From positions 807,017 to 871,016 of the forward strand of contig NZ_JXOJ01000002.1 in the NCBI RefSeq assembly GCF_001017125.1: a DNA stretch of 64,000 nucleotides, given 5' to 3'. Each line of letters starts with the position of its first letter. Positions within the stretch are counted from its first letter, which is position 1. Of the stretch, positions 1 through 64,000 are shown one piece after another. The stretch comes from Methanoculleus sediminis (GTDB lineage Archaea > Halobacteriota > Methanomicrobia > Methanomicrobiales > Methanoculleaceae). The position numbers and the translations under genes were made by a program. The notes beneath the pieces were generated by a model. It saw only the letters and a program-made list of their open reading frames with translations. It was not told the origin of the DNA and did not search any database.

Positions 1-1
1 C

Positions 2-739
2 GGCGAGCAGGCGCGGCGGGCGTGGGCGATCGCGAGGAAAGATATCCGCGTCTATTACCTCAAGGGCCCGGTGCTCATCTTCGGGATCTTCATGCCGGTC
101 TTCCTCTTCCTCGCCTTCTTCCTGGGCGGCCGGGACCTCCCACTCGCGTTCCTCCTCTCCGGGCTGGTGGGGATGACCCTCTTCTTCACCGCGACCGCCG
201 TCTCGCCGGCGATCTTCCCCTGGGAAGGGCAGGCAAGGACGCTCGAACGGCTTGCCGCCTGCCCGGTCACCATCGAGGCGATCGTCCTCGGGGACATGAT
301 CGCCTCCGTCCTCTTCGGGATCGGGGTCACGGCGGTCACCATCCTCATCGCGGTCGGGCTCGGCCTGCCTCTCCTGCACGGCATCGTGCTCGGGGTATCA
401 ATCCCCATCGCCGCGTGCTGTTTTTCGGCAATCGGCATGCTCCTTGCCGTCCCCCCGACGAACGTCCCCTCGAACATCATGATGCTCTCCACCCTCCTGA
501 AGTTCCCGCTCGTCTTCATATCCGGCATCTTCCTCCCCCTGGAGCAGATGCCGGCGTGGGGGCTCATGCTTGCGGCCTGCTCGCCGCTCACCTACTTCAC
601 GGACATTGTCCGCTACGCTTTTTCCGGCGCACACCACTTCCCGGTGATGGTCGATATCGCGGCGCTCACGCTCTTTGCCCTGGTCTTCACCGCCGCCGCG
701 ATGCGCCTGCACAGGCGAAGCATGCCGCGGAGGATCTGA
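2..739 (+). CDS. ABC-2 type transporter permease, 5' end outside window
   Basis: The reading frame is open from base 2 and reads RRAWAIARKDIRVYYLKGPV before the first in-frame GTG at 71. This is the usual cytoplasmic N-terminus of ABC-2 permeases just before the first membrane helix, so the start lies before the window. About six hydrophobic segments follow, with the conserved FISGIFLPLEQMPAWG loop and SPLTYFTDIVRYA stretch near the C-terminus, as in drug, polysaccharide or Na+ exporters of the ABC-2 class. The ATPase partner is expected upstream. The substrate cannot be told. A DUF2703 gene follows after 53 bases and may be cotranscribed. Confidence 0.85.
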   Translation, partial: GEQARRAWAIARKDIRVYYLKGPVLIFGIFMPVFLFLAFFLGGRDLPLAFLLSGLVGMTLFFTATAVSPAIFPWEGQARTLERLAACPVTIEAIVLGDMIASVLFGIGVTAVTILIAVGLGLPLLHGIVLGVSIPIAACCFSAIGMLLAVPPTNVPSNIMMLSTLLKFPLVFISGIFLPLEQMPAWGLMLAACSPLTYFTDIVRYAFSGAHHFPVMVDIAALTLFALVFTAAAMRLHRRSMPRRI

Positions 740-792
740 TCCGGTGCAGCGACAGGAAGATGTCGTGTCGGTGCCAACAGTGGAGATGCACC

Positions 793-1191
793 ATGAAGAA
801 GGAACTCGTCATCGAATGGAAGCACACCGGAAGAGACGTTGAAAAGACCCGTGAAGAGTTCGAGGAGACCGGGATGGCCCTTGCGGCGGTCCTCGCGGAG
901 ATCCGCATGCTCCTCGAGATGGAGGGGGTCGGCGTCCGGGTGGTCGAGACGGTCCTCCCCGACGATGCCGCCGCAGAGTCGGAGTGCCTCCTCTTCAACG
1001 GGATCCCGGTCGAGCAGCTCCTCGAAGGGGTCGAGGTGACCGCGACGGCCTGTGCCTGCGCATCATGTGAATCCTGCGAGACCTGCGGGGAGGAGGAGTG
1101 CCGGACGCTCCGCTACAACGGCGAGGAGTACGAGGCGATCCCGCCGGAACTGATCGGGCGGGCCGCCGCAAAAGCGCTCGAGATGGAGTGA
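793..1191 (+). CDS. DUF2703-family cysteine-rich small protein
   Basis: 132 residues from ATG at 793, with a GGAG stretch a few bases upstream. The sequence resembles the DUF2703 family: an N-terminal beta-alpha segment (KKELVIEWKH), a long helix, then SECLLFNGIPVEQLL and a cysteine cluster (CACASCESCETCGEEEC, about residues 85-101) before a short acidic tail. The family is small, cytoplasmic and thought to be thioredoxin-like; no reaction is established. The cysteine cluster suggests metal or thiol chemistry, which is inference. It lies 53 bases after the ABC-2 permease and is followed by a strong hairpin. Confidence 0.75.
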   Translation: MKKELVIEWKHTGRDVEKTREEFEETGMALAAVLAEIRMLLEMEGVGVRVVETVLPDDAAAESECLLFNGIPVEQLLEGVEVTATACACASCESCETCGEEECRTLRYNGEEYEAIPPELIGRAAAKALEME

Positions 1192-1204
1192 GGGGCTGCC
1201 GTCG

Positions 1205-1235
1205 CCGGCTCCCTCTCCTGAATGCAGGGAGCCGG
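1205..1235 (+). terminator. Perfect 10-bp hairpin after the DUF2703 gene
   Basis: CCGGCTCCCT at 1205-1214 pairs perfectly with AGGGAGCCGG at 1226-1235 around an 11-base loop, 13 bases after the stop codon. No T-run follows directly; the nearest is at about 1289. It may be an RNA-stabilising 3' hairpin or part of a terminator. Confidence 0.45.
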
Positions 1236-1323
1236 AGGTCTCCCGAACGCCGAAGTGCGTGGGCCCGGCCCCGCAGCGGGGGGGAGACTTTTTCAACCTG
1301 TTTTCAATGTAGTGTACTTAACA

Positions 1324-1338
1324 TTAACATAATGTTAA
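1324..1338. promoter_or_regulatory. 15-bp palindrome upstream of the chelate-uptake operon
   Basis: TTAACATAATGTTAA is a perfect inverted repeat (7 + 1 + 7) in an AT-rich patch of otherwise GC-rich DNA. The left arm is preceded by another TTAACAT-like copy at about 1319. A TATA-like TTTTTAATAA lies just downstream at about 1345-1354, so the palindrome sits where an archaeal regulator would block or help TBP/TFB at the promoter of the gene starting at 1429. A metal-responsive regulator is a guess from the genes it precedes. Confidence 0.5.
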
Positions 1339-1428
1339 ATGATTATTTTTAATAAGGGCCGCGTGCCAACCACGATACCGTAAGCCTCCGGTACCTCCCC
1401 GAAGCGCACCGGAGAGGACCGAACGGAC

Positions 1429-2511
1429 GTGGTAGCCATTACAAGACGTTGTTATCTTCTGATCCTCCTCCTCGGCATCTGCGGGGTGCTCCTCTGCGCC
1501 TCCGCCGCCTGCACGGCCACGCAGGGGACGCCCTCCCCTGCCGAGAACCGCACGATCACCGATATGGCGGGCCGGACCGTCGTCGTCCCGTCGGAGATCG
1601 AGAGCATCCTCTGCACATCGCCGCCGTCGACGATGCTCGTCTACATGATCGCGCCCGGCCGGCTCGCCGGCTGGAACTTCGCCCCGGTGAAGGAGTACAC
1701 CCCCGGGCGGTACGCAGCGCTCCCGGTCGTCGGAGGCTGGTTCGGGAAAGAAACCGGCAACTACGAGACGTTCATCTCGATGCACCCCGACATCATCGTC
1801 GAGGGCTACACCACCGACGGCGGGGCGGCGCTTGCCTCGGTCGCCGAACGGCAGCGGAAGATGGGCCCCATCCCGGTCGTCGCCGTCGAGGACACCGTCA
1901 ACGCCACCGGCTACTCCGCACCCATCAGGTTCATGGGCGATCTCCTCGGCGAGGAGGAGCAGGCCGAAGCGATGATCGCCTACTACGAGGGCGTCCTCGC
2001 CACGGTGACGGAGCGGGTGGCCTCGATCCCCGACGACGAGCGGGTGGCGGTCTACTACGCCGAGGGGCCGAAAGGGCTCATGACCGACCCCTCGGGCTCG
2101 CAGCACGCCGACCTCATCGACCTCTGCGGCGGGAGAAACGTCGCGGACTGCCCGATCACGCCGGGAATGGGGATGACGGAGGTCTCGATGGAGCAGGTCA
2201 TCGCCTGGGATCCGGAGGTCATCCTGGCCGCCGAACCGGCCTTTTACGCCACGGTCAGGACCGATCCGCTCTGGCAGGATATCACCGCCGTGAAGACCGG
2301 CCGGGTATACCTCATCCCGGAGACGGCGTTCGGCTGGATCGACCGCCCGCCGGGCATCAACCGGATCGTCGGGATCCCCTGGACCGCCAGGACCCTCTAT
2401 CCCGATCTCTTCCAGGACATGGACCTCGAATCCCTCGTCCGGGAGTATCACGAGATCTTCATCCACGTATCGCTCTCCGACGACCGGATCCGGGAGATCC
2501 TGAACCCCTGA
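1429..2511 (+). CDS. ABC transporter substrate-binding lipoprotein (FecB/BtuF-type)
   Basis: 360 residues from GTG at 1429. An N-terminal hydrophobic segment ends in LCASAAC, a lipobox that would anchor the protein by the cysteine at about residue 28. The mature part has the TroA/FecB/BtuF layout: ITDMAGRTVVVP at the start, SMHPDIIVEGY in the first lobe, a long linking helix, then ADLIDLCGGRNV, WDPEVILAAE and VKTGRVYLIPE in the second lobe. It would capture a metal chelate, heme or corrinoid outside the cell. It heads a + strand operon with a methyltransferase 7 bases later; the permease and ATPase are on the opposite strand at 4927-6911. Confidence 0.85.
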   Translation: MVAITRRCYLLILLLGICGVLLCASAACTATQGTPSPAENRTITDMAGRTVVVPSEIESILCTSPPSTMLVYMIAPGRLAGWNFAPVKEYTPGRYAALPVVGGWFGKETGNYETFISMHPDIIVEGYTTDGGAALASVAERQRKMGPIPVVAVEDTVNATGYSAPIRFMGDLLGEEEQAEAMIAYYEGVLATVTERVASIPDDERVAVYYAEGPKGLMTDPSGSQHADLIDLCGGRNVADCPITPGMGMTEVSMEQVIAWDPEVILAAEPAFYATVRTDPLWQDITAVKTGRVYLIPETAFGWIDRPPGINRIVGIPWTARTLYPDLFQDMDLESLVREYHEIFIHVSLSDDRIREILNP

Positions 2512-2518
2512 GGTCAAG

Positions 2519-3160
2519 ATGGGATACGTACCAGGCAGATTCGACCGCGACGGGGCGGAGGATATGGATCGGATCGCAAAGACGATCTTCGCCCCGGTCT
2601 ACCCGGTGATTGCACGACAGATAATCGAGCAGTGCGGGTTCTCCCGCGGCCGGTGCCTTGATATCGGCAGCGGCCCCGGCTCGCTCGGGATCGCTCTTGC
2701 GCAGGCGAGCGACCTTGCGGTCACGCTCCTCGACTCCTCCCCGGAGATGATCGCCGTTGCCGGAGGGAACGTCCGGGAGGCCGGGCTTTCGGCCCGCGTC
2801 GCGCTTCTATCAGGCGACGTTCACGAGATTCCGCTTCCCGACGGGTCCGTCGATCTCGCGGTCAGCCGCGGGTCGCTCTTCTTCTGGGAGGACCTCCCCC
2901 GCGCGTTCTCCGAGATCCACCGGGTTCTCGCGCCCGGCGGGAAGACCTACGTCGGAGGCGGGTTCGGAACGGCCGAACTCCGGGACGCCATCGCGGCCAC
3001 GATGGAGAGGGCGAACCCGGAGTGGAGGAGTTTCCGGGACAGGAACCTCGGCACGGATAATCGGGAGCGGGTCGCCGGGATCCTCGCGGATCTCGGGTTC
3101 TGTCACCGGCTCGTCAGCGACGACTCGGGGTTCTGGATCGTGATGGAGAAGGAGCGGTGA
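2519..3160 (+). CDS. Class I SAM-dependent methyltransferase in chelate-uptake operon
   Basis: 213 residues from ATG at 2519, with GAGGT at 2510-2514 as ribosome site overlapping the upstream stop. Motif I is CLDIGSGPGSLG, followed by the acidic TLLDSSPEM (SAM ribose contact) and the VHEIPLPDGSVDLAVSRGSLFFWEDLPRA core typical of UbiE/Methyltransf_11 enzymes. The substrate is not evident. Its place between a binding protein and a radical SAM-binding-protein fusion suggests that it modifies the imported compound or a metallophore, which is inference. Its stop overlaps the next frame. Confidence 0.85.
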   Translation: MGYVPGRFDRDGAEDMDRIAKTIFAPVYPVIARQIIEQCGFSRGRCLDIGSGPGSLGIALAQASDLAVTLLDSSPEMIAVAGGNVREAGLSARVALLSGDVHEIPLPDGSVDLAVSRGSLFFWEDLPRAFSEIHRVLAPGGKTYVGGGFGTAELRDAIAATMERANPEWRSFRDRNLGTDNRERVAGILADLGFCHRLVSDDSGFWIVMEKER

Positions 3161-3162
3161 GC

Positions 3163-4899
3163 ATGCGCTGCTCGATCTGCGAGAACCGATGCGCCGTCCC
3201 GCCCGGCGGCGTCGGGCGGTGCAGGATGTATACGAATGAGGGCGGAGCGATCGTCGAGCGGTTCCCCGACCGTTACATCGCGGTCATGCCGATCGCGATC
3301 GAGACGATGCCGATCTGCCACTACCACCCCCGCGGGACGTTCCTGCAGGCGAGCGGCATCGGGTGCACCTTCTCCTGCGGGGGATGCATATCCGAGACGA
3401 TCGCCCTCCACGCAGAGGCGGTCTCCGGGGCGCTCAGGCATATCCCGCCCGGCGCTCTGGTCAAGCGCGCCTTAAAAGAGGGGTGCCGGGGGATAGCGTT
3501 CTGCCTCAACGACCCGACCGCGATGCACCAGACCTTCCTCCGGGTGGCGCGGGCGGCGCACGACGCGGGCCTCCTCGTCGGGTGCGCGACGAACGGCTAC
3601 TACACGGAGGAGTCCCTCCGCGACCTCGCGCCCGTCGTCGACTTCGCGAACATCGGACTGAAGGGTGCATCCGATGCACGGTACCGCGCGTGCGGCGCGA
3701 TCTCGGCGGAACCGGCCTTCCGGACGGTGAAGACCCTTCACGAAGCAGGCGTCCACGTCGAGGTCTCCTGTATCCATTCCCGGGGGTGCGACGACGAGAT
3801 CCGGGCCGCGGCCGCCCGGGTCGCGGAGATCTCTCCCGACATCCCGTTCCTCGTCATGCGGTTCATCCCGTTCGGCGACGAACCGCCGGAGAGGGAACCG
3901 ACGATTGCGGAGTCGGAGCGGATCTGCGACGACCTGCGGCGGACGCTCCGCTACGTCTACCTCTTCAACTCGCCCGGAACCGGATACCTCGATACGGCGT
4001 GCCCGTCCTGCGGGAAGACCGTCGTCCGGCGGGAGTTCTTCGGGCCGATGGGAGCGCGGACGATCGCGATCCCGCCGGACGCCCGGTGCTCCTGCGGTTG
4101 TTCTCTCCCCGTGACCGGGAGGGTCGCGGAGACGCCCTACGCCGAGCCGGGGATGATGGGTGGCTACCGGTTCACCCGGGCGCTGGAGATGGTTCACGCC
4201 GTTCTGGTCTGCCTCGGCGTGGAGTCCGACGCCGACCTCGCCCGTATCTGGGCGGGGGTCATCCGGGACGACTACATCCGGGACCTCCATGGGAAGATCC
4301 AGTCAATAGACGGCTACCTCGATCTCGTCCGGGAACTCGGGGAGCGGGCCGGCCGCACCGGGGCGGCGGAGAGGCTGGCCGGCTACATCGGCGACCGGGT
4401 AACGGCGGTCTCGTCGGCGGTCGAGGGCTGCCGCCGGCCCCGGGTCTACTACTCGATGGGGACGCCGCTCTTTGCCCTGAACGCCGACCGGTTCGAGATG
4501 GACCTCGTGGAGGCGGCCGGCGGCGACCCCGTCAACCGCGGGATCGCCCGGGCCGGTAAACCGGGCGTCAACATAACGCCGGAGGAGTTTGCGGCGTTCA
4601 ACCCCGAGTACATCTTCGTGTCCGGGTTCCTCTCGGCGCCTGCCTCCGATTACATCGCGGCGTGCCGGAGGATGGGACTCTCCGCCGACGCCGTCGAGCG
4701 CGGCCGGGTTTACACCATGCCGCCGGGCTGGGACTTCGGCAACCCCCGCTGGGTGCTCGGCCTCTGTGCCATCGCACGGACTCTCCACCCGGAGCGGGCT
4801 GCCTTCGACCTTGCCGCGGAGCAGGACCGGTTCTACCGGACGTTCTATGGAACGGATGCGGCCGCGATCATGGGGAACCGGTCGTTCTATCGCCCATAG
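3163..4899 (+). CDS. Radical SAM protein fused to a FecB-type binding-protein lobe
   Basis: 578 residues from ATG at 3163, chosen because AAGGAG ends 8 bases upstream; a GTG at 3157 is also possible. Residues 1-30 carry CSICENRCAVPPGGVGRC. The radical SAM cluster motif CTFSCGGC (CxxxCxxC) follows at about 66-73, in a PflA/AmmeMemoRadiSam-like domain to about 260. A zinc-ribbon-like part (CPSCGK ... CSCGC) follows. From about residue 425 (RVYYSMGTPLFAL to RVYTMPPGWDFG) it matches the C-terminal lobe of FecB/BtuF binding proteins, including the one at 1429. There is no signal peptide, so this lobe is cytoplasmic. The fusion is unusual; the substrate is unknown. Confidence 0.85.
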   Translation: MRCSICENRCAVPPGGVGRCRMYTNEGGAIVERFPDRYIAVMPIAIETMPICHYHPRGTFLQASGIGCTFSCGGCISETIALHAEAVSGALRHIPPGALVKRALKEGCRGIAFCLNDPTAMHQTFLRVARAAHDAGLLVGCATNGYYTEESLRDLAPVVDFANIGLKGASDARYRACGAISAEPAFRTVKTLHEAGVHVEVSCIHSRGCDDEIRAAAARVAEISPDIPFLVMRFIPFGDEPPEREPTIAESERICDDLRRTLRYVYLFNSPGTGYLDTACPSCGKTVVRREFFGPMGARTIAIPPDARCSCGCSLPVTGRVAETPYAEPGMMGGYRFTRALEMVHAVLVCLGVESDADLARIWAGVIRDDYIRDLHGKIQSIDGYLDLVRELGERAGRTGAAERLAGYIGDRVTAVSSAVEGCRRPRVYYSMGTPLFALNADRFEMDLVEAAGGDPVNRGIARAGKPGVNITPEEFAAFNPEYIFVSGFLSAPASDYIAACRRMGLSADAVERGRVYTMPPGWDFGNPRWVLGLCAIARTLHPERAAFDLAAEQDRFYRTFYGTDAAAIMGNRSFYRP

Positions 4900-4926
4900 G
4901 GAGCGAAGAGAGCCGCCTTCGCGGCA

Positions 4927-5730
4927 TTACGCCTCCTCCCTCCCGCGGCAGCCGCACGGGCTCATCGGGATGCAGACCATCCGCTCCACCTCTTCGACGT
5001 AGCGGACACAGACGTCGATCCCGTAGGCCTCCCGCAGGTTCTCCTTCGTGATGACGTCCTCGGCCGGTCCCCGTGCGATCAGCCTGCCGTTCTCGAGGAT
5101 GGCGACCGTGTGCGAGAGCAGAAAACCGTGGTCCGGGAAGTGGGTGCTCATCAGGATGGCGATCCCGTCGGCGGCCAGCCGGTCGATCGTCGCGATCACC
5201 TTCATCTGGTTGCCGATATCGAGGTGCGACGTCGGTTCGTCGAGGATGAGCAGCGACGGCTCCTGGGCAAGAGCGCGGGCAATCATCACCATCTGCGACT
5301 CCCCGCCCGATATCTCGGAGATACACTTGTCCTGGAGGTGCGCTATCCCGATCCGCGCAAACGCCTCCTCCACCTTCTCGCAGTCCTCCTCCCCCGGGAC
5401 CGAGAAGGTCGGGATGTGGGGGGCTCTCCCCATGAGGGCGAAATCGAACGCCCTGAACGGAAAGACGGCGCGGTGCGTCTGGGGAACGTAGCCGATCTCG
5501 CGTGCGATCTCGTCGGGCCGCATGCCGGCGACCCGGCGGCCGTTGATCTCCACCTCCCCCTTCTGGAGCGTGAGGATGTTTAAGATGCACTTGATCAGGG
5601 TCGATTTTCCGGTCCCGTTCCTCCCGAGGAGGGAGAGGACCTCTCCTCTCCGGAGGGAGAGGGAGATCTCTTCGAACTGTTTTGTGATGCCGTCGTACGA
5701 GAACGAGGCGTTGTTGACGTTCAGGATCAT
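4927..5730 (-). CDS. ABC transporter ATPase (FecE/BtuD-type)
   Basis: 267 residues; the ATG at 5730 overlaps the permease stop (ATGA), so the two are translationally coupled. Walker A is GRNGTGKST, the Q-loop YVPQTH, the signature SGGESQMVMIARAL, Walker B LLILDEPTSHLD, and the switch His is in STHFPD. This is the cytoplasmic ATPase of an iron-siderophore, heme or cobalamin importer. The C-terminus ends in a short Cys/His-poor tail with CGCRGREEA. It is convergent with the radical SAM gene, with only 27 bases between stops. Confidence 0.92.
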   Translation of the reverse strand: MILNVNNASFSYDGITKQFEEISLSLRRGEVLSLLGRNGTGKSTLIKCILNILTLQKGEVEINGRRVAGMRPDEIAREIGYVPQTHRAVFPFRAFDFALMGRAPHIPTFSVPGEEDCEKVEEAFARIGIAHLQDKCISEISGGESQMVMIARALAQEPSLLILDEPTSHLDIGNQMKVIATIDRLAADGIAILMSTHFPDHGFLLSHTVAILENGRLIARGPAEDVITKENLREAYGIDVCVRYVEEVERMVCIPMSPCGCRGREEA

Positions 5731-6911
5731 GATATCCAGCCTACCTTTTTGCGTGTCAGGAGGTATGCAAAGAATGGCGCACCGACGAGCGACGTCAGGA
5801 TGCCGAGCGGGATCTCGGCTGCGGTCAGGGTTCTTGCGATGTCGTCGACGACGAGAAGGAACGATGCCCCGAGGATGGCTGATACGGGGATGAGCTTGCG
5901 GAAATCCGGGCCGACGAGCATCCTTCCTATGTGGGGGACGACGAGGCCGACCCAGCCGATGATCCCGCTGATACAGACCGCGGAGGCGGTGATGACCGTC
6001 GAGGCGATGATGAGCACCACGGTCATCCTCTTTGTGTCCACCCCGAGCGCCCGCGCCTCCTCTTCGCCGACCGCGAGGAGGTTGATCCGCCACCTGACGA
6101 GGTAAAGGCAGAGAGCGCCGAGAAGGATCGGCGGGGCAACCGCGATGACGTCGGCGTTCGAGACCGTAGAGAGGCTTCCCATCAGCCAGAAGACTATCGC
6201 GGGCAGGGTGTCGTACGGGTCGGCGATGTACTTGGTGAGGGATATGAAGGCGGAGAAGAGTGATCCAACGATGATCCCCCCGAGGACGAGGACGAGGGTC
6301 GAGCCCTTGCCGACGGCCCGACCGATGCCGTAGGTGACGGCGACCGCGAGGATCCCGAAGAAGAAGGCGGAGATCTGGATAACCATGGGGTTGCCGGAGA
6401 GGAGGATCCCGACGGCTGCCCCGAACCCTGCTCCGGCGGAGACGCCGAGGATGTCGGGCGAGACGAGGGGGTTTTTGAAGAGGCCCTGGAACGAGGCGCC
6501 GGCGATGGCGAGCCCTCCCCCGACGAGCATCGCCGCTATCAACCGCGGGAGCCTGATCCGGAAGACGACCGTCTCTTCCGATGCTCCCCAGGTCTGCTCG
6601 AAGGAGGGGAGGAGGACCGGGTGACCGGAGACGGCCGAGAGGAGGGACGACGCGCCGTCGAGGAACCCGTTCGCCGTTCCGACGATGAGGACCCGGAAGG
6701 TCTCCACCGGGTCCATCATGTATCTCCCGAAGAAGAGGGAGAAGAAGAAGAGGGCGACCGGGAGGAGATAGATGGCCTTCTCTGCCGGGATCAGCCGGAG
6801 AACGGCTTCGTGAACCGGCGTGCCGTCCCGAAAGACCGATCGCAAAAGACCGATCGCAGCGTTCCGGGGCTCCTGCCCGATCTCCATGATCGGCTCTTTC
6901 CTATGGGTCAT
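5727..6911 (-). CDS. FecCD-family transmembrane permease
   Basis: 394 residues, the usual size for BtuC/FecCD permeases plus about 50 extra N-terminal residues. It has roughly ten membrane helices and the family marks RLPRLIAAMLVGGGLAIAGA, FKNPLVSPDILGVSAGAGFG, GLVVPHIGRMLVGPD and EIPLGILTSLVGAPFFAYLL. It would form the channel for a metal-chelate or corrinoid taken from the lipoprotein at 1429. Start at ATG 6911; an ATG at 6887 is an alternative. An AT-rich promoter region with an inverted repeat lies upstream. Confidence 0.92.
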   Translation of the reverse strand: MTHRKEPIMEIGQEPRNAAIGLLRSVFRDGTPVHEAVLRLIPAEKAIYLLPVALFFFSLFFGRYMMDPVETFRVLIVGTANGFLDGASSLLSAVSGHPVLLPSFEQTWGASEETVVFRIRLPRLIAAMLVGGGLAIAGASFQGLFKNPLVSPDILGVSAGAGFGAAVGILLSGNPMVIQISAFFFGILAVAVTYGIGRAVGKGSTLVLVLGGIIVGSLFSAFISLTKYIADPYDTLPAIVFWLMGSLSTVSNADVIAVAPPILLGALCLYLVRWRINLLAVGEEEARALGVDTKRMTVVLIIASTVITASAVCISGIIGWVGLVVPHIGRMLVGPDFRKLIPVSAILGASFLLVVDDIARTLTAAEIPLGILTSLVGAPFFAYLLTRKKVGWIS

Positions 6912-6966
6912 CCGATGTACCGTCCATACCGGATATGCATACGATATTTACTTAATTATATGGAAA

Positions 6967-6988
6967 TGTAAACGACATAACATTTACA
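6967..6988. promoter_or_regulatory. Inverted repeat in promoter region of permease-ATPase operon
   Basis: TGTAAA and TTTACA are separated by 10 bases, within an AT-rich tract (about 6945-7000) upstream of the minus-strand permease gene. A TATA-like stretch (ATATAATTAAGTAAATAT on the minus strand, about 6943-6960) lies between it and the gene. The place matches a regulator site. It shares TTATGT-like words with the palindrome at 1324, which would fit one regulator for both halves of the uptake locus, but the match is loose. Confidence 0.4.
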
Positions 6989-7166
6989 ACAACGATAAAA
7001 AGGTTCTGAATACCCCGTTTTTCGGCTGCGGCCGGGGACTAAAAGTCATGCACCGAGCGTGCGCGGCCGGTGTCCTCGTAACCTGCTCACGTACTGGAGA
7101 AAAAGAGATGAGGAGGGTTTTTGGGCAGATACCTATTTTCGTTCCGGATCAGGGGTCGCCCCCCCC

Positions 7167-7856
7167 TCACTCCTCCGGCCCGTAGCAGCGCCGGAGGATC
7201 ACCGGGGTGCTCCGTGGCGCCCCGGCGGCCGTATCCGCAAAGAGCGCTGGAGCGGCGATGCGATCCCCCGGAACCGGAGGCGCCGGAACCGGGGAGAACG
7301 TCTGCGCCTCCCGCCACTCCCAGACGGCATCCATCACGGCGTCCGCCGTCGCCATGACGCTCGCGGCCCCGACGTCCACCACGACGGGGTTCGTGATATT
7401 CCACCGCTCGACGACCGTGTCGAGGAGCCGGCGCCGGACCGTCCAGACCATCGGCGGGTGGGGGTGTGCGAGCAGCCGGTCGAGCTGCTCCGCCCAGACC
7501 CCGCCCTGGAGCTCGAACCTCCCCACCTCGTCGATGACCACGAGATCGGTCTCCCGCGGGTCCGGCGGCGCGAGCGCCCTGCGGCCGAACGCGAGCCCTT
7601 CGGGGCGGAAATAGAACCGGCCGTGGGCCTCGCACCGGGGATCGGGGTCGATCGAGCAGAGTTCCTCGTGCCCGCCGGTGGCGAGATCGACCAGGGTGAA
7701 CCCCGACCTCCGCCCGTCCCGCACGTGTCCGGGAGCGATGACCCCGCGGACCCGGACGTTCAGCCCGACGATGAGCCCGAGAACCAGGTGCAGGAACGTC
7801 GTCTTGCACTGGCCCTGCCCGCCGGTGATGATGAAGACCGGCGCCCGGTGGTTCAT
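7167..7856 (-). CDS. THEP1-like P-loop nucleotide phosphatase with altered Walker A
   Basis: 229 residues from ATG 7856, chosen because GGAGGGG lies 7-8 bases upstream; the frame is open to 7916. The N-terminus FIITGGQGQCKTT is a P-loop and LVVIDEVGRFEL the Walker B of the NTPase/THEP1 family, small nucleoside-triphosphatases related to RecA-like folds. The usual GK before Thr is CK here (Cys replaces Gly), which is odd. The middle has GVIAPGHVRDGRRSGFTLVDLATG, typical of the family. Cellular role is unknown. It is alone on the minus strand between AT-rich gaps. Confidence 0.7.
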   Translation of the reverse strand: MNHRAPVFIITGGQGQCKTTFLHLVLGLIVGLNVRVRGVIAPGHVRDGRRSGFTLVDLATGGHEELCSIDPDPRCEAHGRFYFRPEGLAFGRRALAPPDPRETDLVVIDEVGRFELQGGVWAEQLDRLLAHPHPPMVWTVRRRLLDTVVERWNITNPVVVDVGAASVMATADAVMDAVWEWREAQTFSPVPAPPVPGDRIAAPALFADTAAGAPRSTPVILRRCYGPEE

Positions 7857-8064
7857 CCCGGAACCCCTCCGCTGCAATAGGTCGGGCGGGGAGTGTTCGC
7901 TCCGGAGTACATGCATATACTTCCGGGCTAATCATATAAATCATTTTTACTTGAGGGGTTTGTTTATGTGATCTTGTTGACCGGGTGGGCCGGGCCTCCC
8001 GGCATACCGCCCTCCATCAGTATAAGTAGCAACGACGGAAAATACCATAACGGAGTTAATTGTT

Positions 8065-8550
8065 ATGGCAGAGACAAAAGTCGTGCTCCACACGACCATG
8101 GGAGAGATCACGATCCGCCTCTACGACGACATGCCGGTGACCGCGGGGAACTTTGTGAAACTCGCGAAGTCCGGGTTCTACGACGGCACGATCTTTCATA
8201 GGGTGATCGCGAACTTCATGATCCAGGGCGGCGATCCCACCGGCACCGGAACGGGCGGGCCGGGCTACACCATCACCGATGAGTTCGTGAAGGGCCACTC
8301 GAACGTCCGGGGGACGATCGCGATGGCGAACACCGGCCGCCCCAACTCCGGCGGCAGCCAGTTCTTCATCAACCTCGTCGACAACACCTACCTCGACTGG
8401 GACAACCCCCGGACGCCGAGCGCCCACCCGGTCTTCGGCGAGGTGGTCAGCGGGATGGACGTCATCGACAAGATCGGGAAGGTGAAGACGGACTCCGCCG
8501 ACCGGCCGAAGGTCCCCGTCCGGATCGAGAAGGCGGAAGTCCTGGAGTAA
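8065..8550 (+). CDS. Cyclophilin-type peptidyl-prolyl cis-trans isomerase
   Basis: 161 residues, the size of a single-domain cytoplasmic cyclophilin. It has [19 protein letters not shown] with the catalytic Arg, then [20 protein letters not shown] and [15 protein letters not shown]. It catalyses proline isomerisation in protein folding. GGAG lies about 11 bases before the ATG at 8065, and a TATA-like TATAAGTA sits at about 8020. The next gene starts 9 bases after its stop, so the two may be cotranscribed. Confidence 0.93.
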
Positions 8551-8559
8551 TCCTTTTTT

Positions 8560-9030
8560 ATGCGCCATAGTGACGCCGGCTACGGGAATCCGGGCGTGGT
8601 CGAGGAGCGGATCGGCTATACCTTCAAGGATCGTTCGCTCCTCGAACGGGCGCTCACCCGCCTCGCCTACACCCTGGAGGCAGGCCTCCCTCCGGACGCC
8701 CACATGGACGCTCTCGCCACCCTCGGCGATGCGGTCATCAACGTCGCGGTGGTGGAGGCGGTGGTCGCGGGCGGGGCGCACGACAAGGGAGCGATCACCA
8801 ACGAGAAGATGAACCTGGTGAACATGACCCGGCTCCGCGGGCTCGCGGAGGGCCTCGACCTCGCGGACTACGTCCGCTGGGGAAAAGGGGAGGCCGCCCA
8901 GAGGGTCTGGACCTCCGGCCGGGTCCTCGCCGAGTGCCTGGAAGCCCTCGTCGGCGCCGTCTACCTGGACGGCGGGATGGGTGCGGCCGCGGGAGTGCTC
9001 CGGCGGCTCGGGCTCACGGAGAAGGCGTAA
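8560..9030 (+). CDS. RNase III-like domain protein with altered active site
   Basis: 156 residues holding one RNase III catalytic domain (FKDRSLLERALTRLAY, HMDALATLGDAVINV, LAECLEALVGAVYLDGG) and no dsRNA-binding domain. Compared with the E. coli signature HNERLEFLGD, the first Glu is Asp50 and the second Glu (E41) is Ala53; Asp57 is kept. In the second half Asp114 is Glu125 and Glu117 is Glu128. Two or three metal ligands are therefore changed, so activity is uncertain. Its last 17 bases overlap the convergent permease gene. Confidence 0.75.
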   Translation: MRHSDAGYGNPGVVEERIGYTFKDRSLLERALTRLAYTLEAGLPPDAHMDALATLGDAVINVAVVEAVVAGGAHDKGAITNEKMNLVNMTRLRGLAEGLDLADYVRWGKGEAAQRVWTSGRVLAECLEALVGAVYLDGGMGAAAGVLRRLGLTEKA

Positions 9031-10309
9031 CCCCTTCTTCTCTCTCCTCCCCCGGTGCCGGAACCCCCGCCGGCGGCCGCATCAGGAGCCAGGCGACGCC
9101 GAACCCCGCCGCCGCGAGGGCCGCGACCCACGGGAAGACCCCGAGGTAGGTTCCGGTCGCCGTCCGGATGAACCCCGCGAGCTGCGGCCCGGCGATGGCG
9201 CCTGCGCCGTAGGCGAGGAAGACGACCCCGTAGCAGCGCGGGTAGTCGCACGTCCCGAAGTAGGAGGCCGTCGCCGTCGGCGCGATCGCAAGCCAGCCTC
9301 CGAGGCAGCCCCAGAGGACGGCGAACGCGACGACGTAGGCCGGCACACCCGGTGCGAGCCACATCAGGACGGACGCCGCCGCAATCAGACCAAACGTCAG
9401 CATCGCCGTCTTCTGCGCCGATATCCGGTCGGCAAGCCCGCCGAATGCCGGCCGGCCCAGCCCGTTGAAGACGGCGAAGAACCCGACGAGGAGCGTCGCG
9501 AGCCCCGCGTCCACCCCGGCGAGTTCGGTCCCGACCGGTTTTGCAATCGAGATCGCCATCAGCCCCGCGAGGCAGCCGACGAAGTAGCAGGCGAAGAGCC
9601 CGTAGAACGTCCCCGTCCGGAGCATCCCTCTCCGGTCGCACTCGCAGACCGGCGTCGTTCCGACCCCGGGCGCGGGCGCCGACCAGCCCGCCGGCCGCCA
9701 GCCCTCCGGCGGGAACCGGAGCGGCAGGGCCGAGAGAACCAGGACGGCGATCAGCGCGGCGCCGAAGATCCGGAACGTCGCCATGACCCCGTAGGCGGCG
9801 ATCAGGGCTCCTGCGGCGTTCGCGGTGACGAAGGCCGAGAACCCGAACCCGAGGAGGGCGAGCCCGACGGCAAGACCCCGCCGGTCCGGGAACCATCGGG
9901 CGGCCACGGCGACCGGCGCCCCGTAGGCGATCCCGACACCGAGGCCGCCGATAACGCCGTAGACGACGTAGAGTGCCTCGACCGACGTCGCCGTCGAGGC
10001 GAGGAGCCACCCGAGGCCGGTGAGGAGCCCGCCGACGACCGTCACCTTCCGCGGGCCGTAGCGCTCGATGTACTTCCCGGCGAGCGGCATGGCTATCGCG
10101 AAGAAGGCGAGGAAGACCGAGAACGGGAGGAGAACCTCCGCCGCCGTCACCTCCCGGCCGAGCGTCGCGGTGAAGTGCGCCGCAAGCGGCGCGACGAAGA
10201 CGCTCCAGGAGTAAATGCTCCCGAGGCAGAGGTTGACGACGAGGCCGAGGGCGACGAGCCCCCACCGCCCCTTCTCCGCAGGCAGGCCGAAGATCGTTGT
10301 ATCCGGCAT
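9014..10309 (-). CDS. MFS transporter, oxalate/formate antiporter (OFA) family
   Basis: 431 residues with about 12 membrane helices and OFA-type marks: LCLGSIYSWSVFVAPL in helix 1, PLAGKYIERYGPRKV between helices 2 and 3, and GLGVGIAYGAPVAVAARWFPDRRGLAVGLA. It follows acs by 6 bases on the same strand and is surely cotranscribed. Since acs activates acetate, the permease likely moves acetate or another small carboxylate, which is inference from the operon. OFA proteins elsewhere exchange oxalate, formate or similar acids. Confidence 0.9.
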   Translation of the reverse strand: MPDTTIFGLPAEKGRWGLVALGLVVNLCLGSIYSWSVFVAPLAAHFTATLGREVTAAEVLLPFSVFLAFFAIAMPLAGKYIERYGPRKVTVVGGLLTGLGWLLASTATSVEALYVVYGVIGGLGVGIAYGAPVAVAARWFPDRRGLAVGLALLGFGFSAFVTANAAGALIAAYGVMATFRIFGAALIAVLVLSALPLRFPPEGWRPAGWSAPAPGVGTTPVCECDRRGMLRTGTFYGLFACYFVGCLAGLMAISIAKPVGTELAGVDAGLATLLVGFFAVFNGLGRPAFGGLADRISAQKTAMLTFGLIAAASVLMWLAPGVPAYVVAFAVLWGCLGGWLAIAPTATASYFGTCDYPRCYGVVFLAYGAGAIAGPQLAGFIRTATGTYLGVFPWVAALAAAGFGVAWLLMRPPAGVPAPGEEREEGVTPSP

Positions 10310-10315
10310 GGCCGT

Positions 10316-12205
10316 CTACTCCTCCAGGGTGGAGATGTCGCCCGGGTCCATGCCGAGCTCGCGGGCTTTCAAGACCCGGCGCATGATCTTGCCGCTCCGG
10401 GTCTTCGGGAGCCTGTCCATGAACTCGAACTCGGCCGGAACCGCGACCGGCCCGAGGCTCTTACGGACGTGGCGGGCGAGGTCGTCGGTGAGGCCGTCGC
10501 CGGAGTTCACCCCCACGCGGAGGGTGACGAACGCCTTGATGACGTTCCCTTTCAGGGAATCGGGTTTCCCGATGACCGCCGCCTCCGCCACCGCGTCGTG
10601 GGAGACGAGGGCGCTCTCGACCTCGGCCGTCCCGATGTTGTGCCCGGCAACGACGATCAGGTCGTCGGCCCGGCCGAGGACCATGATGTAGCCGTCCTCG
10701 TCCTTCACCGCGAGGTCGCCCGCGGTGTAGCACCCCGGGATGGTCTTCCAGTAGGTGCAGTAGCGCTCGTCGTTGCCGTGAACCGTCCGGAGCATCGCCG
10801 GCCAGGGCTCCCGGATGACCAGGAACCCGCCGGTGCCGGGGGGAACGGGTTTCCCCGTCCTGTCGACGACGTCCACGACGGCGCCCGGGATGGGCTTTCC
10901 GGCGAACCCAGGCTTCATCGGCTCGCCGATCATCGTGGTCACCATGTGCATTCCGGTCTCGGTCTGCCACCAGGTATCCACGACCGGGCACCGCCCGCCG
11001 CCGATCGCGCGGTAGTACCACTCGAACGCCTCCGGGTTGAGCGGTTCGCCGACCGAGCCGAGCACCCGGAGCGTCGAGAGGTCGTACTTCGCCGGCCACC
11101 CGTCGCCGTAGCGCATGAACATCCGGATGGCCGTCGGCGCGGTGTAGAAGATCGTCACCCCGAGGTCCTGGACCAGCTGCCAGTATGCGCCCGGATCCGG
11201 GTAATCCGGCGTTCCTTCGGCGAGGACGACGGTCGTGCCGACCTCGAGCGGGCCGTAGACGATGTAGCTGTGGCCGGTGATCCAGCCGGTGTCGGCGGTG
11301 CACCAGTAGACGTCGTCCTCCTTGACGTCGAAGACGTGGCGGGTGGTGTAGTAGGTTCCGACCGCGTAGCCGCCGCAGGTGTGCACGATGCCTTTCGGCG
11401 CACCGGTCGAGCCGCTGGTATACAGGATGAAGAGCGGGTCTTCCGAATCCATCGGTTCGGCCGGGCAGTCGGGTGCGGCGCGGGCCACCAGATCGGCGTA
11501 GTCGACCTCCCGGCCGGGGTCGAGTTCGACGGCCGGGGTCTCGCGCCGGAGGACGACGACCTTCTCGACGCCCGGTGTGTGGGCGAGCGCCTCGCTCGCG
11601 AGTTCACGGAGCGGGACGGTCTTTCCCCGGCGATAGCCGACGTCCGCGGTGACGAGGACCTTCGCCTCGGCATCGTTGATCCGCATCGCGAGCGCATCGG
11701 GTCCGAACCCGCCGAAGACCACCGAGTGGACGGCCCCGATCCGGGCGCAGGCGAGCATCGCGACGACCTGCTCGGGGACGAGCGGCATGTAGATGCAGAC
11801 CCGGTCGCCCTTACCGACCCCGAGGGACTTCAGGCCGTTTGCAAACCGCATCACCTCGCGGTGCAGGGCCTCGTAGGAGAGGATCCGCTTCTCTCCGCTC
11901 TCCCCGTGCCAGACGATCGCCGGCTTATCCTTCCGGCCGCCGGCGACGTGGCGGTCCAGGCAGCTCGTGGTGATGTTCAGTTTTCCGTTGACGAACCACT
12001 TCGCGTAGGGGTAGTTCCACTCCCTCACCCGGTCCCAGGGCTCGAACCAGTCGAGCTCGCGGGCGACCCGGTCCCAGAACCCTTCCGGGTCGCGCAGGAA
12101 CTCGCTGTAGGCCTGCGTGTAGTCCGGCGTCCAGGCGGTCGCCTTGCACCGGGGGTCGGGGTAGTAGCACTTCTCTTCCAGTTTCACGGCAAATGTCTCT
12201 GCCAT
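10316..12205 (-). CDS. acs: Acetate-CoA ligase (AMP-forming acetyl-CoA synthetase)
   Basis: 629 residues, full length for Acs. Marks in order: ACS N-terminal segment (WFVNGKLNITTSCLDRHV), LFILYTSGSTGAPKGIVHT (AMP-binding P-loop), DTGWITGHSYIVYGPL, VDTWWQTETGMH, and the C-terminal LPKTRSGKIMRRVLK with the Lys that is acetylated in homologues. It makes acetyl-CoA from acetate, ATP and CoA in the cytoplasm, for carbon assimilation in a methanogen that needs acetate. First gene of a two-gene operon with the OFA permease. The likely promoter is about 150 bases upstream, so the leader is long. Confidence 0.96.
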   Translation of the reverse strand: MAETFAVKLEEKCYYPDPRCKATAWTPDYTQAYSEFLRDPEGFWDRVARELDWFEPWDRVREWNYPYAKWFVNGKLNITTSCLDRHVAGGRKDKPAIVWHGESGEKRILSYEALHREVMRFANGLKSLGVGKGDRVCIYMPLVPEQVVAMLACARIGAVHSVVFGGFGPDALAMRINDAEAKVLVTADVGYRRGKTVPLRELASEALAHTPGVEKVVVLRRETPAVELDPGREVDYADLVARAAPDCPAEPMDSEDPLFILYTSGSTGAPKGIVHTCGGYAVGTYYTTRHVFDVKEDDVYWCTADTGWITGHSYIVYGPLEVGTTVVLAEGTPDYPDPGAYWQLVQDLGVTIFYTAPTAIRMFMRYGDGWPAKYDLSTLRVLGSVGEPLNPEAFEWYYRAIGGGRCPVVDTWWQTETGMHMVTTMIGEPMKPGFAGKPIPGAVVDVVDRTGKPVPPGTGGFLVIREPWPAMLRTVHGNDERYCTYWKTIPGCYTAGDLAVKDEDGYIMVLGRADDLIVVAGHNIGTAEVESALVSHDAVAEAAVIGKPDSLKGNVIKAFVTLRVGVNSGDGLTDDLARHVRKSLGPVAVPAEFEFMDRLPKTRSGKIMRRVLKARELGMDPGDISTLEE

Positions 12206-12516
12206 TTCTCTTCATCCGTCTTCATTCATCATCCGGGCCGGTTTTTGCAGCCCGTAATCGTGCTACCGATGCTTACCGGTCGCCGGCAGGCGGTGCCGGT
12301 CCCCGCGGGGCGTAACCATCGCAGACCTCTTCTCTGCGTGGCCGTCCTGAATTTTACACGATTAATAATGTATAATGTGTGATAAACTTTGCGGTCTCCG
12401 GGACAACAGAAATCGGTCCGGGGGTGGAAGGCGGGGTTTGCATGAAGGACGCGGAGGGGCGGATGCCGGTCTCCGGTCTGCCCCCAATCCGCAGATGTCA
12501 AAAAAGGATGAGTCCT
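12206..12516. other. Gap holding the acs promoter and long leader
   Basis: No gene seen in 311 bases. On the minus strand an AT-rich patch at about 12355-12390 (GTTTATCACACATTATACAT and beyond) is the likely acs promoter, which puts transcription start near 12340-12350 and a leader of about 140 bases before the acs ATG. At about 12462-12491 lies an imperfect hairpin (GGGGCGGA with TCTGCCCC, enclosing CCGG-TCT-CCGG) that could end the cobN transcript. Confidence 0.5.
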
Positions 12517-15500
12517 TCACCGTCGCTTAAGCCAGAACCCGGCGGCTATTGCGCCGACGACCAGGATAACCAGCACCACGGGAATGAGGGGCGTGCTGGT
12601 GGTCGGATTGTCCACCGCATCCTGTACCTCCCGCATCACGTGGCCGCTCACCTCCTGCGCGGCCTTTGCCACATCGCCGGCCATTTTATCGACGGTCTTC
12701 CCGATCCCCGATGCATCCGTCGTGTTGGTGACCTGATCTCCCGTGCCGGAAGGAATCGGTGTGAACGTGGGGAGCGCCGAAGAGGAGGAGCGGGAGGATG
12801 GACGCTTGCCGCTGCTGCTGGAATCGGGTGCCTGGGGTGCGGGGATCTGGCTCTGGATGTAGGCCTCCAGCTGGAGGTTGCCGCAGGTGTGGTGGCAGCA
12901 TGTCACCCCGTGGAACTCGACCGACTGCTGGAACTCCTGTGCGAGGTGCTGCAGGACATCGGCATCGGGGTTCCAGTAGCCCTTTCTGGCGGCATCCAGC
13001 ATCCTTGCGGCAATCGACTGATATGCGTAGGGATTGCGTGCATCGAGGAACTCTTTCAGGCCGAGGTCATACTGATCCTCGGCGTATGTCTCGTAGACGC
13101 TGTCCCACATCTCCTCGGTGATGAGATCCGGCATGGTGACGTCCCAGATCCACATATTTTCCACGAATGCCTCCATATAGCGGGCTCCGTCGAAGCCCTG
13201 TTCCATCATTCCTTTTATCCATTCGGGATTCAGGTACCGGGAACGGAGATCGCGGCTGACGAAGTGCTGGAGTGTCTCTAATTTCTGGTTCTGCGCGTCC
13301 CGCTGGTTATTGATATACATATCGGGAGAGATTCCGGATACGCTCTTCACCGCCAGGTTCAGCCCCCCGAAGTAGGCCGCAACCATCGGGTGCTCCAGTG
13401 TTCCGTAGACGTTGGATGTCCTGGAGAAGACGGCAGAGTCCACATCGCCCAGGTTTGCACGGAAGACGTCGGCATACTGCTCTCCCCAGATCGTACTCCC
13501 GTAGACGTAGCCCATCCGGTTGATGTAGAGTTCGGCGAGATCTTCGGTGCTGCTCCAGGTGTCGGTGGCCCCGATGGCGTGCTCTATGCCGGGGGTGTAC
13601 GAGTCCGGCGGCGGGCAGAAGATGCGGGAGGCTGCAAGTTCCCTTGCGGTCTCCTCATCATACCCCTGATTGAGGAGTTCCTGGTAGATCGCTGCGGTAT
13701 GTTCGCGGACATAGTTCGGTGTGGCGCCGTCGTCGGCAGCGGCGGCAATTCGCACCGCTTTATCGATCAGGAGTAATTTACTGGCATACATGTCCCTGTA
13801 CGAGCCCGACGTGACGACAAGTACGTCGATACGGGGGCGGCCGAGTTCCGCGGACGGGATCAGTTCCACATCGTCCACGCGGCCGTAGTTGTTCCATACG
13901 GGCCTGACGCCGAGAAGGTAGAGGATCTCAGCCTCCATCGTTCCCTGGTGGCGCGATGTCTCGATCGACCAGAGCAGGAACGCGACCTTGTCGGGATACG
14001 TTCCGTGCGATGCAATGTGCGTCGCGAGCAGTTCATCCCCGAGCGTCTGTCCGACCGTCCAGGCGGCGTGGGTAGGAATGATCCGGTCGTCGAAGGTACA
14101 GAGGTTTCTGCCGGTCGGGAGCGCGTCCGGATTGCGTATCGGGTCGCCGTTCGGGCCGGGAGGGATGTACTTCGCCTCGAGGGCATCCAGGATACGCGGT
14201 ATCTCGATGCTGCAGCCTTCGATCCGGTTCCTGTAGTCCAGTGCCCGGTTGAGGTCGGCGGTGACGTCCGCATGCGCGGCGCCCAGGAACGTTACCTGCG
14301 CGTCCGCCGGAGATGCGCCGTTGATGACCACTTCGGCGAGGAGTTCCAGGCGGTTCTCTTCGCTGCCGCCGGCCGCAGCGACGTGATCGGCGAACGGGGC
14401 GCCCAGCATGCCGTCTATCATGGCGACGAGCTGTTCGCCTGCCGGCACCTCGCCGAGCGTGTGCGAACCGTAGGGCATGAACGTGGTCTTCAGTTCCAGC
14501 AGGTATTCGTCCAGATCGTCGACAAAGACATCAAATGCGGCAACATTGCCTTCCAGAGCCGCCAGGTCGGCACCGAGATCCGTATCGAGATCGAGTTCCT
14601 CGACAGTGGCGATGATCTCGGACCGGTACTCGGCCTTTACGGCCTCGTCAACGACCGTCCGGTAATTGGTGATGGTTTCGTCAAGGTCGGCGAGCGGGCC
14701 GTAAAGGCCCGACGGAACGATGGTCGGGGTCAGGAAGTCGACAATCGCCATGTTTGCACGGCGCCGATCGAAGATCCCTTCCGCATCCATCGGAAGCACG
14801 TGGACGTGCGGCATGTCGCCCATCAAAAGAGCCCCCCAATCGTCTGCGGCAAGCCCTGATTCTTTTCCGGGCATCATCTCGATGCTGCTGAAGATGGAGA
14901 AGATGGCGTCGGCCCCGTATACTCGGTCCATGTAGTAGTAGAAGGCCAGACACTGGTGTGTCGGAGGAATCGACCCGTCGTGATACATCACGTCGGTATC
15001 CTGGTTCCAGCCCCACATCGGGTCCGGCACGAGCAGGACGTTGCCAAACTGGATCGTCGGGATGACCAGGGAACGCACTCCTCCGTCCTCGTATACCATG
15101 ATCTCGCCGGGGGGTTCGCCCCAGATATCGATCATCTCCTGGCGTTTTGTAGCGGGCAGTTCGTTGAACCATGCGAGGTACTGGCTTTCCGGGATCAGGA
15201 TCACGTTGCCGGCCTCGACGCGGCTATCCAGCTCTTCCTGTGCCCAGGTTCCGATATTGTAGCCCTGCGTCGCCATCAGGTCGGCAAGTTCGTCCGCATC
15301 GGGCAGCTGGCCGGTGCCGAGGTCGTATCCCCGGTCCTGCATCGCCCCGAGCAGGCTGGCAAGGCTTGCCTGCGCGTTGAGGTAATAGTCGATGTCGGCG
15401 CCCACGGTCGCCCGCCCTCCTTCGGCGCTGTAATACGGGATGACGATCTTCTTCTCCGCATTGGCGGTTCGGTGCAGGTTCACCCAACCGAGTGTGCGCT

Positions 15501-16989
15501 CCGTCAGCCACGCAACCTGGTCGTCGAACGGCTTGTAGTAGAGTTCGGCCGTGACGGGATCGAGCTCCTTGCCCGTGACGACGATGGGTTCGATGACGCC
15601 GTCGAGTTCCGCCATGACCAGCTGGTATGCCTGCTCCGGCCCGACACCGTGGGGGCTCTCTCTCCAGGTCGTTTCGTTGACGTCGTAAAAGAGCCTGACG
15701 GCGTTAAGCACCGGGACGTTGAGATATTGCAGGTTCTCGACTCCTCTCTCGGGGTCGGAGTAGTCGAGCCGGGAACCCTTCGAGATGAGCACGGCGGTAT
15801 CGATGAGCACCGCTCCGTTGTTGTCCAGGAAGTAGCCGATTCGTATCGGGTCCTTGTAGTGGTAGGTGGCTACGATAACGTTGACGTCCTTCTCTTCAAA
15901 TGAACGAACCAGAGCGTCGATCATGGGGCCGTCCCGGTCCATATACTTGTACTCGCCGGTGATGATGCCGACGGTCGGACGCGTTGCGTCGTATCTGCCG
16001 GAAGCGCTGTACCAGTCCAGGTACTCTGCCGACGTTGCGAAGATATTGGGGGCGTCGGGGTGATAGATGCCGTAGACCGGCCGCTCCTGGGGAGGCGCCA
16101 CGTCTGTCGTAATGTTACAGTACGTGACTCCTATGTAGCGTGCCAGGTTCTCGAAGTTCGTATCGGATGGATATTCGAGGTAGGCGGCGATCTCGGCAAC
16201 GGCCGGATCGGACGGGTCGACGGTGTGCAGGTTGTAACTCTCTACGAGCGGCCCGCAGGCGATGACGACGCTCCCGTTATCCCGTGCGTCCTCTACGGTA
16301 TCTCTGATGGCCTCGACGACCGGTGCGTCCAGGTTTGAGAGCAGGATGACGTCGTTTCCGTCGAGATTGAAGGAGAGATCTTCGTTCGATCTGCCAAGGT
16401 ATACGGAGATGTCCATCATCGACTGGATTGTAGAATTACCGGAAACCGATGTCATGCTCGCGACCTCGGATGTGCGGGAGAAGACGTACGCGATTCCTGG
16501 TCTGCCGGGCTGCGGGACGGGATCTGCAAGGTCGTGGCCGGCCCCGTAGAACCGGTTGTCCAGGGCCAGGAGGAGTTGTTCGAGGTTTGCTTCGCCGCCG
16601 TAGAGCCAGTATTGCCGCAGAACTTCATCTGCAGGGATACCGAAGGTCACGCCTTCGGGGAGATGGCAGGTAATTGCCGTGGCGTTCGGGTTCAGCGTGC
16701 TGTTGATGTGGGCAACGGTATCGTTGCCGATGGAAGCGGCGAAGATGGAGAGATCTTCGGAGAAGTCGTGCAGCATTGCCTCTTCTTCGGAGAAGGGCGT
16801 GATGTTTAGCGGAAGGCTCCCGTTCATGTTCATGATCGCTACCCGCCTTTGATCGTCGCTCGTGATGATCACGATCGAGTTCGTTTCATTCTGCACTGTC
16901 TCTCCACCCGCTACGGGTGCGATCAGGAGGAGGACAATCAAGATCAATGCAAACAGACTGTATAACTGGCTTTTTCGTTTAACTCTCAT
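12517..16989 (-). CDS. Extracellular membrane-anchored CobN-like chelatase
   Basis: 1490 residues of the CobN/magnesium-chelatase H-subunit family. It has features that cytoplasmic CobN lacks: an N-terminal signal peptide (SLFALILIVLLLIAPVAGG) and, at the C-terminus, a Ser/Pro-rich linker, a membrane helix (IPVVLVILVVGAIAAGF) and LKRR. The catalytic body would thus be outside the cell on a C-terminal anchor. CobN marks include MGDMPHVHVLPMDAEGIFDRRRA and MVAAYFGGLNLAVKSVSG. A Cys/His cluster CCHHTCGN near residue 1360 could hold a metal. It is last in an operon with ExbB-like, ExbD-like and DUF2162 genes, with its own promoter in a 142-base gap. Likely role: metal or porphinoid handling at the surface. 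Confidence 0.85.
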   Translation of the reverse strand: MRVKRKSQLYSLFALILIVLLLIAPVAGGETVQNETNSIVIITSDDQRRVAIMNMNGSLPLNITPFSEEEAMLHDFSEDLSIFAASIGNDTVAHINSTLNPNATAITCHLPEGVTFGIPADEVLRQYWLYGGEANLEQLLLALDNRFYGAGHDLADPVPQPGRPGIAYVFSRTSEVASMTSVSGNSTIQSMMDISVYLGRSNEDLSFNLDGNDVILLSNLDAPVVEAIRDTVEDARDNGSVVIACGPLVESYNLHTVDPSDPAVAEIAAYLEYPSDTNFENLARYIGVTYCNITTDVAPPQERPVYGIYHPDAPNIFATSAEYLDWYSASGRYDATRPTVGIITGEYKYMDRDGPMIDALVRSFEEKDVNVIVATYHYKDPIRIGYFLDNNGAVLIDTAVLISKGSRLDYSDPERGVENLQYLNVPVLNAVRLFYDVNETTWRESPHGVGPEQAYQLVMAELDGVIEPIVVTGKELDPVTAELYYKPFDDQVAWLTERTLGWVNLHRTANAEKKIVIPYYSAEGGRATVGADIDYYLNAQASLASLLGAMQDRGYDLGTGQLPDADELADLMATQGYNIGTWAQEELDSRVEAGNVILIPESQYLAWFNELPATKRQEMIDIWGEPPGEIMVYEDGGVRSLVIPTIQFGNVLLVPDPMWGWNQDTDVMYHDGSIPPTHQCLAFYYYMDRVYGADAIFSIFSSIEMMPGKESGLAADDWGALLMGDMPHVHVLPMDAEGIFDRRRANMAIVDFLTPTIVPSGLYGPLADLDETITNYRTVVDEAVKAEYRSEIIATVEELDLDTDLGADLAALEGNVAAFDVFVDDLDEYLLELKTTFMPYGSHTLGEVPAGEQLVAMIDGMLGAPFADHVAAAGGSEENRLELLAEVVINGASPADAQVTFLGAAHADVTADLNRALDYRNRIEGCSIEIPRILDALEAKYIPPGPNGDPIRNPDALPTGRNLCTFDDRIIPTHAAWTVGQTLGDELLATHIASHGTYPDKVAFLLWSIETSRHQGTMEAEILYLLGVRPVWNNYGRVDDVELIPSAELGRPRIDVLVVTSGSYRDMYASKLLLIDKAVRIAAAADDGATPNYVREHTAAIYQELLNQGYDEETARELAASRIFCPPPDSYTPGIEHAIGATDTWSSTEDLAELYINRMGYVYGSTIWGEQYADVFRANLGDVDSAVFSRTSNVYGTLEHPMVAAYFGGLNLAVKSVSGISPDMYINNQRDAQNQKLETLQHFVSRDLRSRYLNPEWIKGMMEQGFDGARYMEAFVENMWIWDVTMPDLITEEMWDSVYETYAEDQYDLGLKEFLDARNPYAYQSIAARMLDAARKGYWNPDADVLQHLAQEFQQSVEFHGVTCCHHTCGNLQLEAYIQSQIPAPQAPDSSSSGKRPSSRSSSSALPTFTPIPSGTGDQVTNTTDASGIGKTVDKMAGDVAKAAQEVSGHVMREVQDAVDNPTTSTPLIPVVLVILVVGAIAAGFWLKRR

Positions 16990-17058
16990 AATCTGGCCTC
17001 TTTTCTTCCCGGCGCTCCTCTTTTCGGCCGGGTAGATAGTAAAGTAATGTTTAGGTAG

Positions 17059-17086
17059 ATCAAGTACGCTTGATTGCTAATATACG
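17059..17086 (-). promoter_or_regulatory. Promoter with palindrome before the cobN-like gene
   Basis: On the minus strand a TATA-like CGTATATTAG (17077-17086) is followed at once by ATCAAG-CGTA-CTTGAT (17059-17074), a 6-bp inverted repeat around 4 bases. Transcription start would fall near 17055, so the repeat overlaps the core promoter as a repressor site would. It lies in the 142-base gap between the ExbD-like gene and the cobN-like gene, so the large gene may be controlled apart from the three upstream genes. Confidence 0.45.
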
Positions 17087-17131
17087 TTACGCATCGAAGC
17101 GGCGGAAGAGGCCGGTTTCTGGATAAAAGAG

Positions 17132-17473
17132 TTAGTTATCCGCGTCCCCGTCGTCGGGAACGTAAATGATCTCGCCGCTCTCCAGACGGTACGCCGTGCC
17201 CATGCGGCTGCCCTGGCCGCCGGCAAGTTCCTCGGTCATATTCAGCACCTTGAGCGTCTTGCCTTCCTTGATGATGATCTGCATATTCGGCTGTCCCGGG
17301 TTTTTCACCACCGTGAGGTCCGCTTCATCGTCGAGGAGCTCGGGAACGTTGTAGGCGACGACGAGCGCGACCAGGAGGGCGACGGCGAAGACCATAGCGA
17401 CGTCAAAGAGGTTGGCGACGCCGGAGAGAGGGTCTTCGTCCTCGTCGTCGAGGATGATGCGTCGTCTTCTCAT
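17132..17473 (-). CDS. DUF2149 protein, ExbD/TolR-like single-helix subunit
   Basis: 113 residues; ATG at 17473 overlaps the stop of the ExbB-like gene (ATGA), preferred over a longer frame to 17524. After a charged start (RRRRIILDDEDED) comes one membrane helix, NLFDVAMVFAVALLVALVV, with Asp24 at its start. This resembles the FIDVMLVLLIIFMV helix of ExbD, where the Asp carries protons. A short outer domain follows (NMQIIIKEGKTLKVLNM, ESGEIIYVPDDGDADN). DUF2149 has no assigned function; the ExbD-like reading is inference from the Asp and the neighbour. Confidence 0.8.
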   Translation of the reverse strand: MRRRRIILDDEDEDPLSGVANLFDVAMVFAVALLVALVVAYNVPELLDDEADLTVVKNPGQPNMQIIIKEGKTLKVLNMTEELAGGQGSRMGTAYRLESGEIIYVPDDGDADN

Positions 17474-18090
17474 CCCACCATCCTCACCACGTACTCCATG
17501 TCGCTCAAGTCCTGCAGGTACCACCGGCGCTTCGTCAGCATGATGGCGTAGGCGATGCCTCCGGCAAACAGCCCGAGCACCGTCGTGCTGAATGCGATGA
17601 CCAGATTGGACGCCAGCGTCTCGACGTTCCCTGCCGAAAGACCCATCAGCGCGGGGCCGAGGGGTATCAACGTTCCCATGAGCCCGAGCATGGGAGCTGT
17701 CCGCGTCAGGACTTTGAGCCGTTCCAGTTCAGCTGCAATGCGTATCTCGTAGTCCTGAAGGAGTTTTTCCGACTCGATCGAAAACCGGTCGTCGTCGAGG
17801 AGTTTCGCAAGGTCGCCGGTAAACGATCTGAGAAGCGGGTTTGACCCCGACGCCGCCAGCGTCTCTGCGGCCTCGCCGTACGACCCGGCCTGGACGAGCG
17901 CCTGGGTCTCCCGGCACCCGTCCCTGAGCCGTTCGAGGCTCCGTGTTCTTCCCGAATACTCGGAGATGAACTGGCCGAGAGCCGTCAGTGTCCAGACAAC
18001 GAAGGCAAGAAGCAGTATGATTGCAGGATAGAGCAGTGCCCCGGACAGGGTGAACATGGTCTCCATGATCAGTGTCGATAGGTCCATCAT
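17470..18090 (-). CDS. MotA/TolQ/ExbB-family proton channel protein
   Basis: 206 residues with three membrane segments: one near 15-40 (LYPAIILLLAFVVWTLTAL), then a long cytoplasmic helical part, then LTRTAPMLGLMGTLIPLGPAL and NLVIAFSTTVLGLFAGGIAYAI. APMLGLMGTLIPLG and the later AFSTTVLGLFAGG are the conserved channel segments of ExbB/TolQ. It would couple the ion gradient to movement of a partner. The start at 18090 overlaps the DUF2162 stop, and the end overlaps the ExbD-like start, so the three genes are coupled. There is no outer membrane, so the energised partner is probably the CobN-like protein. Confidence 0.9.
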   Translation of the reverse strand: MMDLSTLIMETMFTLSGALLYPAIILLLAFVVWTLTALGQFISEYSGRTRSLERLRDGCRETQALVQAGSYGEAAETLAASGSNPLLRSFTGDLAKLLDDDRFSIESEKLLQDYEIRIAAELERLKVLTRTAPMLGLMGTLIPLGPALMGLSAGNVETLASNLVIAFSTTVLGLFAGGIAYAIMLTKRRWYLQDLSDMEYVVRMVG

Positions 18091-18803
18091 CTCCCTCCAT
18101 GATCCACGGTGTGCCGGATTCTGTCGGCGAGCGCCCCGAACGCGATCAGAGCCGTCATCAGGACGAGCGCAAGGAGCATGCCGGCCGGATCCGTTGCGAT
18201 GCCGAATGCCGGCGCATCCTGCGCCTGCAGGTAAGCCGGGACGAGGAGGAGGCAGAGCAGGTAGAAGAGACCGAGAAACAGCATGACGTTACCCAGGGTG
18301 GAGGGGTTTTTCATGTTGGCTTTTTTTGTAATCCAGCTCGTGCCAGCTCCCCCTACCAGGGTTCCTACAAGAAAGACGCCCCCGACAACGGCGCCCGCCG
18401 CAACGCCGCTCACTCCGGCGATGTCGGTGAAGATGAGGCACGAAAGGAATGTTGCTGCAAGGCATGCCGGGCAGGGAAGTGACATCAGGAGAAACGTCCG
18501 ACACGATATGTCTTGCCGGTCTGACAGCCACGCCTTCTTCGTTCTGATGCCGAAATAGACGAGCGCGAGCCCGATGACGAGATGCATGACAACGCCGAGC
18601 CCGACGATCTGCTCTGTTGCGTCTACCGGAATGCTGCCCACGACCGCTCCTATGATAAGCGCCGTGAACGCGTACACGGATGCAAGACAGAGCGTCTCGC
18701 GCGTTCGCAGTCCCGAAAGCCCGCACCCGACTCCACTCTTCAATGCCAGAAGGGCGGTGCCGCCGAAGACGCCGGCGGTGAGGAAGTTGACAACGTTACT
18801 CAT
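18087..18803 (-). CDS. DUF2162 membrane protein, putative metal transporter
   Basis: 238 residues with about seven membrane helices. It has a TAGVFGGTALLALKSGVGCGL start, a CPAC motif with a further Cys (SLPCPACLAATFLSC) in a central helix, and AGVSGVAAGAVVGGVFLVGTL. It matches DUF2162, described only as a predicted transporter. The Cys-Pro-x-Cys in a helix is like metal-transporting proteins, so metal movement is a fair guess. First gene of the operon; the ATG at 18803 is close to a TATA box, so the leader is short. Confidence 0.8.
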   Translation of the reverse strand: MSNVVNFLTAGVFGGTALLALKSGVGCGLSGLRTRETLCLASVYAFTALIIGAVVGSIPVDATEQIVGLGVVMHLVIGLALVYFGIRTKKAWLSDRQDISCRTFLLMSLPCPACLAATFLSCLIFTDIAGVSGVAAGAVVGGVFLVGTLVGGAGTSWITKKANMKNPSTLGNVMLFLGLFYLLCLLLVPAYLQAQDAPAFGIATDPAGMLLALVLMTALIAFGALADRIRHTVDHGGR

Positions 18804-18813
18804 AATTATTTAA

Positions 18814-18837
18814 GTTTAAACAAATGTACTTTATAAA
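18814..18837 (-). promoter_or_regulatory. Promoter of the DUF2162-ExbB-ExbD-CobN operon
   Basis: On the minus strand TTTATAAA (18830-18837) lies 27-34 bases before the ATG at 18803, so transcription would start only a few bases before the start codon. An 8-bp palindrome GTTTAAAC (18814-18821) sits between TATA and start and could be an operator. The surrounding 40 bases are strongly AT-rich. The rest of the gap to 18985 shows nothing else. Confidence 0.5.
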
Positions 18838-18985
18838 ATAGACGGTTCTGGTACTAAAACTGCAGTATTTTGTCGCCGGAATCCGGAATACAACTCCGCA
18901 GATGCCTGTGCCGGAGCAGCGCAATAGTATAGCCGCGCCCGTGCGGGTTCCGGCGCAGGTGAGTTTGCCAAAAAAGTGAGTAAGA

Positions 18986-21010
<2,025 letters not shown>

Positions 21011-21058
21011 CTCTCTGCATTCCTCCGGTTGTAGTACCATATACAGAGGAATTCAACA

Positions 21059-21069
21059 TTTTTAAATAT
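21059..21069 (-). promoter_or_regulatory. TATA box of hppA
   Basis: The minus strand reads CATATTTAAAAATG here, an AT-rich island in GC-rich DNA 50 bases before the hppA ATG at 21010. Transcription would start near 21035, leaving a leader with a GGAGG site. Confidence 0.5.
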
Positions 21070-21100
21070 GTGGAAAAGATCCGGGGTATCCGGCGGGTAT

Positions 21101-22510
21101 TCAGCTAAAATCGATCACTTCAGGCTGGAGCGTCTGGAGATCGACGACGAACGCACGCGCGGGCGTGGGATGGATGTTCATCTGCTTCTGAAACGCGGTC
21201 TGAGCCTGCCAGGTTCCGGCATTTAACCCGAGCACGCCCCGGTAGCGGGTGATGCCGCAGATATGGACGTGCCCGGTGAGGAGGATCTCGGGGAGCGGGT
21301 CGATGACGAGCCGGTCGGTCTTCATCGCGGCGATCGGCGTTCGCATGCCGTAGGGGGCGGCGAGCAGCCGGCGTTTGAGCATCTCGTCCATGATCTCGCC
21401 GGGCCGCTCGTAACTCGCGCCCGGGATCAGCCCGATCATGTCGTCGATCGACCGGCCATGGTACATCAGGACCCGGACGCCCTGGAGGTTCAAGAGGCAG
21501 GGGTTCTCGACGAGGGTACAGTTCTCCGGGAACTTCGCGGTGAACTCCGGCGGGATCGCCGGCTGCGGCTCGGCCATCCTGACGACGTCGTGGTTTCCCG
21601 GTGCGGCGACGATCCGGATCCGGGAAGGCAGATCGCGGAGCATCCCGGCAAAGACGTCGTACTGCTCGTAGATGTTCTTTATCGTCAGCTCGTTATCCTG
21701 GCCGGGGTAGATCCCGATACCGTCGACGAGGTCGCCCGCGATCAGGAGATACGCGGCATCGGAGTCCTGGAGCCAGTCGGCGAACCGGTTCCACGCCTCG
21801 TCGAGGAAGGTGTCGCTCCCCACATGCACGTCGGAGATCAGGACCGCCTTCCCCGGCCGGTCGCTCTTGAACGGGGCGTTGTTGATGGGGACGTCCGGGC
21901 GGAAGAGGTGTTCGGCGAAGAAGAGCCCGCCGTCGCTTGAGAGTTTTCCCTTGACCCCGAGCACCTCGTCGGGGAGGATCCGCTCCGCCTCCGCAAACGA
22001 CTCGTCCCGCCCTTTGTTGAAGAGCACCCTGATTGCCCCGGTGGGGTCTTCCACCTCGACGAGCCGGTGCCCCTTCGCGGTCGTCCGGACGTCCGCCACC
22101 ATCCCGATTATGCTGCACTCTTCGTCGCGGTAGCGGTGGGGCGACTTCAGCAGCGCCTCGATCGGCATCGTGGTCATCCGGCTCCGGATCATCGAGGAAA
22201 GGCAGTTGTAGCGGTTCCGGAAGTAGTGGACGGCGTCCTCGTGGCCGCTGACACTCCCCGTGGTCCCGGCGCTCCCCATGATCACCTCGAGTTCCGGGTC
22301 GACGAGGAACCGCGTCCCGTCCCGGACTTTCTTGAGGCCCGGGATATGCTCTGCGGAGACGACCAGGGTGCCGGCGGCAGCCGCCGCCATCCGGTCGATG
22401 AGCGTCGGGTCGTTCTGCTCCCGGATGTAACTCACCACCTCGGGATGGACCTGATGCTTTAACTCGAGGAACCGGCGTACGATCTCGGCGTTGGCGAGCA
22501 TGGACTTCAA
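21101..22510 (-). CDS. polB: DNA polymerase D (pol II) small subunit DP1
   Basis: 469 residues if started at TTG 22510, where GGGGGAG lies 6 bases upstream; an ATG at 22501 is the alternative, and the frame stays open to 22603. An OB-fold (CSIIGMVADVRTT ... VEVEDPTGAIRVLF) precedes a calcineurin-like phosphoesterase domain with LISDVHVGSDTF, AGDLVDGIGIYPG, APGNHDVV and LLTGHVHI. All metal ligands look intact, so 3'-5' proofreading exonuclease activity is expected. It pairs with DP2 (not in this window) as the euryarchaeal replicative polymerase. Confidence 0.95.
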   Translation of the reverse strand: MKSMLANAEIVRRFLELKHQVHPEVVSYIREQNDPTLIDRMAAAAAGTLVVSAEHIPGLKKVRDGTRFLVDPELEVIMGSAGTTGSVSGHEDAVHYFRNRYNCLSSMIRSRMTTMPIEALLKSPHRYRDEECSIIGMVADVRTTAKGHRLVEVEDPTGAIRVLFNKGRDESFAEAERILPDEVLGVKGKLSSDGGLFFAEHLFRPDVPINNAPFKSDRPGKAVLISDVHVGSDTFLDEAWNRFADWLQDSDAAYLLIAGDLVDGIGIYPGQDNELTIKNIYEQYDVFAGMLRDLPSRIRIVAAPGNHDVVRMAEPQPAIPPEFTAKFPENCTLVENPCLLNLQGVRVLMYHGRSIDDMIGLIPGASYERPGEIMDEMLKRRLLAAPYGMRTPIAAMKTDRLVIDPLPEILLTGHVHICGITRYRGVLGLNAGTWQAQTAFQKQMNIHPTPARAFVVDLQTLQPEVIDFS

Positions 22511-22717
22511 GATATTCTCCCCCCGGCAATATGGGTTTATCTTTTTCACGCTCCGGGGGAGTGGATCGCACCGCCCCCGTCTCTCACGCTGCCGACGGAT
22601 CATGGGCCGATACGGCCCCGGGGGAGGAATTCAGGAGAACCCGTCCTCGCGCTTCACCCCGGTCGGGGGCATCCGGGGAACCTATGTATATGAAGGATAG
22701 CAATCTCTTTAGAACAG

Positions 22718-23386
22718 ATGTCGGATACCACCTGGCTGCAGCGTGCAGCATCGGCCATGCGAGCGTTCCGGGAGAGCGACCGCCCGCTCGTCTCGCTCGC
22801 CCGCGACCTCCTCTGGGTCGCCGCGGTCGTGGGCGGTATCGCTCTTCTTCTCTACCTCTTCGCCGGCACCTGGCCGGCGGTGGTCACGATCGAGTCGGAG
22901 AGCATGGTCCCGAACATGAACGTCGGCGACCTGGTGCTCGTCGTCGACGAGGACCGGTTCGGCGGTCTCACGACATGGGTCGAGGGGCAGCGGACGGGTC
23001 AATCGTCCTTCGGGAACTACGGCGACGTGATCGTCTACCGCCCGAACGGCGCCGACTCCGTCCACCCGATCATCCATCGGGCGATGACCTACGTCGATAC
23101 CGCCGCCGTGGAGGAGTCGGGGCTCGGGGCGTACTACGACGACCCGCACGGCGGCTACATCACCAGAGGCGACAACAACCCCTACACCGACCAGCCGAAC
23201 CTCCGGATCTCCGGCATCGGGGTGATCGAGCCGGTAAAGAAGGAGTGGATTGTCGGCAAAGCCCTCGTCGCCGTCCCGCTCGTCGGCTACCTGCCCCTGC
23301 ATCTCGCCGAGTTCGCGGTCGTCGTCATCCTCGTCATTCTCATCCACGACTTCGTCCTTGCGCGGCGAAAAGAGAAAGAAGAATAA
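22718..23386 (+). CDS. Archaeal type I signal peptidase
   Basis: 222 residues: one membrane helix near the N-terminus (DLLWVAAVVGGIALLLYLFAG), the catalytic Ser in ESESMVPNMNVGDLVLV, His in HPIIHRAMTY, Asp in ITRGDNNPYTDQP, and a C-terminal helix (FAVVVILVILIHDFVLARR). The Ser/His/Asp set is that of eukaryote-type Sec11 peptidases. It removes signal peptides from exported proteins, such as the many seen in this window. A TATA-like ATGTATATGA at about 22683-22692 leaves almost no leader. Divergent from polB. Confidence 0.92.
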   Translation: MSDTTWLQRAASAMRAFRESDRPLVSLARDLLWVAAVVGGIALLLYLFAGTWPAVVTIESESMVPNMNVGDLVLVVDEDRFGGLTTWVEGQRTGQSSFGNYGDVIVYRPNGADSVHPIIHRAMTYVDTAAVEESGLGAYYDDPHGGYITRGDNNPYTDQPNLRISGIGVIEPVKKEWIVGKALVAVPLVGYLPLHLAEFAVVVILVILIHDFVLARRKEKEE

Positions 23387-23411
23387 ATCCGGGATTACGA
23401 GAGCTATTACG

Positions 23412-24500
23412 ATGCCCAACCCGCTGCATACCCTGCTCGACGATACGCTTGCCGGCCACCGGCTCACGGAAGAGGAAGCGGTCCGCCTCCTCTCGACGCG
23501 CGACCGGGGCGTCCTCGCGATCGCCGCCGCCGCTGACGAACTCCGCGAGCGGAAAGTCGGCAACGTCGTCACCTATGTAAGGAACCAGAACATCCACGTC
23601 ACCAATATCTGCAAGAACCTCTGCGGGTTCTGCGGGTTCGGGCGGCGGGCGGACGATCCGGAGGCGTTCCGCGACGATATCGATGCGATCCGGGATAAGG
23701 CCAGGACGGCCGCGGCGCGGAACGTCACCGAGATATGCCTCCTCTCCGGCGTCCACCCGGACTACACCCTCGACTCCTACGTCGACCTCATCTCCTGCGT
23801 GCGGGAGGAGGCTCCCGGCACGGACATCCATACGGCAAGCCCCGACGAGATCGCCTGGGCGGCGAAACGAAGCGGCGTCTCGACGAAGGAGGCGATCGGC
23901 CGCCTGATTGATGCGGGTCTCGGCACCCTGCAGGGGACCGCGGCCGAGATCCTGGTCGACGACGTCCGTCGGGTGATCTGCCCGGCCAAGTGCGACACGG
24001 CGACGTGGGTCCGGATCATCAAGGAGGCGCACCGTCTCGGCCTCCGGTCGACGGCGACGATCATGTACGGCTCCTGCGAGAGCGCGGGCGATCGTGCCCG
24101 GCACCTTTCGATCCTCCGCGAGATCCAGGACGAGACCGGCGGGTTCACCGAACTGGTTCCGCTCTCCTTCCTCCACGAGAACACCGCTATCTACCGCAAG
24201 GGCCTCGCGCCCGCAGGCGCCACCGGCCGCGAAGATCTCCTGCTCTTTGCGGTCGCGCGGCTCTTCCTCGACAACTTCGACCATATCCAGATCTCCTGGG
24301 GCAAGGTCGGGACGAAGATGGCAGAGCTCGGACTACTCGCGGGCGGCGACGACCTCGGCGGGACGATGTTCTGCGACGACGTCAGCACGGATGCCGGCGG
24401 CGAGGGCGCCGACTACCTCGACCCGGCTGAGATGCGGCGGATCGCCGAAGATCTCGGCCGGACGCTCCGGCAGCGGACGACGACCTACGAGCTGGTGTGA
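23412..24500 (+). CDS. cofH: F0 synthase subunit CofH, copy 1 (radical SAM)
   Basis: 362 residues from ATG 23412, 26 bases after the signal peptidase stop. The radical SAM motif CKNLCGFCGF (CxxxCxxC) is in its usual place, followed by TEICLLSGVHPDYT, TIMYGSCESAGDRARHL and ELVPLSFLHENTAIYRKG. CofH joins the tyrosine-derived group to 5-amino-6-ribitylaminouracil in coenzyme F420 synthesis. A second copy lies 0.8 kb downstream. This copy is the more divergent: the ICKNLCGFCGFGRR motif and MFCDDVSTDAGGEGADY differ from copy 2. The CofG partner is not in the window. Confidence 0.92.
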   Translation: MPNPLHTLLDDTLAGHRLTEEEAVRLLSTRDRGVLAIAAAADELRERKVGNVVTYVRNQNIHVTNICKNLCGFCGFGRRADDPEAFRDDIDAIRDKARTAAARNVTEICLLSGVHPDYTLDSYVDLISCVREEAPGTDIHTASPDEIAWAAKRSGVSTKEAIGRLIDAGLGTLQGTAAEILVDDVRRVICPAKCDTATWVRIIKEAHRLGLRSTATIMYGSCESAGDRARHLSILREIQDETGGFTELVPLSFLHENTAIYRKGLAPAGATGREDLLLFAVARLFLDNFDHIQISWGKVGTKMAELGLLAGGDDLGGTMFCDDVSTDAGGEGADYLDPAEMRRIAEDLGRTLRQRTTTYELV

Positions 24501-24847
24501 GGGTGGATCACATCCTCCGGATACCGCCCGGTTGCCAATAGAGGCTGCCAAGTGTGGTCTCTGCCGGGGTAGAGATGTGGTCTCACGCGAAGTCTGGATG
24601 GATACTGACAGTTTCCTTCGCGGCTTCGCGTTCTTCGCGTGAGGCCTTGTCACCGTCCCTGTACTGATAGCTCACGCGAAGCCGCGAAGAACGCGAAGAC
24701 CGGCATATAGGTGCTGGCCACCGTTTTTGCGGCTTCGCACCTTCGGTGCTCATGCTCCTTCCTTCCCCGGCAGTCGCGCTTTGCGCGGGTCAACAGTGTG
24801 TGGATAACCCCAGAGGAGTTTGACCTCCGGGGTGTTCTACAGGGCCG
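24501..24847. other. Repeat-filled gap between the cofH copies
   Basis: No gene seen in 347 bases. It holds a palindromic repeat element (24583-24698, listed separately), then a small hairpin GCACCTTCGGTGC at about 24737-24749 whose sequence recurs near 30256, and a GCGC-TTT-GCGC hairpin near 24776. It ends at the stop of the minus-strand DUF1805 gene. Confidence 0.6.
24583..24698. repeat. Dispersed palindromic repeat, copy 1 (two units)
   Basis: The first unit is bounded by TCACGCGAAG (24583-24592) and its complement CTTCGCGTGA (24633-24642). A second half-unit starts at 24672 with TCACGCGAAGCCGCGAAG and runs AACGCGAAG to 24698. That 27-base stretch is the exact complement of bases in the copy at 50583-50657. 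The centre GAAGTCTGGATGGATACTGA resembles the centre of that copy. The element is intergenic, non-coding and can fold into long hairpins. It looks like a REP- or MITE-like family. Confidence 0.75.
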
Positions 24848-25162
24848 TCACATCCGGTTCAGGGCCTCCCTCCCCGGCATCCCGATCTCAACGCGGCGCT
24901 GCACCGCGGGGAGGTTCGCCGCCTTCACCTCGGCGTCCATCAGGGAATCCAGGTTATCGAGGGTCGACTCTTCCGAGGCGCCGACGATCGCCGCAGGCAC
25001 CCCGGCGTTCGCGAGCGCCTCGATATCGAACCCGTCCGTCCCGATCATCCCCTCGTCGGTCACCCAGGCCATCAGGCTGGCGCTCCCGACCGGGATGACG
25101 TAGCCGAATGCGTCCTTGTAGCTGAGCCTTGTGCGCTGATGGCACAGGATCTGTTGAGCCAT
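24848..25162 (-). CDS. DUF1805 (YunC-like) small protein
   Basis: 104 residues from ATG 25162. The core reads GYVIPVGSASLMAWVTDEGMIGTDGFDIEALANAGVPAAIV, the pattern of DUF1805 proteins, where the usual CGAFD is TDGFD here. These are small cytoplasmic proteins of unknown function found in bacilli and methanogens. A TATA-like CTTATCAG lies about 28 bases upstream, which suggests a leaderless transcript. It sits between the two cofH copies, on the opposite strand and divergent from copy 2. Confidence 0.7.
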   Translation of the reverse strand: MAQQILCHQRTRLSYKDAFGYVIPVGSASLMAWVTDEGMIGTDGFDIEALANAGVPAAIVGASEESTLDNLDSLMDAEVKAANLPAVQRRVEIGMPGREALNRM

Positions 25163-25272
25163 GGCCGCCGGGATACCCCCGGAAACTGATAAGTGTATGC
25201 ACCACCGCCGGGCGCACCCGAAGGTTCTTGTCCTGACCGCGCCAGATCAACGTATCCCACACGGAGGGACGG

Positions 25273-26376
25273 ATGAGGTGCATGACGCCGCCGCTATCAG
25301 AGATGCTTGACGACGTGCTTGCCGGCCACCGGCTTACGGAGGAGGAGGTCGTCCGCCTCCTCTCGACACGCGGCCGGGAAGTCTGGGCGATCGCCGCCGC
25401 CGCGGACGAACTCCGCGAGCGAAAAGTCGGCGATACCGTCACCTATGTCCGCAACCAGAACATCAACGTGACCAACATCTGCGTGAACGCCTGCGGGTTC
25501 TGCGGTTTCTCCCGCAAATCGGGCGACGTCGATACCTTCTTTTACGACGAGGCCGCGGTGCGGGAGAAGGCGCGGGCGGCGCGCGAGCGCGGCGTCACCG
25601 AGGTCTGCACGGTGAGCGGGCTCCACCCGGAATTCGACGCCCAATCTTACGCCGGCATCTATTCCTGGATACGGGACGAGGCCCCAGGGGTACATATCCA
25701 CGCGAGCAACCCGATGGAGGTGGCGTATGCCGCGAGAAAGAGCGGCATCTCCACCCGGGAAGTGCTGGAGATGATGAGGAACGGGGGACTCGGGACGCTC
25801 TGCGGTACCGCGGCCGAGATCCTGGTGGACGACGTCCGTCGGGTGATCTGCCCGGACAAGGTCGATACGGCGACGTGGACCCGGATCATCAAAGAGGCGC
25901 ACGGTCTCGGCATCCGGTCGACGGCGACGATCATGTACGGCCACTGCGAGAGCGAGGCGGACCGTGCCCGACACCTTTCGATTCTCCGCGATATCCAGGA
26001 CGAGACCCGGGGATTCACGGAGTTCGTGCCCCTCTCGTTCATACACCCGAATACTCCTCTCTACCGGGCGGGGCTCGCCCGGGCGGGGGCGACCGGCAGA
26101 GAGGACCTCCTGATGTTTGCGGTCTCAAGGCTCTTCCTCGACAATTTCGACCACATCCAGGCATCCTGGGTGAAAGTCGGGACGAAGATGGCAGAGCTCG
26201 GACTACTCGCGGGTGCAGACGACCTCGGCGGGACACTCTTTGAGGAGAGCATATCCCGGGAAGCGGGCGCCCGGGATACCGATTACCTGGATCCGGCCGA
26301 GATGCGGCGGATCGCCGGGGATCTCGGCCGGGTACTCCGGCAACGGACGACGACCTATGCCCTTCTTCAGGGCTGA
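25273..26376 (+). CDS. cofH: F0 synthase subunit CofH, copy 2 (radical SAM)
   Basis: 367 residues from ATG 25273 with GGAGGG 4-5 bases upstream; ATG at 25282 is possible. Radical SAM motif CVNACGFCGFSR, then GVTEVCTVSGLHPEFD, IHASNPMEVAYAARKSG, TIMYGHCESEADRARHL and EFVPLSFIHPNTPLYRAG, the standard CofH text. It acts in F420 synthesis with CofG. Long stretches are nearly identical in DNA to copy 1 (for example around 26182-26216), while the residues around the cluster and substrate differ. This copy looks like the canonical CofH. Confidence 0.93.
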   Translation: MRCMTPPLSEMLDDVLAGHRLTEEEVVRLLSTRGREVWAIAAAADELRERKVGDTVTYVRNQNINVTNICVNACGFCGFSRKSGDVDTFFYDEAAVREKARAARERGVTEVCTVSGLHPEFDAQSYAGIYSWIRDEAPGVHIHASNPMEVAYAARKSGISTREVLEMMRNGGLGTLCGTAAEILVDDVRRVICPDKVDTATWTRIIKEAHGLGIRSTATIMYGHCESEADRARHLSILRDIQDETRGFTEFVPLSFIHPNTPLYRAGLARAGATGREDLLMFAVSRLFLDNFDHIQASWVKVGTKMAELGLLAGADDLGGTLFEESISREAGARDTDYLDPAEMRRIAGDLGRVLRQRTTTYALLQG

Positions 26377-26420
26377 ACACCCGGAAGGATGAGACGGTTT
26401 CGCTCTACCGCCATTTCTGG

Positions 26421-26434
26421 AAAAATATAAATAG
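26421..26434 (+). promoter_or_regulatory. TATA box of the DUF1328 gene
   Basis: AAAAATATAAATAG is an AT-only island in GC-rich DNA, about 65 bases before the ATG at 26496. Start of transcription would be near 26455, which leaves a leader with a strong GGGGGGAGG ribosome site. Confidence 0.6.
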
Positions 26435-26495
26435 CAATGGATAGATCGTCCCTCCTCAGCGTCGGCCGAATGCCGGCGATTGGGGGGAGGAAACA

Positions 26496-26654
26496 ATGGT
26501 AAACGGACTTGTGGGCCTTGCAATTCTCTTCTTCGTACTGGCACTTATCTTCGCCATACTCGGGGCGCGGGGCATTGCAGGGATGTCGATGTCGATTGCG
26601 AAGTGGCTGGTCATCATCTTCATCGTCCTCGCGATAATATCGCTGCTGCTCTGA
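26496..26654 (+). CDS. Small DUF1328-like membrane protein
   Basis: A 52-residue frame, ATG at 26496, preceded by GGGGGGAGG (26482-26490) with 5-base spacing and a clear TATA box. It reads [40 protein letters not shown], then [11 protein letters not shown]: two membrane helices joined by a GARGIAGMS turn. This is the layout of the DUF1328/YtjA family of tiny membrane proteins, whose role is unknown. It is too short for many gene callers. Good ribosome site, promoter and family-like layout all support it. Confidence 0.8.
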
Positions 26655-26721
26655 CCCGGCCGGGATGCGGGGCGTTCGGTTGCGGCACCCTTGATTTGCC
26701 CCGCATCGCAGGAGCCGGTTC

Positions 26722-27273
26722 TCAATCTTCGGGCCGGAGGTACCGGACGATCCCATCCGCGACCGCCCTGGCTTTCTTCATCGCCTGCTCGTCTTTGCGG
26801 ATATCTCCCGGCGCGTAGCCCTTCCCGCAGACGTAGCCGAGATACGAGAACTCATGGGTGTTCAGGAACCCCTCTATGGTCTCGAGGGAGCGCTCGCACC
26901 CCCGGTCGGCGCAGACGGCGACGGCGACGGCTCTCCTCCCCGAAAGCCTCCTGTCGTGGTAGAGAGAGTAGGTCCGGTCGATCAGGTTCTTCGTCTGGCC
27001 GTTGATGTCGTAGTAGTAGGTCGGGGCGCCGAGAACCAGCACCTCGCAGTCGACCATCTTCTGCGCGACGAGGCCCCAGTCGTCATCCTCCGTCACGCAC
27101 CACTTTGCGTCCTTGCAGGCTTCGCACCCGGTGCAGGGCCGGATATCCATATCGGCTAGCGTCAGATACTCGGTCTCGATGCCCGCCTCCCGCACCCGAT
27201 CAAGGATGGTAGTGACGAGCGTCGCGGTATTGCCGTTTTTGCGCATGCTTCCGGAGATACCGAGAACGTTCAT
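26722..27273 (-). CDS. Flavodoxin-fold iron-sulfur flavoprotein / NAD(P)H reductase
   Basis: 183 residues. It starts MNVLGISGSMRKNGNT, the FMN phosphate loop of the NADPH-dependent FMN reductase family, followed by a cysteine cluster CTGCEACKDAKWC (about 47-59), which in methanogen iron-sulfur flavoproteins binds a [4Fe-4S] cluster. LVLGAPTYYYDINGQTKNLIDR is the second FMN contact. It would pass electrons between ferredoxin-type donors and oxidants such as O2 or peroxide. Last gene of a three-gene minus-strand operon; its ATG overlaps the stop of the GIY-YIG-like gene (ATGA). Confidence 0.88.
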   Translation of the reverse strand: MNVLGISGSMRKNGNTATLVTTILDRVREAGIETEYLTLADMDIRPCTGCEACKDAKWCVTEDDDWGLVAQKMVDCEVLVLGAPTYYYDINGQTKNLIDRTYSLYHDRRLSGRRAVAVAVCADRGCERSLETIEGFLNTHEFSYLGYVCGKGYAPGDIRKDEQAMKKARAVADGIVRYLRPED

Positions 27274-27725
27274 ACTCTATGCTCGTTCCCCTCGTTCTTG
27301 ATTCTTGTGATCCGGGCATCCAGTTTGAGACTCCTGAATGCTGCGACGACCTCGAGGGCCGGGTCGTCGGGACGGTAGAAGAGGTGGGAAGGGCAGGCGC
27401 AGTCGCTGCACCCGAACCCGGGAACGTACGCCCCGGCGACGGCACGGGCGAGATCGCACTCGCAGTCCCGGTCGGTGGCGGCGGTGACGACGGCGGCGGG
27501 AAGAAAGTGCGGGTCGAGGAGGAGGTAGTCGATGTGCCACCGGGGCGGGCGGTCGCGGCGGAGGGCGAGCCGCAGGTGCCGCAAAACCCGGGCAAGGCCG
27601 CCGCTCCCCCGGGCGGAGCCCACGTAGATGTGGCTGCCGCGGAAAAACTCCCTCTCCCCGAGAGCACCGATCCGGACAGAGCAATGGGTGTTCTCGAGGA
27701 CGAGGGCGTAGACCCCTTTATCCAT
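27270..27725 (-). CDS. DUF123 (GIY-YIG nuclease-like) protein
   Basis: 151 residues. It has KGVYALVLENTHCSVRIGALGEREFFRGSHIYVGSA with GIY-YIG-like strands, RHLR...RPPRWHIDYLL and a C-terminal Cys group (GCSDCACPSHLFY). This is the DUF123 pattern, sometimes fused to endonuclease III. A DNA-repair nuclease role is likely by family but unproven. The start at 27725 overlaps the upstream hydrolase stop by 8 bases, and its stop overlaps the next start, so it is the middle gene of a coupled operon. Confidence 0.8.
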   Translation of the reverse strand: MDKGVYALVLENTHCSVRIGALGEREFFRGSHIYVGSARGSGGLARVLRHLRLALRRDRPPRWHIDYLLLDPHFLPAAVVTAATDRDCECDLARAVAGAYVPGFGCSDCACPSHLFYRPDDPALEVVAAFRSLKLDARITRIKNEGNEHRV

Positions 27726-28320
27726 AGAACCGGAGCGCCTCCCGGGCGGCCGCGATATGCCTCCCGCCGCCGCGGGCGACGGGCTCGCCGTGGCCGGGGT
27801 AGAGACCCTCGACGTCGAGCGCTGCGAGGCGGTCGATGGATGCCGCGAGCGCCGTCCGATCGCCGCCCGGGAAGTCGTAGCGCCCGAAGGATCCGCCGGT
27901 GAAGACGGTGTCCCCGGAGAAGAGGATCTTCGCCGCTTCGGCGTAGAGGCAGATCCCGCCCGGGGTGTGCCCGGGGGTGTGGATGACGCGGAGGTTTCCT
28001 ACCCTGTCGCCGTCATGGAGAAGAACGTCGGGGACGATCCCGGGCGAGCGGGCTCCAAAGACCATCGAGAGGCTCCGGGCGTCGTCGAGGAGGCCGGGCG
28101 CGTCCGCCTCGTGGATGCAGACGGCCGCATCGCCGCAGATCCGCGCGATCTCCGCGAGATGGGCGATATGGTCGTAGTGGGCGTGGGTGACGACGATCGT
28201 ATCGATCTCGGCGGCATACGGCTCCACCGCCATCGGGAGAACGCCCGCGTCGATAAGGACGTTTTCGTAAACGAACGAATTGGCGTAGGTCGCAGTGCTC
28301 GCGATCCACCGGACTGGCAT
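27718..28320 (-). CDS. Metallo-beta-lactamase fold hydrolase (glyoxalase II-like)
   Basis: 200 residues from ATG 28320; the N-terminal frame continues beyond but the family begins MPVRWIASTATYANSFVYE. The metal-binding motif THAHYDHIAH, then HTPGHTPGGICLY, FSGDTVFTGGSFGRYDFPGG and YPGHGEP supply all usual Zn ligands. The substrate is probably a thioester or a small phosphodiester, not told by sequence. First gene of an operon with the DUF123 and flavoprotein genes. It diverges from thiC with about 10-35 bases between starts. Confidence 0.9.
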   Translation of the reverse strand: MPVRWIASTATYANSFVYENVLIDAGVLPMAVEPYAAEIDTIVVTHAHYDHIAHLAEIARICGDAAVCIHEADAPGLLDDARSLSMVFGARSPGIVPDVLLHDGDRVGNLRVIHTPGHTPGGICLYAEAAKILFSGDTVFTGGSFGRYDFPGGDRTALAASIDRLAALDVEGLYPGHGEPVARGGGRHIAAAREALRFYG

Positions 28321-28354
28321 GCAGACTAATATGGCTTCCGGGCAAATGGTTCTT

Positions 28355-29635
28355 ATGCATACCCTGATCTCCGCGTGCCTGCGCGGGGTCCCCCCGGAGG
28401 TGGAGACGATCGCCCGGGAGGAGGATCTCCCGCCCCACGCCGCCGCCCGGGCCGTCGCCCGCGGCCGGATAGTCGTTCCAGCAAACCCCGCGAGACCGCA
28501 CCGGCTCTGCGCCATCGGGGAGGGCTGCAGGGTACGGGTCAACGTGAACGTCGGGACGTCGGGAACCCGGTGCGACGAGGATCTCGAGGTCGAGAAGGCG
28601 AAAGCGGCCCTCCGGGAGGGTGCGGACGCGCTGATGGACCTCTCGACCGGCGGCGATCTCGTCCGCATCCGGCAGAAAATCCTCGAACTCGACGCGCCGG
28701 TCGGCACCGTCCCCGTCTACGAGGCGGTCCGGCGGGCGGGGAGTGCGGCGGACGTCGACGGGGATCTCCTCTTCAAGGTGATCCGGGAGCACTGCCGGCA
28801 GGGCGTGGACTTCCTGACGCTGCACTGCGGTGTGAACCGCGACGCCCTCGCGTCGCTTAAGGCCGACCCCCGGACGATGGGCGTCGTCAGCAGGGGCGGG
28901 GCGTTCCACGTGGCGATGATGGCCGCGACGGATGAAGAGAATCCGCTGTACGCCGAGTACGACTACCTCCTCGAGATCCTTGCCGAGCACGACGTCGTCA
29001 TCAGCCTCGGCGACGGGATGCGGCCGGGCGCGCTCGTGGACGCCGGCCGTCTCGCGAAGTCGACCGAGTACCTGACGCTCGGCCACCTCGCAAAGCGGGC
29101 GCTCGCCGCCGGGGTGCAGCGGATGATCGAGGGGCCGGGGCACATCCCGGCCGACCAGGTCGGCTACAACGTCCGAATGATCAAGGAGCTGACCGACGGC
29201 GCTCCGCTCTACCTGCTCGGCCCGCTCGTGACCGACGTGGCGCCGGGCTACGACCACGTCGTGGGGGCGATCGGCGGCGCGATCGCCTGCATGAACGGCG
29301 CCGACTTCCTCTGCATGGTCTCGCCGAGCGAGCACCTGGCGCTGCCGGATGTCCGCGACATCGTGGAGGGAACGCGGGTGGCGAAGATCGCGGCCCACGT
29401 CGGGAGCCTCTCCCGCGCCGCCGCACACACGAAGAACCGCGAGATCCGGATGGCGGAGGCGCGCCGGGCACTCGACTGGGAGAAGCAGTTCGAGGCGGCG
29501 CTCGCCCCGGGGGAGGCCCGGCGGATCCACGAGCGCGACGGCGAGATCGAGACCTGCTCGATGTGCGGCGACCTCTGCGCCGTGAAGATGGTGCGGGATC
29601 TCCTCCCGGTGCCACAGAAGCGGATGGAGCCGTGA
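28355..29635 (+). CDS. thiC: Phosphomethylpyrimidine synthase ThiC
   Basis: 426 residues from ATG 28355 (MHTLISACLRG aligns with the usual ThiC start; in-frame ATGs also at 28331 and 28346). ThiC marks: GEGCRVRVNVNVGTSG, ADALMDLSTGGDL, FLTLHCGVNRDAL, RGGAFHVAMM, SLGDGMRPG, EGPGHIPADQVGYN and the C-terminal cluster CSMCGDLC (CxxCxxxxC). It makes the thiamine pyrimidine HMP-P from aminoimidazole ribotide. The divergent hydrolase starts 35 bases away, so there is no room for a TPP riboswitch. Confidence 0.96.
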   Translation: MHTLISACLRGVPPEVETIAREEDLPPHAAARAVARGRIVVPANPARPHRLCAIGEGCRVRVNVNVGTSGTRCDEDLEVEKAKAALREGADALMDLSTGGDLVRIRQKILELDAPVGTVPVYEAVRRAGSAADVDGDLLFKVIREHCRQGVDFLTLHCGVNRDALASLKADPRTMGVVSRGGAFHVAMMAATDEENPLYAEYDYLLEILAEHDVVISLGDGMRPGALVDAGRLAKSTEYLTLGHLAKRALAAGVQRMIEGPGHIPADQVGYNVRMIKELTDGAPLYLLGPLVTDVAPGYDHVVGAIGGAIACMNGADFLCMVSPSEHLALPDVRDIVEGTRVAKIAAHVGSLSRAAAHTKNREIRMAEARRALDWEKQFEAALAPGEARRIHERDGEIETCSMCGDLCAVKMVRDLLPVPQKRMEP

Positions 29636-29699
29636 GAAGGAGCGACTGGCTGCGGAGCCGCACCGGAGCCGGGGTGTCCCGGATCGTGAAAACGTCCCC

Positions 29700-30107
29700 T
29701 CACTTCACCCCAGACCGCCCGTCGATCCAGGCGATGATCGCGTCCCGGCTCCGCCGGTAAGCCCCGAGCACCCTGTCCGGGGTTCCGGTGGCCTTCGCCG
29801 GGTCAGGGAAGTCGACGTGGATCGTCTCCTTCGTCCAGGGAAACATCGGGCAGACGCCCCCGCTGCAGAGCGCGATCACGTAGTCCATCTCTTTTCCGTC
29901 GAAGAGGGCGAGGTCCTTCGCCCGCTGCTTTGAGATGTCTATCCCGATCTCGTCCATCACCCGTACGGCAAGAGGGTCGAGAACGGTGGGGGCGATCCCG
30001 GCGGAGCAGGCCTCGTAACGGTCGCCGTAACGGGCGCGGAGGTAGCCCTCCGCCATCTGGGTCCGGGCGGCGTTGTTCGTGCCGATGAAGAGCACTCTCT
30101 GCTTCAT
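29700..30107 (-). CDS. ArsC/LMW-phosphatase-like protein lacking the catalytic Cys
   Basis: 135 residues from ATG 30107 with a GGGAGGGG ribosome site. The fold matches thioredoxin-type arsenate reductase and low-molecular-weight tyrosine phosphatase: QMAEGYLRARYGDRYEACSAG, VMDEIGIDISKQRAKDL, YVIALCSGGVCPMFPW and VDFPDPAKATG. The P-loop CX5R reads GTNNAAR here: the nucleophilic Cys is Gly9 (codon GGC), while Arg15 remains. The two later cysteines of ArsC (ALCSGGVC) are kept. It probably does not reduce arsenate by the known route and may bind an oxyanion or signal instead. Confidence 0.8.
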   Translation of the reverse strand: MKQRVLFIGTNNAARTQMAEGYLRARYGDRYEACSAGIAPTVLDPLAVRVMDEIGIDISKQRAKDLALFDGKEMDYVIALCSGGVCPMFPWTKETIHVDFPDPAKATGTPDRVLGAYRRSRDAIIAWIDGRSGVK

Positions 30108-30159
30108 ACCCCTCCCTGCACGGCCGGGTGGAAAAAGGTTGCCGGTATATACCGCTGGC

Positions 30160-30328
30160 TCATGCGAAGAACGACGCTCTGGAGTGCGACCGAAGGTGCG
30201 ACCGTCCAACAGAACGGAGCTTAAGAAACCCGAAGGGTTTCGAACGGGAGTTCGAGCACCGAAGGTGAGAAGAACGCGAAAGCACCCTAAAGGTCCTCTC
30301 ATTTTCGCGCCTTCGCGGCTTCGCGTGA
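30160..30328. repeat. Dispersed palindromic repeat, copy 2
   Basis: Bounded by TCATGCGAAG (30160-30169) and CTTCGCGTGA (30319-30328), with inner pieces GAAGAACG, GAGCACCGAAGGTG, AGAACGCGAA and CGCCTTCGCGGCTTCGCG. The ends match the copies at 24583 and 50583; the longer middle holds further small inverted repeats (AAACCCGAAGGGTTT at 30226-30240). Intergenic, between an arsC-like gene and purE. Confidence 0.65.
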
Positions 30329-30366
30329 GGTGTGTTCCTCCTCCAAACTGGCGTAAAGAGGGTGTA

Positions 30367-30759
30367 TCAGGCGCGTCCTGCCTCGAGGATCCGGATCGCA
30401 AGCAGGGCGGCGTTCACGCCGTTGTCCACCCCGACGCAGGCCACCGGAACGCCTTTCGGCATCTGGGCGATCGAGAGAAGGGCGTCGAGACCCATCAGCG
30501 TCCCGCTCACCGGAACACCGATCACCGGCCGCTTCGTCTTCGAGGCAATCACTCCCGGGAGGGCCGCCGAGAGTCCGGCGATCGCGATGAAGACCCGTGC
30601 ATCGCTCGCCTTCACGTACTCGTCCAGTCTGTCGGGGTCACGGTGCGCCGATATCACCTTGTAATCGTAGGACACGCCGTGCTCTTTCAGGGTCTCAAAG
30701 ACCTTCTCCGCGACGACGCCGTCCGAGGCGGAGCCGCAGATTACCGTGACGTCTGCCAT
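30367..30759 (-). CDS. purE: N5-carboxyaminoimidazole ribonucleotide mutase PurE
   Basis: 130 residues from ATG 30759; a TTG at 30771 with a GAGG site is an alternative. The PurE marks are [47 protein letters not shown] and [10 protein letters not shown]. It acts in purine synthesis at the carboxyaminoimidazole ribotide step. The short archaeal form without PurK fusion. It stands alone after a repeat-bearing gap. Confidence 0.93.
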
Positions 30760-30894
30760 ATCCAGCTTCAATTGTGGCCCGCCTCTTTTTCACCCTGTCG
30801 ATATTGCACGGTGGTGAGGTTGATATGAAACCACATCCAACTTCCTTGCAGGAACAGCGTCTGTCCTCGACGAGACGATACGGACTGATATCCC

Positions 30895-32483
<1,589 letters not shown>

Positions 32484-32540
32484 CGAAAAAAGTGAGGATT
32501 ATCAATAACCGGTGCGAGTAGTACCACAGGAAGGATTAAC

Positions 32541-32948
32541 ATGACGGTAAAACTTGGATTCGTCGTCGCGGAGTTCAACCGCGACATCACTTACATGATG
32601 GAGATCGAGGCCCGGGAACACGCCGGTTTCCTCGACGCGGAAGTTGCCGATACGATCTACGTCCCCGGCGCCTACGACATGCCACTCGCGATCAAGAAAC
32701 TGCTCGGACGCGAGGACGTCGACGCGGTCGTCACCATCGGCTGCGTCATCGAGGGCGCCACCCAGCACGACGAGATCGTCGTCCAGCACGCGGCGCGTAA
32801 GATCATCGACCTTTCTCTCGAGTTCGGCAAGCCCGTCGCGCTGGGCATCTCCGGACCGGGGATGACCCGGATGGAAGCGACCGAGCGGATCGACTACGCG
32901 AAGCGCGCCGTCGAATCGGCCGTGAAGATGGTCCAGCGGTTGGAATGA
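32541..32948 (+). CDS. ribH: 6,7-dimethyl-8-ribityllumazine synthase RibH
   Basis: 135 residues from ATG 32541 with GGAAGG upstream. Lumazine synthase marks: [54 protein letters not shown] and [15 protein letters not shown]. It condenses the ribitylaminouracil with the butanone phosphate; the ribitylaminouracil is also the CofH substrate for F420. Its stop overlaps the next aminotransferase start. Confidence 0.94.
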
Positions 32949-34075
32949 GGGGCCTCTCGGAGAAGGTTGCGGCCATCGCCCCCTCCGCGACGATCGAGAT
33001 CTCAAACGCCGCAAAGCGGATGGCGCAGGAGGGGGCCGACGTCATCAGCCTCTCCATCGGGGAGCCGGATTTCGATACCCCACTCCACATCAAGGACGCC
33101 TGCATCGATGCCCTCCGCCGCGGCGAGACGCATTACGCCCCGAGCACCGGGATACCGGCGCTGACGGCCGCAATAGCCGAGAAGGTCGCCCGCGAGAACG
33201 CCGTCCCCGCAAACCCGGACGAGGTGATCGTCACCTGCGGGGCGAAAGACGCCATCTACGAGGCGATGGAGGCCGTGCTGAACCCGGGAGACGAGGCGCT
33301 CATCCTCGATCCGGCGTGGGTCTCCTACGAGCCCTGCGTGGAGCTTGCAGGCGCCGTCGCCCGGCACCACCCGCTCTCGACAGAGACCTTCCAGGTCGAC
33401 GACACCCTTCTTGAGGCCGTCGGTTCCCGGACGAAGATGATCGTGGTCAACTCCCCCTCGAACCCCTCCGGCGCGGTGCTGGATGCGGCCTCGCTCCGGC
33501 TCGTCGCCGATATCTGCCGCGACCACGACCTCTACGCGCTCTCCGACGAGATCTACGAGAAGCTCGTCTACGGGAAGGAGCACGTCTCCCTCGCCTCGCT
33601 CGACGGTATGGCCGAGCGGACGATCACGATCAACGGGTTCTCGAAGGCCTACGCGATGACCGGGTGGCGGATCGGCTACGCGGTCGCTCCCCGGCCGATC
33701 CTCCGGCAGATGGAGAAGGTGCAGCAGCACACCATATCGCACCCGACGACGTTTGCGATGTTCGGCGCCCTCGCCGCGCTCCGGGGCAGCCAGGACTGCG
33801 TGGAAGCGATGCGCCGCGAGTTCGAGCGCCGGCGCGACTACCTCATCCCGGCGCTCCACGACCTCGGCTACGCCACCGCTCCGGCGGACGGGGCTTTCTA
33901 CGCCTACGTGCAGGTCGACGGGGACGACATGGCGATCGCCCGGTCGTGGCTCCACGACGCCCATGTGGCGGTCACCCCGGGAACTGCGTTTTACACCCCC
34001 GGCTGGCTCCGGCTCTCCTACGCGACCGCGATGGAGAACCTCGAGAAAGCGGTCGAACGAATAGCGCGGGTCTAA
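32945..34075 (+). CDS. Class I pyridoxal-phosphate aminotransferase (aspartate type)
   Basis: 376 residues from ATG 32945 overlapping the ribH stop (ATGA). Fold-type I marks: [59 protein letters not shown] and [17 protein letters not shown] with the PLP Lys. The group covers aspartate, aromatic and N-succinyl-diaminopimelate donors, so the substrate is unsure. Its last 4 bases overlap the convergent TPR gene. Confidence 0.9.
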
Positions 34076-35760
34076 AGCCCCTTCTTTTTTTCCGAAATCC
34101 GTTCTCGCTGCCATGCCGGCAGCCGCTGCAGCCTCTCGTAGTATTTGGCCGCTTCGGCGGGACGGTCGAGACTGATGAGGGCCACCGCTTTCCCGTTGAG
34201 CGCTTCGATATCTTCGGGACTCGCGGCGAGCGCCTGGTCGTAGCAGTCGAGCGCCTCCTCGGAGCGTTCCAGGATCACGAGTGCGTTCCCCATCATGTTC
34301 CAGACCTCGACTCTCGTGGGGTCGATCTCGAGCACGTGGGAATAGCAGGCGACGGCCTCGCTGTACCGCGCGAGGACGAAGAGCGCGAGCCCTTTATTAT
34401 ACCAGGCGTCCGCGTTCTCCGGGTGGGCCAGGAGTTCCTGATCGTAGCAGACGAGGGCCTTGTCGTAATGCGATAGAACGGAGAGAACGCTTGCTTTGTT
34501 GTTCCAGACCCGGCGGTTTTCCGGGTCGATCTCGAGCGCCCGCTCGTAGCAGACGAGCGCCTCCTCGTAGTGCTCCAGGTGGTAGAGCGCGTTGCCGCAG
34601 TTGTTCCAGGCGACGGCGTTCTCGGGGTTCGTCCTGACCACGGCCCGGTAGCATTCGATCGCGGCCTCGCAGTTTCCGAGGGCGTAGTAACTCTCGCCCC
34701 GGTAGTATTCTGCGTCAGCGTGGCCGGGCTGGAGTTTGAGCGCCTGGCTGAGGCATTCTATCGCATCCCCGTAGCGCTTCAGGGTAAAGTAGAGCAGGCC
34801 CTTCTGGTACCAGATCTCCGCGTCGACGGCGTTCGCCCGGAGCGCCCGGTCGAAGCAGGCGAGCGAGAGATCGTAGCGCTTCAGCTTCTTCAGCACCGTG
34901 GCCTTCTGATACCAGATGCCGGGGTAATCGGGGTCGATCCGGAACGCCCGCTCATAGCAGTCGAGCGCCTCTTCGTAACGCTCCAGGCTCTGCAGTGCCC
35001 GGCCCCGGTTGTACCAGGCCTCCGCGTCGTCGGGACGGAGGGCAATCACCCGATCGAAGCACCCGACTGCCTCGTCGTAGCGCTGGAGCGCCGAAAGCGT
35101 GCATCCCCGGGTGTACCAGGTGTCGGCGTGGTTCGGGTCGATGGCGACGGCCCGGCCGTAGGAGGCGAGCGCGTCCTCGTAACGGGAGAGGAGGGTCTCG
35201 ATGGTCCCTCTGGCGTACCAGGCGTTTGCGTTCTGGGGCTCGAGCGCGACCACCCGGTCGTAACACTCGATCGCCCCCTCGTACCGGCGTTCGGCGGCAA
35301 GCGCCGTGCCGCGGGCGAGCCAGGCATCGATCCGGTTCGGTTCGAGCGCGACCACCCGGTCGTAGCACGTGATTGCCTCGGGGACAAGTCCGATCTTCCG
35401 CAGGGCGTGGCCCCGGATGAACCAGGCGTTCGCGGAGTCCGGCGCGAGTTTCACTGCCTGGCCGCAGGAACCGATCGCCTCCCGGTACTCCCCGAGGTCG
35501 TAGAGCGCCTGCCCCCGGGCGAGCCAGAACCGGCCGCAGGTCGGGTCGTTCCTGACCGCCTGATCGAAGCACTCAATCGCTTCCCGGTGGCGCCGGGCGG
35601 CGGCGAGGGCGAGCCCCTTATGATACCAGGCGGCGCCGGCGCCGGTGTTCTGTCGAATGGCCTGGTCGTAGCACTCGACGGCCCGGTCGTACTGCCCCTG
35701 CTCGGCGTATGCCCGCCCTTTTTTGCACCAGGCCTCGACGCTCTTCCAGGGGAGTTCCAT
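34072..35760 (-). CDS. Tetratricopeptide-repeat protein, about 16 repeats
   Basis: 562 residues made almost entirely of 34-residue TPR units from residue 8 (AWCKKGRAYAEQGQYDRAVECYDQAI, then repeated forms such as AWYNRGRALQSLERYEEALDCYERAF) to a basic tail ([11 protein letters not shown]). No signal peptide or membrane segment, so it is a cytoplasmic scaffold. Such all-TPR proteins are common in Methanomicrobiales; partners are unknown. Internal repeats make this gene prone to expansion. Divergent from radC. Confidence 0.9.
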   Translation of the reverse strand: MELPWKSVEAWCKKGRAYAEQGQYDRAVECYDQAIRQNTGAGAAWYHKGLALAAARRHREAIECFDQAVRNDPTCGRFWLARGQALYDLGEYREAIGSCGQAVKLAPDSANAWFIRGHALRKIGLVPEAITCYDRVVALEPNRIDAWLARGTALAAERRYEGAIECYDRVVALEPQNANAWYARGTIETLLSRYEDALASYGRAVAIDPNHADTWYTRGCTLSALQRYDEAVGCFDRVIALRPDDAEAWYNRGRALQSLERYEEALDCYERAFRIDPDYPGIWYQKATVLKKLKRYDLSLACFDRALRANAVDAEIWYQKGLLYFTLKRYGDAIECLSQALKLQPGHADAEYYRGESYYALGNCEAAIECYRAVVRTNPENAVAWNNCGNALYHLEHYEEALVCYERALEIDPENRRVWNNKASVLSVLSHYDKALVCYDQELLAHPENADAWYNKGLALFVLARYSEAVACYSHVLEIDPTRVEVWNMMGNALVILERSEEALDCYDQALAASPEDIEALNGKAVALISLDRPAEAAKYYERLQRLPAWQRERISEKKKGL

Positions 35761-35959
35761 TTCGTGAGAGGTAGCGTCACCGGGTAAAAAAGCGTTTCGA
35801 TAACGTTCGCAATGATTTCTCTTGCCTGGAGGAAAATCCCGCTTCGTAATCTACCTTCCCTAGATTCGGGCCGTCCCGGTGCGCCGGATCGATTGGCAAC
35901 GTATACATGCTCCGGAATCAAAACCGGAAATCACGGTATCCCCAGCGGGCCGGCTGAGT

Positions 35960-36631
35960 ATGAGAAAGAGGATGCGAGACACCCCGAACCGCGATCGCCC
36001 GCGTGAGAGACTGGCGGCACGAGGACCGGAGGTGCTCACCGATGCCGAACTGCTCGCCCTTCTCCTCGGGCGCGGCACGAAGGGGCGGGACGTCTGGCAG
36101 GTCGTGGGCGACGTCGAACGCTGCCTGAAGCGTACCGAAGGTTGCCCTTCCTACGACGAGCTCCTCGGCATAGACGGGGTCGGGTCGGCGAAAGCCTGCG
36201 AGATCATGGCCTGCTTCGAACTCGGCCGGAGGTACTTCGGGGACGACGGGGTCTCCGGGCACCGGATCGCCTCTCCCGTCGACGTGCTCCCGTTTGTTGC
36301 GGAGTGGCGGGACAGGAAGCAGGAATACTTCATCTGCATCACCTTAAACGGTGCCGGCGAGAAGATCGCGCGGCGGATCGTCACCGTCGGAATCCTGAAC
36401 CAGAGCCTCGTCCACCCGCGGGAGGTCTTTTCCGAAGCAATCACCGACCGCGCCGCTTCGGTCATCCTGATTCACAACCATCCTTCGGGCACGCTCGAGC
36501 CCTCCGCCCAGGACCTTGCCATCACCCGGCAGCTCGTCGAGGCCGGGTCGATCCTCGGCATCCGGGTGCTTGACCACATCATCGTCACGAAGAGCGGCTA
36601 CGCGAGTTTGAAGGAACTCGGGCATCTCTAA
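35960..36631 (+). CDS. radC: RadC-family JAB/MPN domain protein
   Basis: 223 residues from ATG 35960; ATG at 35972 fits as well. The N-terminal helix-hairpin-helix part (PRERLAARGPEVLTDAELLALLLGRGT, LLGIDGVGSAKACEI) precedes a JAB/MPN domain with HPREVFSEAITDRAASVILIHNHPSGTLEPSAQD, which has the Zn ligands HxH...D. Long linked to DNA repair but the reaction is not known. Stands alone between the divergent TPR gene and a downstream operon. Confidence 0.9.
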   Translation: MRKRMRDTPNRDRPRERLAARGPEVLTDAELLALLLGRGTKGRDVWQVVGDVERCLKRTEGCPSYDELLGIDGVGSAKACEIMACFELGRRYFGDDGVSGHRIASPVDVLPFVAEWRDRKQEYFICITLNGAGEKIARRIVTVGILNQSLVHPREVFSEAITDRAASVILIHNHPSGTLEPSAQDLAITRQLVEAGSILGIRVLDHIIVTKSGYASLKELGHL

Positions 36632-36871
36632 CCCGTCGCGCCCGGGGCGTCATCCCCATAGCCTGTCCTCCTCACACCGATCATCACCGGCTTCTGGGCT
36701 CCTTTCCCGTTCCGGTCCCGGCAATTTCGGTTCGGTTCGGGTGTATCGCCAGGGTCCGGGTTGAATCCTGGAAATTCTCCGGATATCTGCGGGATTGCTT
36801 TACAACCCCCCTATGTTCCTGAAAAAAGTTTATCTCGTCATGTCTGCCAAGAGTATGAGAGGCATATCTAT

Positions 36872-37528
36872 ATGGAAACTGGATTTCTCCGGGTGTTGTT
36901 CGAACCCGGGCGGTTCTTTGAGGCGCGCATGCAGGACAGGCCGAGCCTGAAGATACCGGCGCTCATCGCGGTCGTCATGGGGCTGATCGGTGCGGTCTCG
37001 GTCATACCGATGACGGATCTAACCATGGCCATGCTTCCCGCGGAGATGCAGGGTCTCGGGGTGATCATGACGATCATCTTCGCGGCCTTTGCCTTCGCCG
37101 GCGGGTTCCTCGCGTGGATCATCTACGGTTTCGTCTTCCACCTCGTCTCGATGATCTTCAAGGGTCAGGGCGATCTCGAGCGGACGATGGAGTTCACCGG
37201 CTACGGGCTTCTGCCCCAGGTATTCGGGGGGATCATCGGGACTTACTTCTCCTACCGGCTCCTCTCGGGCCTGAACGTCCCGCCCATGACAAACCCCGAA
37301 CAGATCGCGGAGTTCTCCGAGAACCTGGTGAGCGTTCTCGCGACCGATCCCCTGGCGCAGATTGCCGGGCTCGTGACCATCCTCTTCACGATCTGGAGCG
37401 CGAACATCTGGATCTTCGGTATGAAGTACGCACGGAACCTCTCCACGCGGGACGCGGTTCTCACCGTCGGGATACCCGTGGGCCTCTACATCCTCTATAT
37501 GCTCATAACACTTGCCGGATGGCTGTAA
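36872..37528 (+). CDS. Yip1-family integral membrane protein
   Basis: 218 residues from ATG 36872; the frame is open upstream to 36761 but METGFLRVLFEPGRFFEARM is the normal family start, and AAAAAAGTTTATCT at about 36820-36833 looks like its promoter. It has five membrane helices in the Yip1 order (IPALIAVVMGLIGAVSVIP, MTIIFAAFAFAGGFLAWIIYGF, then three more). First of four genes in the same direction ending in a MacB-type ABC exporter, so it may help membrane or envelope transport. Exact role unknown. Confidence 0.82.
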   Translation: METGFLRVLFEPGRFFEARMQDRPSLKIPALIAVVMGLIGAVSVIPMTDLTMAMLPAEMQGLGVIMTIIFAAFAFAGGFLAWIIYGFVFHLVSMIFKGQGDLERTMEFTGYGLLPQVFGGIIGTYFSYRLLSGLNVPPMTNPEQIAEFSENLVSVLATDPLAQIAGLVTILFTIWSANIWIFGMKYARNLSTRDAVLTVGIPVGLYILYMLITLAGWL

Positions 37529-37529
37529 C

Positions 37530-38669
37530 ATGAAACCACTCAACATTTTGATCATATCTCTCCTCTGTGCCGCGATAGCGTTCATTGCACCGGCCAGCGC
37601 CGCCCCTGCGGACGTCACCGTGATCTCCTCGTCGCTCGATCCCACGGTCCTGATGAAGGGGGACACCGGGACGCTGACGGTGGTCGTCCAGAACAACGGC
37701 GCCGACCCGGTCGCGATCCGGAACGCCCGACTCTACGGCAGCGGGGTCGTGCCGCTGAGCGACCCCTACCCCTCGGTCGGGGAGCTCGGCGCCGGGAACA
37801 GCAAGACGTTCACCTTCACCGTCCGGGCGGACGGGGGCGAGGGGACGTTCTACCCCCAGTTCGTGCTCGACTTCCGGGACGCCGGCAGTCTGCGCTACCC
37901 GATCCCGGTGCAGGTCGAGAACACCCCGCTCAGCGCGTCGGTGATCGCGAAACCTGACGCCTTCGCCGAGTCGCGGACCGCCGACATCACCGTCCGGGTG
38001 GGCAACCCGCGGCCGAACGCCGCCTCCGGCGTCCAGGTGATCCCGCAGGGGAGCGGTTTTACCGTCACCCCGACCGGCGGGTTCATCGGGGCGCTCGCCC
38101 CTGACGCGTCCGGGATGGTCACGTTCAACCTGACCCCCGCCGCGGAGACGGACGTCACGTTCCAGGTGGTCTGGCGCAACGGGATCAACACCCACACCGC
38201 CGACCTTGTGCTGCCGGTTGCGTTCGGCGAGGACAAGAAGCAGGCCGACCCCGTCATCACCAACGTCGAGGTCACGCCCATCGCCGGCGGCTACCGGATC
38301 GTGGGCGATGTCATGAACGCCGGCCTCGAATCCGCCCGGTCGGTGCTCGTCACCCCCGGGTCGCCCGCGACGCCCATCGATCCCTTCCGGGTCTATGTGG
38401 TCGGGACGCTGGACCCCGACGACATCTCGTCGTTCGAGGTGACGTTTAAGGCCGACGCCGGCGTGGAGGAGATCCCGGTCATCGTCGAGTACCGGGACGA
38501 CGACGGCAACCGCTACACCGCGACGACGCCGGTCGGACTCGGCGGCACGACGGCCGCACCGCTCGAGGAGCCGGAGGACGGCGGGTTCCCGGTCGCCGGG
38601 CTCCTCGTCGTCGTGCTCATCGCGCTTGGGGTCGCCGGAGCAATCTACTACTCGTGGAAGCGGACGTAA
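37530..38669 (+). CDS. Exported CARDB/COG1361-like surface protein with C-terminal anchor
   Basis: 379 residues from ATG 37530, 1 base after the previous stop. A signal peptide (NILIISLLCAAIAFIAPASA) is followed by three Ig-like, CARDB-type beta domains (VTVISSSLDPTVLMKGDTGTL, ASVIAKPDAFAESRTADITV, VITNVEVTPIAGGYRIVG), then a C-terminal helix (AGLLVVVLIALGVAGAIYY) with a basic end. The partner of a MacB-like ABC pair downstream; in archaea such trios are frequent and may act as an export or envelope-stress machine. Anchored outside the membrane. Confidence 0.82.
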   Translation: MKPLNILIISLLCAAIAFIAPASAAPADVTVISSSLDPTVLMKGDTGTLTVVVQNNGADPVAIRNARLYGSGVVPLSDPYPSVGELGAGNSKTFTFTVRADGGEGTFYPQFVLDFRDAGSLRYPIPVQVENTPLSASVIAKPDAFAESRTADITVRVGNPRPNAASGVQVIPQGSGFTVTPTGGFIGALAPDASGMVTFNLTPAAETDVTFQVVWRNGINTHTADLVLPVAFGEDKKQADPVITNVEVTPIAGGYRIVGDVMNAGLESARSVLVTPGSPATPIDPFRVYVVGTLDPDDISSFEVTFKADAGVEEIPVIVEYRDDDGNRYTATTPVGLGGTTAAPLEEPEDGGFPVAGLLVVVLIALGVAGAIYYSWKRT

Positions 38670-38674
38670 CGACG

Positions 38675-39346
38675 ATGCCGGTCATCAGTTTCGAGAACGT
38701 GACGAAGGTCTACCCCCTCCCGGCGGGCGACGTCGTGGCGCTTGCCGGGGTGGATCTCGCCATCGAGGAGGGGGAGTTCGTCCTGATCATGGGCCCGTCG
38801 GGGTCGGGGAAGTCGACGCTCTTGAATATCATGGGCTCGCTCGACGTCCCGACCTCGGGCGAGGTCATGATCGCCGAAAAGAGGATCGGCGGGATGGACG
38901 ACGACGACCTTACCCTTCTGCGGCGCGACCATATCGGCTTCGTCTTCCAGCAGTTCAACCTGATCCCGCTCTTATCGGTGGTCGAGAACGTCGAGTATCC
39001 CCTGATCCTGAAAGGCCGGCAGAACGGCACCCGGGAACGGGCCGAAGAAGTCCTCCAGGCGGTCGGGATCGAGAAGACCCATTTCACCCACAAGCCCGGC
39101 GAACTCTCCGGCGGGCAGCAGCAGCGGGTCGCCATCGCCCGGGCGCTCGTGAACGATCCCGCCTTCCTCCTCTGCGACGAACCGACCGGGAACCTGGACT
39201 CGAAGACCGGGACCGCCATCATGACCCTCCTTGATAGGATGAACCGCGAGGAGGGCAAGACCGTCGTCATGGTCACCCACGACCCCAGGATGACCGAGTA
39301 TGCCGACCGGACGATCCGGCTCGTCGACGGGAGGGTGGAAGAATGA
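38675..39346 (+). CDS. MacB/LolD-type ABC transporter ATPase
   Basis: 223 residues from ATG 38675; GTG at 38654 within the upstream gene is less likely. Walker A GPSGSGKST, Q-loop FVFQQFNLIPLLSVVENV, signature LSGGQQQRVAIARAL, Walker B FLLCDEPTGNLD, and switch VTHDPRMTEYADRTI. The Q-loop and LSGGQ text are those of the MacB/LolD/FtsE group. Its stop overlaps the permease start (ATGA), so it pairs with the FtsX-type protein next door. Confidence 0.93.
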   Translation: MPVISFENVTKVYPLPAGDVVALAGVDLAIEEGEFVLIMGPSGSGKSTLLNIMGSLDVPTSGEVMIAEKRIGGMDDDDLTLLRRDHIGFVFQQFNLIPLLSVVENVEYPLILKGRQNGTRERAEEVLQAVGIEKTHFTHKPGELSGGQQQRVAIARALVNDPAFLLCDEPTGNLDSKTGTAIMTLLDRMNREEGKTVVMVTHDPRMTEYADRTIRLVDGRVEE

Positions 39347-40488
39347 CGTTCTTCGACCTCGCCCGCCGGAACGTCGTCCGCCACTGGCTCCGGTCGTCTC
39401 TTGCGGTCATCGGGATCGTCATCGGCGTCATCGCGATCGCCTCCCTCGGCATCATGGGCAACAGTATCGGCCTGATGTTCGGCGACATGGTCAGCGACGT
39501 CGGCGACACCCTCATCGTCTCCCCGGCGACGGGCGTGGGCGGGGGGAAACTCACCGAACGACAGGTGACCGATATCACCCGGGCGGTCGGATCCAACGTG
39601 GTCATACCATTCTCGAGCACCGGCGACAGGATATCCGTCGGTGATAAGGAGAGCGCCGCAATGATCTACGCGATCCCCGCCGGGGATATCCCCTCCCTGC
39701 TCGATGTGGAGTCGGGGAGTTACCCGAAGGAAACCGGCGCCGGATGCCTGATCGGGAGCCAGCTTGCTGCGAACAGCAGGGATAACGGCCTGAAACTCGG
39801 CGCCCGGGTCAGGTTGGGCGACGAGACGCTGCGGGTTACGGGCGTGCTCAAGGAGCGGGGGATGGGGTTCGACATCAACCCCGACTATGCCATCATCGTG
39901 CCTTACTCCTGGTATTCGAGCCATTACGACGAGGACGATTACGACCAGGTGATCGTGAAGGTCAGGAACGTTGATGATATCGACGCGGTCAAAGAGTCGA
40001 TCGAGCAGCGGATGAACCGGCGGGAGGATGTCGTCAACGTCATGGACACCCGGGGGATCCTCGAGAGCATCTTTGAGGCCACCGGGTCGATAACGGTGTT
40101 TCTCGCGGGAATCGGCGCGATATCGCTCCTCGTCGCCGGGGTCTCGATCCTGAACGTGATGCTGATGTCGGTCACCGAGCGGATCAAGGAGATTGGCGTT
40201 CTCCGGAGCATCGGCACCCGCCGCAGCGAGGTGATGCGGATGTTCATCTACGAGGCGCTCGTCCTCGGCCTTGCGGGCGCCGTCATCGGGGGCGTACTCA
40301 GTTTCTGCGCCGGGTATCTGGTGACGGCAATCTTCGTCGGGAACGCGGACTACCTCTTCGACCCAACGAGTCTCCTTTATATCGTCTTCGGGATGGCCTT
40401 CGGCGTCATCACGAGCGTGGCGTCCGGTTTCTACCCGGCCTGGAAGGCGGCTCACCTGAACCCGATCCAGGCCTTGCGCCACGAGTGA
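39343..40488 (+). CDS. MacB-type FtsX-domain permease
   Basis: 381 residues with one N-terminal helix (SLAVIGIVIGVIAIASLGIM), a large extracellular MacB_PCD-like domain (about 50-250), and three C-terminal helices of the FtsX type (GSITVFLAGIGAISLLVAGVSILN, ALVLGLAGAVIGGVLSF, LLYIVFGMAFGVITSVASGFYPA), ending AAHLNPIQALRHE. It works with the ATPase by mechanotransmission. Substrate not told; the CARDB-like exported protein in the operon is the likely partner. Confidence 0.9.
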   Translation: MTFFDLARRNVVRHWLRSSLAVIGIVIGVIAIASLGIMGNSIGLMFGDMVSDVGDTLIVSPATGVGGGKLTERQVTDITRAVGSNVVIPFSSTGDRISVGDKESAAMIYAIPAGDIPSLLDVESGSYPKETGAGCLIGSQLAANSRDNGLKLGARVRLGDETLRVTGVLKERGMGFDINPDYAIIVPYSWYSSHYDEDDYDQVIVKVRNVDDIDAVKESIEQRMNRREDVVNVMDTRGILESIFEATGSITVFLAGIGAISLLVAGVSILNVMLMSVTERIKEIGVLRSIGTRRSEVMRMFIYEALVLGLAGAVIGGVLSFCAGYLVTAIFVGNADYLFDPTSLLYIVFGMAFGVITSVASGFYPAWKAAHLNPIQALRHE

Positions 40489-40491
40489 CGG

Positions 40492-40755
40492 CTAGTCCAT
40501 ACATCTCTCTTTTTCCCGATCGATGTCGTCACGGAGCGCCTCGAGCATGCCGTTGATCGCTCGCGGCGCACCCGGGAGGAGGGCAAGGTATTCACTCGCC
40601 CCCTCGACGACGAGGAGCGCAACCGGGGCCAGGCTGACCACGGCCGCTCCCCCCACGCAGAGCGTGAATGTCCTGACGATGGGGATGATGCACCGGCCGC
40701 CTGTCGTGCGCCCGCCGCCGACGACGAGATCGGTCGCTTCAGGCACCCGGAGCAC
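40492..40755 (-). CDS. Small membrane-segment protein of unknown function
   Basis: 87 residues from GTG 40755, overlapping the end of the DUF2953 gene by 17 bases, which suggests coupling. One hydrophobic stretch (FTLCVGGAAVVSLAPVALLVV, about 30-50) and a charged C-terminus (LEALRDDIDREKERCMD). No family recognised. Third gene of the GerW-DUF2953 operon on the minus strand, convergent with the permease gene with 3 bases between stops. Confidence 0.55.
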   Translation of the reverse strand: MLRVPEATDLVVGGGRTTGGRCIIPIVRTFTLCVGGAAVVSLAPVALLVVEGASEYLALLPGAPRAINGMLEALRDDIDREKERCMD

Positions 40756-41422
40756 CTCTTCCCGATACCTGGCGGAGCCGCTCTCGCACCGGTTTTTTCA
40801 AAAGAGCCCTCGCGACCGCGATGAGAATCAGGAGCGGGCGGCGGACCTGCATCCGGAGTATGAAGGTGCCTTCGAAGATCTCGCGATCGAAGACAGGGGT
40901 CATCACGAAGTCGATCGCCTCCGCCGGCCAGAGGGCGTAGCGGGCGGCGGTGCAGTAGCCGTACACGACGCCGGTGTCGGCGGGGCTCTCGAGGCCGAGG
41001 ACGATGTCCCCCCGGAGCGTTTCAAGGCAGAGAGACCGGTAGACGGTTTCGAGGATCCTCCGGAGATGTGGCCAGAGGTCGCCCGCTACATCAAGGTATT
41101 CCCTTGCTGAAAGGGCCGGTTTCCGCTCCTCCTTTTTCTTCTCTTCCTTCCCTTCCTTTGGCTCCGCCGCCGCCAGTTCCTCCAGATCCCTGGTCATGAC
41201 CCGGCGGCCGGCGAGAAGGATCTCGAGCACCTGCGCCCCGTCGCCGACCCGAATCCTCGCCTCCGCGATGCCCCAGGCTACGGTTGCCGCCGCCCGGGCT
41301 CTCTCCCGACTGCAGTCGGCGACCGTCGAGACGATCACCGGAACCAGGTAGAGGGCCAGGAGAAGAGCGAGGAGGATGACGGCGACGGTGAGCAGGACAA
41401 CGAAGAGAAGGGTCGCGGCCAT
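40739..41422 (-). CDS. DUF2953 (YtfI-like) membrane protein
   Basis: 227 residues. An N-terminal helix (LLFVVLLTVAVILLALLLALYLVPVI) leads to a beta-rich domain (RARAAATVAWGIAEARIRVGD), a charged Lys/Glu linker (KEGKEEKKKEERK) and a second domain ending in a basic tail. It matches DUF2953, which in Bacillus is YtfI, encoded beside the GerW/YtfJ protein. The same pair occurs here: the GerW gene ends 21 bases upstream. Function not known in archaea. Confidence 0.75.
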   Translation of the reverse strand: MAATLLFVVLLTVAVILLALLLALYLVPVIVSTVADCSRERARAAATVAWGIAEARIRVGDGAQVLEILLAGRRVMTRDLEELAAAEPKEGKEEKKKEERKPALSAREYLDVAGDLWPHLRRILETVYRSLCLETLRGDIVLGLESPADTGVVYGYCTAARYALWPAEAIDFVMTPVFDREIFEGTFILRMQVRRPLLILIAVARALLKKPVRERLRQVSGRGAPGA

Positions 41423-41443
41423 GGAATGGAGGTGAAGAGAACC

Positions 41444-41890
41444 TTATGCCTCTCCTTCACCGCCGATCGGGATCTCCTTTCCTTCCGGTGCCGGGAACGT
41501 CTTGCCGCCCTTGCGCTGCTGCATCATCTCGGAGCCCTTCTCAAGCACCCGCTCGACGTGAGGGCCGACCGCCTCCCCGATCGTCGAGATGACCTCGGCA
41601 ATCTCGCTCTTCTTCTTCAGCGAGACCACCTGTATGCCCTCGGGGCCGGGGACGCCTTTGGTGATGATGATCAGAGCGACGGCCGATATCCCGCCGCCGC
41701 CGGCACTCGCGGACCCGGATCCACCGGCCGGGCCGCCTTCCCGGCGCTCTCCGGAGCCTTCGCCGCCGCCGAACCCGAGCCCGAACTCGGCGACCGGTAT
41801 GATCACCCGCTCGCCGGCCTCGATCGGGGCACCGAGGACCGCGCTCGCGCAGAGTGTTCGTGCAAGTTGATCGACGGTTATCTGAAGCAT
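41444..41890 (-). CDS. GerW/YtfJ-family protein
   Basis: 148 residues from ATG 41890; GTG at 41917 is an alternative. Reads LGAPIEAGERVIIPVAEFGLGFG, a Gly-rich linker (GGGEGSGERREGGPAGGSGS), SASAGGGGISAVALIIITKG and EGIQVVSLKK, the GerW/YtfJ pattern first known from sporulating Firmicutes. Archaea do not sporulate, so the role must be different; many methanogens carry it. First gene of a three-gene operon with DUF2953. Confidence 0.8.
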   Translation of the reverse strand: MLQITVDQLARTLCASAVLGAPIEAGERVIIPVAEFGLGFGGGEGSGERREGGPAGGSGSASAGGGGISAVALIIITKGVPGPEGIQVVSLKKKSEIAEVISTIGEAVGPHVERVLEKGSEMMQQRKGGKTFPAPEGKEIPIGGEGEA

Positions 41891-42001
41891 TGATTCGCCA
41901 GTCAAATTATTCACCACAGGTAATCCACTCTCCGGCCTCGTATATAATTGTTGGGGTTTCCCGGCGTTCGCCTGCCGATTCGGGGAGACCGGCCGGCGTC
42001 C

Positions 42002-42586
42002 TCACGGCAGGAGCCGCAAGCCCACGGTCAGCGCGGCGAGGACAGCGAGGCCGAGCGCGGCGACGAGCGCCATACGGAGGGAGGGATTTATGAGCCACGT
42101 GAGGGCGGCCGCGAGTTCCCGGCGATAGATGCAGGCGAACAACCCCGCTATCAGGAGGAAGAAGAGCCACTCGCTCGGCTGTGCGAGCTCCCGGAGAACC
42201 GACTCCCAGAAGTAGTCTTCCGGGTAGCCGTGGCTCTGGAGAGGGCCGAGAAACGGCCAGAACCACTCGACCGGGTGCCGCCACATCCCGTCGAAGAACT
42301 GGTGGCTCGCCATCCCGGCGGCGACGGCGAAGAGATCGATCCGCCGGCGGTAGTAATAGAGGATGAGGCCGGCGATGACGACCAGGAAGAGGATGGTGAG
42401 GCCGTGGAAGTAGATCCTGCCGTAGTCCAGGGTTCCGGCGAGGACAATGTGCCCGAGCGGTTTGTCGATCAGGTCGGGGAGCACGGCGCCCAGCACGGCG
42501 AGCGCGAGAACCCGCCGGTCGCCGACGATCGCCGCAAGCACGACGCCTATGAGGAGACCGACCATGGCGTGGGCGAGGAGGTACAT
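42002..42586 (-). CDS. YdjM-type membrane-bound metal-dependent hydrolase
   Basis: 194 residues from ATG 42586; the frame stays open to 42718 but MYLLAHAMVGLLIGV is the family start. Four to five membrane helices with conserved polar residues: LAHAMVG, LPDLIDKPLGHIV, YFHGLTILFLV and AGMASHQFFDGMWRHPVEW. The His and Asp residues are the likely metal site of the YdjM/LexA-binding group. Substrate unknown; such proteins act on lipids or phosphates in the membrane. Divergent from the trp operon. Confidence 0.8.
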   Translation of the reverse strand: MYLLAHAMVGLLIGVVLAAIVGDRRVLALAVLGAVLPDLIDKPLGHIVLAGTLDYGRIYFHGLTILFLVVIAGLILYYYRRRIDLFAVAAGMASHQFFDGMWRHPVEWFWPFLGPLQSHGYPEDYFWESVLRELAQPSEWLFFLLIAGLFACIYRRELAAALTWLINPSLRMALVAALGLAVLAALTVGLRLLP

Positions 42587-42695
42587 CGCTATCCGGTGGC
42601 AGGGCGTGCATATACTCTTTTCCCGTTCGGATCGAGCAGAGATTGGGTTCGCGAAGCACCAGGGTGATCTAGAGTGATCAATAATGTTGAATAAT

Positions 42696-42718
42696 GTATA
42701 TATGTGTGCAGAGTACAC
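42696..42718 (+). promoter_or_regulatory. trp operon promoter with imperfect inverted repeat
   Basis: A TATA box GTATATAT (42696-42703) is 24-31 bases before the trpB2 ATG at 42727, so the mRNA would be leaderless or nearly so. It is followed by GTGTGCAGAGTACAC (42704-42718), an inverted repeat with one mismatch (GTGTGC against GTACAC), which overlaps the space between TATA and start. Just upstream AATAATGT occurs twice (42680-42687, 42690-42697). A tryptophan-sensing repressor site is plausible but not shown. Confidence 0.5.
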
Positions 42719-42726
42719 CGTGATGC

Positions 42727-44085
42727 ATGCAGACGAAGATCCTCCTTGACGAGGGGGAGATGCCGAAACGTTGGTACAACATCCAGGCAGACCTCCCGAC
42801 GCCCATGGACCCGCCCCTTCACCCGGCTACCGGGAAACCGGCGGTTCCCGACGATCTCCGCCACCTCTTCCCGATGGAACTGATCCGGCAGGAGATGAGC
42901 ACCGAGCGCTACATCGATATCCCCGAAGAAGTCCGTGATATCCTGACCCTCTGGAGGCCGAGCCCGCTCTACCGGGCGAGAAGGCTCGAGGCGGCCCTGA
43001 AGACCCCGGCGAAGATCTACTTCAAGTGGGAGGGCGTGAGCCCGCCGGGTTCGCACAAGCCCAACACCGCCATCCCCCAGGCCTACTACAACCGCGAAGA
43101 GGGGATCGAGCGGCTCGCGACCGAGACCGGGGCGGGGCAGTGGGGGTCGTCGCTCGCGTTTGCGACGAGCCTCTTCGACATGGAGTGTACCGTCTACATG
43201 GTCCGGTCCTCTTACGACCAGAAGCCCTACCGCAAAAGCATGATGCAGGTCTACGGCGCCGAGTGCATCCCGAGCCCGTCGGAGAAGACCCGGTCCGGCC
43301 AGGCCATCCTCGCCCGCGACCCGGATACGCCGGGCTCCCTCGGGATCGCCATCTCCGAGGCGGTCGAGGACGCGGCCGCCCACGAAAACACCAACTACGC
43401 TCTCGGCTCCGTCCTCAACCACGTCTGTCTCCACCAGACGATCATCGGCCAGGAGGCAGAGCAGCAGCTCGCGGCCGTGGACGCCTACCCCGACGTGGTG
43501 ATCGGGTGCGTCGGCGGCGGGAGCAACTTTGCCGGCCTCTCGTTCCCGTTTGCGGGGGCGAAGATGACCGGGAAGCACCCCGATATCGATATCGTCGCGG
43601 TTGAGCCTTCCGCCTGCCCGACCCTGACGAAGGGGCTCTATGCCTACGACTTCGGGGACGTCGCGGGGCTGACCCCGCTCATGCGGATGTTCACCCTCGG
43701 CCACGACTTCGTCCCGCCGGCGATCCATGCCGGGGGGCTCCGCTACCACGGGGCGTCGCCGCTCGTCTCCCGGCTCGCCCGCGACGGGATCGTCCGGCCG
43801 GTCGCCTACCGGCAGAACGAGGTCTTCGAGGCCGCGGTGCTCTTCGCCCGGACGGAAGGGATCGTCGTCGCGCCCGAGGCCGCCCACGCGGTGAAGGCCG
43901 CGGTCGACGAGGCGCTCCGGTGCCGGGAGGCCGGGGACGCGAAGACAATCCTCTTCAACAACTCCGGGCACGGCAACTTCGATTTCTCCTCTTACGAGGC
44001 CTACTTTGCAGGAAAGCTCGTCGACTACGAGTACCCGGCCGAGCTGATCAAAGAGTCGCTCGCCCGGCTGCCGGTGACGGGGTGA
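42727..44085 (+). CDS. Tryptophan synthase beta chain, TrpB2 type
   Basis: 452 residues, longer than canonical TrpB by about 50, as in the TrpB2 group. PLP Lys in [13 protein letters not shown], phosphate loop [13 protein letters not shown], and EVDAALR-type C-terminus ([20 protein letters not shown]). TrpB2 lacks the residues for strong contact with TrpA and may make tryptophan from indole or serine on its own. It leads the operon; a canonical trpB lies at 48558, so the organism has both types. The stop overlaps the ATG of the next gene (TGATG). Confidence 0.93.
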
Positions 44086-45595
44086 TGCCGGTGGACTGGA
44101 CGGCGCTCCAAGAGAGCTGAACACGACCCCGGGATACGAGGAGGCCGCCGCCGCGGCGGACGCGAGCGGCCGGCCCCTTCTCGTCCCGGTATATGAAGAG
44201 ATCCCGCTCCCCGCGGCATCGCCGGCCGCCCTCTATGCCTCCCTCCGGGACGGCCCGGGGTTCCTGCTCGAGTCGCTCGAGGGGAGCGCGAAGGCCGCCC
44301 GTTACTCGTTCATCTGCACCGCCCCTGCCGCGACCGTCGCCGTGGCCTCCGACGGCACGCTGACGGTCTCCGGTAATGCGCACATCCGGGAGGTCGCCGC
44401 CGGCGTCGAGGGCGAAGACCCCCTCGATGCCCTCCGGTCGTTCATGGGCCGGTTCCGGGTCGCCGCTGCGCCGCTTCCCCGGTTCTCCGGGGGGCTTGCC
44501 GGTTACTTCTCCTACGACCTCGTCTCGTCCCTCTACCCGGTTCCCCGGCCGGGGGGAGCCGAAGAACCCGTCGCCCGGTTCATGCTGGCGCAGGACTGCC
44601 TCGCCCTCGACCACAAACGAGAGCGGCTCGCGGTCGTCGCGAACCTGCTCGTTGTTGACGGGACCGATGTGGAGGAAGAGTACGCCCGGGTCGGGACAGC
44701 GATCGCGGAACGAATCGCCCGGATTCGCGATCTCCCGCCGCCGCTCCCGTGCGAACCGTGCAGGTCCGGCGTCCCGGCGTCGTCCTGCAGCCCGGACGAG
44801 TTCTCGGACGCGGTCCTCCGGCTAAAAGAGCATATCACGGCGGGCGACGTCTTCCAGGCCGTCCTCTCCCGGCGGCTCGCCTGCCGCATCGAGGGCGACC
44901 CGTTCGCCGTCTACCGGCGGCTCCGGACGGAAAACCCGAGCCCCTACATGTACTACCTGGATTTCGGCGACCGCCAGGTCGCCGGGAGCAGCCCCGAGAT
45001 GCTCGTCCGGGTTGAGGACGGCCGGGTGATGACCGTCCCGATCGCCGGTACCCGGCCGCGGGGGCGGACCCCGGCGGAAGACGACCGGCTCGCGGCCGAG
45101 CTCCTGGCCGACGAGAAAGAGCGGGCGGAGCACGTCATGCTCGTCGACCTGGCAAGAAACGACGTCGGCGCGGTCTCCGCCTTCGGGAGCGTCTCGGTGA
45201 AGGACTTCATGACCGTCGAGCGGTTCTCCCACGTCCAGCACATCGTCTCCACGGTCTCGGGCACGCTTCGCCCGGGGTGCGATCGGTTCGATGCCCTCCG
45301 CTCCTGCTTCCCGGCGGGAACCGTCTCGGGGGCCCCGAAGGTCCGGGCGATGCAGATCATCGGCGAGACGGAGGGGCTCCGCCGCGGTATCTATGCCGGA
45401 GCCGTCGGTTATGTCGGGTTTTCCGGCACGATGGACCTTGCAATAGCCATCCGGACGGTTCTGGTGCAGGACGGCGTCGCTTCCGTCCAGGTGGGGGCGG
45501 GGATCGTGGCCGACTCCGACCCCGGCCGGGAGTGGACCGAGACCGAGAACAAAGGGCGGGCGATGCTTGCGGCGCTCGGCGCGGAGGTGGAGTGA
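44085..45595 (+). CDS. trpE: Anthranilate synthase component I, start frameshifted
   Basis: The main frame covers 44117-45595: LLES (about 44264, tryptophan feedback site), GDVFQAVLSRRL, MYYLDFGDRQVAGSSPEML, PIAGTRPRGRTPAEDDRLAAELLADEKERAEHVMLVDLARND and SCFPAGTVSGAPKVRAMQII are all intact. There is no ATG, GTG or TTG in this frame before 44342, and a start there would delete LLES. An ATG at 44085 overlapping the trpB2 stop gives [11 protein letters not shown] then TGA at 44118; one added base in the GAGAG at 44112-44116 would join it to LNTTPGYEEA. Coordinates span that reading. With TrpG it makes anthranilate from chorismate. Confidence 0.85.
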
Positions 45596-46227
45596 TGCGG
45601 GTGCTCGTCATCGACAGCTACGACAGTTTCACCTTCAATCTCTGTCAGCAGATCGGGGTGCTCGGGGCGGAACCGGTCGTGGTGAAGAGCGATACGCCGT
45701 TCGAACGGATCCAATCCGAATCGTTCGACCGGATCGTCCTCTCGCCCGGGCCCGGGCATCCCCGGGATTCCGCCCTCTACCGGGAGGTCCTCGCGACGAT
45801 CAGCCGGACCGTCCCGACGCTCGGGGTCTGTCTCGGCCACCAGGCGATCGGCCTCGCCTTCGGCGCCCGCATCACCCGGGCGGACCGGCTGATGCACGGG
45901 AAGCGGTCGCTCGTCCGGCACGACGGTGCGGGGATCTACGCGGGCGTGCCCGCCCCCCTCGTCGCGACCCGCTACCACTCGCTCGTCATCGACCCGGCAT
46001 CCGTCCCGGACTGCCTCGCGGTGACCGCCACGAGCGACGACGGAACGGTGATGGGCGTCCGGCACCGGTCGTTCCCGATCGAGGGGGTGCAGTTCCACCC
46101 TGAAAGCATCCTCACTCCCGAGGGGGACCGGCTGGTGGCGAACTTCCTCTCCGGCGCCGGGTCCTGCGGAGCCGGAGCCGGCCCGGCGGGACCAGGGGTC
46201 CCGCTCGGCACGGGAGGCGCGGCATGA
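45595..46227 (+). CDS. trpG: Anthranilate synthase component II (glutamine amidotransferase)
   Basis: 210 residues; ATG at 45595 overlaps the trpE stop (TGATG). Class I amidotransferase marks: [43 protein letters not shown] with the Cys nucleophile, and GVQFHPESI with the His and Glu. It supplies ammonia from glutamine to TrpE. The C-terminus has a Gly/Ala-rich tail ([18 protein letters not shown]) beyond the usual end. Confidence 0.95.
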
Positions 46228-47240
46228 TCCGCGAGGCGATCGCCCGGGTCTCCTCGGGCACGGACCTCTCCCCGGCCGAGGCGGGAGGGGTGATGGAGGA
46301 GATCATGCGGGGCGCGGCGACACCCGCCCAGATCGGCGGGTTTCTGACGGCGCTCCGGATGAAGGGGGAGACCGTTATAGAGATAGCGGCGTTCGCCCGG
46401 GTGATGCGGGCGGCGGCCGTCCCGGTCGCCCTCCCGGCTCCCGCGGCGCGGGTGGATACCTGCGGTACCGGGGGCGACGGCGCCGGGACGTTCAACATCA
46501 GCACCGCGGCCGCCTTCGTCGCGGCCGGTGCGGGCGTCTCCGTCGTGAAGCACGGGAACCGGGGGGTTTCGAGCCGGTGCGGCTCGGCCGACGTCCTCGA
46601 GGCGCTCGGGGTCGACGTCGCGACCCCGCCCGAACGGGTGGCGGACGTCCTTGCGGCGGCCGGGATCGCGTTCCTCTTCGCCCCGGCCTACCACCCGGCG
46701 ATGCAGTACGCCCGCACCGCCCGCGAGGATATCGGGATCCGGACGGTCTTCAACCTCCTCGGCCCCCTGACGAACCCGGCGGGTGCGGGAGCCCATCTCC
46801 TCGGCGTCTACGATCCCCGCCTGACCCTTCCGGTCGCCCGGGTCCTCGGCGATCTCGGGGCGGAGCGGGCGATGGTGGTCCACGGTGCGGGGCTCGACGA
46901 GATCGCGACGGCCGGCCCGACGACGGTCGCGGAACTCCGGGGCGGCGGGGTCACGACGTATACCCTCGACTGCACGGAGTTCGGGATCCCGCGTTCGTCC
47001 GTCGCGGCCATCCGGGGCGGCGGGCCGGAGGAGAACGCCGCGACCCTTCTTTCCGTCCTCGCGGGCGAGGAGGGCCCCGCGCGGGATATCGTCCTCCTCA
47101 ACGCCGGGGCGGCGATCTACCTCGGCGGCAAGGCCGGCGACATCGCCGGGGGCATCACCTGCGCCGAGACGTCGATCGACTCGGGGGCGGCGCTCGACCG
47201 GCTCCGCCGGTTGGTCGGGGCGACCGGAGGCGGGGCATGA
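46224..47240 (+). CDS. trpD: Anthranilate phosphoribosyltransferase
   Basis: 338 residues; ATG at 46224 overlaps the trpG stop. Marks: [35 protein letters not shown] (PRPP loop), [22 protein letters not shown], and [16 protein letters not shown]. It moves the phosphoribosyl group of PRPP to anthranilate, the second step of the pathway. Full length and intact. Confidence 0.96.
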
Positions 47241-47989
47241 TCCTCGACGAGATCGTCAGGTCGACCGGCGAGCGCCTCCGGCACCTCGACCAACCGGTCG
47301 ATCCCGACCCCCTGCCCCGCCGGAGCCTCGCAGCGGCGATACGCGTCTCTTCCGGGAGGCACGCGGTCATCGCCGAGGTGAAGTACGCCTCCCCGTCGCG
47401 GGGGAGGATCCACGAAGGCTGCACCCCCGAAGCGATCGCCCGGGAGTTCGTCGCCGCCGGGGCCGCCGGCCTCTCGGTGCTGACCGAACCCACCTATTTC
47501 GGGGGGAGCACCGGGTACCTCGTCCGGGTGCGGCGTGCGGTATCCGTCCCGGTCCTCAGGAAGGACTTCATCATCGACGAGCGCCAGCTCGGCGAGACCC
47601 GGGCGCTCGGCGCCGACGCCGTCCTCCTGATCGCCCGGGTGCTCGGCGACCGTCTCCCCGCGTTCGTCGACGGGGCGCTCGCGCTCGGGCTCGAGCCGCT
47701 CGTCGAGGTCCACGACAGAGACGAGATGGAGCGCGCTCTCGCGACGGATGCGACCCTCATCGGGATCAACAACCGCAACCTGGCAACGATGACGATCGAT
47801 CTCTCCACGACCGTCCGCCTGGCGAGAGCGGCCCGCGATGCGGGGCGGCTCGTGGTCTCGGAGAGCGGTATCACGTGGCCCTGCGACGTCCGGAGCCTCT
47901 CCCGGCACTGCGACGCGTTCCTGATCGGATCCGCCCTGATGTCGGCCCGCGACCGGAAAAAAAGGCTGGAGGGGTTCGTATTCGCGTGA
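47237..47989 (+). CDS. trpC: Indole-3-glycerol-phosphate synthase
   Basis: 250 residues; ATG 47237 overlaps the trpD stop. TIM-barrel marks: [15 protein letters not shown] (the Lys-x-x-Ser-Pro-Ser group), [57 protein letters not shown] and LVVSESGI. It closes the indole ring with loss of CO2. Intact. Confidence 0.96.
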
Positions 47990-48561
47990 AGATCTGCGGG
48001 ATGACGAGCGTTCGCGACGCACTCCTCGCCGTGGCGGCCGGTGCCGACGCGATCGGCGTGGTACTCGCGAGCCCCTCCCCGCGTTCGGTGACCCCTGAAG
48101 CGGCCCGTGAGATATTCGCGGCGGTTCGGCCGTTCGTGGCCACGGTCGCGGTCACCTCGACCGACCGGCCCGAAGACGTCGCGGCGCTTCTCCTCTCGCG
48201 GCCGGACGCGGTCCAGGTGCCGGGCGATCTGGAACTCCCTCCTGATGCGGGGGTGCGGGTCATCAGGATGCTCTCTCCCGGCGACGCTCTCCGGGACGAC
48301 TGCGATGCAGTGATCGTCGATGGCAGCCACGGCACCGGGCGGGCGTTCGACCCGGAGTATGCCAGAAGATGCGTGGCCGCCTCCCCGGTGCCGGTCATCC
48401 TCGCGGGAGGCCTCACCCCCCACAACGTCGCCGACGCGATCCTGGCGGTCCGGCCGCATGGGGTCGATGTCTGTTCAGGCGTCGAGGCGGCGCCGGGGAT
48501 CAAGGACGAGCGCCTCGTGCGGGCGTTCGTGAAGATATGCAGGATGATGGACAACCCATGA
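47986..48561 (+). CDS. trpF: Phosphoribosylanthranilate isomerase
   Basis: 191 residues from GTG 47986, overlapping the trpC stop; the family start [15 protein letters not shown] follows directly, so the longer open frame upstream is not used. Marks: VKICGM with the catalytic Cys, [31 protein letters not shown] with the catalytic Asp, and [30 protein letters not shown]. Slightly short but complete. Third step of the pathway. Confidence 0.94.
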
Positions 48562-49730
48562 AACCAGGACGATACGGTATATACGGCGGGCAGTACGTGC
48601 CCGAGACCCTGATGAGCGCGCTGATCGAACTCGAGGAGACCTACGAGCGGGTTCGCGAGGACCCGGAGTTCTCCCGCCGGCTCTCCTGGTACCTCCGCGA
48701 GTACGCCGGGCGGGAGACGCCGCTCACTTACTGTTCGAACCTCTCCCGCGACCTCGGCTGCCGCGTCTACCTGAAACGCGAGGATCTCCTCCACGGCGGT
48801 GCGCACAAGCTGAACAACACCCTCGGCCAGGCGCTGATGGCGAAGTTCATGGGCAAGCGCCGGCTGATCGCCGAGACGGGAGCCGGACAGCACGGCGTCG
48901 CGACGGCGATCGCGGGCGCGGCGCTCGGTCTCCCTGTCGAGGTCTACATGGGCGAGGTGGATACCCGCCGCCAGGCATTGAACGTCTTTCGGATGGAACT
49001 CCTCGGTGCCCGGGTCGTCCCGGTCGTTTCCGGGACGCGGACGCTGAAGGACGCCATCAACGCGGCGATGCGCGACTGGGTGGCGAACCTCGGGGAGACC
49101 CACTACCTGCTCGGCTCCTGCGTCGGCCCGCACCCCTTTCCCCGGATCGTCCGCGATTTCCAGTCGGTCATCGGCGAGGAGACGAGAAGACAGATCCTTG
49201 AGAGGGAAGGTCGGCTCCCCGACACCGTCGTCGCCTGCGTCGGCGGGGGTTCGAACGCGATCGGCATCTTCTACCCGTTCGTTGGCGACGACGTTGCACT
49301 GGTCGGCGTGGAAGCGGGAGGCGAGGGGCTCGATTCCGGCCGACACGGGGCCTCGCTCTCTGCCGGTTCGGTCGGGGTCTTTCAGGGGGCGCTCTCCTAC
49401 CTTCTCCAGGACGGCGACGGCCAGGCGCTCGAGACGCACTCCGTCGCCGCGGGCCTCGACCACCCCTCGGTCGGGCCGGAGCACGCCATGCTGAAGGACT
49501 CCGGGCGGGTCCGCTACGAGGCGGTCACCGACGCCGAGGCACTCCACGCCTTCCGCCGTCTCTCCCGCACCGAGGGGATCATCCCGGCGCTCGAGTCCGC
49601 CCACGCGGTCGCCTACGCCCTCCGGGCGGCGGACGATCTCGATAAGGACGGCATCCTCGTCGTCAACCTCTCGGGGAGGGGGGATAAAGACGTCGCCGAC
49701 GTCGCGAACCTTCACGGGGGCGTCGCATGA
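48558..49730 (+). CDS. trpB: Tryptophan synthase beta chain, canonical TrpB1
   Basis: 390 residues; ATG 48558 overlaps the trpF stop. Marks: [35 protein letters not shown] with the PLP Lys, [20 protein letters not shown]-like contact loop ([17 protein letters not shown]), and [15 protein letters not shown]. This is the TrpA-dependent type, directly followed by trpA. It condenses indole with serine. Confidence 0.96.
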
Positions 49731-50542
49731 GCCGGATCGCCGGCCTCTTTGCCCGGAAGAGCCCGGTCTTCATCGGGTTCACCGTTGCCGGAGACCCCGG
49801 CATCGAGGCGTCGCTCCGGGTGGCGAAGGCGATGATCGATGCGGGCGCCGACCTCCTCGAGATCGCCGTCCCCTATGCCGACCCGGTGGCGGACGGCCCC
49901 GTGATCGAGCGGGCGCATGTCCGCGCCCTCCGGGCAGGCACGACTGCGGACGACGTCTTCGCCCTCGTCCGGCGGATCAGGGGATATGCGCCGGCGCTCC
50001 CCCTCGTCCTCTTCACCTACTATAACATCATCCACCGCCGGGGACCCGACCGGTTCTTTGCGGAGGCCGCGGCCTCCGGCGCGGACGGCGTCCTCATCGT
50101 CGACCTCCCCGTCGAGGAGTCGGACGAGGTCGCGCCCTACGCCGCCCGGCACGGCATCGACCGTATCGCTCTCATCGCCCCGACGACCTCGCCGGAACGG
50201 CAGCACACGATCCTTTCCGGAGCATCCGGGTTTGTTTACCTGATCTCGCTCGAAGGGGTGACCGGCGAACGCGACCACCTCCCCCCCGGCCTCGCCGGGC
50301 TGGTCGGCGCGGTGCGGGAGAAGACCGGCCTTCCCCTCGCCGTCGGGTTCGGGGTCTCGCGCCCGGAGCACGTCCAAACCGTCGTCGCCGCCGGCGCGAA
50401 CGGCGTCATCGTGGGGAGCGCGCTCGTCCGGCTGATCGAGGAGCACGCGGGCGACGAGGCCGGGATGCAGGATGCCCTCCGGGCGGCGATAGCCACCCTC
50501 CGGCGCGGGCTCGTCCCCGACCCCGAACCTGATATACCCTGA
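49727..50542 (+). CDS. trpA: Tryptophan synthase alpha chain
   Basis: 271 residues; ATG 49727 overlaps the trpB stop. Marks: [44 protein letters not shown] with catalytic Glu, [30 protein letters not shown] with catalytic Asp, and [14 protein letters not shown]. It splits indole-glycerol phosphate and passes indole to TrpB. Last gene of the operon; the next 230 bases hold a palindromic repeat. Confidence 0.96.
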
Positions 50543-50582
50543 TGGGCAAGAATAGAGAGGTGGGTTCCGTAGTGATGAAATC

Positions 50583-50657
50583 TCACGCGAAGTCGCGAAG
50601 CCACGAAGTCTGGTGGGTACTGATAGTCTCCTTCGCGTTCTTCGCGGCTTCGCGTGA
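50583..50657. repeat. Dispersed palindromic repeat, copy 3
   Basis: 75 bp bounded by perfect TCACGCGAAG (50583-50592) and CTTCGCGTGA (50648-50657). The inner bases TCGCGAAGCCACGAAGTCT and TGGTGGGTACTGATAGTCTC match the core of copy 1 (24583-24642). Lies between trpA and the NAD-kinase-like gene; it could fold the trp operon 3' end into a hairpin. Confidence 0.75.
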
Positions 50658-50772
50658 AACAACGGGAGCTGGCTGATCCTGGAGCACTGCTTCATCCAAA
50701 CCCGGGTGGTAACCAATTGACGCGAAAACGGGGGTATGATCTCTGACAGAAAGTTTTCTACAGAGTAGGGTG

Positions 50773-51876
50773 ATGAAAAAGGCCGTCGGGTTCCTGGTCA
50801 ACCCCGTCGCCGGGATGGGCGGCGCCGTGGGGCTCGCGGGGACGGACGGGCAGGCGGCCGAAGCCCTCCGGCGCGGCGCCGTGCCGCGCTCTGCCGACCG
50901 GGCGGTGCAGGCCCTCTCCACCCTCCGGGGTCAGGATATCGAGTGGTGCACCTGCTCGGCGCCGATGGGGGAAGACGTCCTCGCAGCGGCCGGGCTCGCC
51001 CGCTCCACCGTTCTCTATCACCCGAGTGTCCCGACGGGTGCGGCCGACACAAAGGCCGCGTGCCGGGCGTTCCTCGATGCCGGGGTGGACCTCGTCGTCT
51101 TCTGCGGCGGGGACGGGACGGCCCGGGACGTCTTCGACGCGGTGGGGCGGGAGGTGCCGATCCTCGGCATCCCTGCCGGAGTGAAGATGTACTCGGCGGT
51201 CTTTGCGGTCAACCCGGCGGCGGCGGCCGACCTCGTCCGCCGGGCGGGGGAGGTTCCCTGCCGGGACTCCGAGGTGATGGACGTCGACGAGGAAGCCTAT
51301 CGCTCGGGCCGTCTTACCGCCCGGCTCTACGGCTACGCGTGCGTCCCCTATATCCCGGAGCGGACCCAGGGAGGGAAGCAGGTATTCGAGCAGCAGGACG
51401 AGGAGCGGGCGAAGGAGGATATCGCGGCGTTCATCGCCGAGATCATGCTCCCGGACACCCTGTATATCATCGGTGCCGGGAGCACGACCGCCCGGATCAT
51501 GGAGCGGCTCGGGCTTCTCCCCACACTCCTCGGGGTCGACGTCGTCAGGAACGGGGAGGTCCTCGCCCGCAATGCCGACGAGCGGACGCTGCTCGCCCTC
51601 CTCGAAGAATACCCGCGGGCGAAGATCGTCGTGAGCCCCATCGGCGCCCAGGGATTCGTCCTCGGGAGGGGGAACCAGCAGATCAGCCCCGCGGTGATCC
51701 GGAAGGCCGGGCTACGGAACCTGATCGTGGTCGCCACGCCCGCTAAACTCGCCGCAACACCCCTCCTCTACGTCGACTCGGGAGACGCAGCGCTCGACCG
51801 GGAGGTCGGGGACTCGCTCCAGGTCGTCTCCGGCTACCGGATTGCGCAGCGAAAGCGGGTCGTCCAGATCAATTGA
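50773..51876 (+). CDS. ATP-NAD kinase-like protein (COG3199 type)
   Basis: 367 residues from ATG 50773. It starts VGFLVNPVAGMGGAVGLAGTDG, then LVVFCGGDGTARDVFDAV (the GGDGT motif of the NAD kinase/diacylglycerol kinase superfamily), ILGIPAGVKMYSAVFAVNP, and a C-terminal part with LLGVDVVRNGEVLARNA and SPIGAQGFVLGRGNQQISP. Close to NAD kinase but a separate group; true substrate unknown. Its last 165 bases overlap the convergent Na/Pi cotransporter frame. Confidence 0.85.
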   Translation: MKKAVGFLVNPVAGMGGAVGLAGTDGQAAEALRRGAVPRSADRAVQALSTLRGQDIEWCTCSAPMGEDVLAAAGLARSTVLYHPSVPTGAADTKAACRAFLDAGVDLVVFCGGDGTARDVFDAVGREVPILGIPAGVKMYSAVFAVNPAAAADLVRRAGEVPCRDSEVMDVDEEAYRSGRLTARLYGYACVPYIPERTQGGKQVFEQQDEERAKEDIAAFIAEIMLPDTLYIIGAGSTTARIMERLGLLPTLLGVDVVRNGEVLARNADERTLLALLEEYPRAKIVVSPIGAQGFVLGRGNQQISPAVIRKAGLRNLIVVATPAKLAATPLLYVDSGDAALDREVGDSLQVVSGYRIAQRKRVVQIN

Positions 51877-53484
51877 CGCAGTCTCGGCCTTCTTCTCGCG
51901 CGAGTACTGCTCGGCAAGTTTGCGAAGATCCCGCACCTTGGCGTTCGCCGCCTCGATGATCGAGAGGACCTCGAGGTAGCGGCTGTCCGCGAACGCGCCC
52001 TCCCTCTTGAGGCTCACGAGCTGCTCGCGGTAGCGCTCATTGATGGCGCGCTGGAGTTCGACGTCCCGGCCCCGGAGTTCCGCGACGGTCACGTCGAGAA
52101 TCCTCGGGAAGAGGAGCCCGAGCCCGACGATGTTCTCGTCGAGAATCCGGTAGACGCCGTTCGTCTTCTTCACCAGGGTGGGGGAGACGCCGTTCCCCGA
52201 CATCCTGCGGAAGAACTCCCCGAGGTCCGCCCCGAGGTCGCCGAGCCGCTCGATCTCGTTCGACATCCGCACCAGGAAGACCACCTCGGTCGCTTCCTGA
52301 TCGGAGAGTTGCCTTTTAGAGATCGTCCGGAGCGCCTGCTCAATCCTCTGATCCAGGTAGTTGTTCAGGCTCTTGAGCCGCTCGACCATCTGGTAGTCCG
52401 CCTCCTTTGAGGTGGCAAGGTAGGTCATCGCCGCCCGGAAGAGGTCGAGCGTGACCTCGTGGGCGTGCCTGAGCTCGTTCCGGATCACCTCGAACCCTGC
52501 TTGCGTGTCGTCTGGGATGCCCTCCTCGAGGTGGCGCGTCCGCATCAGGATCTCGGGCTCGTTCCCGGGCACCGCCCGTTCCACGAGCTGCCCGAACCGC
52601 CCGATGAAGAGGAGGAAGACCGCCGCCGCGATCAGGTTGAAGACGAGGTGGGCGTTCGCCACCATCTGCGCTTCGGTTCCGCCGATCGCTGTTACGAGTT
52701 CGGCGAACGGCACGAGGAAGGGCAGGATCAGGAGCACGCCGCCGAGGTTGAAGATGAAGTGGGCCGCCGCCGCCCGCCGGGAGTGGAGGTTCATCCGGGC
52801 GGAGGCGATCAGGGTCGTCGTGGTCGAACCGATGTTTGCGCCGAGCAGGATGGGGATCGCCTGCGGGAGGGTGAGCAGCCCCTGCTGGGCGAGGACGACG
52901 ACGAGGCCGGTGGTGACGGAGCTCGACTGCACCGCGGCGGTGAAGAGGAACCCGATCAGTACGGCGAGCGGGAGGGCCGAGTACTCTGCAACAAGCGCGA
53001 TGATCGCGGGATCGCTCTGGAACGGCGCGAGCGCCGTGGAGATGAGGTTTAAGCTGAAGAGGACCAGGCCGAAGTAGAAGAGGGGTTTACCCAGGAACCG
53101 GTAGCGCCGCCCGAAGATCCCGACGAGGAACCCGATCGGGATCAGCACCTGCCCGAGGGCGGTCATATTGAAGGCGACGAGCTGGGCGGTGACGGTCGTG
53201 CCGATGTTCGAGCCGATGATGACCCCGAGGCTCTGGAGGAACGAGAGCGTCCCGGCGTTGACGAGCCCGATGGTGATGATCGTGGTCGCCGCGCTCGACT
53301 GGACGATGGCGGTGACGACGGCGCCGATGAGTGCGCCGACGACCGGCCGCGACGTCAGCCGCCCCAGGAGGTTCGCGAAGCTGCCTTTCGCGACCGCGAG
53401 GATCTCCCGCGAGAAGTTCTCTATCCCGTAGAAGAAGAGGATCAGGCCGGGTATGATGGCGAATAGGAGTTCCCACGGGACCAT
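51712..53484 (-). CDS. Na+/phosphate cotransporter with PhoU-like C-terminal domain
   Basis: 590 residues. Two inverted NptA-type repeats carry QSSAATTIITIGLVNAG and QSSSVTTGLVVVLAQQG, the QSSS-type motifs that bind Na+ and phosphate, among about nine helices; a helical PhoU-like domain follows (ELRHAHEVTLDLFRAAM, LSDQEATEVVFLVRMSNEIERLGDLG). The last 50 or so residues (after KKAETASIDLDDPLSLR) are antisense to the NAD-kinase-like gene and do not look like family sequence, so the natural stop may have been lost. Imports or exports phosphate with Na+. Confidence 0.88.
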   Translation of the reverse strand: MVPWELLFAIIPGLILFFYGIENFSREILAVAKGSFANLLGRLTSRPVVGALIGAVVTAIVQSSAATTIITIGLVNAGTLSFLQSLGVIIGSNIGTTVTAQLVAFNMTALGQVLIPIGFLVGIFGRRYRFLGKPLFYFGLVLFSLNLISTALAPFQSDPAIIALVAEYSALPLAVLIGFLFTAAVQSSSVTTGLVVVLAQQGLLTLPQAIPILLGANIGSTTTTLIASARMNLHSRRAAAAHFIFNLGGVLLILPFLVPFAELVTAIGGTEAQMVANAHLVFNLIAAAVFLLFIGRFGQLVERAVPGNEPEILMRTRHLEEGIPDDTQAGFEVIRNELRHAHEVTLDLFRAAMTYLATSKEADYQMVERLKSLNNYLDQRIEQALRTISKRQLSDQEATEVVFLVRMSNEIERLGDLGADLGEFFRRMSGNGVSPTLVKKTNGVYRILDENIVGLGLLFPRILDVTVAELRGRDVELQRAINERYREQLVSLKREGAFADSRYLEVLSIIEAANAKVRDLRKLAEQYSREKKAETASIDLDDPLSLRNPVAGDDLERVPDLPVERCVSRVDVEEGCCGEFSGRGDHDQVP

Positions 53485-53649
53485 TGCTGTTCAGGGAGTA
53501 TGGAGTCGCCGCCCTCAAATACCTCTCTAAATAGTTCCCTGGACGTACATCCGGTTCACGGGAACGGCGATGAAGTAGGCCGCGGTGAGGGCGAGTGCGA
53601 TCGAGGTTCTCTCCGGTGCTGTTCTCATCCCTCCTCCTCGGCGTACCCC

Positions 53650-54183
53650 TCACCCCTGGACGGGGGCGGCAGTCAGGCGGAGAGCGGCGTAGAGTATGGT
53701 TGCGGCGAGCACGCACTCGAGGTAGAACCCGAAGACCCCGAAGGCGGAGAAGAGCAGGCTATACGCGGGGGTGCCCGCCGTGAGGGGGAGGGCGCTCATG
53801 ATCCCGTCGAAGAGCCACCCGAATACCGGCACGCTGTCCGCGACGAGCGGGGGGGCGTCGCCCCGTTCCCACTGGCCCGGGTTTATCAGGAGGGCGAAGA
53901 CGAACGGAACTGAGGCTGCAACGGCGACGAGCATCGCCTGCCGCTCTCTCCGGACCGGGACGGCGCCCGGGATGAGCGGGAGGGGCGTCGCGGCTCCCGC
54001 GACCGCAAGGGTGACCATCACGAGGACGAAGACGGGGAGGACGAACGGTGGCGCCGGTCCGACGATCCCGGAGACGGTTCTGGCGGTACCCGCCCAGATC
54101 ACGCATGCGACGACCGCAACGAGCGGGGGGATGGCCGGCGAGAACCGGCTCCGGGGGGGCGAGGCGATGATCTTACCTGACAT
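53650..54183 (-). CDS. Lineage-specific five-helix membrane protein
   Basis: 177 residues from ATG 54183; the frame is open to 54270. Five hydrophobic segments: PPLVAVVACVIWAGTARTV, PPFVLPVFVLVMVTLAVAGA, AMLVAVAASVPFVFALLI, a loop with VFGWLFDGIMSALPL, and LLFSAFGVFGFYLECVLAATILY. No family recognised. Preceded 68 bases upstream by one copy of the 36-bp promoter-like motif (54251-54286), as are four other genes in this island. Confidence 0.65.
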   Translation of the reverse strand: MSGKIIASPPRSRFSPAIPPLVAVVACVIWAGTARTVSGIVGPAPPFVLPVFVLVMVTLAVAGAATPLPLIPGAVPVRRERQAMLVAVAASVPFVFALLINPGQWERGDAPPLVADSVPVFGWLFDGIMSALPLTAGTPAYSLLFSAFGVFGFYLECVLAATILYAALRLTAAPVQG

Positions 54184-54250
54184 ACTGCACCGTTCTCGAC
54201 ACGGTTCGGCTCCCGTGTCCTGGAAATCTGCGGGAAATGTCGACGTCCCT

Positions 54251-54286
54251 CTATAAACGATTTCTGTCACGATCGTCTACACGTCG
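54251..54286 (-). promoter_or_regulatory. Island motif copy A (36 bp), upstream of the 54183 gene
   Basis: On the minus strand: CGACGTGTAGA, then CGATCGT, then GACAGAAATCGTTTATAG. The 3' half ends in a TATA-like GTTTATAG placed 68 bases before the ATG at 54183. The same arrangement with exactly 7 bases between halves occurs at 55198, 56624, 57945 and 59777. Confidence 0.75.
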
Positions 54287-54365
54287 GGGCGCTTCAATCC
54301 GTTTTGTTCCCGGAAAGGCGGTAGAAGGGGTATCTCGATGCGGCTCTTCCACCGCGGCAGAACGG

Positions 54366-54566
54366 TCAGTCCGGCTGCTTCTCCCGGCACCGTTTGCTCA
54401 CGATCTGCACGATGAGGCTGCCAAACAGCAGGATGAAGAACAGGTACCGGGCAAGGGCGCCGGGCCGGCCGTGCAGGATTATATCCTGGTAGTAGTTGAC
54501 CGCGAGGACAGCTACGGCAAGGGCGAGGAGCAGTTTCCACAGGAGCGACAGGTAGTTGCAGTTCAT
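54366..54566 (-). CDS. Small two-helix membrane protein
   Basis: 66 residues from ATG 54566, 12 bases after the upstream gene stop, so probably in one transcript with it. Two hydrophobic segments (LLWKLLLALAVAVLAVNYYQ and ARYLFFILLFGSLIVQIVS) and a basic/Cys tail (KRCREKQPD). No family recognised. Confidence 0.6.
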   Translation of the reverse strand: MNCNYLSLLWKLLLALAVAVLAVNYYQDIILHGRPGALARYLFFILLFGSLIVQIVSKRCREKQPD

Positions 54567-54578
54567 GTTCGCCGCCGG

Positions 54579-55127
54579 TTATACGATTCCCACCGCGCGA
54601 TGGAGGTAGTACGCGAGCACCACGCCTGTCGCAAGAGCGACGAAGACGGCCCGGTCCTTCGACTTCTCGTGGAAAATCCATACGCCGAAGTAGGTCGAGA
54701 GGCAGAACCAGGCGAGGAGCAGCAGGCCGGCAAACGGAACCTCCAGGAGGACCACCCAGGAGAAGAGGATGAGCGGCGAGAGGGCGTAGACCGCCGATTT
54801 CATCGTCTGCTCGAACTCCCGGTGGACGTCGACGAAGAGCAGGAAGAAGTGCTCGACGAGGCTGACGGCGAGGAGGGCGACGGCTCCGGTTATCAGGCCC
54901 TGCGTCAGGGTGACAAGGGTGCCTGCCGCGATAAACCAGATCCGGTGCGTTCCGTCAATCTTCGCCGCCTCTCCCGTAAGGAGGGGCAGTACCATGAATA
55001 GGACCGATGCGGCGGCGACGATCGCGAAGTAGAATATGAGGTCGTCGCGCAGCGGTTTTTCGTTGAGTCTCTGGAAGACCCGCCGGGGGCCGGTGATGAT
55101 TGTTTCCGGTGATATATCTCCTGGCAT
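54579..55127 (-). CDS. Membrane protein, Yip1-like
   Basis: 182 residues from ATG 55127 (GGGAAGAAGAG upstream); the frame continues to 55151. Five helices in a Yip1-like order: LIFYFAIVAAASVLFMVLPLL, IWFIAAGTLVTLTQGLITGAVALLAV, then a FFLLFVDVHREFEQTMKSAVYALSP loop and two more. The assignment to Yip1 is weak. First gene of an operon with the 66-residue protein; motif copy B lies 71 bases upstream. Confidence 0.65.
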   Translation of the reverse strand: MPGDISPETIITGPRRVFQRLNEKPLRDDLIFYFAIVAAASVLFMVLPLLTGEAAKIDGTHRIWFIAAGTLVTLTQGLITGAVALLAVSLVEHFFLLFVDVHREFEQTMKSAVYALSPLILFSWVVLLEVPFAGLLLLAWFCLSTYFGVWIFHEKSKDRAVFVALATGVVLAYYLHRAVGIV

Positions 55128-55197
55128 GCTCTTCTTCCCTGGACGGCGCACCTGCCTGTCTGGTTCCGGTATCGATGAAGGAGAAATCGATGTACTC

Positions 55198-55233
55198 CTA
55201 TAAACGTTCTCTGTCTGAATCGTCTACACGTCG
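55198..55233 (-). promoter_or_regulatory. Island motif copy B (36 bp), upstream of the 55127 gene
   Basis: On the minus strand: CGACGTGTAGA, CGATTCA, GACAGAGAACGTTTATAG. Only 2 of the last 18 bases differ from copy A; distance to the ATG is 71 bases. The remaining bases to 55379 show no gene. Confidence 0.75.
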
Positions 55234-55379
55234 GGTCACGGTTGGTTGAAGAGAGGCAGCCGGTGCCCGTTATCGCTCTGACACTATGCAGGGCCGGGAG
55301 GTGGTATAGCCCCCATTCATCCTTCGTCCGGGTGAGGGGAGCTTGTTTTTACCGATGGGCGGCCTGAAAATCGTTGGTA

Positions 55380-55868
55380 TCAGCGGTGGAGTACTGCCGG
55401 GAGGTTCAATCGCCTCTCATGGACGGTCGATGTGAGCTCGAACCGCCCCTCTCCGGGTTCAAACGGGGAGCAGGATACAGTCAACGTTCCGGAGTTGATC
55501 CCTTCTGATTCCTGAGTTGTGCTGTGAGGTATCCCCGCAGGGTCCCAGACCGTTAGGGTGAAGGTGGCTTTCTTTGCGCTGCTTGGCTTATTTTCTTGGT
55601 CACTTCTCCACGAGACAGTGAAGGTGCTTGCTTCCATTCCCGTCTCGATCAAGGAGATGATGTTCGAAGAAGTTGTGTTTGCCCCGAAGTCGGCCGACCC
55701 CTCGCCAAGGAAGAAAACACCACGTGAGTTACTGTCCTGAAAGACGATTTTGCCGCTGGACGTAGTGGTATTAACGGCAACATCCTCCTGGGCGGATGAT
55801 ATCACATATGCCAGAGCACCAACAAGACCTATCATCAGGATGATGATGCACGCTATTTTCCTGTTCAA
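55380..55868 (-). CDS. Exported protein, paralogue of the 56436 gene
   Basis: 162 residues. Signal peptide or anchor (ACIIILMIGLVGALAYVISSA), then a beta-rich domain: FTVSWRSDQENKPSSAKKATFTLTVWDPAGIPHSTTQESEG and SGTLTVSCSPFEPGEGRFELTSTV. It lines up with the 56436 protein (RLTVYDALGAAHTTQKR and SGTISVSFNSQGSGDAQYEL), so the two arose by duplication. Likely secreted or membrane-anchored outside. A TATA-like TTTTTAAAG lies just before the start. No family recognised. Confidence 0.65.
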   Translation of the reverse strand: MNRKIACIIILMIGLVGALAYVISSAQEDVAVNTTTSSGKIVFQDSNSRGVFFLGEGSADFGANTTSSNIISLIETGMEASTFTVSWRSDQENKPSSAKKATFTLTVWDPAGIPHSTTQESEGINSGTLTVSCSPFEPGEGRFELTSTVHERRLNLPAVLHR

Positions 55869-55917
55869 AAGGTCATCACTCCGCTTTAAAAATAGTGCAT
55901 CCTAGAGATGTACCTGT

Positions 55918-56436
55918 TTAGACATAATCGAGGTCGCCAATGTAGGGGCCACCTATCGCCGTCGTCGTATCGAACCAGTTGTGCGTCTCGCACCAGAGTT
56001 CGTACTGGGCATCGCCGCTGCCCTGTGAATTGAAGCTCACGCTGATGGTGCCGCTGGTCGCCCAGTCGACCCGCTTTTGGGTAGTGTGCGCCGCGCCCAG
56101 AGCATCATAGACCGTCAGGCGGTAGATCGCTCCCTGACCGTCGTTGTCCACATCGTTAACATTACTGTATGTTGCTGTGAAGGTGTTCTGCCCGGCTGGA
56201 GCAGTGACTGATCCCACACCGGCCACGCTTGCTGTGTCGCCGTCGCCATCTGTCGACATGCTTCCCAGGTGTATTGTGGCCCGAGCCCCGGCATCATCTG
56301 TGCCCACCATAGGGGGTATTTCTCCGACTTCGATGTTCTCCTGATCAGCCTGGGCTGCAGAAGCAACCCCGGCAGATACTGATACAAATAGCATCAGTAC
56401 TGCCAAAACCGGCAGAAATCTGTTTCGGCTTTCCAT
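55918..56436 (-). CDS. Secreted beta-rich protein
   Basis: 172 residues with a clear signal peptide ending ASA (FLPVLAVLMLFVSVSAGVASA), then an acidic Thr/Gly-rich domain (IHLGSMSTDGDGDTASVAG, NTFTATYSNVNDVDNDGQG) and the part shared with the neighbour (YRLTVYDALGAAHTTQKR, SGTISVSFNSQGSG). A good ribosome site (GGAGG) and a TATA-like ACTTATAGG at about 56480 precede it. Motif copy E lies further up at 56624. Unknown function; surface role likely. Confidence 0.7.
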   Translation of the reverse strand: MESRNRFLPVLAVLMLFVSVSAGVASAAQADQENIEVGEIPPMVGTDDAGARATIHLGSMSTDGDGDTASVAGVGSVTAPAGQNTFTATYSNVNDVDNDGQGAIYRLTVYDALGAAHTTQKRVDWATSGTISVSFNSQGSGDAQYELWCETHNWFDTTTAIGGPYIGDLDYV

Positions 56437-56783
56437 TTTCTGTTTCCTCCATTATTACAGCACCGGAGGAGAGAGAACGTACCTATAAGTAAAGGTAATA
56501 ACAACCCTCCTTTTGCCTCCGGGCGTGCGGGGTCCATCATCCTGTCGTGAACCGCGGATGTGTGGCCCCGCGACTCATGCGAATGCCCGATTCCGGCACC
56601 CGCACTGCAACCTCAACCTCGGGCTATTTACCTTTTCTCTCACTTCTCTCTACATGTTCGCTGTCTTCTTCGGAAAGCGGAAGGCTGGATACATCCTGCA
56701 CGGCCCACGGAACCGGAGAGGGTTCCGGCCGGAACCGGGAGTGCCTGGGCTCCATACTCGGTCCTGCTCCCCTCTGGGCGTGC
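56437..56783. other. Gap before the secreted-protein gene, with island motif
   Basis: No convincing gene in 347 bases. It holds the proximal promoter of the 56436 gene (about 56470-56490) and island motif copy E (56624-56659). The right end is the stop side of the ABC-2 permease gene. Confidence 0.55.
56624..56659 (-). promoter_or_regulatory. Island motif copy E (36 bp), most diverged
   Basis: On the minus strand: GAACATGTAGA, GAGAAGT, GAGAGAAAAGGTAAATAG. The 3' half matches copy C in all but two positions and the spacing is the same as in the others. It is 188 bases before the ATG at 56436, further than in copies A, B and D. Confidence 0.6.
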
Positions 56784-57746
56784 TTACCGGATATCCATCC
56801 GCATGAACCGCGTGTACGCGACGGCGAAGAAGGCGACGGGGTAGATGGTCAGGGCCGCAACGCTCGACCATATCTCGCCGAGCGTATCTTCAAGGGTTGC
56901 CCCCGGGGAGTTGCTGATCCCCTGGATGAGGGCGTTGACGGCCATCTGCGGCGAGAAGAGGTTTGCAGCGCTCTCGATCATCTTCATCTGGTCGAGGTAC
57001 GCCGTAATCTCCACCTGGTAACCTTCCGATTGGGTATCCCCGCCGTATGCGGCGGGGTCGGGCTTTTCCATCATGAGGGCCGTGCCGATATTCGCGGTGG
57101 CGAAGGGGGCCAGGAAGACGAGGAGGACGAAGACAACCACCGAGAGGAGCAGGGCGCTGCCGCTCTCCCGGCAGAGGGTGGAGAGGGCGAGCGCGATGGA
57201 GAAGAACGTCACGAGGAAGAGGAGGGTGACGCCGGCATAGGTCAGGATCATCCACAGATCGCCGGAGGCGGGCACGATCGAGAAGACGAGGAGCAGCGCG
57301 GTGGATATAGCGAGCACGCTCCCGACGACGAGGGCCAGCAGCGCAACGCCCCCGAGCGCCTTGCCGTTGATGATCTCGTCCCGGTAGACCGGGTGGGAGA
57401 GCAGGCTTTTGAGCGACCGGGACTCCTTCTCCTTCGAGACCAGGTCGAACCCGAGCGCAAGCGCAAGGAGGCCCCCGTAGGAGACCAGCGTCCGGAACAC
57501 CGAGGAGTAGATGCCCTCGACCGGCGGTTTTGCGGGCATCATCCCGGCCGGTCCGTCATTCTGGTTATCCATCGTCGCCAGTTGCTGGGCATACCGGTCC
57601 AGGTCTCTCTCGTAGCTCCCGACCCCGCTGTAGGTTCCCACCAGGGCGATGGCGAGGAACAGGGCGAGGATCACCAGGAACCGCCAACCCGTGATCTGGT
57701 CGGCAAACTCTTTTTGGGCCACGGTGAAGACCCGTTCCGCCGTCAT
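56784..57746 (-). CDS. ABC-2 type permease without a nearby ATPase
   Basis: 320 residues, NosY/ABC-2 type: an N-terminal QKEFADQITGWRFLVILALFLAIALVG, a long outer loop (about 40-85), then LALALGFDLVSKEKESRSLKSLLSHPVYRDEIINGK, the mark of this permease group, and four more helices. The final TYPVAFFAVAYTRFMRMDI is usual. No ATPase lies within this island, so the partner is elsewhere or the protein works with another ABC subunit. Motif copy C lies 199 bases upstream. Confidence 0.85.
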   Translation of the reverse strand: MTAERVFTVAQKEFADQITGWRFLVILALFLAIALVGTYSGVGSYERDLDRYAQQLATMDNQNDGPAGMMPAKPPVEGIYSSVFRTLVSYGGLLALALGFDLVSKEKESRSLKSLLSHPVYRDEIINGKALGGVALLALVVGSVLAISTALLLVFSIVPASGDLWMILTYAGVTLLFLVTFFSIALALSTLCRESGSALLLSVVVFVLLVFLAPFATANIGTALMMEKPDPAAYGGDTQSEGYQVEITAYLDQMKMIESAANLFSPQMAVNALIQGISNSPGATLEDTLGEIWSSVAALTIYPVAFFAVAYTRFMRMDIR

Positions 57747-58117
57747 GTGTTATCACCGGTCAGTGTACATACATCTATCTTCATGCTCGTTCTCCGTCCG
57801 TGGTCGCAAGAGTACCGCAGGTCCGTGACTATACGCGGTATCGCCCCTTAAGTGACAACCGAGGTTTTTCCGCCGCCCGGAACAGGCAAGGGTTAATCAG
57901 ATGCACTTCCACGGGCGTTGCCGTCTTGAGACTGGATCGTTACTCCATATACCTTTTCTCTCACATTCCTCTACACGTCGGGGCGTGAGAGGAGTGGATC
58001 CGACCAGTGGCCGTGGTAAACCGACGATACTCTGCACCGGTCACTTTTCGGAAACTTCAAGCCCGGCCGGTCCCATACTGACTTTAACCACGCCGGTTCC
58101 ATCGGCCCGGAACTACC
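57747..58117. other. Gap between divergent genes, with island motif C
   Basis: No gene seen in 371 bases between the permease (minus) and the 58118 gene (plus). It contains motif copy C (57945-57980), oriented towards the permease, and a TATA-like CTTTAACC near 58083 that may serve the plus-strand gene. Confidence 0.55.
57945..57980 (-). promoter_or_regulatory. Island motif copy C (36 bp), upstream of the ABC-2 permease
   Basis: On the minus strand: CGACGTGTAGA, GGAATGT, GAGAGAAAAGGTATATGG. The first half is identical to A, B and D; the second is near-identical to E. The TATA-like GTATATGG is 199 bases before the ATG at 57746. Confidence 0.7.
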
Positions 58118-58801
58118 ATGAGACGACCGATCCTTGCCGTTATCGTCGGAGTAATAACTGTCTACGCCTGCATGCACTTCTTCGTCCTGCCGGAGGCCCC
58201 GGACGTCACCCGTATCGAGAATATCACCCATCTTGAGTCCCCGGCATACCATCCGGCCATCCTGGACCTCTGGGAGATCGCCGTCGATAGCACCGGCGTC
58301 GAGAACGAGTCGGCGAGACTGCTGCGACTGGAGACCAACATCGCCGGGGACGGCGCGATTCGGGTGATATGGTTCTACTTCTACGGTGATAAGGACGGTG
58401 AACAGCACGGCTACGAGGCGTATGTGGGGCCGGGCGGAATGGTATCGGCTAAATCGCAGAAGTTCAATTTTTCCGTGCAGGGGGTGCACCCCCTCGAACT
58501 CTTGCGGGAGGTCGACGCTATCGCCCTGGAGGATATTCCCTCCCGGGACCGGGGTATGAGGCTTCTTGTGAGCGTGAACGCGTACGGGGACCACTACAAC
58601 GAGACCCGGGGAAGGCTCTACGAGGTCTCGGATGGAATATTCCGCCCGGTGAAAGAAGTGACGTTCGGCCCGGACGCGCGCTGGTACACCATCACGATCA
58701 CTCCCCACCGGAGCCCGGGATCCCCGCCATCTCCAGAAGAGGTTCTTATTGCGTTCACCCGGCAGGATCTCGCAGCGGCCGAGTCCGTAGCCTACGGATA
58801 G
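58118..58801 (+). CDS. Exported or anchored hypothetical protein
   Basis: 227 residues: an N-terminal helix (RPILAVIVGVITVYACMHFF) acting as signal or anchor, then an outer domain with IAGDGAIRVIWFYFYGDKDGEQHGYEAYVG and RGMRLLVSVNAYGDHYNETRG. No catalytic motif seen and no family recognised. Only plus-strand gene in the left part of this island. Confidence 0.65.
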   Translation: MRRPILAVIVGVITVYACMHFFVLPEAPDVTRIENITHLESPAYHPAILDLWEIAVDSTGVENESARLLRLETNIAGDGAIRVIWFYFYGDKDGEQHGYEAYVGPGGMVSAKSQKFNFSVQGVHPLELLREVDAIALEDIPSRDRGMRLLVSVNAYGDHYNETRGRLYEVSDGIFRPVKEVTFGPDARWYTITITPHRSPGSPPSPEEVLIAFTRQDLAAAESVAYG

Positions 58802-58859
58802 GTGAGCGTCGAGAACCGGGACTCGTTCATCGTCTCCGGCCCAACCGCCCCCGGGTGAC

Positions 58860-59594
58860 CTAACCGGTTGCGTCTGCGCCCCTGTCCGCCCGGGATACGA
58901 TATCCCGCCGGGGGAAATAGCGCACCATCCTCCCGTCCCTCTCGCTCCGTACGGCACCGTCCCGGATGAGCAGCGCCATATGCCAGGTCACTGATGCGCC
59001 GGAGATCCCGAGCGCGGATACGACCTCTTTTCGCGCCATTCCCGGGTCCTGTGCAAGGAGATCGAGGATCTGCTTTCGTGTCCCGTTGATGGGATAGCCT
59101 TCTCCCTCACGGGCCGTCCTGCCGTTCGTGTAATACCGTAACTGCCCGTGATCGCGCTCAGCTACTATCTGTCCGGTCTCGCAGAGGGTTGCAAGGTGGT
59201 ACCGGAGCGTTCCAATGTTAACCCCCAGCCTGCGTGAGAGGGAAGCGTGGTTGATCCCGGGGTTCTCCCGGATGCAGAGGTATGCTGCACGGCGGGTGTC
59301 GTGTTCAAGAACGTTCTTTCTGGAGATCCTCCTCTGGCCAAGAATAAGCCATACGGTTACTGATATGAGGAACTGGACCGGGAGGAAGAGCAGGGGTGCG
59401 GTCATGAAGACGAAGTCGAGCAGGAGCAGTTTGGGCGGCACGTTCCAGATATATAGTGGGGCCGGATCGTCCGGTATCGTCTCCGGAAACTCCCCCTCAC
59501 TTGATATGGTGCCAGTAGCGCTCCCCGGGGCGATTATAAGCAGGAGGGCGATAAGGAGCAGTGCGCCCCTTGCGAGAGGGAGTTGATGCCGCAT
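58860..59594 (-). CDS. Membrane-anchored regulator with two winged-helix domains
   Basis: 244 residues. A signal-like helix (ALLLIALLLIIAPGSATG), a short outer part, a second helix (FVFMTAPLLFLPVQFLISVTVWLIL), then two winged-helix domains: NPGINHASLSRRLGVNIGTLRYHLATLCETGQI and DPGMARKEVVSALGISGASVTWHMALLIRDGAV. The DNA-binding part is thus in the cytoplasm, anchored to the membrane, and the outer loop may sense the surface. Common layout in Methanomicrobiales. A candidate controller of the five island motifs, by location only. Its own promoter lacks the motif. Confidence 0.8.
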   Translation of the reverse strand: MRHQLPLARGALLLIALLLIIAPGSATGTISSEGEFPETIPDDPAPLYIWNVPPKLLLLDFVFMTAPLLFLPVQFLISVTVWLILGQRRISRKNVLEHDTRRAAYLCIRENPGINHASLSRRLGVNIGTLRYHLATLCETGQIVAERDHGQLRYYTNGRTAREGEGYPINGTRKQILDLLAQDPGMARKEVVSALGISGASVTWHMALLIRDGAVRSERDGRMVRYFPRRDIVSRADRGADATG

Positions 59595-59776
59595 TAAAAA
59601 GATCAGGTGACCGGGAGTATAAAAACGGTGCTATTCTGTTATCCCCCCATCGCACACCTCTGCGTGCCTTCGGGTAGCCGGTCCCCTCCACAGTCTGGGC
59701 CCGGTATCGACCGATGCAGCAAACGTCCCTGATTGACTGCGGCGAATTTTCCGGAGCAAAACGAACGGATCCGGCT

Positions 59777-59812
59777 CGACGTGTAGAGGGGCTGGACAGA
59801 AATCGTTTATAG
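59777..59812 (+). promoter_or_regulatory. Island motif copy D (36 bp), upstream of the 59880 gene
   Basis: On the plus strand: CGACGTGTAGA, GGGGCTG, GACAGAAATCGTTTATAG. The last 18 bases equal copy A exactly, though the two are 5.5 kb apart and in opposite directions. The end is 68 bases before the ATG at 59880, as in copy A. Confidence 0.75.
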
Positions 59813-59879
59813 GGGAACGTTGAGTTCTCATGCATAGATCCCGGAAGACGGGCCCACCCGGCCGGGCGGTGGTGAGGAG

Positions 59880-60551
59880 ATGGGCGGGCGACGTAACAAT
59901 GCCAAAAAAACCGTACTGAACCTATTGATAGCGGTCACCATCCTTGCCGTGGTGGTCTTCCTGCTCTTCCTTGGTCCTGCATTCGTCTCGACGACCATGC
60001 CGAACGACTCCTATATGATCGAGATCACCGGTCTCTCCGGTCTTGCCGTGAACGGCACCGCCACGGTCATGATCCCGGTCCCGGCGAACGCGAAGGGCGA
60101 GCTGGTGATCTTCGAGGCGTCCAGCGCTCGCCAGCCCGCCGGGTGGCGGACGGCGATCCGGGAGACGCAGTACGGGAAGATGCTCGCGTTCACGACGACG
60201 GAGGACTACGCGCAGGATATCTTCGTACCATCCGGCGAGTTCGAGACGAAGGAAGAGCCGCGGCTGCTCGTGCCGGTCCTCGCAACCCCGGACAACGCGA
60301 GCGTCGCCGAGTTCACCCGGAGCTCGGGCGGTACCTACACCACGGTCGGCTTTCTCGACGGCTTCGTCCCGCCGGAGAACGCCACATCGATCTCGTTCGA
60401 CCTTGAGTACCAGGGCGGCGGCGGTGTGAAACATCTGATCAAAGAGAATATCTGGACGGCGACGGTGAATACGGCTGTTCCGAGCACAACGTCGGGATTT
60501 GTTCCGGTTCCGGCAGGATACCATGTTATTGCCGGGGGTATCAATCTATAA
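59880..60551 (+). CDS. Anchored exported hypothetical protein
   Basis: 223 residues with a single N-terminal helix (VLNLLIAVTILAVVVFLLFLG) and an outer beta-rich domain: YMIEITGLSGLAVNGTATVMIPVPANAKGELVIF, then LLVPVLATPDNASVAEF. Several N-x-S/T sites fit a glycosylated surface protein. The stop overlaps the start of the next gene (ATG at 60551), so the two are cotranscribed from motif D. No family recognised. Confidence 0.7.
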   Translation: MGGRRNNAKKTVLNLLIAVTILAVVVFLLFLGPAFVSTTMPNDSYMIEITGLSGLAVNGTATVMIPVPANAKGELVIFEASSARQPAGWRTAIRETQYGKMLAFTTTEDYAQDIFVPSGEFETKEEPRLLVPVLATPDNASVAEFTRSSGGTYTTVGFLDGFVPPENATSISFDLEYQGGGGVKHLIKENIWTATVNTAVPSTTSGFVPVPAGYHVIAGGINL

Positions 60552-61756
60552 TGACCGACTCCGGGAGAGAAGATCTCCATCGATTGAAACGTATGCTCGT
60601 TGACGGCAAAACTCATGCAGCCCGTAAAATGGCGATATCTCTTGCTCTTTTATCCCTCATCGTCCTCACTGCCGTATCGGGGTGCCTCTCGATCGACGCT
60701 GTCGCCGACCGTCATGCTCTCTCCGTCACCCGAACCGACGCCGCCGGTACCGAGATCTGGCACACCGCTTTTGATGGAGGGGGCGACGAATACGGCACCG
60801 TCCTGTTGCCGGTTTCGGACGGCGGCCTGCTTGTCGGGGGGTCGGTCAAACAATCTCCGGGAAGCGAAGAGCACGCCCTGCTGCTCAAGATCGCGGAGGA
60901 CGGCCGGATCGAGTGAAACCGGTCGTTCCCGACACGGTATGGCGTTGAGGCAGTCGTCTCCCACCCTGACGGCAGTTTCACCGCAGGGACGGGTGACGGG
61001 TCTCTCTTCCGGGTGGCCGGCGACGGGACACCCGTCTGGAGCAGCCCGGTTTCGGAGTCCGTGCCTGGAGTCTCCGGTCTGCCGGATGGAGGTATCATGG
61101 CTGCAGGGAGCCAGCACGAGAGGGATGTCTGGGTGGCGGTCGTGAACGATACCGGGTCGCTGCTCCGGGAAGAGACCTACCCGGATCTCGGACGGGGGCG
61201 GGCTCTCGAGGTCGCTTCGGCGTCGGACGGGGGGTGCATCGTTGCAGGGACGACGGATAGCCACCCGCTCTGGGTGATGCGGCTCGATGGAGAGGGCAAC
61301 GTCATCTGGACCCGCACCTTCGAGGAAGGCCCTGAGTTTATCGGAGTCATGCTTCACCATGTATATTCGGTGCGAGAGAAGCCGGACGGTAGCGTGGAAC
61401 TGCTCTATAAGGTCGGCCGGGCCCTGAAAGGAGAGGAAGCCGGAGGATCGGTCACGGTCGACCGAACCCTCGCCCGGGACGGCTCTGATGTGAGCGTAAC
61501 GGAGTTCTATATGCCCTGCCCGGTTGTCCGGGCCTCCGGCGGCGGTTACGCCTGTGCCTCCCTCGAGAGTTCCGAGGGCGACGGTTACACCATGGGGAAC
61601 CATCTCGGGTCGCCGATTCACGTGATGAAATGTGACGATCGCGGTGAGATTGTCCGGGTCAGTACCGGCACGGAGGCGGAGGTGGATATCGTCACGGATA
61701 TCGTGCAGACCCCGGATGGGGGGTTTGCGATTCTTGGTGGGTCTACGAAGACCTGA
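60551..61756 (+). pseudogene. Beta-propeller-like lipoprotein gene with in-frame TGA
   Basis: The frame at 60551 reads a lipoprotein-like start (LALLSLIVLTAVSGCLSI) and propeller-type blades with GGGDEYGTVLLPVSDGGLLVGGS, then stops at TGA 60914-60916 (DGRIE-stop-NRSF). The same frame continues without break to 61756 with more blades (SHPDGSFTAGTGDGSLFRVAG, SASDGGCIVAGTTDSHPL, DGEGNVIWTRTF, TPDGGFAILGGSTKT). The text at the stop matches the IWTRTF type, so the stop is most simply TGG to TGA at a Trp. Either a recent nonsense mutation, readthrough, or a sequencing error. Confidence 0.8.
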
Positions 61757-61811
61757 ACCCTCAAGATCTCGTATGCTCTCCCGATGCCGGCCGCCATCAC
61801 AACCTTTATAG

Positions 61812-61830
61812 TTAGGTCAACCCAAACTAA
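61812..61830 (+). promoter_or_regulatory. 19-bp operator upstream of marR
   Basis: TTAGGTCAACCCAAACTAA, partly palindromic (TTAG...CTAA outer, GGT/AAC inner), directly after a TATA box CTTTATAG (61804-61811) and 12 bases before the ATG at 61843. A matching 19-mer precedes lon at 62284. Confidence 0.65.
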
Positions 61831-61842
61831 TGGGTATCAACC

Positions 61843-62262
61843 ATGGCGGCGAGACATGAGCACCTGTTCGAAGTGTTTGATCGCCTGATCGCCATCAAGA
61901 ACGAATGCTCCTCCGAGATCTTCTCTGAATGCGGGCTTGCCGACGTGACGGTGAAGCAGGTCGCCTACCTGAAGACGATCGACGAGCACGGCGACGTGAC
62001 GTTCAGCGGTCTTGCCGAGATCACCAGGAACTCGAAACCCACCGTGACGGAGATGGTTAATCGGTTCGTCCGGATGGAGTGCGCCTACCGCCAGAAGTCC
62101 CCCGACGACGGGCGGGTCACCTACATCCGGCTGACCGAGAAGGGCCGGATGCTGGCAAACGCCGAGCGGAACGCGCTCCACCGGATGGTCGAGAGGATGG
62201 TGCGGACGCTCGATGAGAACGAAGTGGATCTTCTGGTGGAGATCTTGAAGAAGGTCGGATGA
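61843..62262 (+). CDS. MarR-family transcriptional regulator
   Basis: 139 residues: KQVAYLKTIDEHGDVTFSGLAEITRNSKPTVTEMVNRFVRM is the helix-turn-helix, followed by the wing QKSPDDGRVTYIRLTEKGR and a C-terminal dimer helix. MarR proteins bind as dimers to short palindromes. Both this gene and the downstream lon carry the same 19-bp site, so it probably represses itself and lon until a ligand or stress signal releases it. A run of seven T follows its stop. Confidence 0.9.
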   Translation: MAARHEHLFEVFDRLIAIKNECSSEIFSECGLADVTVKQVAYLKTIDEHGDVTFSGLAEITRNSKPTVTEMVNRFVRMECAYRQKSPDDGRVTYIRLTEKGRMLANAERNALHRMVERMVRTLDENEVDLLVEILKKVG

Positions 62263-62269
62263 TTTTTTT
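62263..62269 (+). terminator. T-run after marR
   Basis: Seven T directly after the marR stop TGA, the typical archaeal terminator, before a separate lon promoter region. Confidence 0.5.
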
Positions 62270-62283
62270 GGCCGGCCATATTG

Positions 62284-62302
62284 TTAGGTAAATGCGAACT
62301 AA
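62284..62302 (+). promoter_or_regulatory. 19-bp operator upstream of lon
   Basis: TTAGGTAAATGCGAACTAA, equal to the marR site in 14 of 19 positions with the same outer arms, after a TATA-like CATATTG (62277-62283) and 16 bases before the ATG at 62319. Confidence 0.65.
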
Positions 62303-62318
62303 ACAATCCGGAGTCACC

Positions 62319-64000
62319 ATGCACTCACCAGAACCAGACACCAGCAGAGAGCACATTGTCATACCGCTCTTCGAGACCGTGGTCTACCCCGAGACCCGGA
62401 CGAAGCTCCAGGTCGAGACGGCCGTCGGAGAAGCGCTGATCGCCGCCATGAAGAGCGACGGGTCTGCATACGCGGTCGGGCTGACCGCAAAGGGCGGGGC
62501 AGAGTCCCCCGGGGAACCGGCCGACGCGCTCTACCCGACCGGGAACCTTCTTGCGATCGCGCACGTACAGCCTGCAGACGACGGCTACCTCGTCTTTGCT
62601 CACGCAACGCGCCGGGTGAAGGCCGTAACCCTCTCGGAGAAGGGCGGGCAGTACTACGCCGTCTGCGAACCGCTCCCGGACGTGCCGGACCTCGACGAGG
62701 ATGCCCGGGCAGAGATGCTCGGGCGCGTCAAAGCGGCCGTCCATGAGATCAGCGGCAACTTCCAGGGCTCCGAGCAGTTCACCCGGCCCGTCGACAGGAT
62801 GGAGTCCGTCGACCAGATCATGGGTTTCGTCATGCCCTTCCTGCCGATCGATGTTGCCGAGAAGCAGTCGCTCCTCGAGATCGTCTCCGTCCGGGAGCGC
62901 TACACCGCGTTCCTCCGGATCCTGGTGAACCTGAACGAGAGCATCAACCTCCGGATCGAGGTGGCGAAGAAGGCTTCCGAGAAGGTCGGGAAGGCGAACC
63001 GCGAAGCGATGCTCCGCGAGCAGCTCCGGGTGATCCAGGAGGAGCTCAACGGCTGCGACGGCTCGTCGGGCGAGGAGAACTACCGGGAGCGGATCGAGCG
63101 CTCGACGATGCCCGAGGAGGTGCGCAAGAAGGCCTTCGCCGAACTGAAGAAACTCGAGTCGGGCGGGAGCCAGCACCACGAGAGCCAGGGGATACGGAAC
63201 TACCTCGACCTCCTGCTCGATCTCCCCTGGACGGTCGAGAAGAAGAGCATCGACATCGAGGAGGCCCGCCGGGTGCTCGAGAGCAACCACAACGGCCTCG
63301 AGAAGGTCAAGGAGCGGATCGTCCAGCATCTCGCGGTCATGAAACTCAAGGAGGAGAAGCAGGGCTCGATCCTCCTCTTCGCCGGCCCGCCCGGGACCGG
63401 GAAGACGAGCCTCGGACGGAGCATCGCCGACGCGCTGGGGAGAGAGTACGTCCGGATCAGCCTCGGCGGCGTCAAGGACGAGGCGGAGATCCGCGGGCAC
63501 CGGCGAACCTACGTCGGGTCGCTCCCCGGCCGGATCATCCAGGGGATGAAGCGTGCGGGGGCGAAGAACCCGGTCTTCATCCTCGACGAGGTCGACAAAC
63601 TCGCCGTCTCGTATTCGGGAGATCCGGCAAGCGCCCTCCTCGAGGTCCTCGACCCCGAGCAGAACAGCACGTTCTCGGACCACTACCTGGAGGTTCCCTA
63701 CGACCTCTCGGACGTGCTCTTCATCGCGACCGCAAACAGCCTCGCGACGATCCCGGCGCCGCTCCTCGACCGGATGGAGCTCATCGAGATCTCGGGCTAC
63801 ACGAAGAACGAGAAGTTCGCGATCGCGAAAGATCACCTCCTGCCGGAGACCCTCGAGGAGCACGGGCTGACCGCGGATCACCTCCGCATCGAAGATGAGG
63901 CCGTCTCGGCGATCATCGACCGCTACACCCGGGAAGCGGGCGTCCGGACGCTCAAGAAGCAGCTTGCCCGGATCGCCCGGCATGTCTCCGCGAAGGTCGT
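62319..64000 (+). CDS. lon: ATP-dependent protease LonA, 3' end outside window
   Basis: 560 residues present, running off the window. A soluble bacterial-type LonA: substrate-binding N-domain (IVIPLFETVVYPETRTKLQVE, VPDLDEDARAEMLGRVKAAV), coiled part, then the AAA+ module with NHNGLEKVKERIVQHLAVMKL, Walker A GPPGTGKTS (about 357), VKDEAEIRGHRRTYVGSLPG, Walker B VFILDEVDK and the sensor ATANSLATIP. No membrane helix, unlike the LonB usual in archaea. The peptidase Ser/Lys part is beyond the window. Degrades damaged or regulatory proteins. Confidence 0.93.
   Translation, partial: MHSPEPDTSREHIVIPLFETVVYPETRTKLQVETAVGEALIAAMKSDGSAYAVGLTAKGGAESPGEPADALYPTGNLLAIAHVQPADDGYLVFAHATRRVKAVTLSEKGGQYYAVCEPLPDVPDLDEDARAEMLGRVKAAVHEISGNFQGSEQFTRPVDRMESVDQIMGFVMPFLPIDVAEKQSLLEIVSVRERYTAFLRILVNLNESINLRIEVAKKASEKVGKANREAMLREQLRVIQEELNGCDGSSGEENYRERIERSTMPEEVRKKAFAELKKLESGGSQHHESQGIRNYLDLLLDLPWTVEKKSIDIEEARRVLESNHNGLEKVKERIVQHLAVMKLKEEKQGSILLFAGPPGTGKTSLGRSIADALGREYVRISLGGVKDEAEIRGHRRTYVGSLPGRIIQGMKRAGAKNPVFILDEVDKLAVSYSGDPASALLEVLDPEQNSTFSDHYLEVPYDLSDVLFIATANSLATIPAPLLDRMELIEISGYTKNEKFAIAKDHLLPETLEEHGLTADHLRIEDEAVSAIIDRYTREAGVRTLKKQLARIARHVSAKV

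Follow-up and report, generated by a model that had tools for sequence, protein, structure and literature searches.

Why should a radical SAM enzyme carry one lobe of a substrate-binding protein, and what might such an enzyme do beside a FecCD-type importer? The question is raised by a locus in the window analysed here, a stretch of 64,000 nucleotides of Methanoculleus sediminis DNA. Molybdenum (Mo) and tungsten (W) limit the formate, aldehyde and formylmethanofuran enzymes as well as nitrogenase, and both metals are hard to come by where conditions are anoxic and sulfidic. We tentatively propose that the locus is a Mo/W acquisition system of strict anaerobes, in which an imported Mo/W chelate would be captured in the cytoplasm and processed by radical chemistry.

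Architecture of the fusion protein

The central gene is an open reading frame of 578 codons, free of internal stops, whose product can be divided as follows.

3163..4899, forward strand: radical SAM enzyme fused to the C-lobe of a class III binding protein, 578 aa (domain matches, AlphaFold2 model, kept in tens of species)
3253..3963, forward strand: radical SAM core, residues 31-267 (structural match to PflA; invariant cysteines)
3364-3387, forward strand: Cys motif C68-x3-C72-x2-C75 of the radical SAM core (invariant in homologues)
4000..4098, forward strand: zinc-ribbon-like CPxC...CxC, residues 280-312 (four invariant cysteines, 26 homologues)
4168..4317, forward strand: helical connector replacing the N-lobe, residues 336-385 (model secondary structure)
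4357..4863, forward strand: long inter-lobe helix (399-419) and C-lobe (427-567) (structural match to 4hn9 over 340-567; similarity to the neighbouring binding protein)

Residues 1-324 form a radical SAM enzyme of the PflA/AmmeMemoSam type. This part matches Pfam PF04055 (E 2e-12, 47.9 bits against a cut-off of 29.5), all three cysteines of its CTFSCGGC motif (C68, C72 and C75) are invariant in 26 homologues and residues 31-267 of the model align with PflA (3c8f) over 223 residues (Z 19.4, rmsd 2.9). By its motif and its predicted SAM-barrel fold, the protein is a member of the radical SAM superfamily. The core is followed by a ribbon with four cysteines (C280, C283, C309 and C311), again invariant in the 26 homologues. 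Among the structural matches of the core is NifB, a Mo-cofactor radical SAM enzyme (Z 16.7, in a fold that is common). By eye, the N-terminus has no hydrophobic stretch that would indicate a signal peptide.

Residues ~340-567 correspond to part of a class III (FecB/BtuF) binding protein, its inter-lobe helix and its C-lobe. The C-terminal part is 27% identical to the adjoining lipoprotein over 190 residues (E 8e-9) and matches PF01497 at residues 383-521 just above the curated cut-off (28.7 bits against 27.5); TIGR04281 matches residues 380-548 with an E-value of 3e-9, under its cut-off. The AlphaFold2 model, built from a 26-sequence alignment (pLDDT 89, pTM 0.90), gives strong matches for both parts of the protein, residues 340-567 aligning with the binding protein 4hn9 over 216 residues (Z 22.0, rmsd 2.4). 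At the sequence level residues 387-565 match 4hn9 residues 156-332, that is, the backbone helix and C-lobe only; the N-lobe sheet is absent from the model, in which residues 336-385 are purely helical, and the two lobes around a ligand cleft that characterise these proteins are thus not found. A glutamate of the binding-protein C-lobe (E255, present in 98%) is relaxed in the fusions, 53% of which have it at the equivalent position, E474.

The initial annotation had described a PflA-like radical SAM domain, a zinc-ribbon-like part and a C-terminal lobe resembling the second lobe of the neighbouring lipoprotein, in a protein lacking a signal peptide, and had called for structure prediction against FecB/BtuF; each of these readings is borne out by the data above. 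Its picture of a lone cytoplasmic lobe needs amending, however: the lobe is supported but the retained piece comprises C-lobe, linker helix and helical connector, which is a little more than a bare lobe. The search of relatives and gene neighbourhoods that it also suggested shows the fusion to be real. Tens of species, archaeal and bacterial, carry the same fusion intact, ruling out an assembly artefact; its hosts include Methanomicrobiales, Methanosarcinaceae, sulfate reducers, Syntrophomonas, Desulfosporosinus and Moorella.

Partner genes

The genes and candidate control elements surrounding the fusion gene in the window are these.

1318..1338, no strand assigned: AT-rich inverted repeat TTAACATTAACATAATGTTAA, operator candidate upstream of the lipoprotein gene (partly kept in the aligned upstream regions of Methanoculleus)
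1429..2511, forward strand: FecB/BtuF-type substrate-binding lipoprotein, 360 aa, GTG start, lipobox LCASAAC by eye (PF01497, E 1.4e-23)
2519..3160, forward strand: class I SAM methyltransferase, constant fusion partner (PF08241, E 4e-22)
4927..5730, reverse strand: ABC ATPase, FecCD/BtuD type (PF00005, E 1e-32)
5727..6911, reverse strand: FecCD/BtuC-type permease, 394 aa (PF01032, E 1e-86)
6968..6987, reverse strand: inverted repeat GTAAATGTTATGTCGTTTAC, operator candidate upstream of the permease gene (for the most part kept in the aligned upstream regions of Methanoculleus)
7167..7856, reverse strand: P-loop NTPase_1 protein, possible accessory (PF03266, E 2e-17)

With PF01032, PF00005 and PF01497 all scoring over cut-off, the window encodes a type II importer of the FecCD/BtuCD kind. 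The neighbourhood of methyltransferase and FecBCD importer noted in the initial annotation recurs widely: in 35 of 56 dereplicated groups the methyltransferase gene directly precedes the fusion gene, on the same strand, and in 14/16 fresh archaeal loci it lies within 10 kb (0/18 controls), whilst FecB and FecCD genes are found near the fusions in 34/56 and 29/56 groups (2/40 controls). In Methanoculleus sediminis itself, however, the transporter genes are convergent with the fusion gene and do not form one operon with it; in Methanosarcinaceae the fusion lies within a compact five-gene operon. Homologues of the NTPase_1 gene directly abut the fusion genes of clade II, with a 4 nt overlap in one locus (L124). 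Allowing one mismatch, GTAAATGTTATGTCGTTTAC occurs nowhere in the genome besides the permease site, so no regulon can be drawn.

Genes for methyltransferases, O-methyltransferases and DUF364 proteins, the last presumably acting in heavy-metal chelation (the putative function given by Pfam), accumulate near the fusions. DUF364 was rejected as a general partner, being absent from the window genome. This build-up, including DUF364 in 10/56 groups against 0/40 controls, would fit a system in which the fusion and the methyltransferase make a chelator (a small molybdophore or tungstophore), the C-lobe holding the precursor or metal-loaded product for modification by the radical SAM domain, and FecBCD re-importing the loaded product. 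We consider this rather unlikely, although as an account of the data synthesis of a chelator is almost as good as a change to the ligand on entry. The minimal conserved gene set is just fusion, methyltransferase and importer, two enzymes would require a ready substrate and no NRPS, NIS, RiPP precursor or export gene was noticed during unsystematic inspection of the neighbourhoods.

Links to molybdenum and tungsten

Regulation connects the fusion with Mo/W. In each of the three Bacillota lineages whose upstream sequence is intact, the fusion operon is preceded by a Moco riboswitch (RF01055), at a distance of 260 nt in L104 (80.8 bits), 160 nt in L105/L106 (55.7 bits) and ~60 nt in Moorella L141 (69.4 bits), where a ModA gene follows the fusion. 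These genomes hold 13, 15 and 3 Moco RNAs, respectively, so that, by our own arithmetic, chance would place fewer than 0.001 each in the 300 nt ahead of the operon on its strand. In Desulfosporosinus, a Moco RNA is located 2.4 kb upstream of the fusion inside a Mo island with mod-like genes, XdhC, a molybdate-type PBP regulator and an Anf nitrogenase. The scan covered 18 loci, Methanosarcina L113 being the only archaeal one; none of the 18 has a cobalamin riboswitch, and the Desulfobacterota and Proteobacteria loci in the scan have no Moco riboswitch. Such control is compatible with the synthesis of a chelator as well as with its processing.

Gene context points the same way. ModA and ModB (both over cut-off), TOBE and other molbindins, MoeA, FmdE and V- and Fe-only nitrogenase operons are found near fusions, and second fusion copies in Methanosarcinaceae adjoin Vnf and Anf operons. 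At least one Mo/W marker is present near the fusion in 20/56 groups against 5/40 controls (p 0.009, with markers picked after inspection); with preset markers within 10 kb, the fresh archaeal loci gave 1/16 against 0/18 controls, and the enrichment was not replicated. Two of the same 16 loci have Vnf/Anf neighbours, which were noticed after that count. Beside the fusion in the window there is no Mo gene. Taking regulation and context together, we regard the link of the fusion locus to Mo/W as well supported.

Could the importer carry bare molybdate, tungstate or thiometalates, the fusion being a cytoplasmic metal chaperone or maturase whose lobe binds the oxyanion and whose radical SAM chemistry serves Mo/W cofactor assembly? 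We assign this a low probability. Second fusion copies beside nitrogenase operons and the NifB match, in a fold that is common, would fit such a role; Vnf and Anf nitrogenases, though, need no Mo. The nearest solved structures to the window binding protein are 4pag (E 7e-54), 4ovk and then the molybdate-binding MolA (3psa, E 3e-21), making MolA its nearest characterised relative among solved structures, judged by sequence only, a relation that also counts in favour of Mo/W in the system proposed here; MolBC-A imports molybdate (PMC4031551). Against this, TonB receptors, which would be unexpected for a small oxyanion, are encoded inside fusion clusters of Gram-negatives (L136 and L119), and some fusion operons already have ModA/ModABC. 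The receptors suggest a chelate as the ligand rather than a bare oxyanion, in keeping with the chelate-type ligand first envisaged.

The cobamide, heme, F430 or siderophore ligands put forward at the outset fare less well, the Moco riboswitches, Mo genes and alternative nitrogenases singling out Mo/W. That the ligand is instead a tetrapyrrole or an iron, nickel or cobalt chelate, with an indirect Mo/W link arising because the same anaerobes are limited by all of them, is in our estimate a slim prospect. The permease and ATPase score best against BtuC, F420-0 and heme importer models (for the ATPase, F420-0, corrinoid and heme importer ATPases in NCBIfam) and the cluster TonB receptors are closest to the heme, siderophore and B12 classes, in every case under cut-off; a tetrapyrrole could be the substrate of a NifDKH-like trio in L111. 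The riboswitches of the operons in the three Bacillota lineages are Moco RNAs, however, and a cobalamin riboswitch is present in none of the 18 scanned loci; for this reason cobamide and heme were rejected as ligands. Alternative nitrogenases, as enzymes of Mo starvation, also speak against this reading. Some clade II fusions adjoin Opp/nickel-type ABC genes, and a different metal is possible for these copies.

A possible route for bound molybdenum and tungsten

Under the acquisition system that we favour, the binding lipoprotein, together with a TonB receptor in Gram-negatives, would hand a Mo/W chelate over for import by FecCD. Once in the cytoplasm, the chelate would be gripped by the fusion, with the radical SAM barrel on one side, where the missing N-lobe would be, and the retained C-lobe on the other. 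Fusion and partner methyltransferase may then modify or open the ligand via 5'-deoxyadenosyl-radical chemistry, freeing the metal for Moco/Tuco or FeMo-co. The analysis shows the fusion itself and its predicted fold, its conservation and partner genes and, among relatives, regulation and gene context tied to Mo/W; we infer that the ligand is a chelate and that the C-lobe binds it, as we do the direction and chemistry of the reaction.

These results suggest an undescribed route for taking up Mo/W in bound form. The system, a conserved importer paired with a dedicated radical SAM enzyme and controlled by a Moco riboswitch in Bacillota, would make directly testable how methanogens, syntrophs and sulfate reducers gain Mo/W beyond ModABC, TupABC and WtpABC. 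It would also offer a candidate function for a whole branch of AmmeMemoSam-like enzymes and an example of a binding-protein lobe recruited into an enzyme. A bolder version, about which we are doubtful, is a dedicated molybdophore or tungstophore imported by TonB and FecBCD, with half a binding protein serving the radical SAM enzyme as substrate lid; this would be the first such enzyme-lobe and the first Mo/W metal-chelate pathway of its kind in anaerobes. The literature within our coverage, mostly outside subscription papers, contained no match for a molybdophore system or such a fusion in anaerobes.

Comparison with known systems

MolBC-A of Haemophilus influenzae is a FecBCD-type importer of low affinity for bare molybdate (PMC4031551). 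It resembles the window importer in its FecB/FecCD/ATPase set and in the similarity of MolA to the window binding protein; the passages of that paper on the importer describe neither a radical SAM fusion nor a methyltransferase.

AmmeMemoRadiSam (TIGR04337) is the best NCBIfam match of residues 1-324, spanning nearly the whole model, but the model has no binding-protein lobe. The fusion is not an enzyme of this family, scoring 102.4 bits against a cut-off of 220, and the AmmeMemo system was also rejected: AMMECR1 and Memo occur once each in the genome, on contig C12 and at C8:124729, far from the fusion locus (C8:810179). With PflA (3c8f), the fusion shares the radical SAM core fold and CxxxCxxC motif, to which it adds a Cys-rich N-terminus, the Cys-rich ribbon and the lobe. 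A role as glycyl-radical activase was discarded for this genome, which has no match to Gly_radical (PF01228) whereas control genomes do. The class III binding proteins (FecB, BtuF, MolA; 4hn9) share its inter-lobe helix and C-lobe (Z 22); unlike them, the fusion lacks the N-lobe sheet, has no noticeable signal sequence and is joined to an enzyme.

In anaerobic heme use by ChuW/ChuA/ChuTUV, a TonB receptor and a FecBCD-type importer bring the metal complex to the cytoplasm, where a radical SAM enzyme opens it and so frees the metal without oxygen. ChuW is a HemN-like class C radical SAM methyltransferase; no HemN/ChuW model is among the NCBIfam/Pfam matches listed for the fusion, an absence that does not in itself exclude a match. 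Receptor, importer and cytoplasmic radical SAM enzyme are common to ChuW and the proposed system, which differs in having a PflA/AmmeMemoSam-like enzyme, a binding-protein lobe, a separate methyltransferase and a context of Mo/W rather than heme.

The fusion protein

The genes of the uptake locus, and the one adjoining it, are as follows.

1429-2511 (+), FecB/BtuF-type substrate-binding lipoprotein (SBP)
2519-3160 (+), methyltransferase (MTase)
3163-4899 (+), radical SAM enzyme joined to a binding-protein C-lobe (the fusion)
4927-5730 (-), ATPase
5727-6911 (-), FecCD permease
7167-7856 (-), P-loop NTPase_1 protein adjoining the importer

The fusion gene is an open frame of 578 residues. Over residues 1-324 the protein scores 102 bits against the AmmeMemoRadiSam radical SAM model, whose cut-off is 220, and PF04055 is also matched in this stretch; given the model score and the gene positions in the genome, membership of the AmmeMemo system was rejected. 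No glycyl-radical partner was found in the same genome. The CxxxCxxC cysteines, the N-terminal cysteines (C3, C6, C10, C20) and those of the ribbon (C280, C283, C309, C311) are all invariant in 26 homologues with 37-95% identity to the window protein, and the enzyme is therefore likely to be active.

The initial annotation paired stretches of the C-terminus with the neighbouring lipoprotein. Residues 383-521 pass the PF01497 cut-off, and over 190 residues the C-terminal region shares 27% identity with the lipoprotein (E 8e-9), so these pairings reflect real homology. An AlphaFold2 model built from 26 sequences (mean pLDDT 89.4, pTM 0.90) has the binding protein 4hn9 as its top Foldseek match (E 1e-12), with PflA among the best. 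VIA-align superposes residues 340-567 on 4hn9 (Z 22.0, rmsd 2.4, 216 residues) and 31-267 on PflA (Z 19.4, rmsd 2.9, 223 residues); the C-terminal part is thus predicted to fold as the FecB/BtuF-class lobe first proposed. At the sequence level the retained part is confined to the linker helix and C-lobe (387-565, equivalent to 156-332 of 4hn9), with a helical connector where the N-lobe sheet would be, and we infer that the radical SAM domain occupies the position of the missing lobe. The high pTM suggests that the two parts sit in a defined mutual arrangement. E255, a glutamate that by analogy with BtuF may dock to the permease, reaches 98% conservation in the SBPs and only 53% at the equivalent position in fusions, a drop that might fit a lobe no longer docking outside the membrane.

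Distribution and gene neighbourhood

Scanning 84,980 species genomes gave 75 loci, nearly all with the fusion, whole or in part; its C-terminal part was found in 49 of 392 sampled genomes of the window's phylum.

Groups represented among the scan loci
Archaea: Methanoculleus, Methanoregula, Methanolinea, Methanospirillum, Methanogenium, Methanosarcina, Methanolobus, a Desulfurococcales MAG
Bacteria: Desulfobacula, Desulfobacter, Desulfosarcina, Syntrophobacteraceae, Syntrophomonas, Desulfosporosinus, a Moorella MAG

The maximum-likelihood tree of 69 fusions, midpoint-rooted and with some deep branches weak or long, has two large clades in which bacterial sequences nest among archaeal ones, suggesting transfer between domains. 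In one single-contig Methanoculleus genome (L035, G030:C1:19689-21423) a frame change interrupts the fusion gene, the system there being either in decay or mis-sequenced.

Among 56 fusion groups (dereplicated at 85%), 35 have the same MTase directly before the fusion and in the same orientation. FecB is nearby in 34 groups and FecCD in 29 groups, both to be compared with 2/40 for random regions of the same genomes. In 16 fresh loci, mostly from Methanosarcinaceae, MTase, FecB and FecCD were each present in 14 (controls 0/18). The commonest order is SBP-MTase-fusion-FecCD-ATPase. Gram-negative copies (L136, L119) have a TonB-dependent receptor inside the cluster, and nickel-type Opp genes lie beside some clade II copies. 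At L054, L121, L124, L127 and L145, homologues of the NTPase_1 protein are encoded immediately next to clade II fusion genes or overlap them.

AT-rich inverted repeats lie upstream of the lipoprotein (1318-1338) and permease (6968-6987), both largely kept across aligned Methanoculleus upstream regions; with one mismatch allowed, the genome contains no further copy of the latter. Elsewhere in the window, 44342-50542 appears by eye to be a tryptophan biosynthesis operon.

Four loci from other genomes of the window's order (L058, L059, L060, L061) carry a stand-alone radical SAM paralogue of 313-335 amino acids with a 616-768 amino acid binding protein containing two Peripla_BP_2 stretches, an MTase and an importer; AA_kinase proteins resembling Mo storage proteins lie nearby. 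In Desulfobacula and archaea of the window's order the stand-alone gene is accompanied by a 386-397 amino acid protein (L099 7499-8689, L058 8224-9381 and relatives) with no Pfam or NCBIfam match.

Molybdenum and tungsten genes

Family models confirm ModB, ModA, a molbindin, MoeA and FmdE near fusions. In Desulfosporosinus, the island around the fusion contains an Anf operon, XdhC and a PBP_like regulator as well as mod-like genes and two Moco RNAs. The second fusion copies of Methanosarcinaceae lie next to operons for Vnf and Anf, the nitrogenases of Mo starvation. Mo/W markers, picked after inspection, occur in 20/56 fusion groups against 5/40 controls (p 0.009); with a preset marker list the enrichment was not replicated in fresh archaeal loci (1/16 versus 0/18). 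The window locus has no adjacent Mo gene.

Besides its complete downstream Anf operon, the Desulfosporosinus locus (L111) has NifD-, NifK- and NifH-like genes (388, 452 and 287 amino acids; 6487-9899) between MTase and fusion. By eye, FwdA- and FwdD-like (formylmethanofuran dehydrogenase-like) and MoeA-like genes lie beside fusions in Methanofollis and a same-order genome (L124 1082-4487, L043 14298-17701); Pfam confirmation of MoeA and molybdopterin oxidoreductase comes from other loci.

Scanning 18 loci against 4227 Rfam families yielded four riboswitches of the Moco type and one of the FMN type, the latter about 4 kb past the fusion (L112). The Moco element lies ahead of the fusion operon, 260 nt from its first gene in one Bacillota locus (L104) and 160 nt in others (L105/L106). 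In Moorella (L141) the riboswitch is followed by SBP, MTase, fusion and ModA, in that order; it lies about 60 nt ahead of the SBP reading frame, which is frameshifted. The P3 stem, tied to Moco rather than Tuco (Regulski et al., PMC2408646), is present in the three distinct Moco elements. Since the riboswitch-bearing genomes contain 13, 15 and 3 Moco RNAs, chance proximity is unlikely (calculated at under 0.001 each). Coming from an unbiased scan, this is stronger evidence than the marker enrichment, but it is drawn from three Bacillota lineages (two in one family) and the more distant Desulfosporosinus element.

Ligand and mechanism

The nearest characterised solved structure to the window SBP by sequence is the molybdate-binding MolA. 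Two features speak for a cargo other than a bare oxyanion: the TonB receptors, and the ModA/ModABC genes that some of the same operons contain. Our preferred but tentative proposal, somewhat less than an even bet, is that an imported Mo/W chelate would be captured by the fusion and then processed by radical chemistry. The main rival, in which the fusion serves chelator biosynthesis rather than processing, we consider somewhat less likely, at about one chance in four. The proposed handling of a Mo/W chelate by the fusion would be analogous in layout to that of heme by ChuW, the anaerobic heme-opening radical SAM enzyme.

Follow-up and report, generated by a model that had tools for sequence, protein, structure and literature searches.

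Do the membrane and exported proteins encoded at positions 53650-61756 of a 64,000-nucleotide stretch of Methanoculleus sediminis DNA (G000:C8:807017-871016; the window, here, is the whole of this analysed stretch) form one system under common control? The genome is 2.49 Mb and 99.97% complete, and the GC content of the island is 0.604 compared with 0.652 in the rest of the window. A sequence-only reading had proposed a lineage-specific island of genes with no clear family, tied together by shared promoter motifs, and had named scattering of the genes over unrelated contexts as the observation that would speak against it. The open reading frames were present as described, nearly all products are membrane or exported proteins, and scattering was not seen; 13 orthologous loci keep the genes together, although some of these loci have lost genes. 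The locus is also present in M. chikugoensis. On the one hand, the gene set is specific at about the genus level. On the other hand, the module of regulator, partner and promoter recurs in other families and is not confined to this lineage.

Most of the genes are indeed without a clear family, and Pfam and NCBIfam gave nothing above the cut-off for those at 53650, 54366, 55380, 55918, 58118 and 59880 or for the piece at 61013, but a Yip1-family membrane protein (PF04893, 2.8e-13) was found at 54579-55151 on the minus strand, which reaches 20 bits with the YknW model NF052650, below the cut-off of 110. Rfam found no known RNAs in the island. The family-less 177-aa membrane protein at 53650-54183 (minus) starts at the ATG at 54183, because the start at 54270 first assigned to it falls within a promoter, and the 66-aa membrane protein at 54366-54566 (minus) is conserved: of the 13 orthologous loci (L084-L096), 9 have it. 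Two exported proteins, D (55380-55868, minus) and E (55918-56436, minus), are paralogues as had been noted, matching each other at 27% identity over 153 aa (E about 6e-9); they probably form an operon, and a third copy of the family lies at G000:C8:394828-395097. The structure model of E is a beta-sandwich of nine strands (pLDDT 69.9). A sequence search of the PDB with E and D gave no match below E 0.04, and we rejected an assignment of function from the fold of E, its Foldseek matches being weak (Ena2A fibre, E 2e-4, TM 0.18; CBM16, TM 0.32).

Protein F (56784-57746, minus) is an ABC-2 permease (ABC2_membrane_2, PF12679, 2.3e-44; 152 bits, gathering score 27.2). It had been described as a permease with no ATPase nearby, and an ATPase model found none in the island, the nearest ABC ATPase frames in the window being 4927-6900 and 38450-39346; the island therefore encodes no complete ABC transporter with an ATPase in the same operon. 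The remaining genes encode an exported protein with an N-terminal anchor, G (58118-58801, plus), which is without a box of its own, the membrane-anchored regulator H (58860-59594, minus), a protein with a strong N-terminal hydrophobic segment that anchors it to the membrane, I (59880-60551, plus), and J (60551-61756, plus), a delta-60-repeat-like gene of lipoprotein type. J is broken by an in-frame TGA at 60914-60916, with no internal stop in seven usable comparators and G003 (L090, whose end had been guessed, was left out). At the neighbouring genes, GTTAGGT-N7-AACTAA is common to the promoters of a MarR-type gene (61843; 61800-61845) and the next gene, for a Lon protease (62280-62325), and this shared motif suggests that the MarR-type protein may control itself and Lon.

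Considering the promoters, five transcription units of the island, on both strands, carry one bipartite box, CGACGTGTAGA-N7-[G/C]A[C/G]AGAAA, directly 5' of TATA, which bears out the shared motifs proposed earlier. Promoters 1 (CGACGTGTAGACGATCGTGACAGAAATCGTTTATAG; 54249-54286), 2 (55196-55233), 3 (56622-56659) and 4 (57943-57980) are on the minus strand and promoter 5 (59777-59814) on the plus strand. With a 38-column matrix they score 59.8, 51.4, 38.9, 54.7 and 49.1, respectively, whereas the next-best position in the window scores 8.4 and the reversed window at most 6.5. Promoter 4 lies about 200 nt ahead of the permease gene and is near-identical in several orthologous loci. The exact CGACGTGTAGA occurs four times in the window, every time inside the island, and positions 1-53000 hold no box site. 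Because the 11-mer alone, with two mismatches allowed, is no commoner than chance would give (19 sites, 20.4 expected), we take the exact 11-mer and the full bipartite form as the evidence for the box. The full form is rare: a search of the whole genome that tolerated three mismatches returned 13 sites, and the reversed control none. Twelve of the 13 look like promoters with TATA; the site at C9:113932, which has no TATA, was discounted. When the pattern was changed slightly, this genome again yielded 13 sites, with two matches in the control. A further weaker site, outside the three-mismatch pattern, stands before an exported 236-aa protein (L021, 8397, minus). A perfect dyad, TGT-N11-ACA, was rejected as a general rule, being present in 69/98 group-1, 27/29 group-2 and 8/9 G043 sites but in 0/24 group-4 sites. 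Single-linkage grouping of site types lumped most group-1 sites and gave no usable non-redundant count. Searches of one open literature library listed nothing published about this box or, for Methanoculleus, about this regulator.

The genes that follow the box are nearly all exported, membrane or ABC-transporter genes. When the first gene after the box was chosen mechanically, it had a membrane or signal segment at 172 of 192 sites in seven groups, orthologous sites being non-independent, compared with 12 of 42 background open reading frames; in the Methanoculleus sediminis genome alone the count was 12 of 14. Elsewhere in the genome, boxes precede a paralogue of the 58118 gene with small anchored proteins (L017, 5927 on), a PGF-CTERM protein (L017, 8467-9558), a DUF4367 lipoprotein with a small anchored protein (L018) and exported proteins (L019 and L020). 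The box in L021 leads into an operon of an ABC ATPase, an ABC-2 permease 39% identical to F and an exported protein with an NPCBM domain; the box-bearing ATPase and permease operon is located at G000:C12.

The candidate reader of the box is H. It has two winged helices, one matching PF24266 (5.1e-19, 68.6 bits; gathering score 31) and one HTH_20 (46.1 bits; 27), which places it among the double winged-helix proteins. The matches lie at residues 99-222 of 244, and the hydrophobic anchor is N-terminal; read by eye, the sequence would start with a signal-like segment, followed by a short stretch on the outside, a single membrane span and then both winged helices in the cytoplasm. Of 61 genomes examined, 45 have homologues of H, and close named relatives are from Methanoculleus. 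A same-strand box lies upstream of the H orthologue in 10 of 13 loci and is absent before the H of the window; in these ten loci (L086-L089 and L091-L096) the box, some 300-550 bp ahead of the H frame, has an unusual CTTAAG where TATA would stand. Type-II and several out-of-genus H genes adjoin ABC-2 permeases and ATPases instead of G, and E-like exported proteins also stand beside type-II H. Three tandem ABC-2 permeases form a cluster (L023, 890-4141, and L103) with ATPase frames and an exported protein that is a third of the D/E-like kind, and this cluster adjoins another H paralogue (G000:C8:388358-389017).

H is closely linked to G. All 39 G proteins scoring above 250 bits are encoded within 2.5 kb of an H, and G stands beside H in every locus of five groups (14 in group 1, 9 in group 2, 5 in group 3, 9 in group 4 and 2 in G043); it is not beside H in two type-II loci or in 20 out-of-genus loci. 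At E 1e-6, 52 of the 232 genomes in the class encode a G, and 14 members gave no significant Pfam or PDB match; its structure model (pLDDT 40) was kept out of the fold search. Strong G matches led to three fresh genomes of other genera, G068, G096 and G128, in which H was near G in all three and boxes numbered 4, 6 and 9 (loci L166, L167 and L168, the last also with Yip1 and I homologues). Two further loci with H and G held one site (L171) and none (L175), and six loci with a weak G and no H nearby (L169, L170, L172-L174 and L176) held three sites in all.

The box sites cluster at H genes. Seven of the 13 genome sites are no more than 15 kb away from an H gene (expected 0.48, p 1.3e-7), and in G020 the same holds for 16 of 26 (expected 1.7). 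Within Methanoculleus, all 38 H loci hold sites (170 sites in 659 kb) compared with none of 20 control loci (320 kb), which rules out a generic Methanoculleus promoter. In other Methanomicrobiales, 20 H loci hold 30 sites, compared with two in 20 control loci from those genomes; one control locus contains a weak H-like frame of 41 bits, and five of the 20 H loci have no site. Control loci were drawn from the same or sister genomes. Since the matrix was built with examples from groups 1, 2, 4, II and G043, the out-of-genus loci and the three fresh genomes are the fairer test. The box also varies with H. Group-2 loci have the version TGTAAA...GACAGAATTT, group-4 loci TAGACGG-CGGCACAGAAA and G043 TGTAGACGATCTCTACAGAAA, and at separate loci within one genome the version goes with the group of the H paralogue found there. 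G043, of another family, holds 11 canonical boxes with two H genes among them, and is the sole genome outside family f1 with many canonical boxes among the genomes examined. In genomes at least 90% complete, those with the group-1 regulator have a median of 16 sites (n 15) and those without it 9 (n 9; p 0.004), which is only a tendency. In a sister genus, two boxes (G036:C66:25134 and 27484; L162) have no H in the 11.7 kb fetched, and the contig ends just beyond.

From these observations, we consider it rather probable that the island acts as a single unit of control within an envelope regulon, with a tethered H, an outside partner G and dedicated promoters, and H is likely its hub. The shared promoters, the nature of the products and the conserved set of genes favour the common control first suspected here, and linkage and co-variation would assign the regulon to H. 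We infer that H, or an H paralogue, binds the box immediately 5' of BRE/TATA and governs how the genes for exported and membrane proteins are transcribed; a box so placed fits an activator helping TBP/TFB. G would be held in the membrane by its anchor, its domain facing outwards, and act with H as a sensor or antagonist. The predicted outputs are beta-sandwich surface proteins, Yip1, lipoproteins and an ABC-2 export system, for which the permease F may get its ATPase from another locus under the same box, and the paralogous H-G modules would carry their own box versions.

The box might be read instead by another factor, such as a different winged-helix protein or a TFB/TBP variant, with H merely one target of the regulon. 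G003 and G011 lack D/E, the permease, G and H at the island and keep the flanking boxes; in G003 (one contig, 99% complete) these score 60.5, 40.7, 57.5, 58.8 and 59.6. Accordingly, either this H is not the sole factor or its loss is recent. The boxes before most H orthologues and the sites far from any H (only 1 of 15 sites in G003 is near one) also agree with another reader. However, box versions that follow the H paralogue group, and sites in every H locus of the genus and in no control locus, argue against it, as do family genomes without H, which hold 0-3 sites compared with 3-18 in those with H at similar completeness, although the completeness of the former is 80-89% and they may form a single clade. 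We therefore regard another reader as unlikely. A variant of our own reading, in which the canonical box is common to several H paralogues, the H family runs the island jointly and a genome can do without one H-G pair, and in which H may repress rather than activate, comes close to an even prospect: G003 retains three H genes, one of group 4 and two of type II, CACAGAAA is common to group-4 and many canonical sites, and the recognition-helix regions, conserved within groups, are alike across them (NxGTxRYH / SxTWHM). The upstream halves of the box, on the other hand, are clearly unlike between groups. We favour the H family as reader of the box, with overlap between paralogues likely.

Self-protection or export of antimicrobial peptides in the manner of YknWXYZ, by the permease, Yip1 and small exported proteins, would suit the Yip1 protein with its weak YknW match and the permeases, ATPases and E-like proteins beside type-II H. 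It is quite improbable, considering that the YknW score is far below the cut-off, that no toxin-like peptide was identified and that most targets are not transporters. The lower GC content of the island, the loss of the block in G003 and the paralogy of some genes would agree with a loose accessory cluster whose promoters were duplicated with the genes, under no common control. We give this very little credence, since the boxes stand before unrelated genes on both strands and across three contigs and the similarity between promoters peaks in the stretch from box to TATA.

The cluster, the box and the H-G pair suggest a little-known surface-sensing system. Little is known of envelope sensing in archaea, and the membrane-bound transcription factors characterised in them are few. 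In this case, sequence alone yields a promoter code, a likely family of regulators and an outside partner that is conserved, with about a dozen predicted target promoters in this one genome and natural specificity variants for binding tests.

The nearest described kind to H is ArnR/ArnR1 of Sulfolobus acidocaldarius, membrane-bound one-component activators of surface structures (PMC6396743). Both systems have a membrane-bound HTH regulator with a paralogue, boxes 5' of BRE/TATA and surface targets. However, ArnR is described there with one N-terminal HTH, a HAMP-like and sensor part and two C-terminal TM segments, and with paired boxes of TCGAC-N5-GTCGA within -43 to -84, whereas H has an N-terminal anchor and two C-terminal winged helices, a box that differs in the site alignment and abuts BRE, a separate exported partner and many paralogous modules. 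Because domain order, box and partner differ, H is not an ArnR. CsmR (PMC13286277) belongs to the wider background. PF24266 (HTH_HVO_0163_N) is a domain family and no described system, and the one paper found to mention HVO_0163 deals with the lysine acetylome (PMC10294847). In bacteria, the SigW regulon is linked with YknWXYZ. The H system resembles such ECF sigma/anti-sigma responses in its unlinked envelope genes under one box, its outside-facing protein beside the regulator and its Yip1-type and ABC output, but it has no sigma factor and H itself is membrane-anchored; the likeness would be one of logic, not of homology. We offer tentatively, as a possibility that falls short of even, that Methanomicrobiales have an archaeal counterpart of the extracytoplasmic-function response, in which G would gate the activator H and diverging H-G modules would each read their own box abutting BRE/TATA and switch a dispersed envelope regulon.

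Follow-up and report, generated by a model that had tools for sequence, protein, structure and literature searches.

The locus lies within a window of 64 kb, the whole stretch of DNA that was analysed, which corresponds to C8:807017-871016 in the 2.49 Mb genome of Methanoculleus sediminis (G000). The elements and genes concerned are listed in Table 1. In a preliminary description, five copies of a 36-bp element had been placed here, four on the minus strand and one on the plus strand, and all five were found. It was also confirmed that the first 11 bases (CGACGTGTAGA) are exact in four copies and that the second half is identical at 18/18 positions between the copies at 54251 and 59777. The claim of constant spacing was borne out even in the copy at 56624, which is the most divergent of the five and is conserved at the orthologous position in further genomes of Methanoculleus. 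The full pattern had 0 occurrences in 100 dinucleotide shuffles of the 64-kb window. The 11-mer alone, when two mismatches were allowed, was no more frequent than chance; therefore the signal is the whole arrangement. Further along the plus strand, a single in-frame TGA (60914-60916) interrupts one reading frame at 60551-61756, such that mechanical ORFs were called at 60551-60916 and 61013-61756 in the same frame; either the gene is broken or the TGA is an error of sequencing.

Table 1. Elements (UAS-BRE-TATA) and genes of the locus, in window coordinates.
Feature	Position	Strand	Sequence or product	Context
Element	54251..54286	minus	CGACGTGTAGA-CGATCGT-GACAGAAATCGTTTATAG	5' of gene 53650-54183
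Element	55198..55233	minus	CGACGTGTAGA-CGATTCA-GACAGAGAACGTTTATAG	5' of gene 54579-55127
Element	56624..56659	minus	GAACATGTAGA-GAGAAGT-GAGAGAAAAGGTAAATAG	5' of gene 55918-56436
Element	57945..57980	minus	CGACGTGTAGA-GGAATGT-GAGAGAAAAGGTATATGG	5' of gene 56784-57746
Element	59777..59812	plus	CGACGTGTAGA-GGGGCTG-GACAGAAATCGTTTATAG	divergent to 58860, 5' of gene 59880-60551
Gene	53650..54183	minus	177-aa multi-pass membrane protein, no Pfam family	first gene downstream of the 54251 element
Gene	54579..55127	minus	182-aa Yip1-domain membrane protein (PF04893)	
Gene	55380-55835		151-aa product	related to and following 55918-56436
Gene	55918..56436	minus	172-aa secreted protein, signal peptide, no Pfam family	
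Gene	56784..57746	minus	320-aa ABC-2 type permease (PF12679)	
Gene (58860)	58860..59594	minus	244-aa candidate regulator: three N-terminal hydrophobic segments, then two winged helices	
Gene	59880..60551	plus	223-aa protein, N-terminal membrane anchor or signal, no Pfam family	

In an ungapped alignment of 101 sites from the genus, the element read CGACGTGTAGA-cG..cGt-GACAGAAAtcGTTTATAG, with a further conserved stretch, A.cGTtGA..TCTC, before and around the expected start. AGAAA sits at the BRE position and is followed, after 3 nt, by TTTATA at the TATA position; a conserved site directly 5' of BRE and TATA at fixed spacing, which is the layout of EarA-type promoters, was found across the 101 sites. 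The operator, GTGTAGA-N7-NNN, precedes an unusually conserved core (AGAAANSGTTTATA) at fixed spacing, and both abuts and overlaps the BRE. Ungapped conservation in Methanoculleus runs approximately 40 bp beyond the TATA box. The seven bases between the two halves, previously called variable, co-vary by locus in relatives; together with the next three bases they are best seen as a specificity region. Archaeal TATA boxes are centred 26/27 bp upstream of the transcript start (PMC5512572), and from the position of the TATA box in the 59777 copy a start is therefore expected at about 59835, 45 nt before gene 59880.

A scan of the host genome and its relatives, suggested earlier as a check, identified 11 host sites with up to 3 mismatches, against 0 for the reversed-pattern control, and approximately 20 when the core pattern or a matrix was used. 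The second half of the element (SACAGAAANSGTWTATRG) was almost never seen without the upstream half, and the two were therefore interpreted as one element, rather than a common promoter. Sites occurred in 31 of 35 genomes of the genus, including all 24 complete ones, with controls at 0. No exact match was found among viral contigs, and no description of the motif or regulon was found in the open-access literature.

The elements had been said to point at genes for membrane or exported proteins, and this proved correct across the host genome: by a simple hydrophobicity test, with regulon start codons picked by eye, an N-terminal hydrophobic segment was present in 18 of 20 downstream genes, compared with 8 of 39 background ORFs from elsewhere in the window (Fisher p = 3e-7). 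Besides the ABC-2 permease and the Yip1-domain protein, the host regulon includes an ATPase gene at another site, lipoproteins, PGF-CTERM and carboxypeptidase-regulatory-like surface proteins and a subtilase look-alike, while several products are secreted and belong to no Pfam family. Element-driven genes in other genera again encode mostly signal-peptide proteins. The evidence supports a promoter element that defines a regulon of membrane and exported proteins. A 227-aa exported protein without a Pfam family, encoded on the plus strand at 58118-58801, has no element of its own and is paralogous to the product of the element-driven gene after C8:871817 (L042). At L070 and L068 of G158, promoters and leaders are nearly identical between several different secreted proteins, whose signal peptides are also similar (MNIHKTVFVLLALLLAGMAIVPMV); this suggests duplication of promoter and leader in an exoprotein family.

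The hydrophobic segments of 58860 start near residues 4, 54 and 71. Its Pfam matches were PF24266 (HTH_HVO_0163_N), PF13412 and PF12840, the first above the gathering threshold (68.6 bits, cut-off 31); among paralogs, L069 and L172 scored 32.3 and 53.1 bits against PF24266. The layout of membrane segments followed by winged helices is conserved in 15 paralogs, and 58860 combines a DNA-binding domain with a transmembrane region on one polypeptide, as transmembrane transcription regulators (TTRs) do. An AlphaFold prediction for 58860, made with 8 close orthologs, was too weak for a fold search (mean pLDDT 61, pTM 0.32); in this low-confidence model two winged helices could be seen, along with a signal helix and a long membrane region made of helices. 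Orthologs with 73–100% identity to 58860 were present in 19 of the 35 genus genomes and missing in 16. Near-perfect or perfect sites were nonetheless kept in G003, G005, G010, G012 and G025, which have no close ortholog; G003 has eight sites at no more than 1 mismatch and only distant paralogs (33–39% identity), while paralogs in other ortholog-less genomes of the genus reach 46–48% identity to 58860. Therefore, the paralogs must share or divide the sites. The earlier proposal of 58860 as controller survives in that its family is the best candidate, but 58860 as the sole regulator is ruled out, given the species that keep perfect sites without it. Winged-helix membrane proteins of this family occur beyond the order; the link to the promoter was examined in Methanomicrobiales.

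Homologs of 58860 were present in many motif loci from other genera, where they had not been used to select the loci. Within the genus, the same four genomes (G019, G020, G022 and G023) had neither a strict-motif site nor a match to the regulator family; this coincident absence is suggestive of linkage, and is graded so because the assemblies are 80–87% complete. The reverse test began with 63 loci (228 kb) fetched by the regulator alone from 22 genomes of other genera, five of which had been picked for having motif matches. A scoring matrix built from Methanoculleus sites only produced 35 matches of at least 10 bits in 26 of the 63 loci, and no match of at least 0 bits when 398 kb of random DNA, drawn from seven of these genomes, was scored as a control. 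Many of the matches came from genomes that were not preselected for the motif (G084, G087, G105, G194 and others), and when regulator loci were later drawn from 11 previously unused genomes, 8 of these had a match. There was no match at 10 bits in 37 of the 63 loci; inspection by eye revealed locus-specific variants in several of these, but not in others.

Regulator operons are often headed by two back-to-back elements, and inverted operator repeats matching at 17 or more of 22 positions were found in 18 of 40 operons, compared with 0 of 200 control windows. Operators vary between operons (for example, GTAGACGAATGCGTTAGAAA, GTTAAGTTTTGACCGACAAA, GTAAGGTACTCGGTGAGAAA and TTTCGATGATTCGGTCACAA) while the core is constant. 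The average match was 15.1/18 within a locus and 10.3/18 between loci, and 0 of 5000 re-pairings were as good, with the operators hand-extracted from loci that already had an inverted repeat, which favours within-locus similarity. A different operator (TTAAGTTTTGACCGACAAA), joined to an unchanged core, occurs 13 times in G158 and 16 times in G185; its sites cluster at the regulator genes of these two genomes, in which at least two other operator groups coexist with it. Comparison of these sequences supports not one promoter class but a family of pairs, each of a promoter and a regulator, whose operators differ. Of the 'new promoter class with upstream activator site' initially envisaged, the promoter element stands, but the single class does not, nor is the layout alone new, because a site just 5' of BRE/TATA is the standard arrangement for archaeal activators (PMC5512572).

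A small gene for a secreted PPC-like protein lay directly 5' of the regulator gene in 38 of the 63 loci, and in 0 cases in the control. Its product scored at best 23.0 bits against PF04151 and did not reach the cut-off of 25.9, several members being unmatched, and it is therefore called PPC-like only. The host 58860 has no PPC-like partner, while relatives such as L182 have one. Among the regulators preceded by such a gene are those of L182 (PPC-like gene at 4493-4957), L069, L107 and L172. The PPC-like protein is a candidate sensor partner of the membrane regulator, and the position of its gene is an indirect hint that the regulator may respond to an extracytoplasmic signal.

The best reading of these data, with a probability of about 0.72, is that the genes of the secretome are controlled by one-component regulators anchored in the membrane, each of which has its cognate UAS-BRE-TATA promoter. 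The regulator would start with a signal-anchor, continue through a short loop on the outside and a transmembrane hairpin, and end in two cytoplasmic winged helices; the operator would be read by members of this family, whose paralogs would carry cognate operators before their own operons. An extracytoplasmic signal, perhaps received via the PPC-like protein, would change the anchored regulator, which in its altered state would recruit TFB/TBP to a weak BRE/TATA and so turn on genes for exported and membrane proteins. The promoter layout, the content of the regulon, its linkage to the family and the matched divergent operators come from the sequences themselves; direct binding, signalling across the membrane and the involvement of the PPC-like protein are inferred. 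Autoregulation of the regulator operons is likely, because a second element with a matching operator lies divergent to the operon. The proposal that the regulators activate, as opposed to repress, is based on the analogy with EarA (PMC5512572) and ArnR (PMC6396743, PMC13286277).

The regulator family might instead repress, with the anchored protein covering the BRE and blocking TFB until a signal releases it. The operator does overlap the BRE, AGAAA, and lies right against the TATA region, divergent autoregulated arrangements are also typical of repressors, and archaeal repressors often cover BRE/TATA (PMC5512572). However, the conserved block reaches well 5' of the BRE at fixed spacing, as it does for the activator EarA (PMC5512572), and ArnR, the only characterised membrane-bound archaeal regulator named in the cited papers, is an activator (PMC13286277, PMC6396743); repression was considered the less likely of the two modes. 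It is improbable that an alternative TFB/TBP pair reads the promoter class, with the regulator genes being mere members of the regulon. A general factor predicts one sequence, whereas there are several operators per genome, clustered by regulator, and the operator varies by locus yet matches within one regulator operon while the core is constant. The unusual conservation of that core, and the presence of the element before regulator operons, would agree with such a pair, but the alternative TFB raised in the preliminary description is unnecessary to explain the data.

The MarR-family gene of the cluster (61843-62262) was rejected as regulator by its distribution, and a role for it is very improbable. 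It is conserved within the cluster and is found also in G003, which lacks a 58860 ortholog, but four genomes that carry it (G022, G023, G081 and G134) show neither a strict-motif site nor a match to the regulator family, and G013 and G032, which have both sites and regulator family, lack it. Fixed spacing around divergent filler, zero counts for reversed controls, positions 5' of exported-protein genes and conservation across genera beside one protein family all argue against reading the copies as a dispersed repeat, or as promoter segments that were duplicated, with no regulation in common; although promoter duplication happens, as the near-identical promoters and 5' leaders within G158 show, this explanation was given the least credence of all.

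The abundance of membrane-bound regulators in Methanomicrobia (PMC10269533) and the existence of archaeal activators with upstream sites are already known. In the available passages of a TTR census, Methanomicrobia are enriched in these regulators, which share with 58860 a predicted DNA-binding domain and a transmembrane region; those passages give counts and domains, and methanogen targets and promoter elements are absent from them (PMC10269533). EarA, the archaellum activator of Methanococcus maripaludis, has sites immediately 5' of the BRE and is bypassed by a better BRE (PMC5512572). Its likeness to the present case is that of a euryarchaeal winged-helix activator with short consensus sites directly before BRE/TATA (PMC5512572), but EarA acts on the archaellum operon, whereas the Methanoculleus family consists of membrane-anchored double winged-helix proteins with many secretome targets and matched promoter variants. 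The comparison is one of layout, and the 58860 family is not filed as EarA. ArnR and ArnR1 of Sulfolobus acidocaldarius are paralogous membrane-bound one-component regulators of surface structures (PMC6396743, PMC13286277); the helix-turn-helix of ArnR is N-terminal (PMC13286277), while in 58860 the N-terminal portion is the membrane part, ahead of two winged helices. Both cases concern paralogous, membrane-bound archaeal one-component regulators. To our knowledge, no matching of multiple regulators to promoters has been recognised for ArnR. Haloferax HVO_0163 shares the domain PF24266 (HTH_HVO_0163_N) with 58860; the one open-access paper found to name it together with archaea is an acetylome study, and no description of a function was found.

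In bacteria, ECF sigma/anti-sigma and FecI-FecR type systems provide many paralogous envelope-sensing modules per genome, which have their own promoters and control exported proteins and themselves. The likeness lies in the way of working and not in homology; there is no sigma factor here, the Methanoculleus system being a membrane-anchored winged-helix protein with a TATA/BRE promoter. It is quite possible, though we would stop just short of expecting it, that the order carries arrays of mutually orthogonal modules, several per genome, each consisting of a secreted PPC-like sensor, an anchored double winged-helix regulator and a cognate UAS-BRE-TATA promoter, and each controlling its own set of exported proteins and itself; such modules, having arisen independently on the TATA/TFB machinery, would be the archaeal counterpart to ECF sigma/anti-sigma systems. 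In the open-access literature, no archaeal genome was found described as having several regulators matched to promoters of their own. The operator is known for few archaeal regulators, and the regulators of Methanomicrobiales, the methanogens of biogas, rumen and sediment, are barely described. The analysis provides a testable regulon of approximately 20 genes, most of which encode exported or membrane proteins, together with a family of candidate regulators whose operators are matched and a set of natural promoters, possibly orthogonal, that might serve as tools. It also offers a direct handle on control of the methanogen surface, where the pairs most likely let cells turn on surface proteins when outside signals arrive.

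Some minor features were observed around the predicted start. A hairpin in the 5' leader was considered suggestive, with per-site folding z-scores averaging only -0.37. Position-specific stems were about twice as frequent as in shuffles in related site sets; in the host genome there were 6 compared with 3.0 expected, which was not significant. A stem after the predicted start recurs across lineages, as GATACCG...CGGTATC (also GGATACC..GGTATCC) in Methanoculleus and GGACAGC...GCTGTCC in G158; such short stems, statistically modest, were noted at L068-L070, L075 and L077 (G158 and G185) and at Methanoculleus sites. Between the TATA box and the start, ACGTYGA is conserved in Methanoculleus (for example, at 59817-59823 of the window); it resembles the reverse complement of the upstream CRACGT, and is possibly an inverted half-site, such that the two would flank the TATA box.
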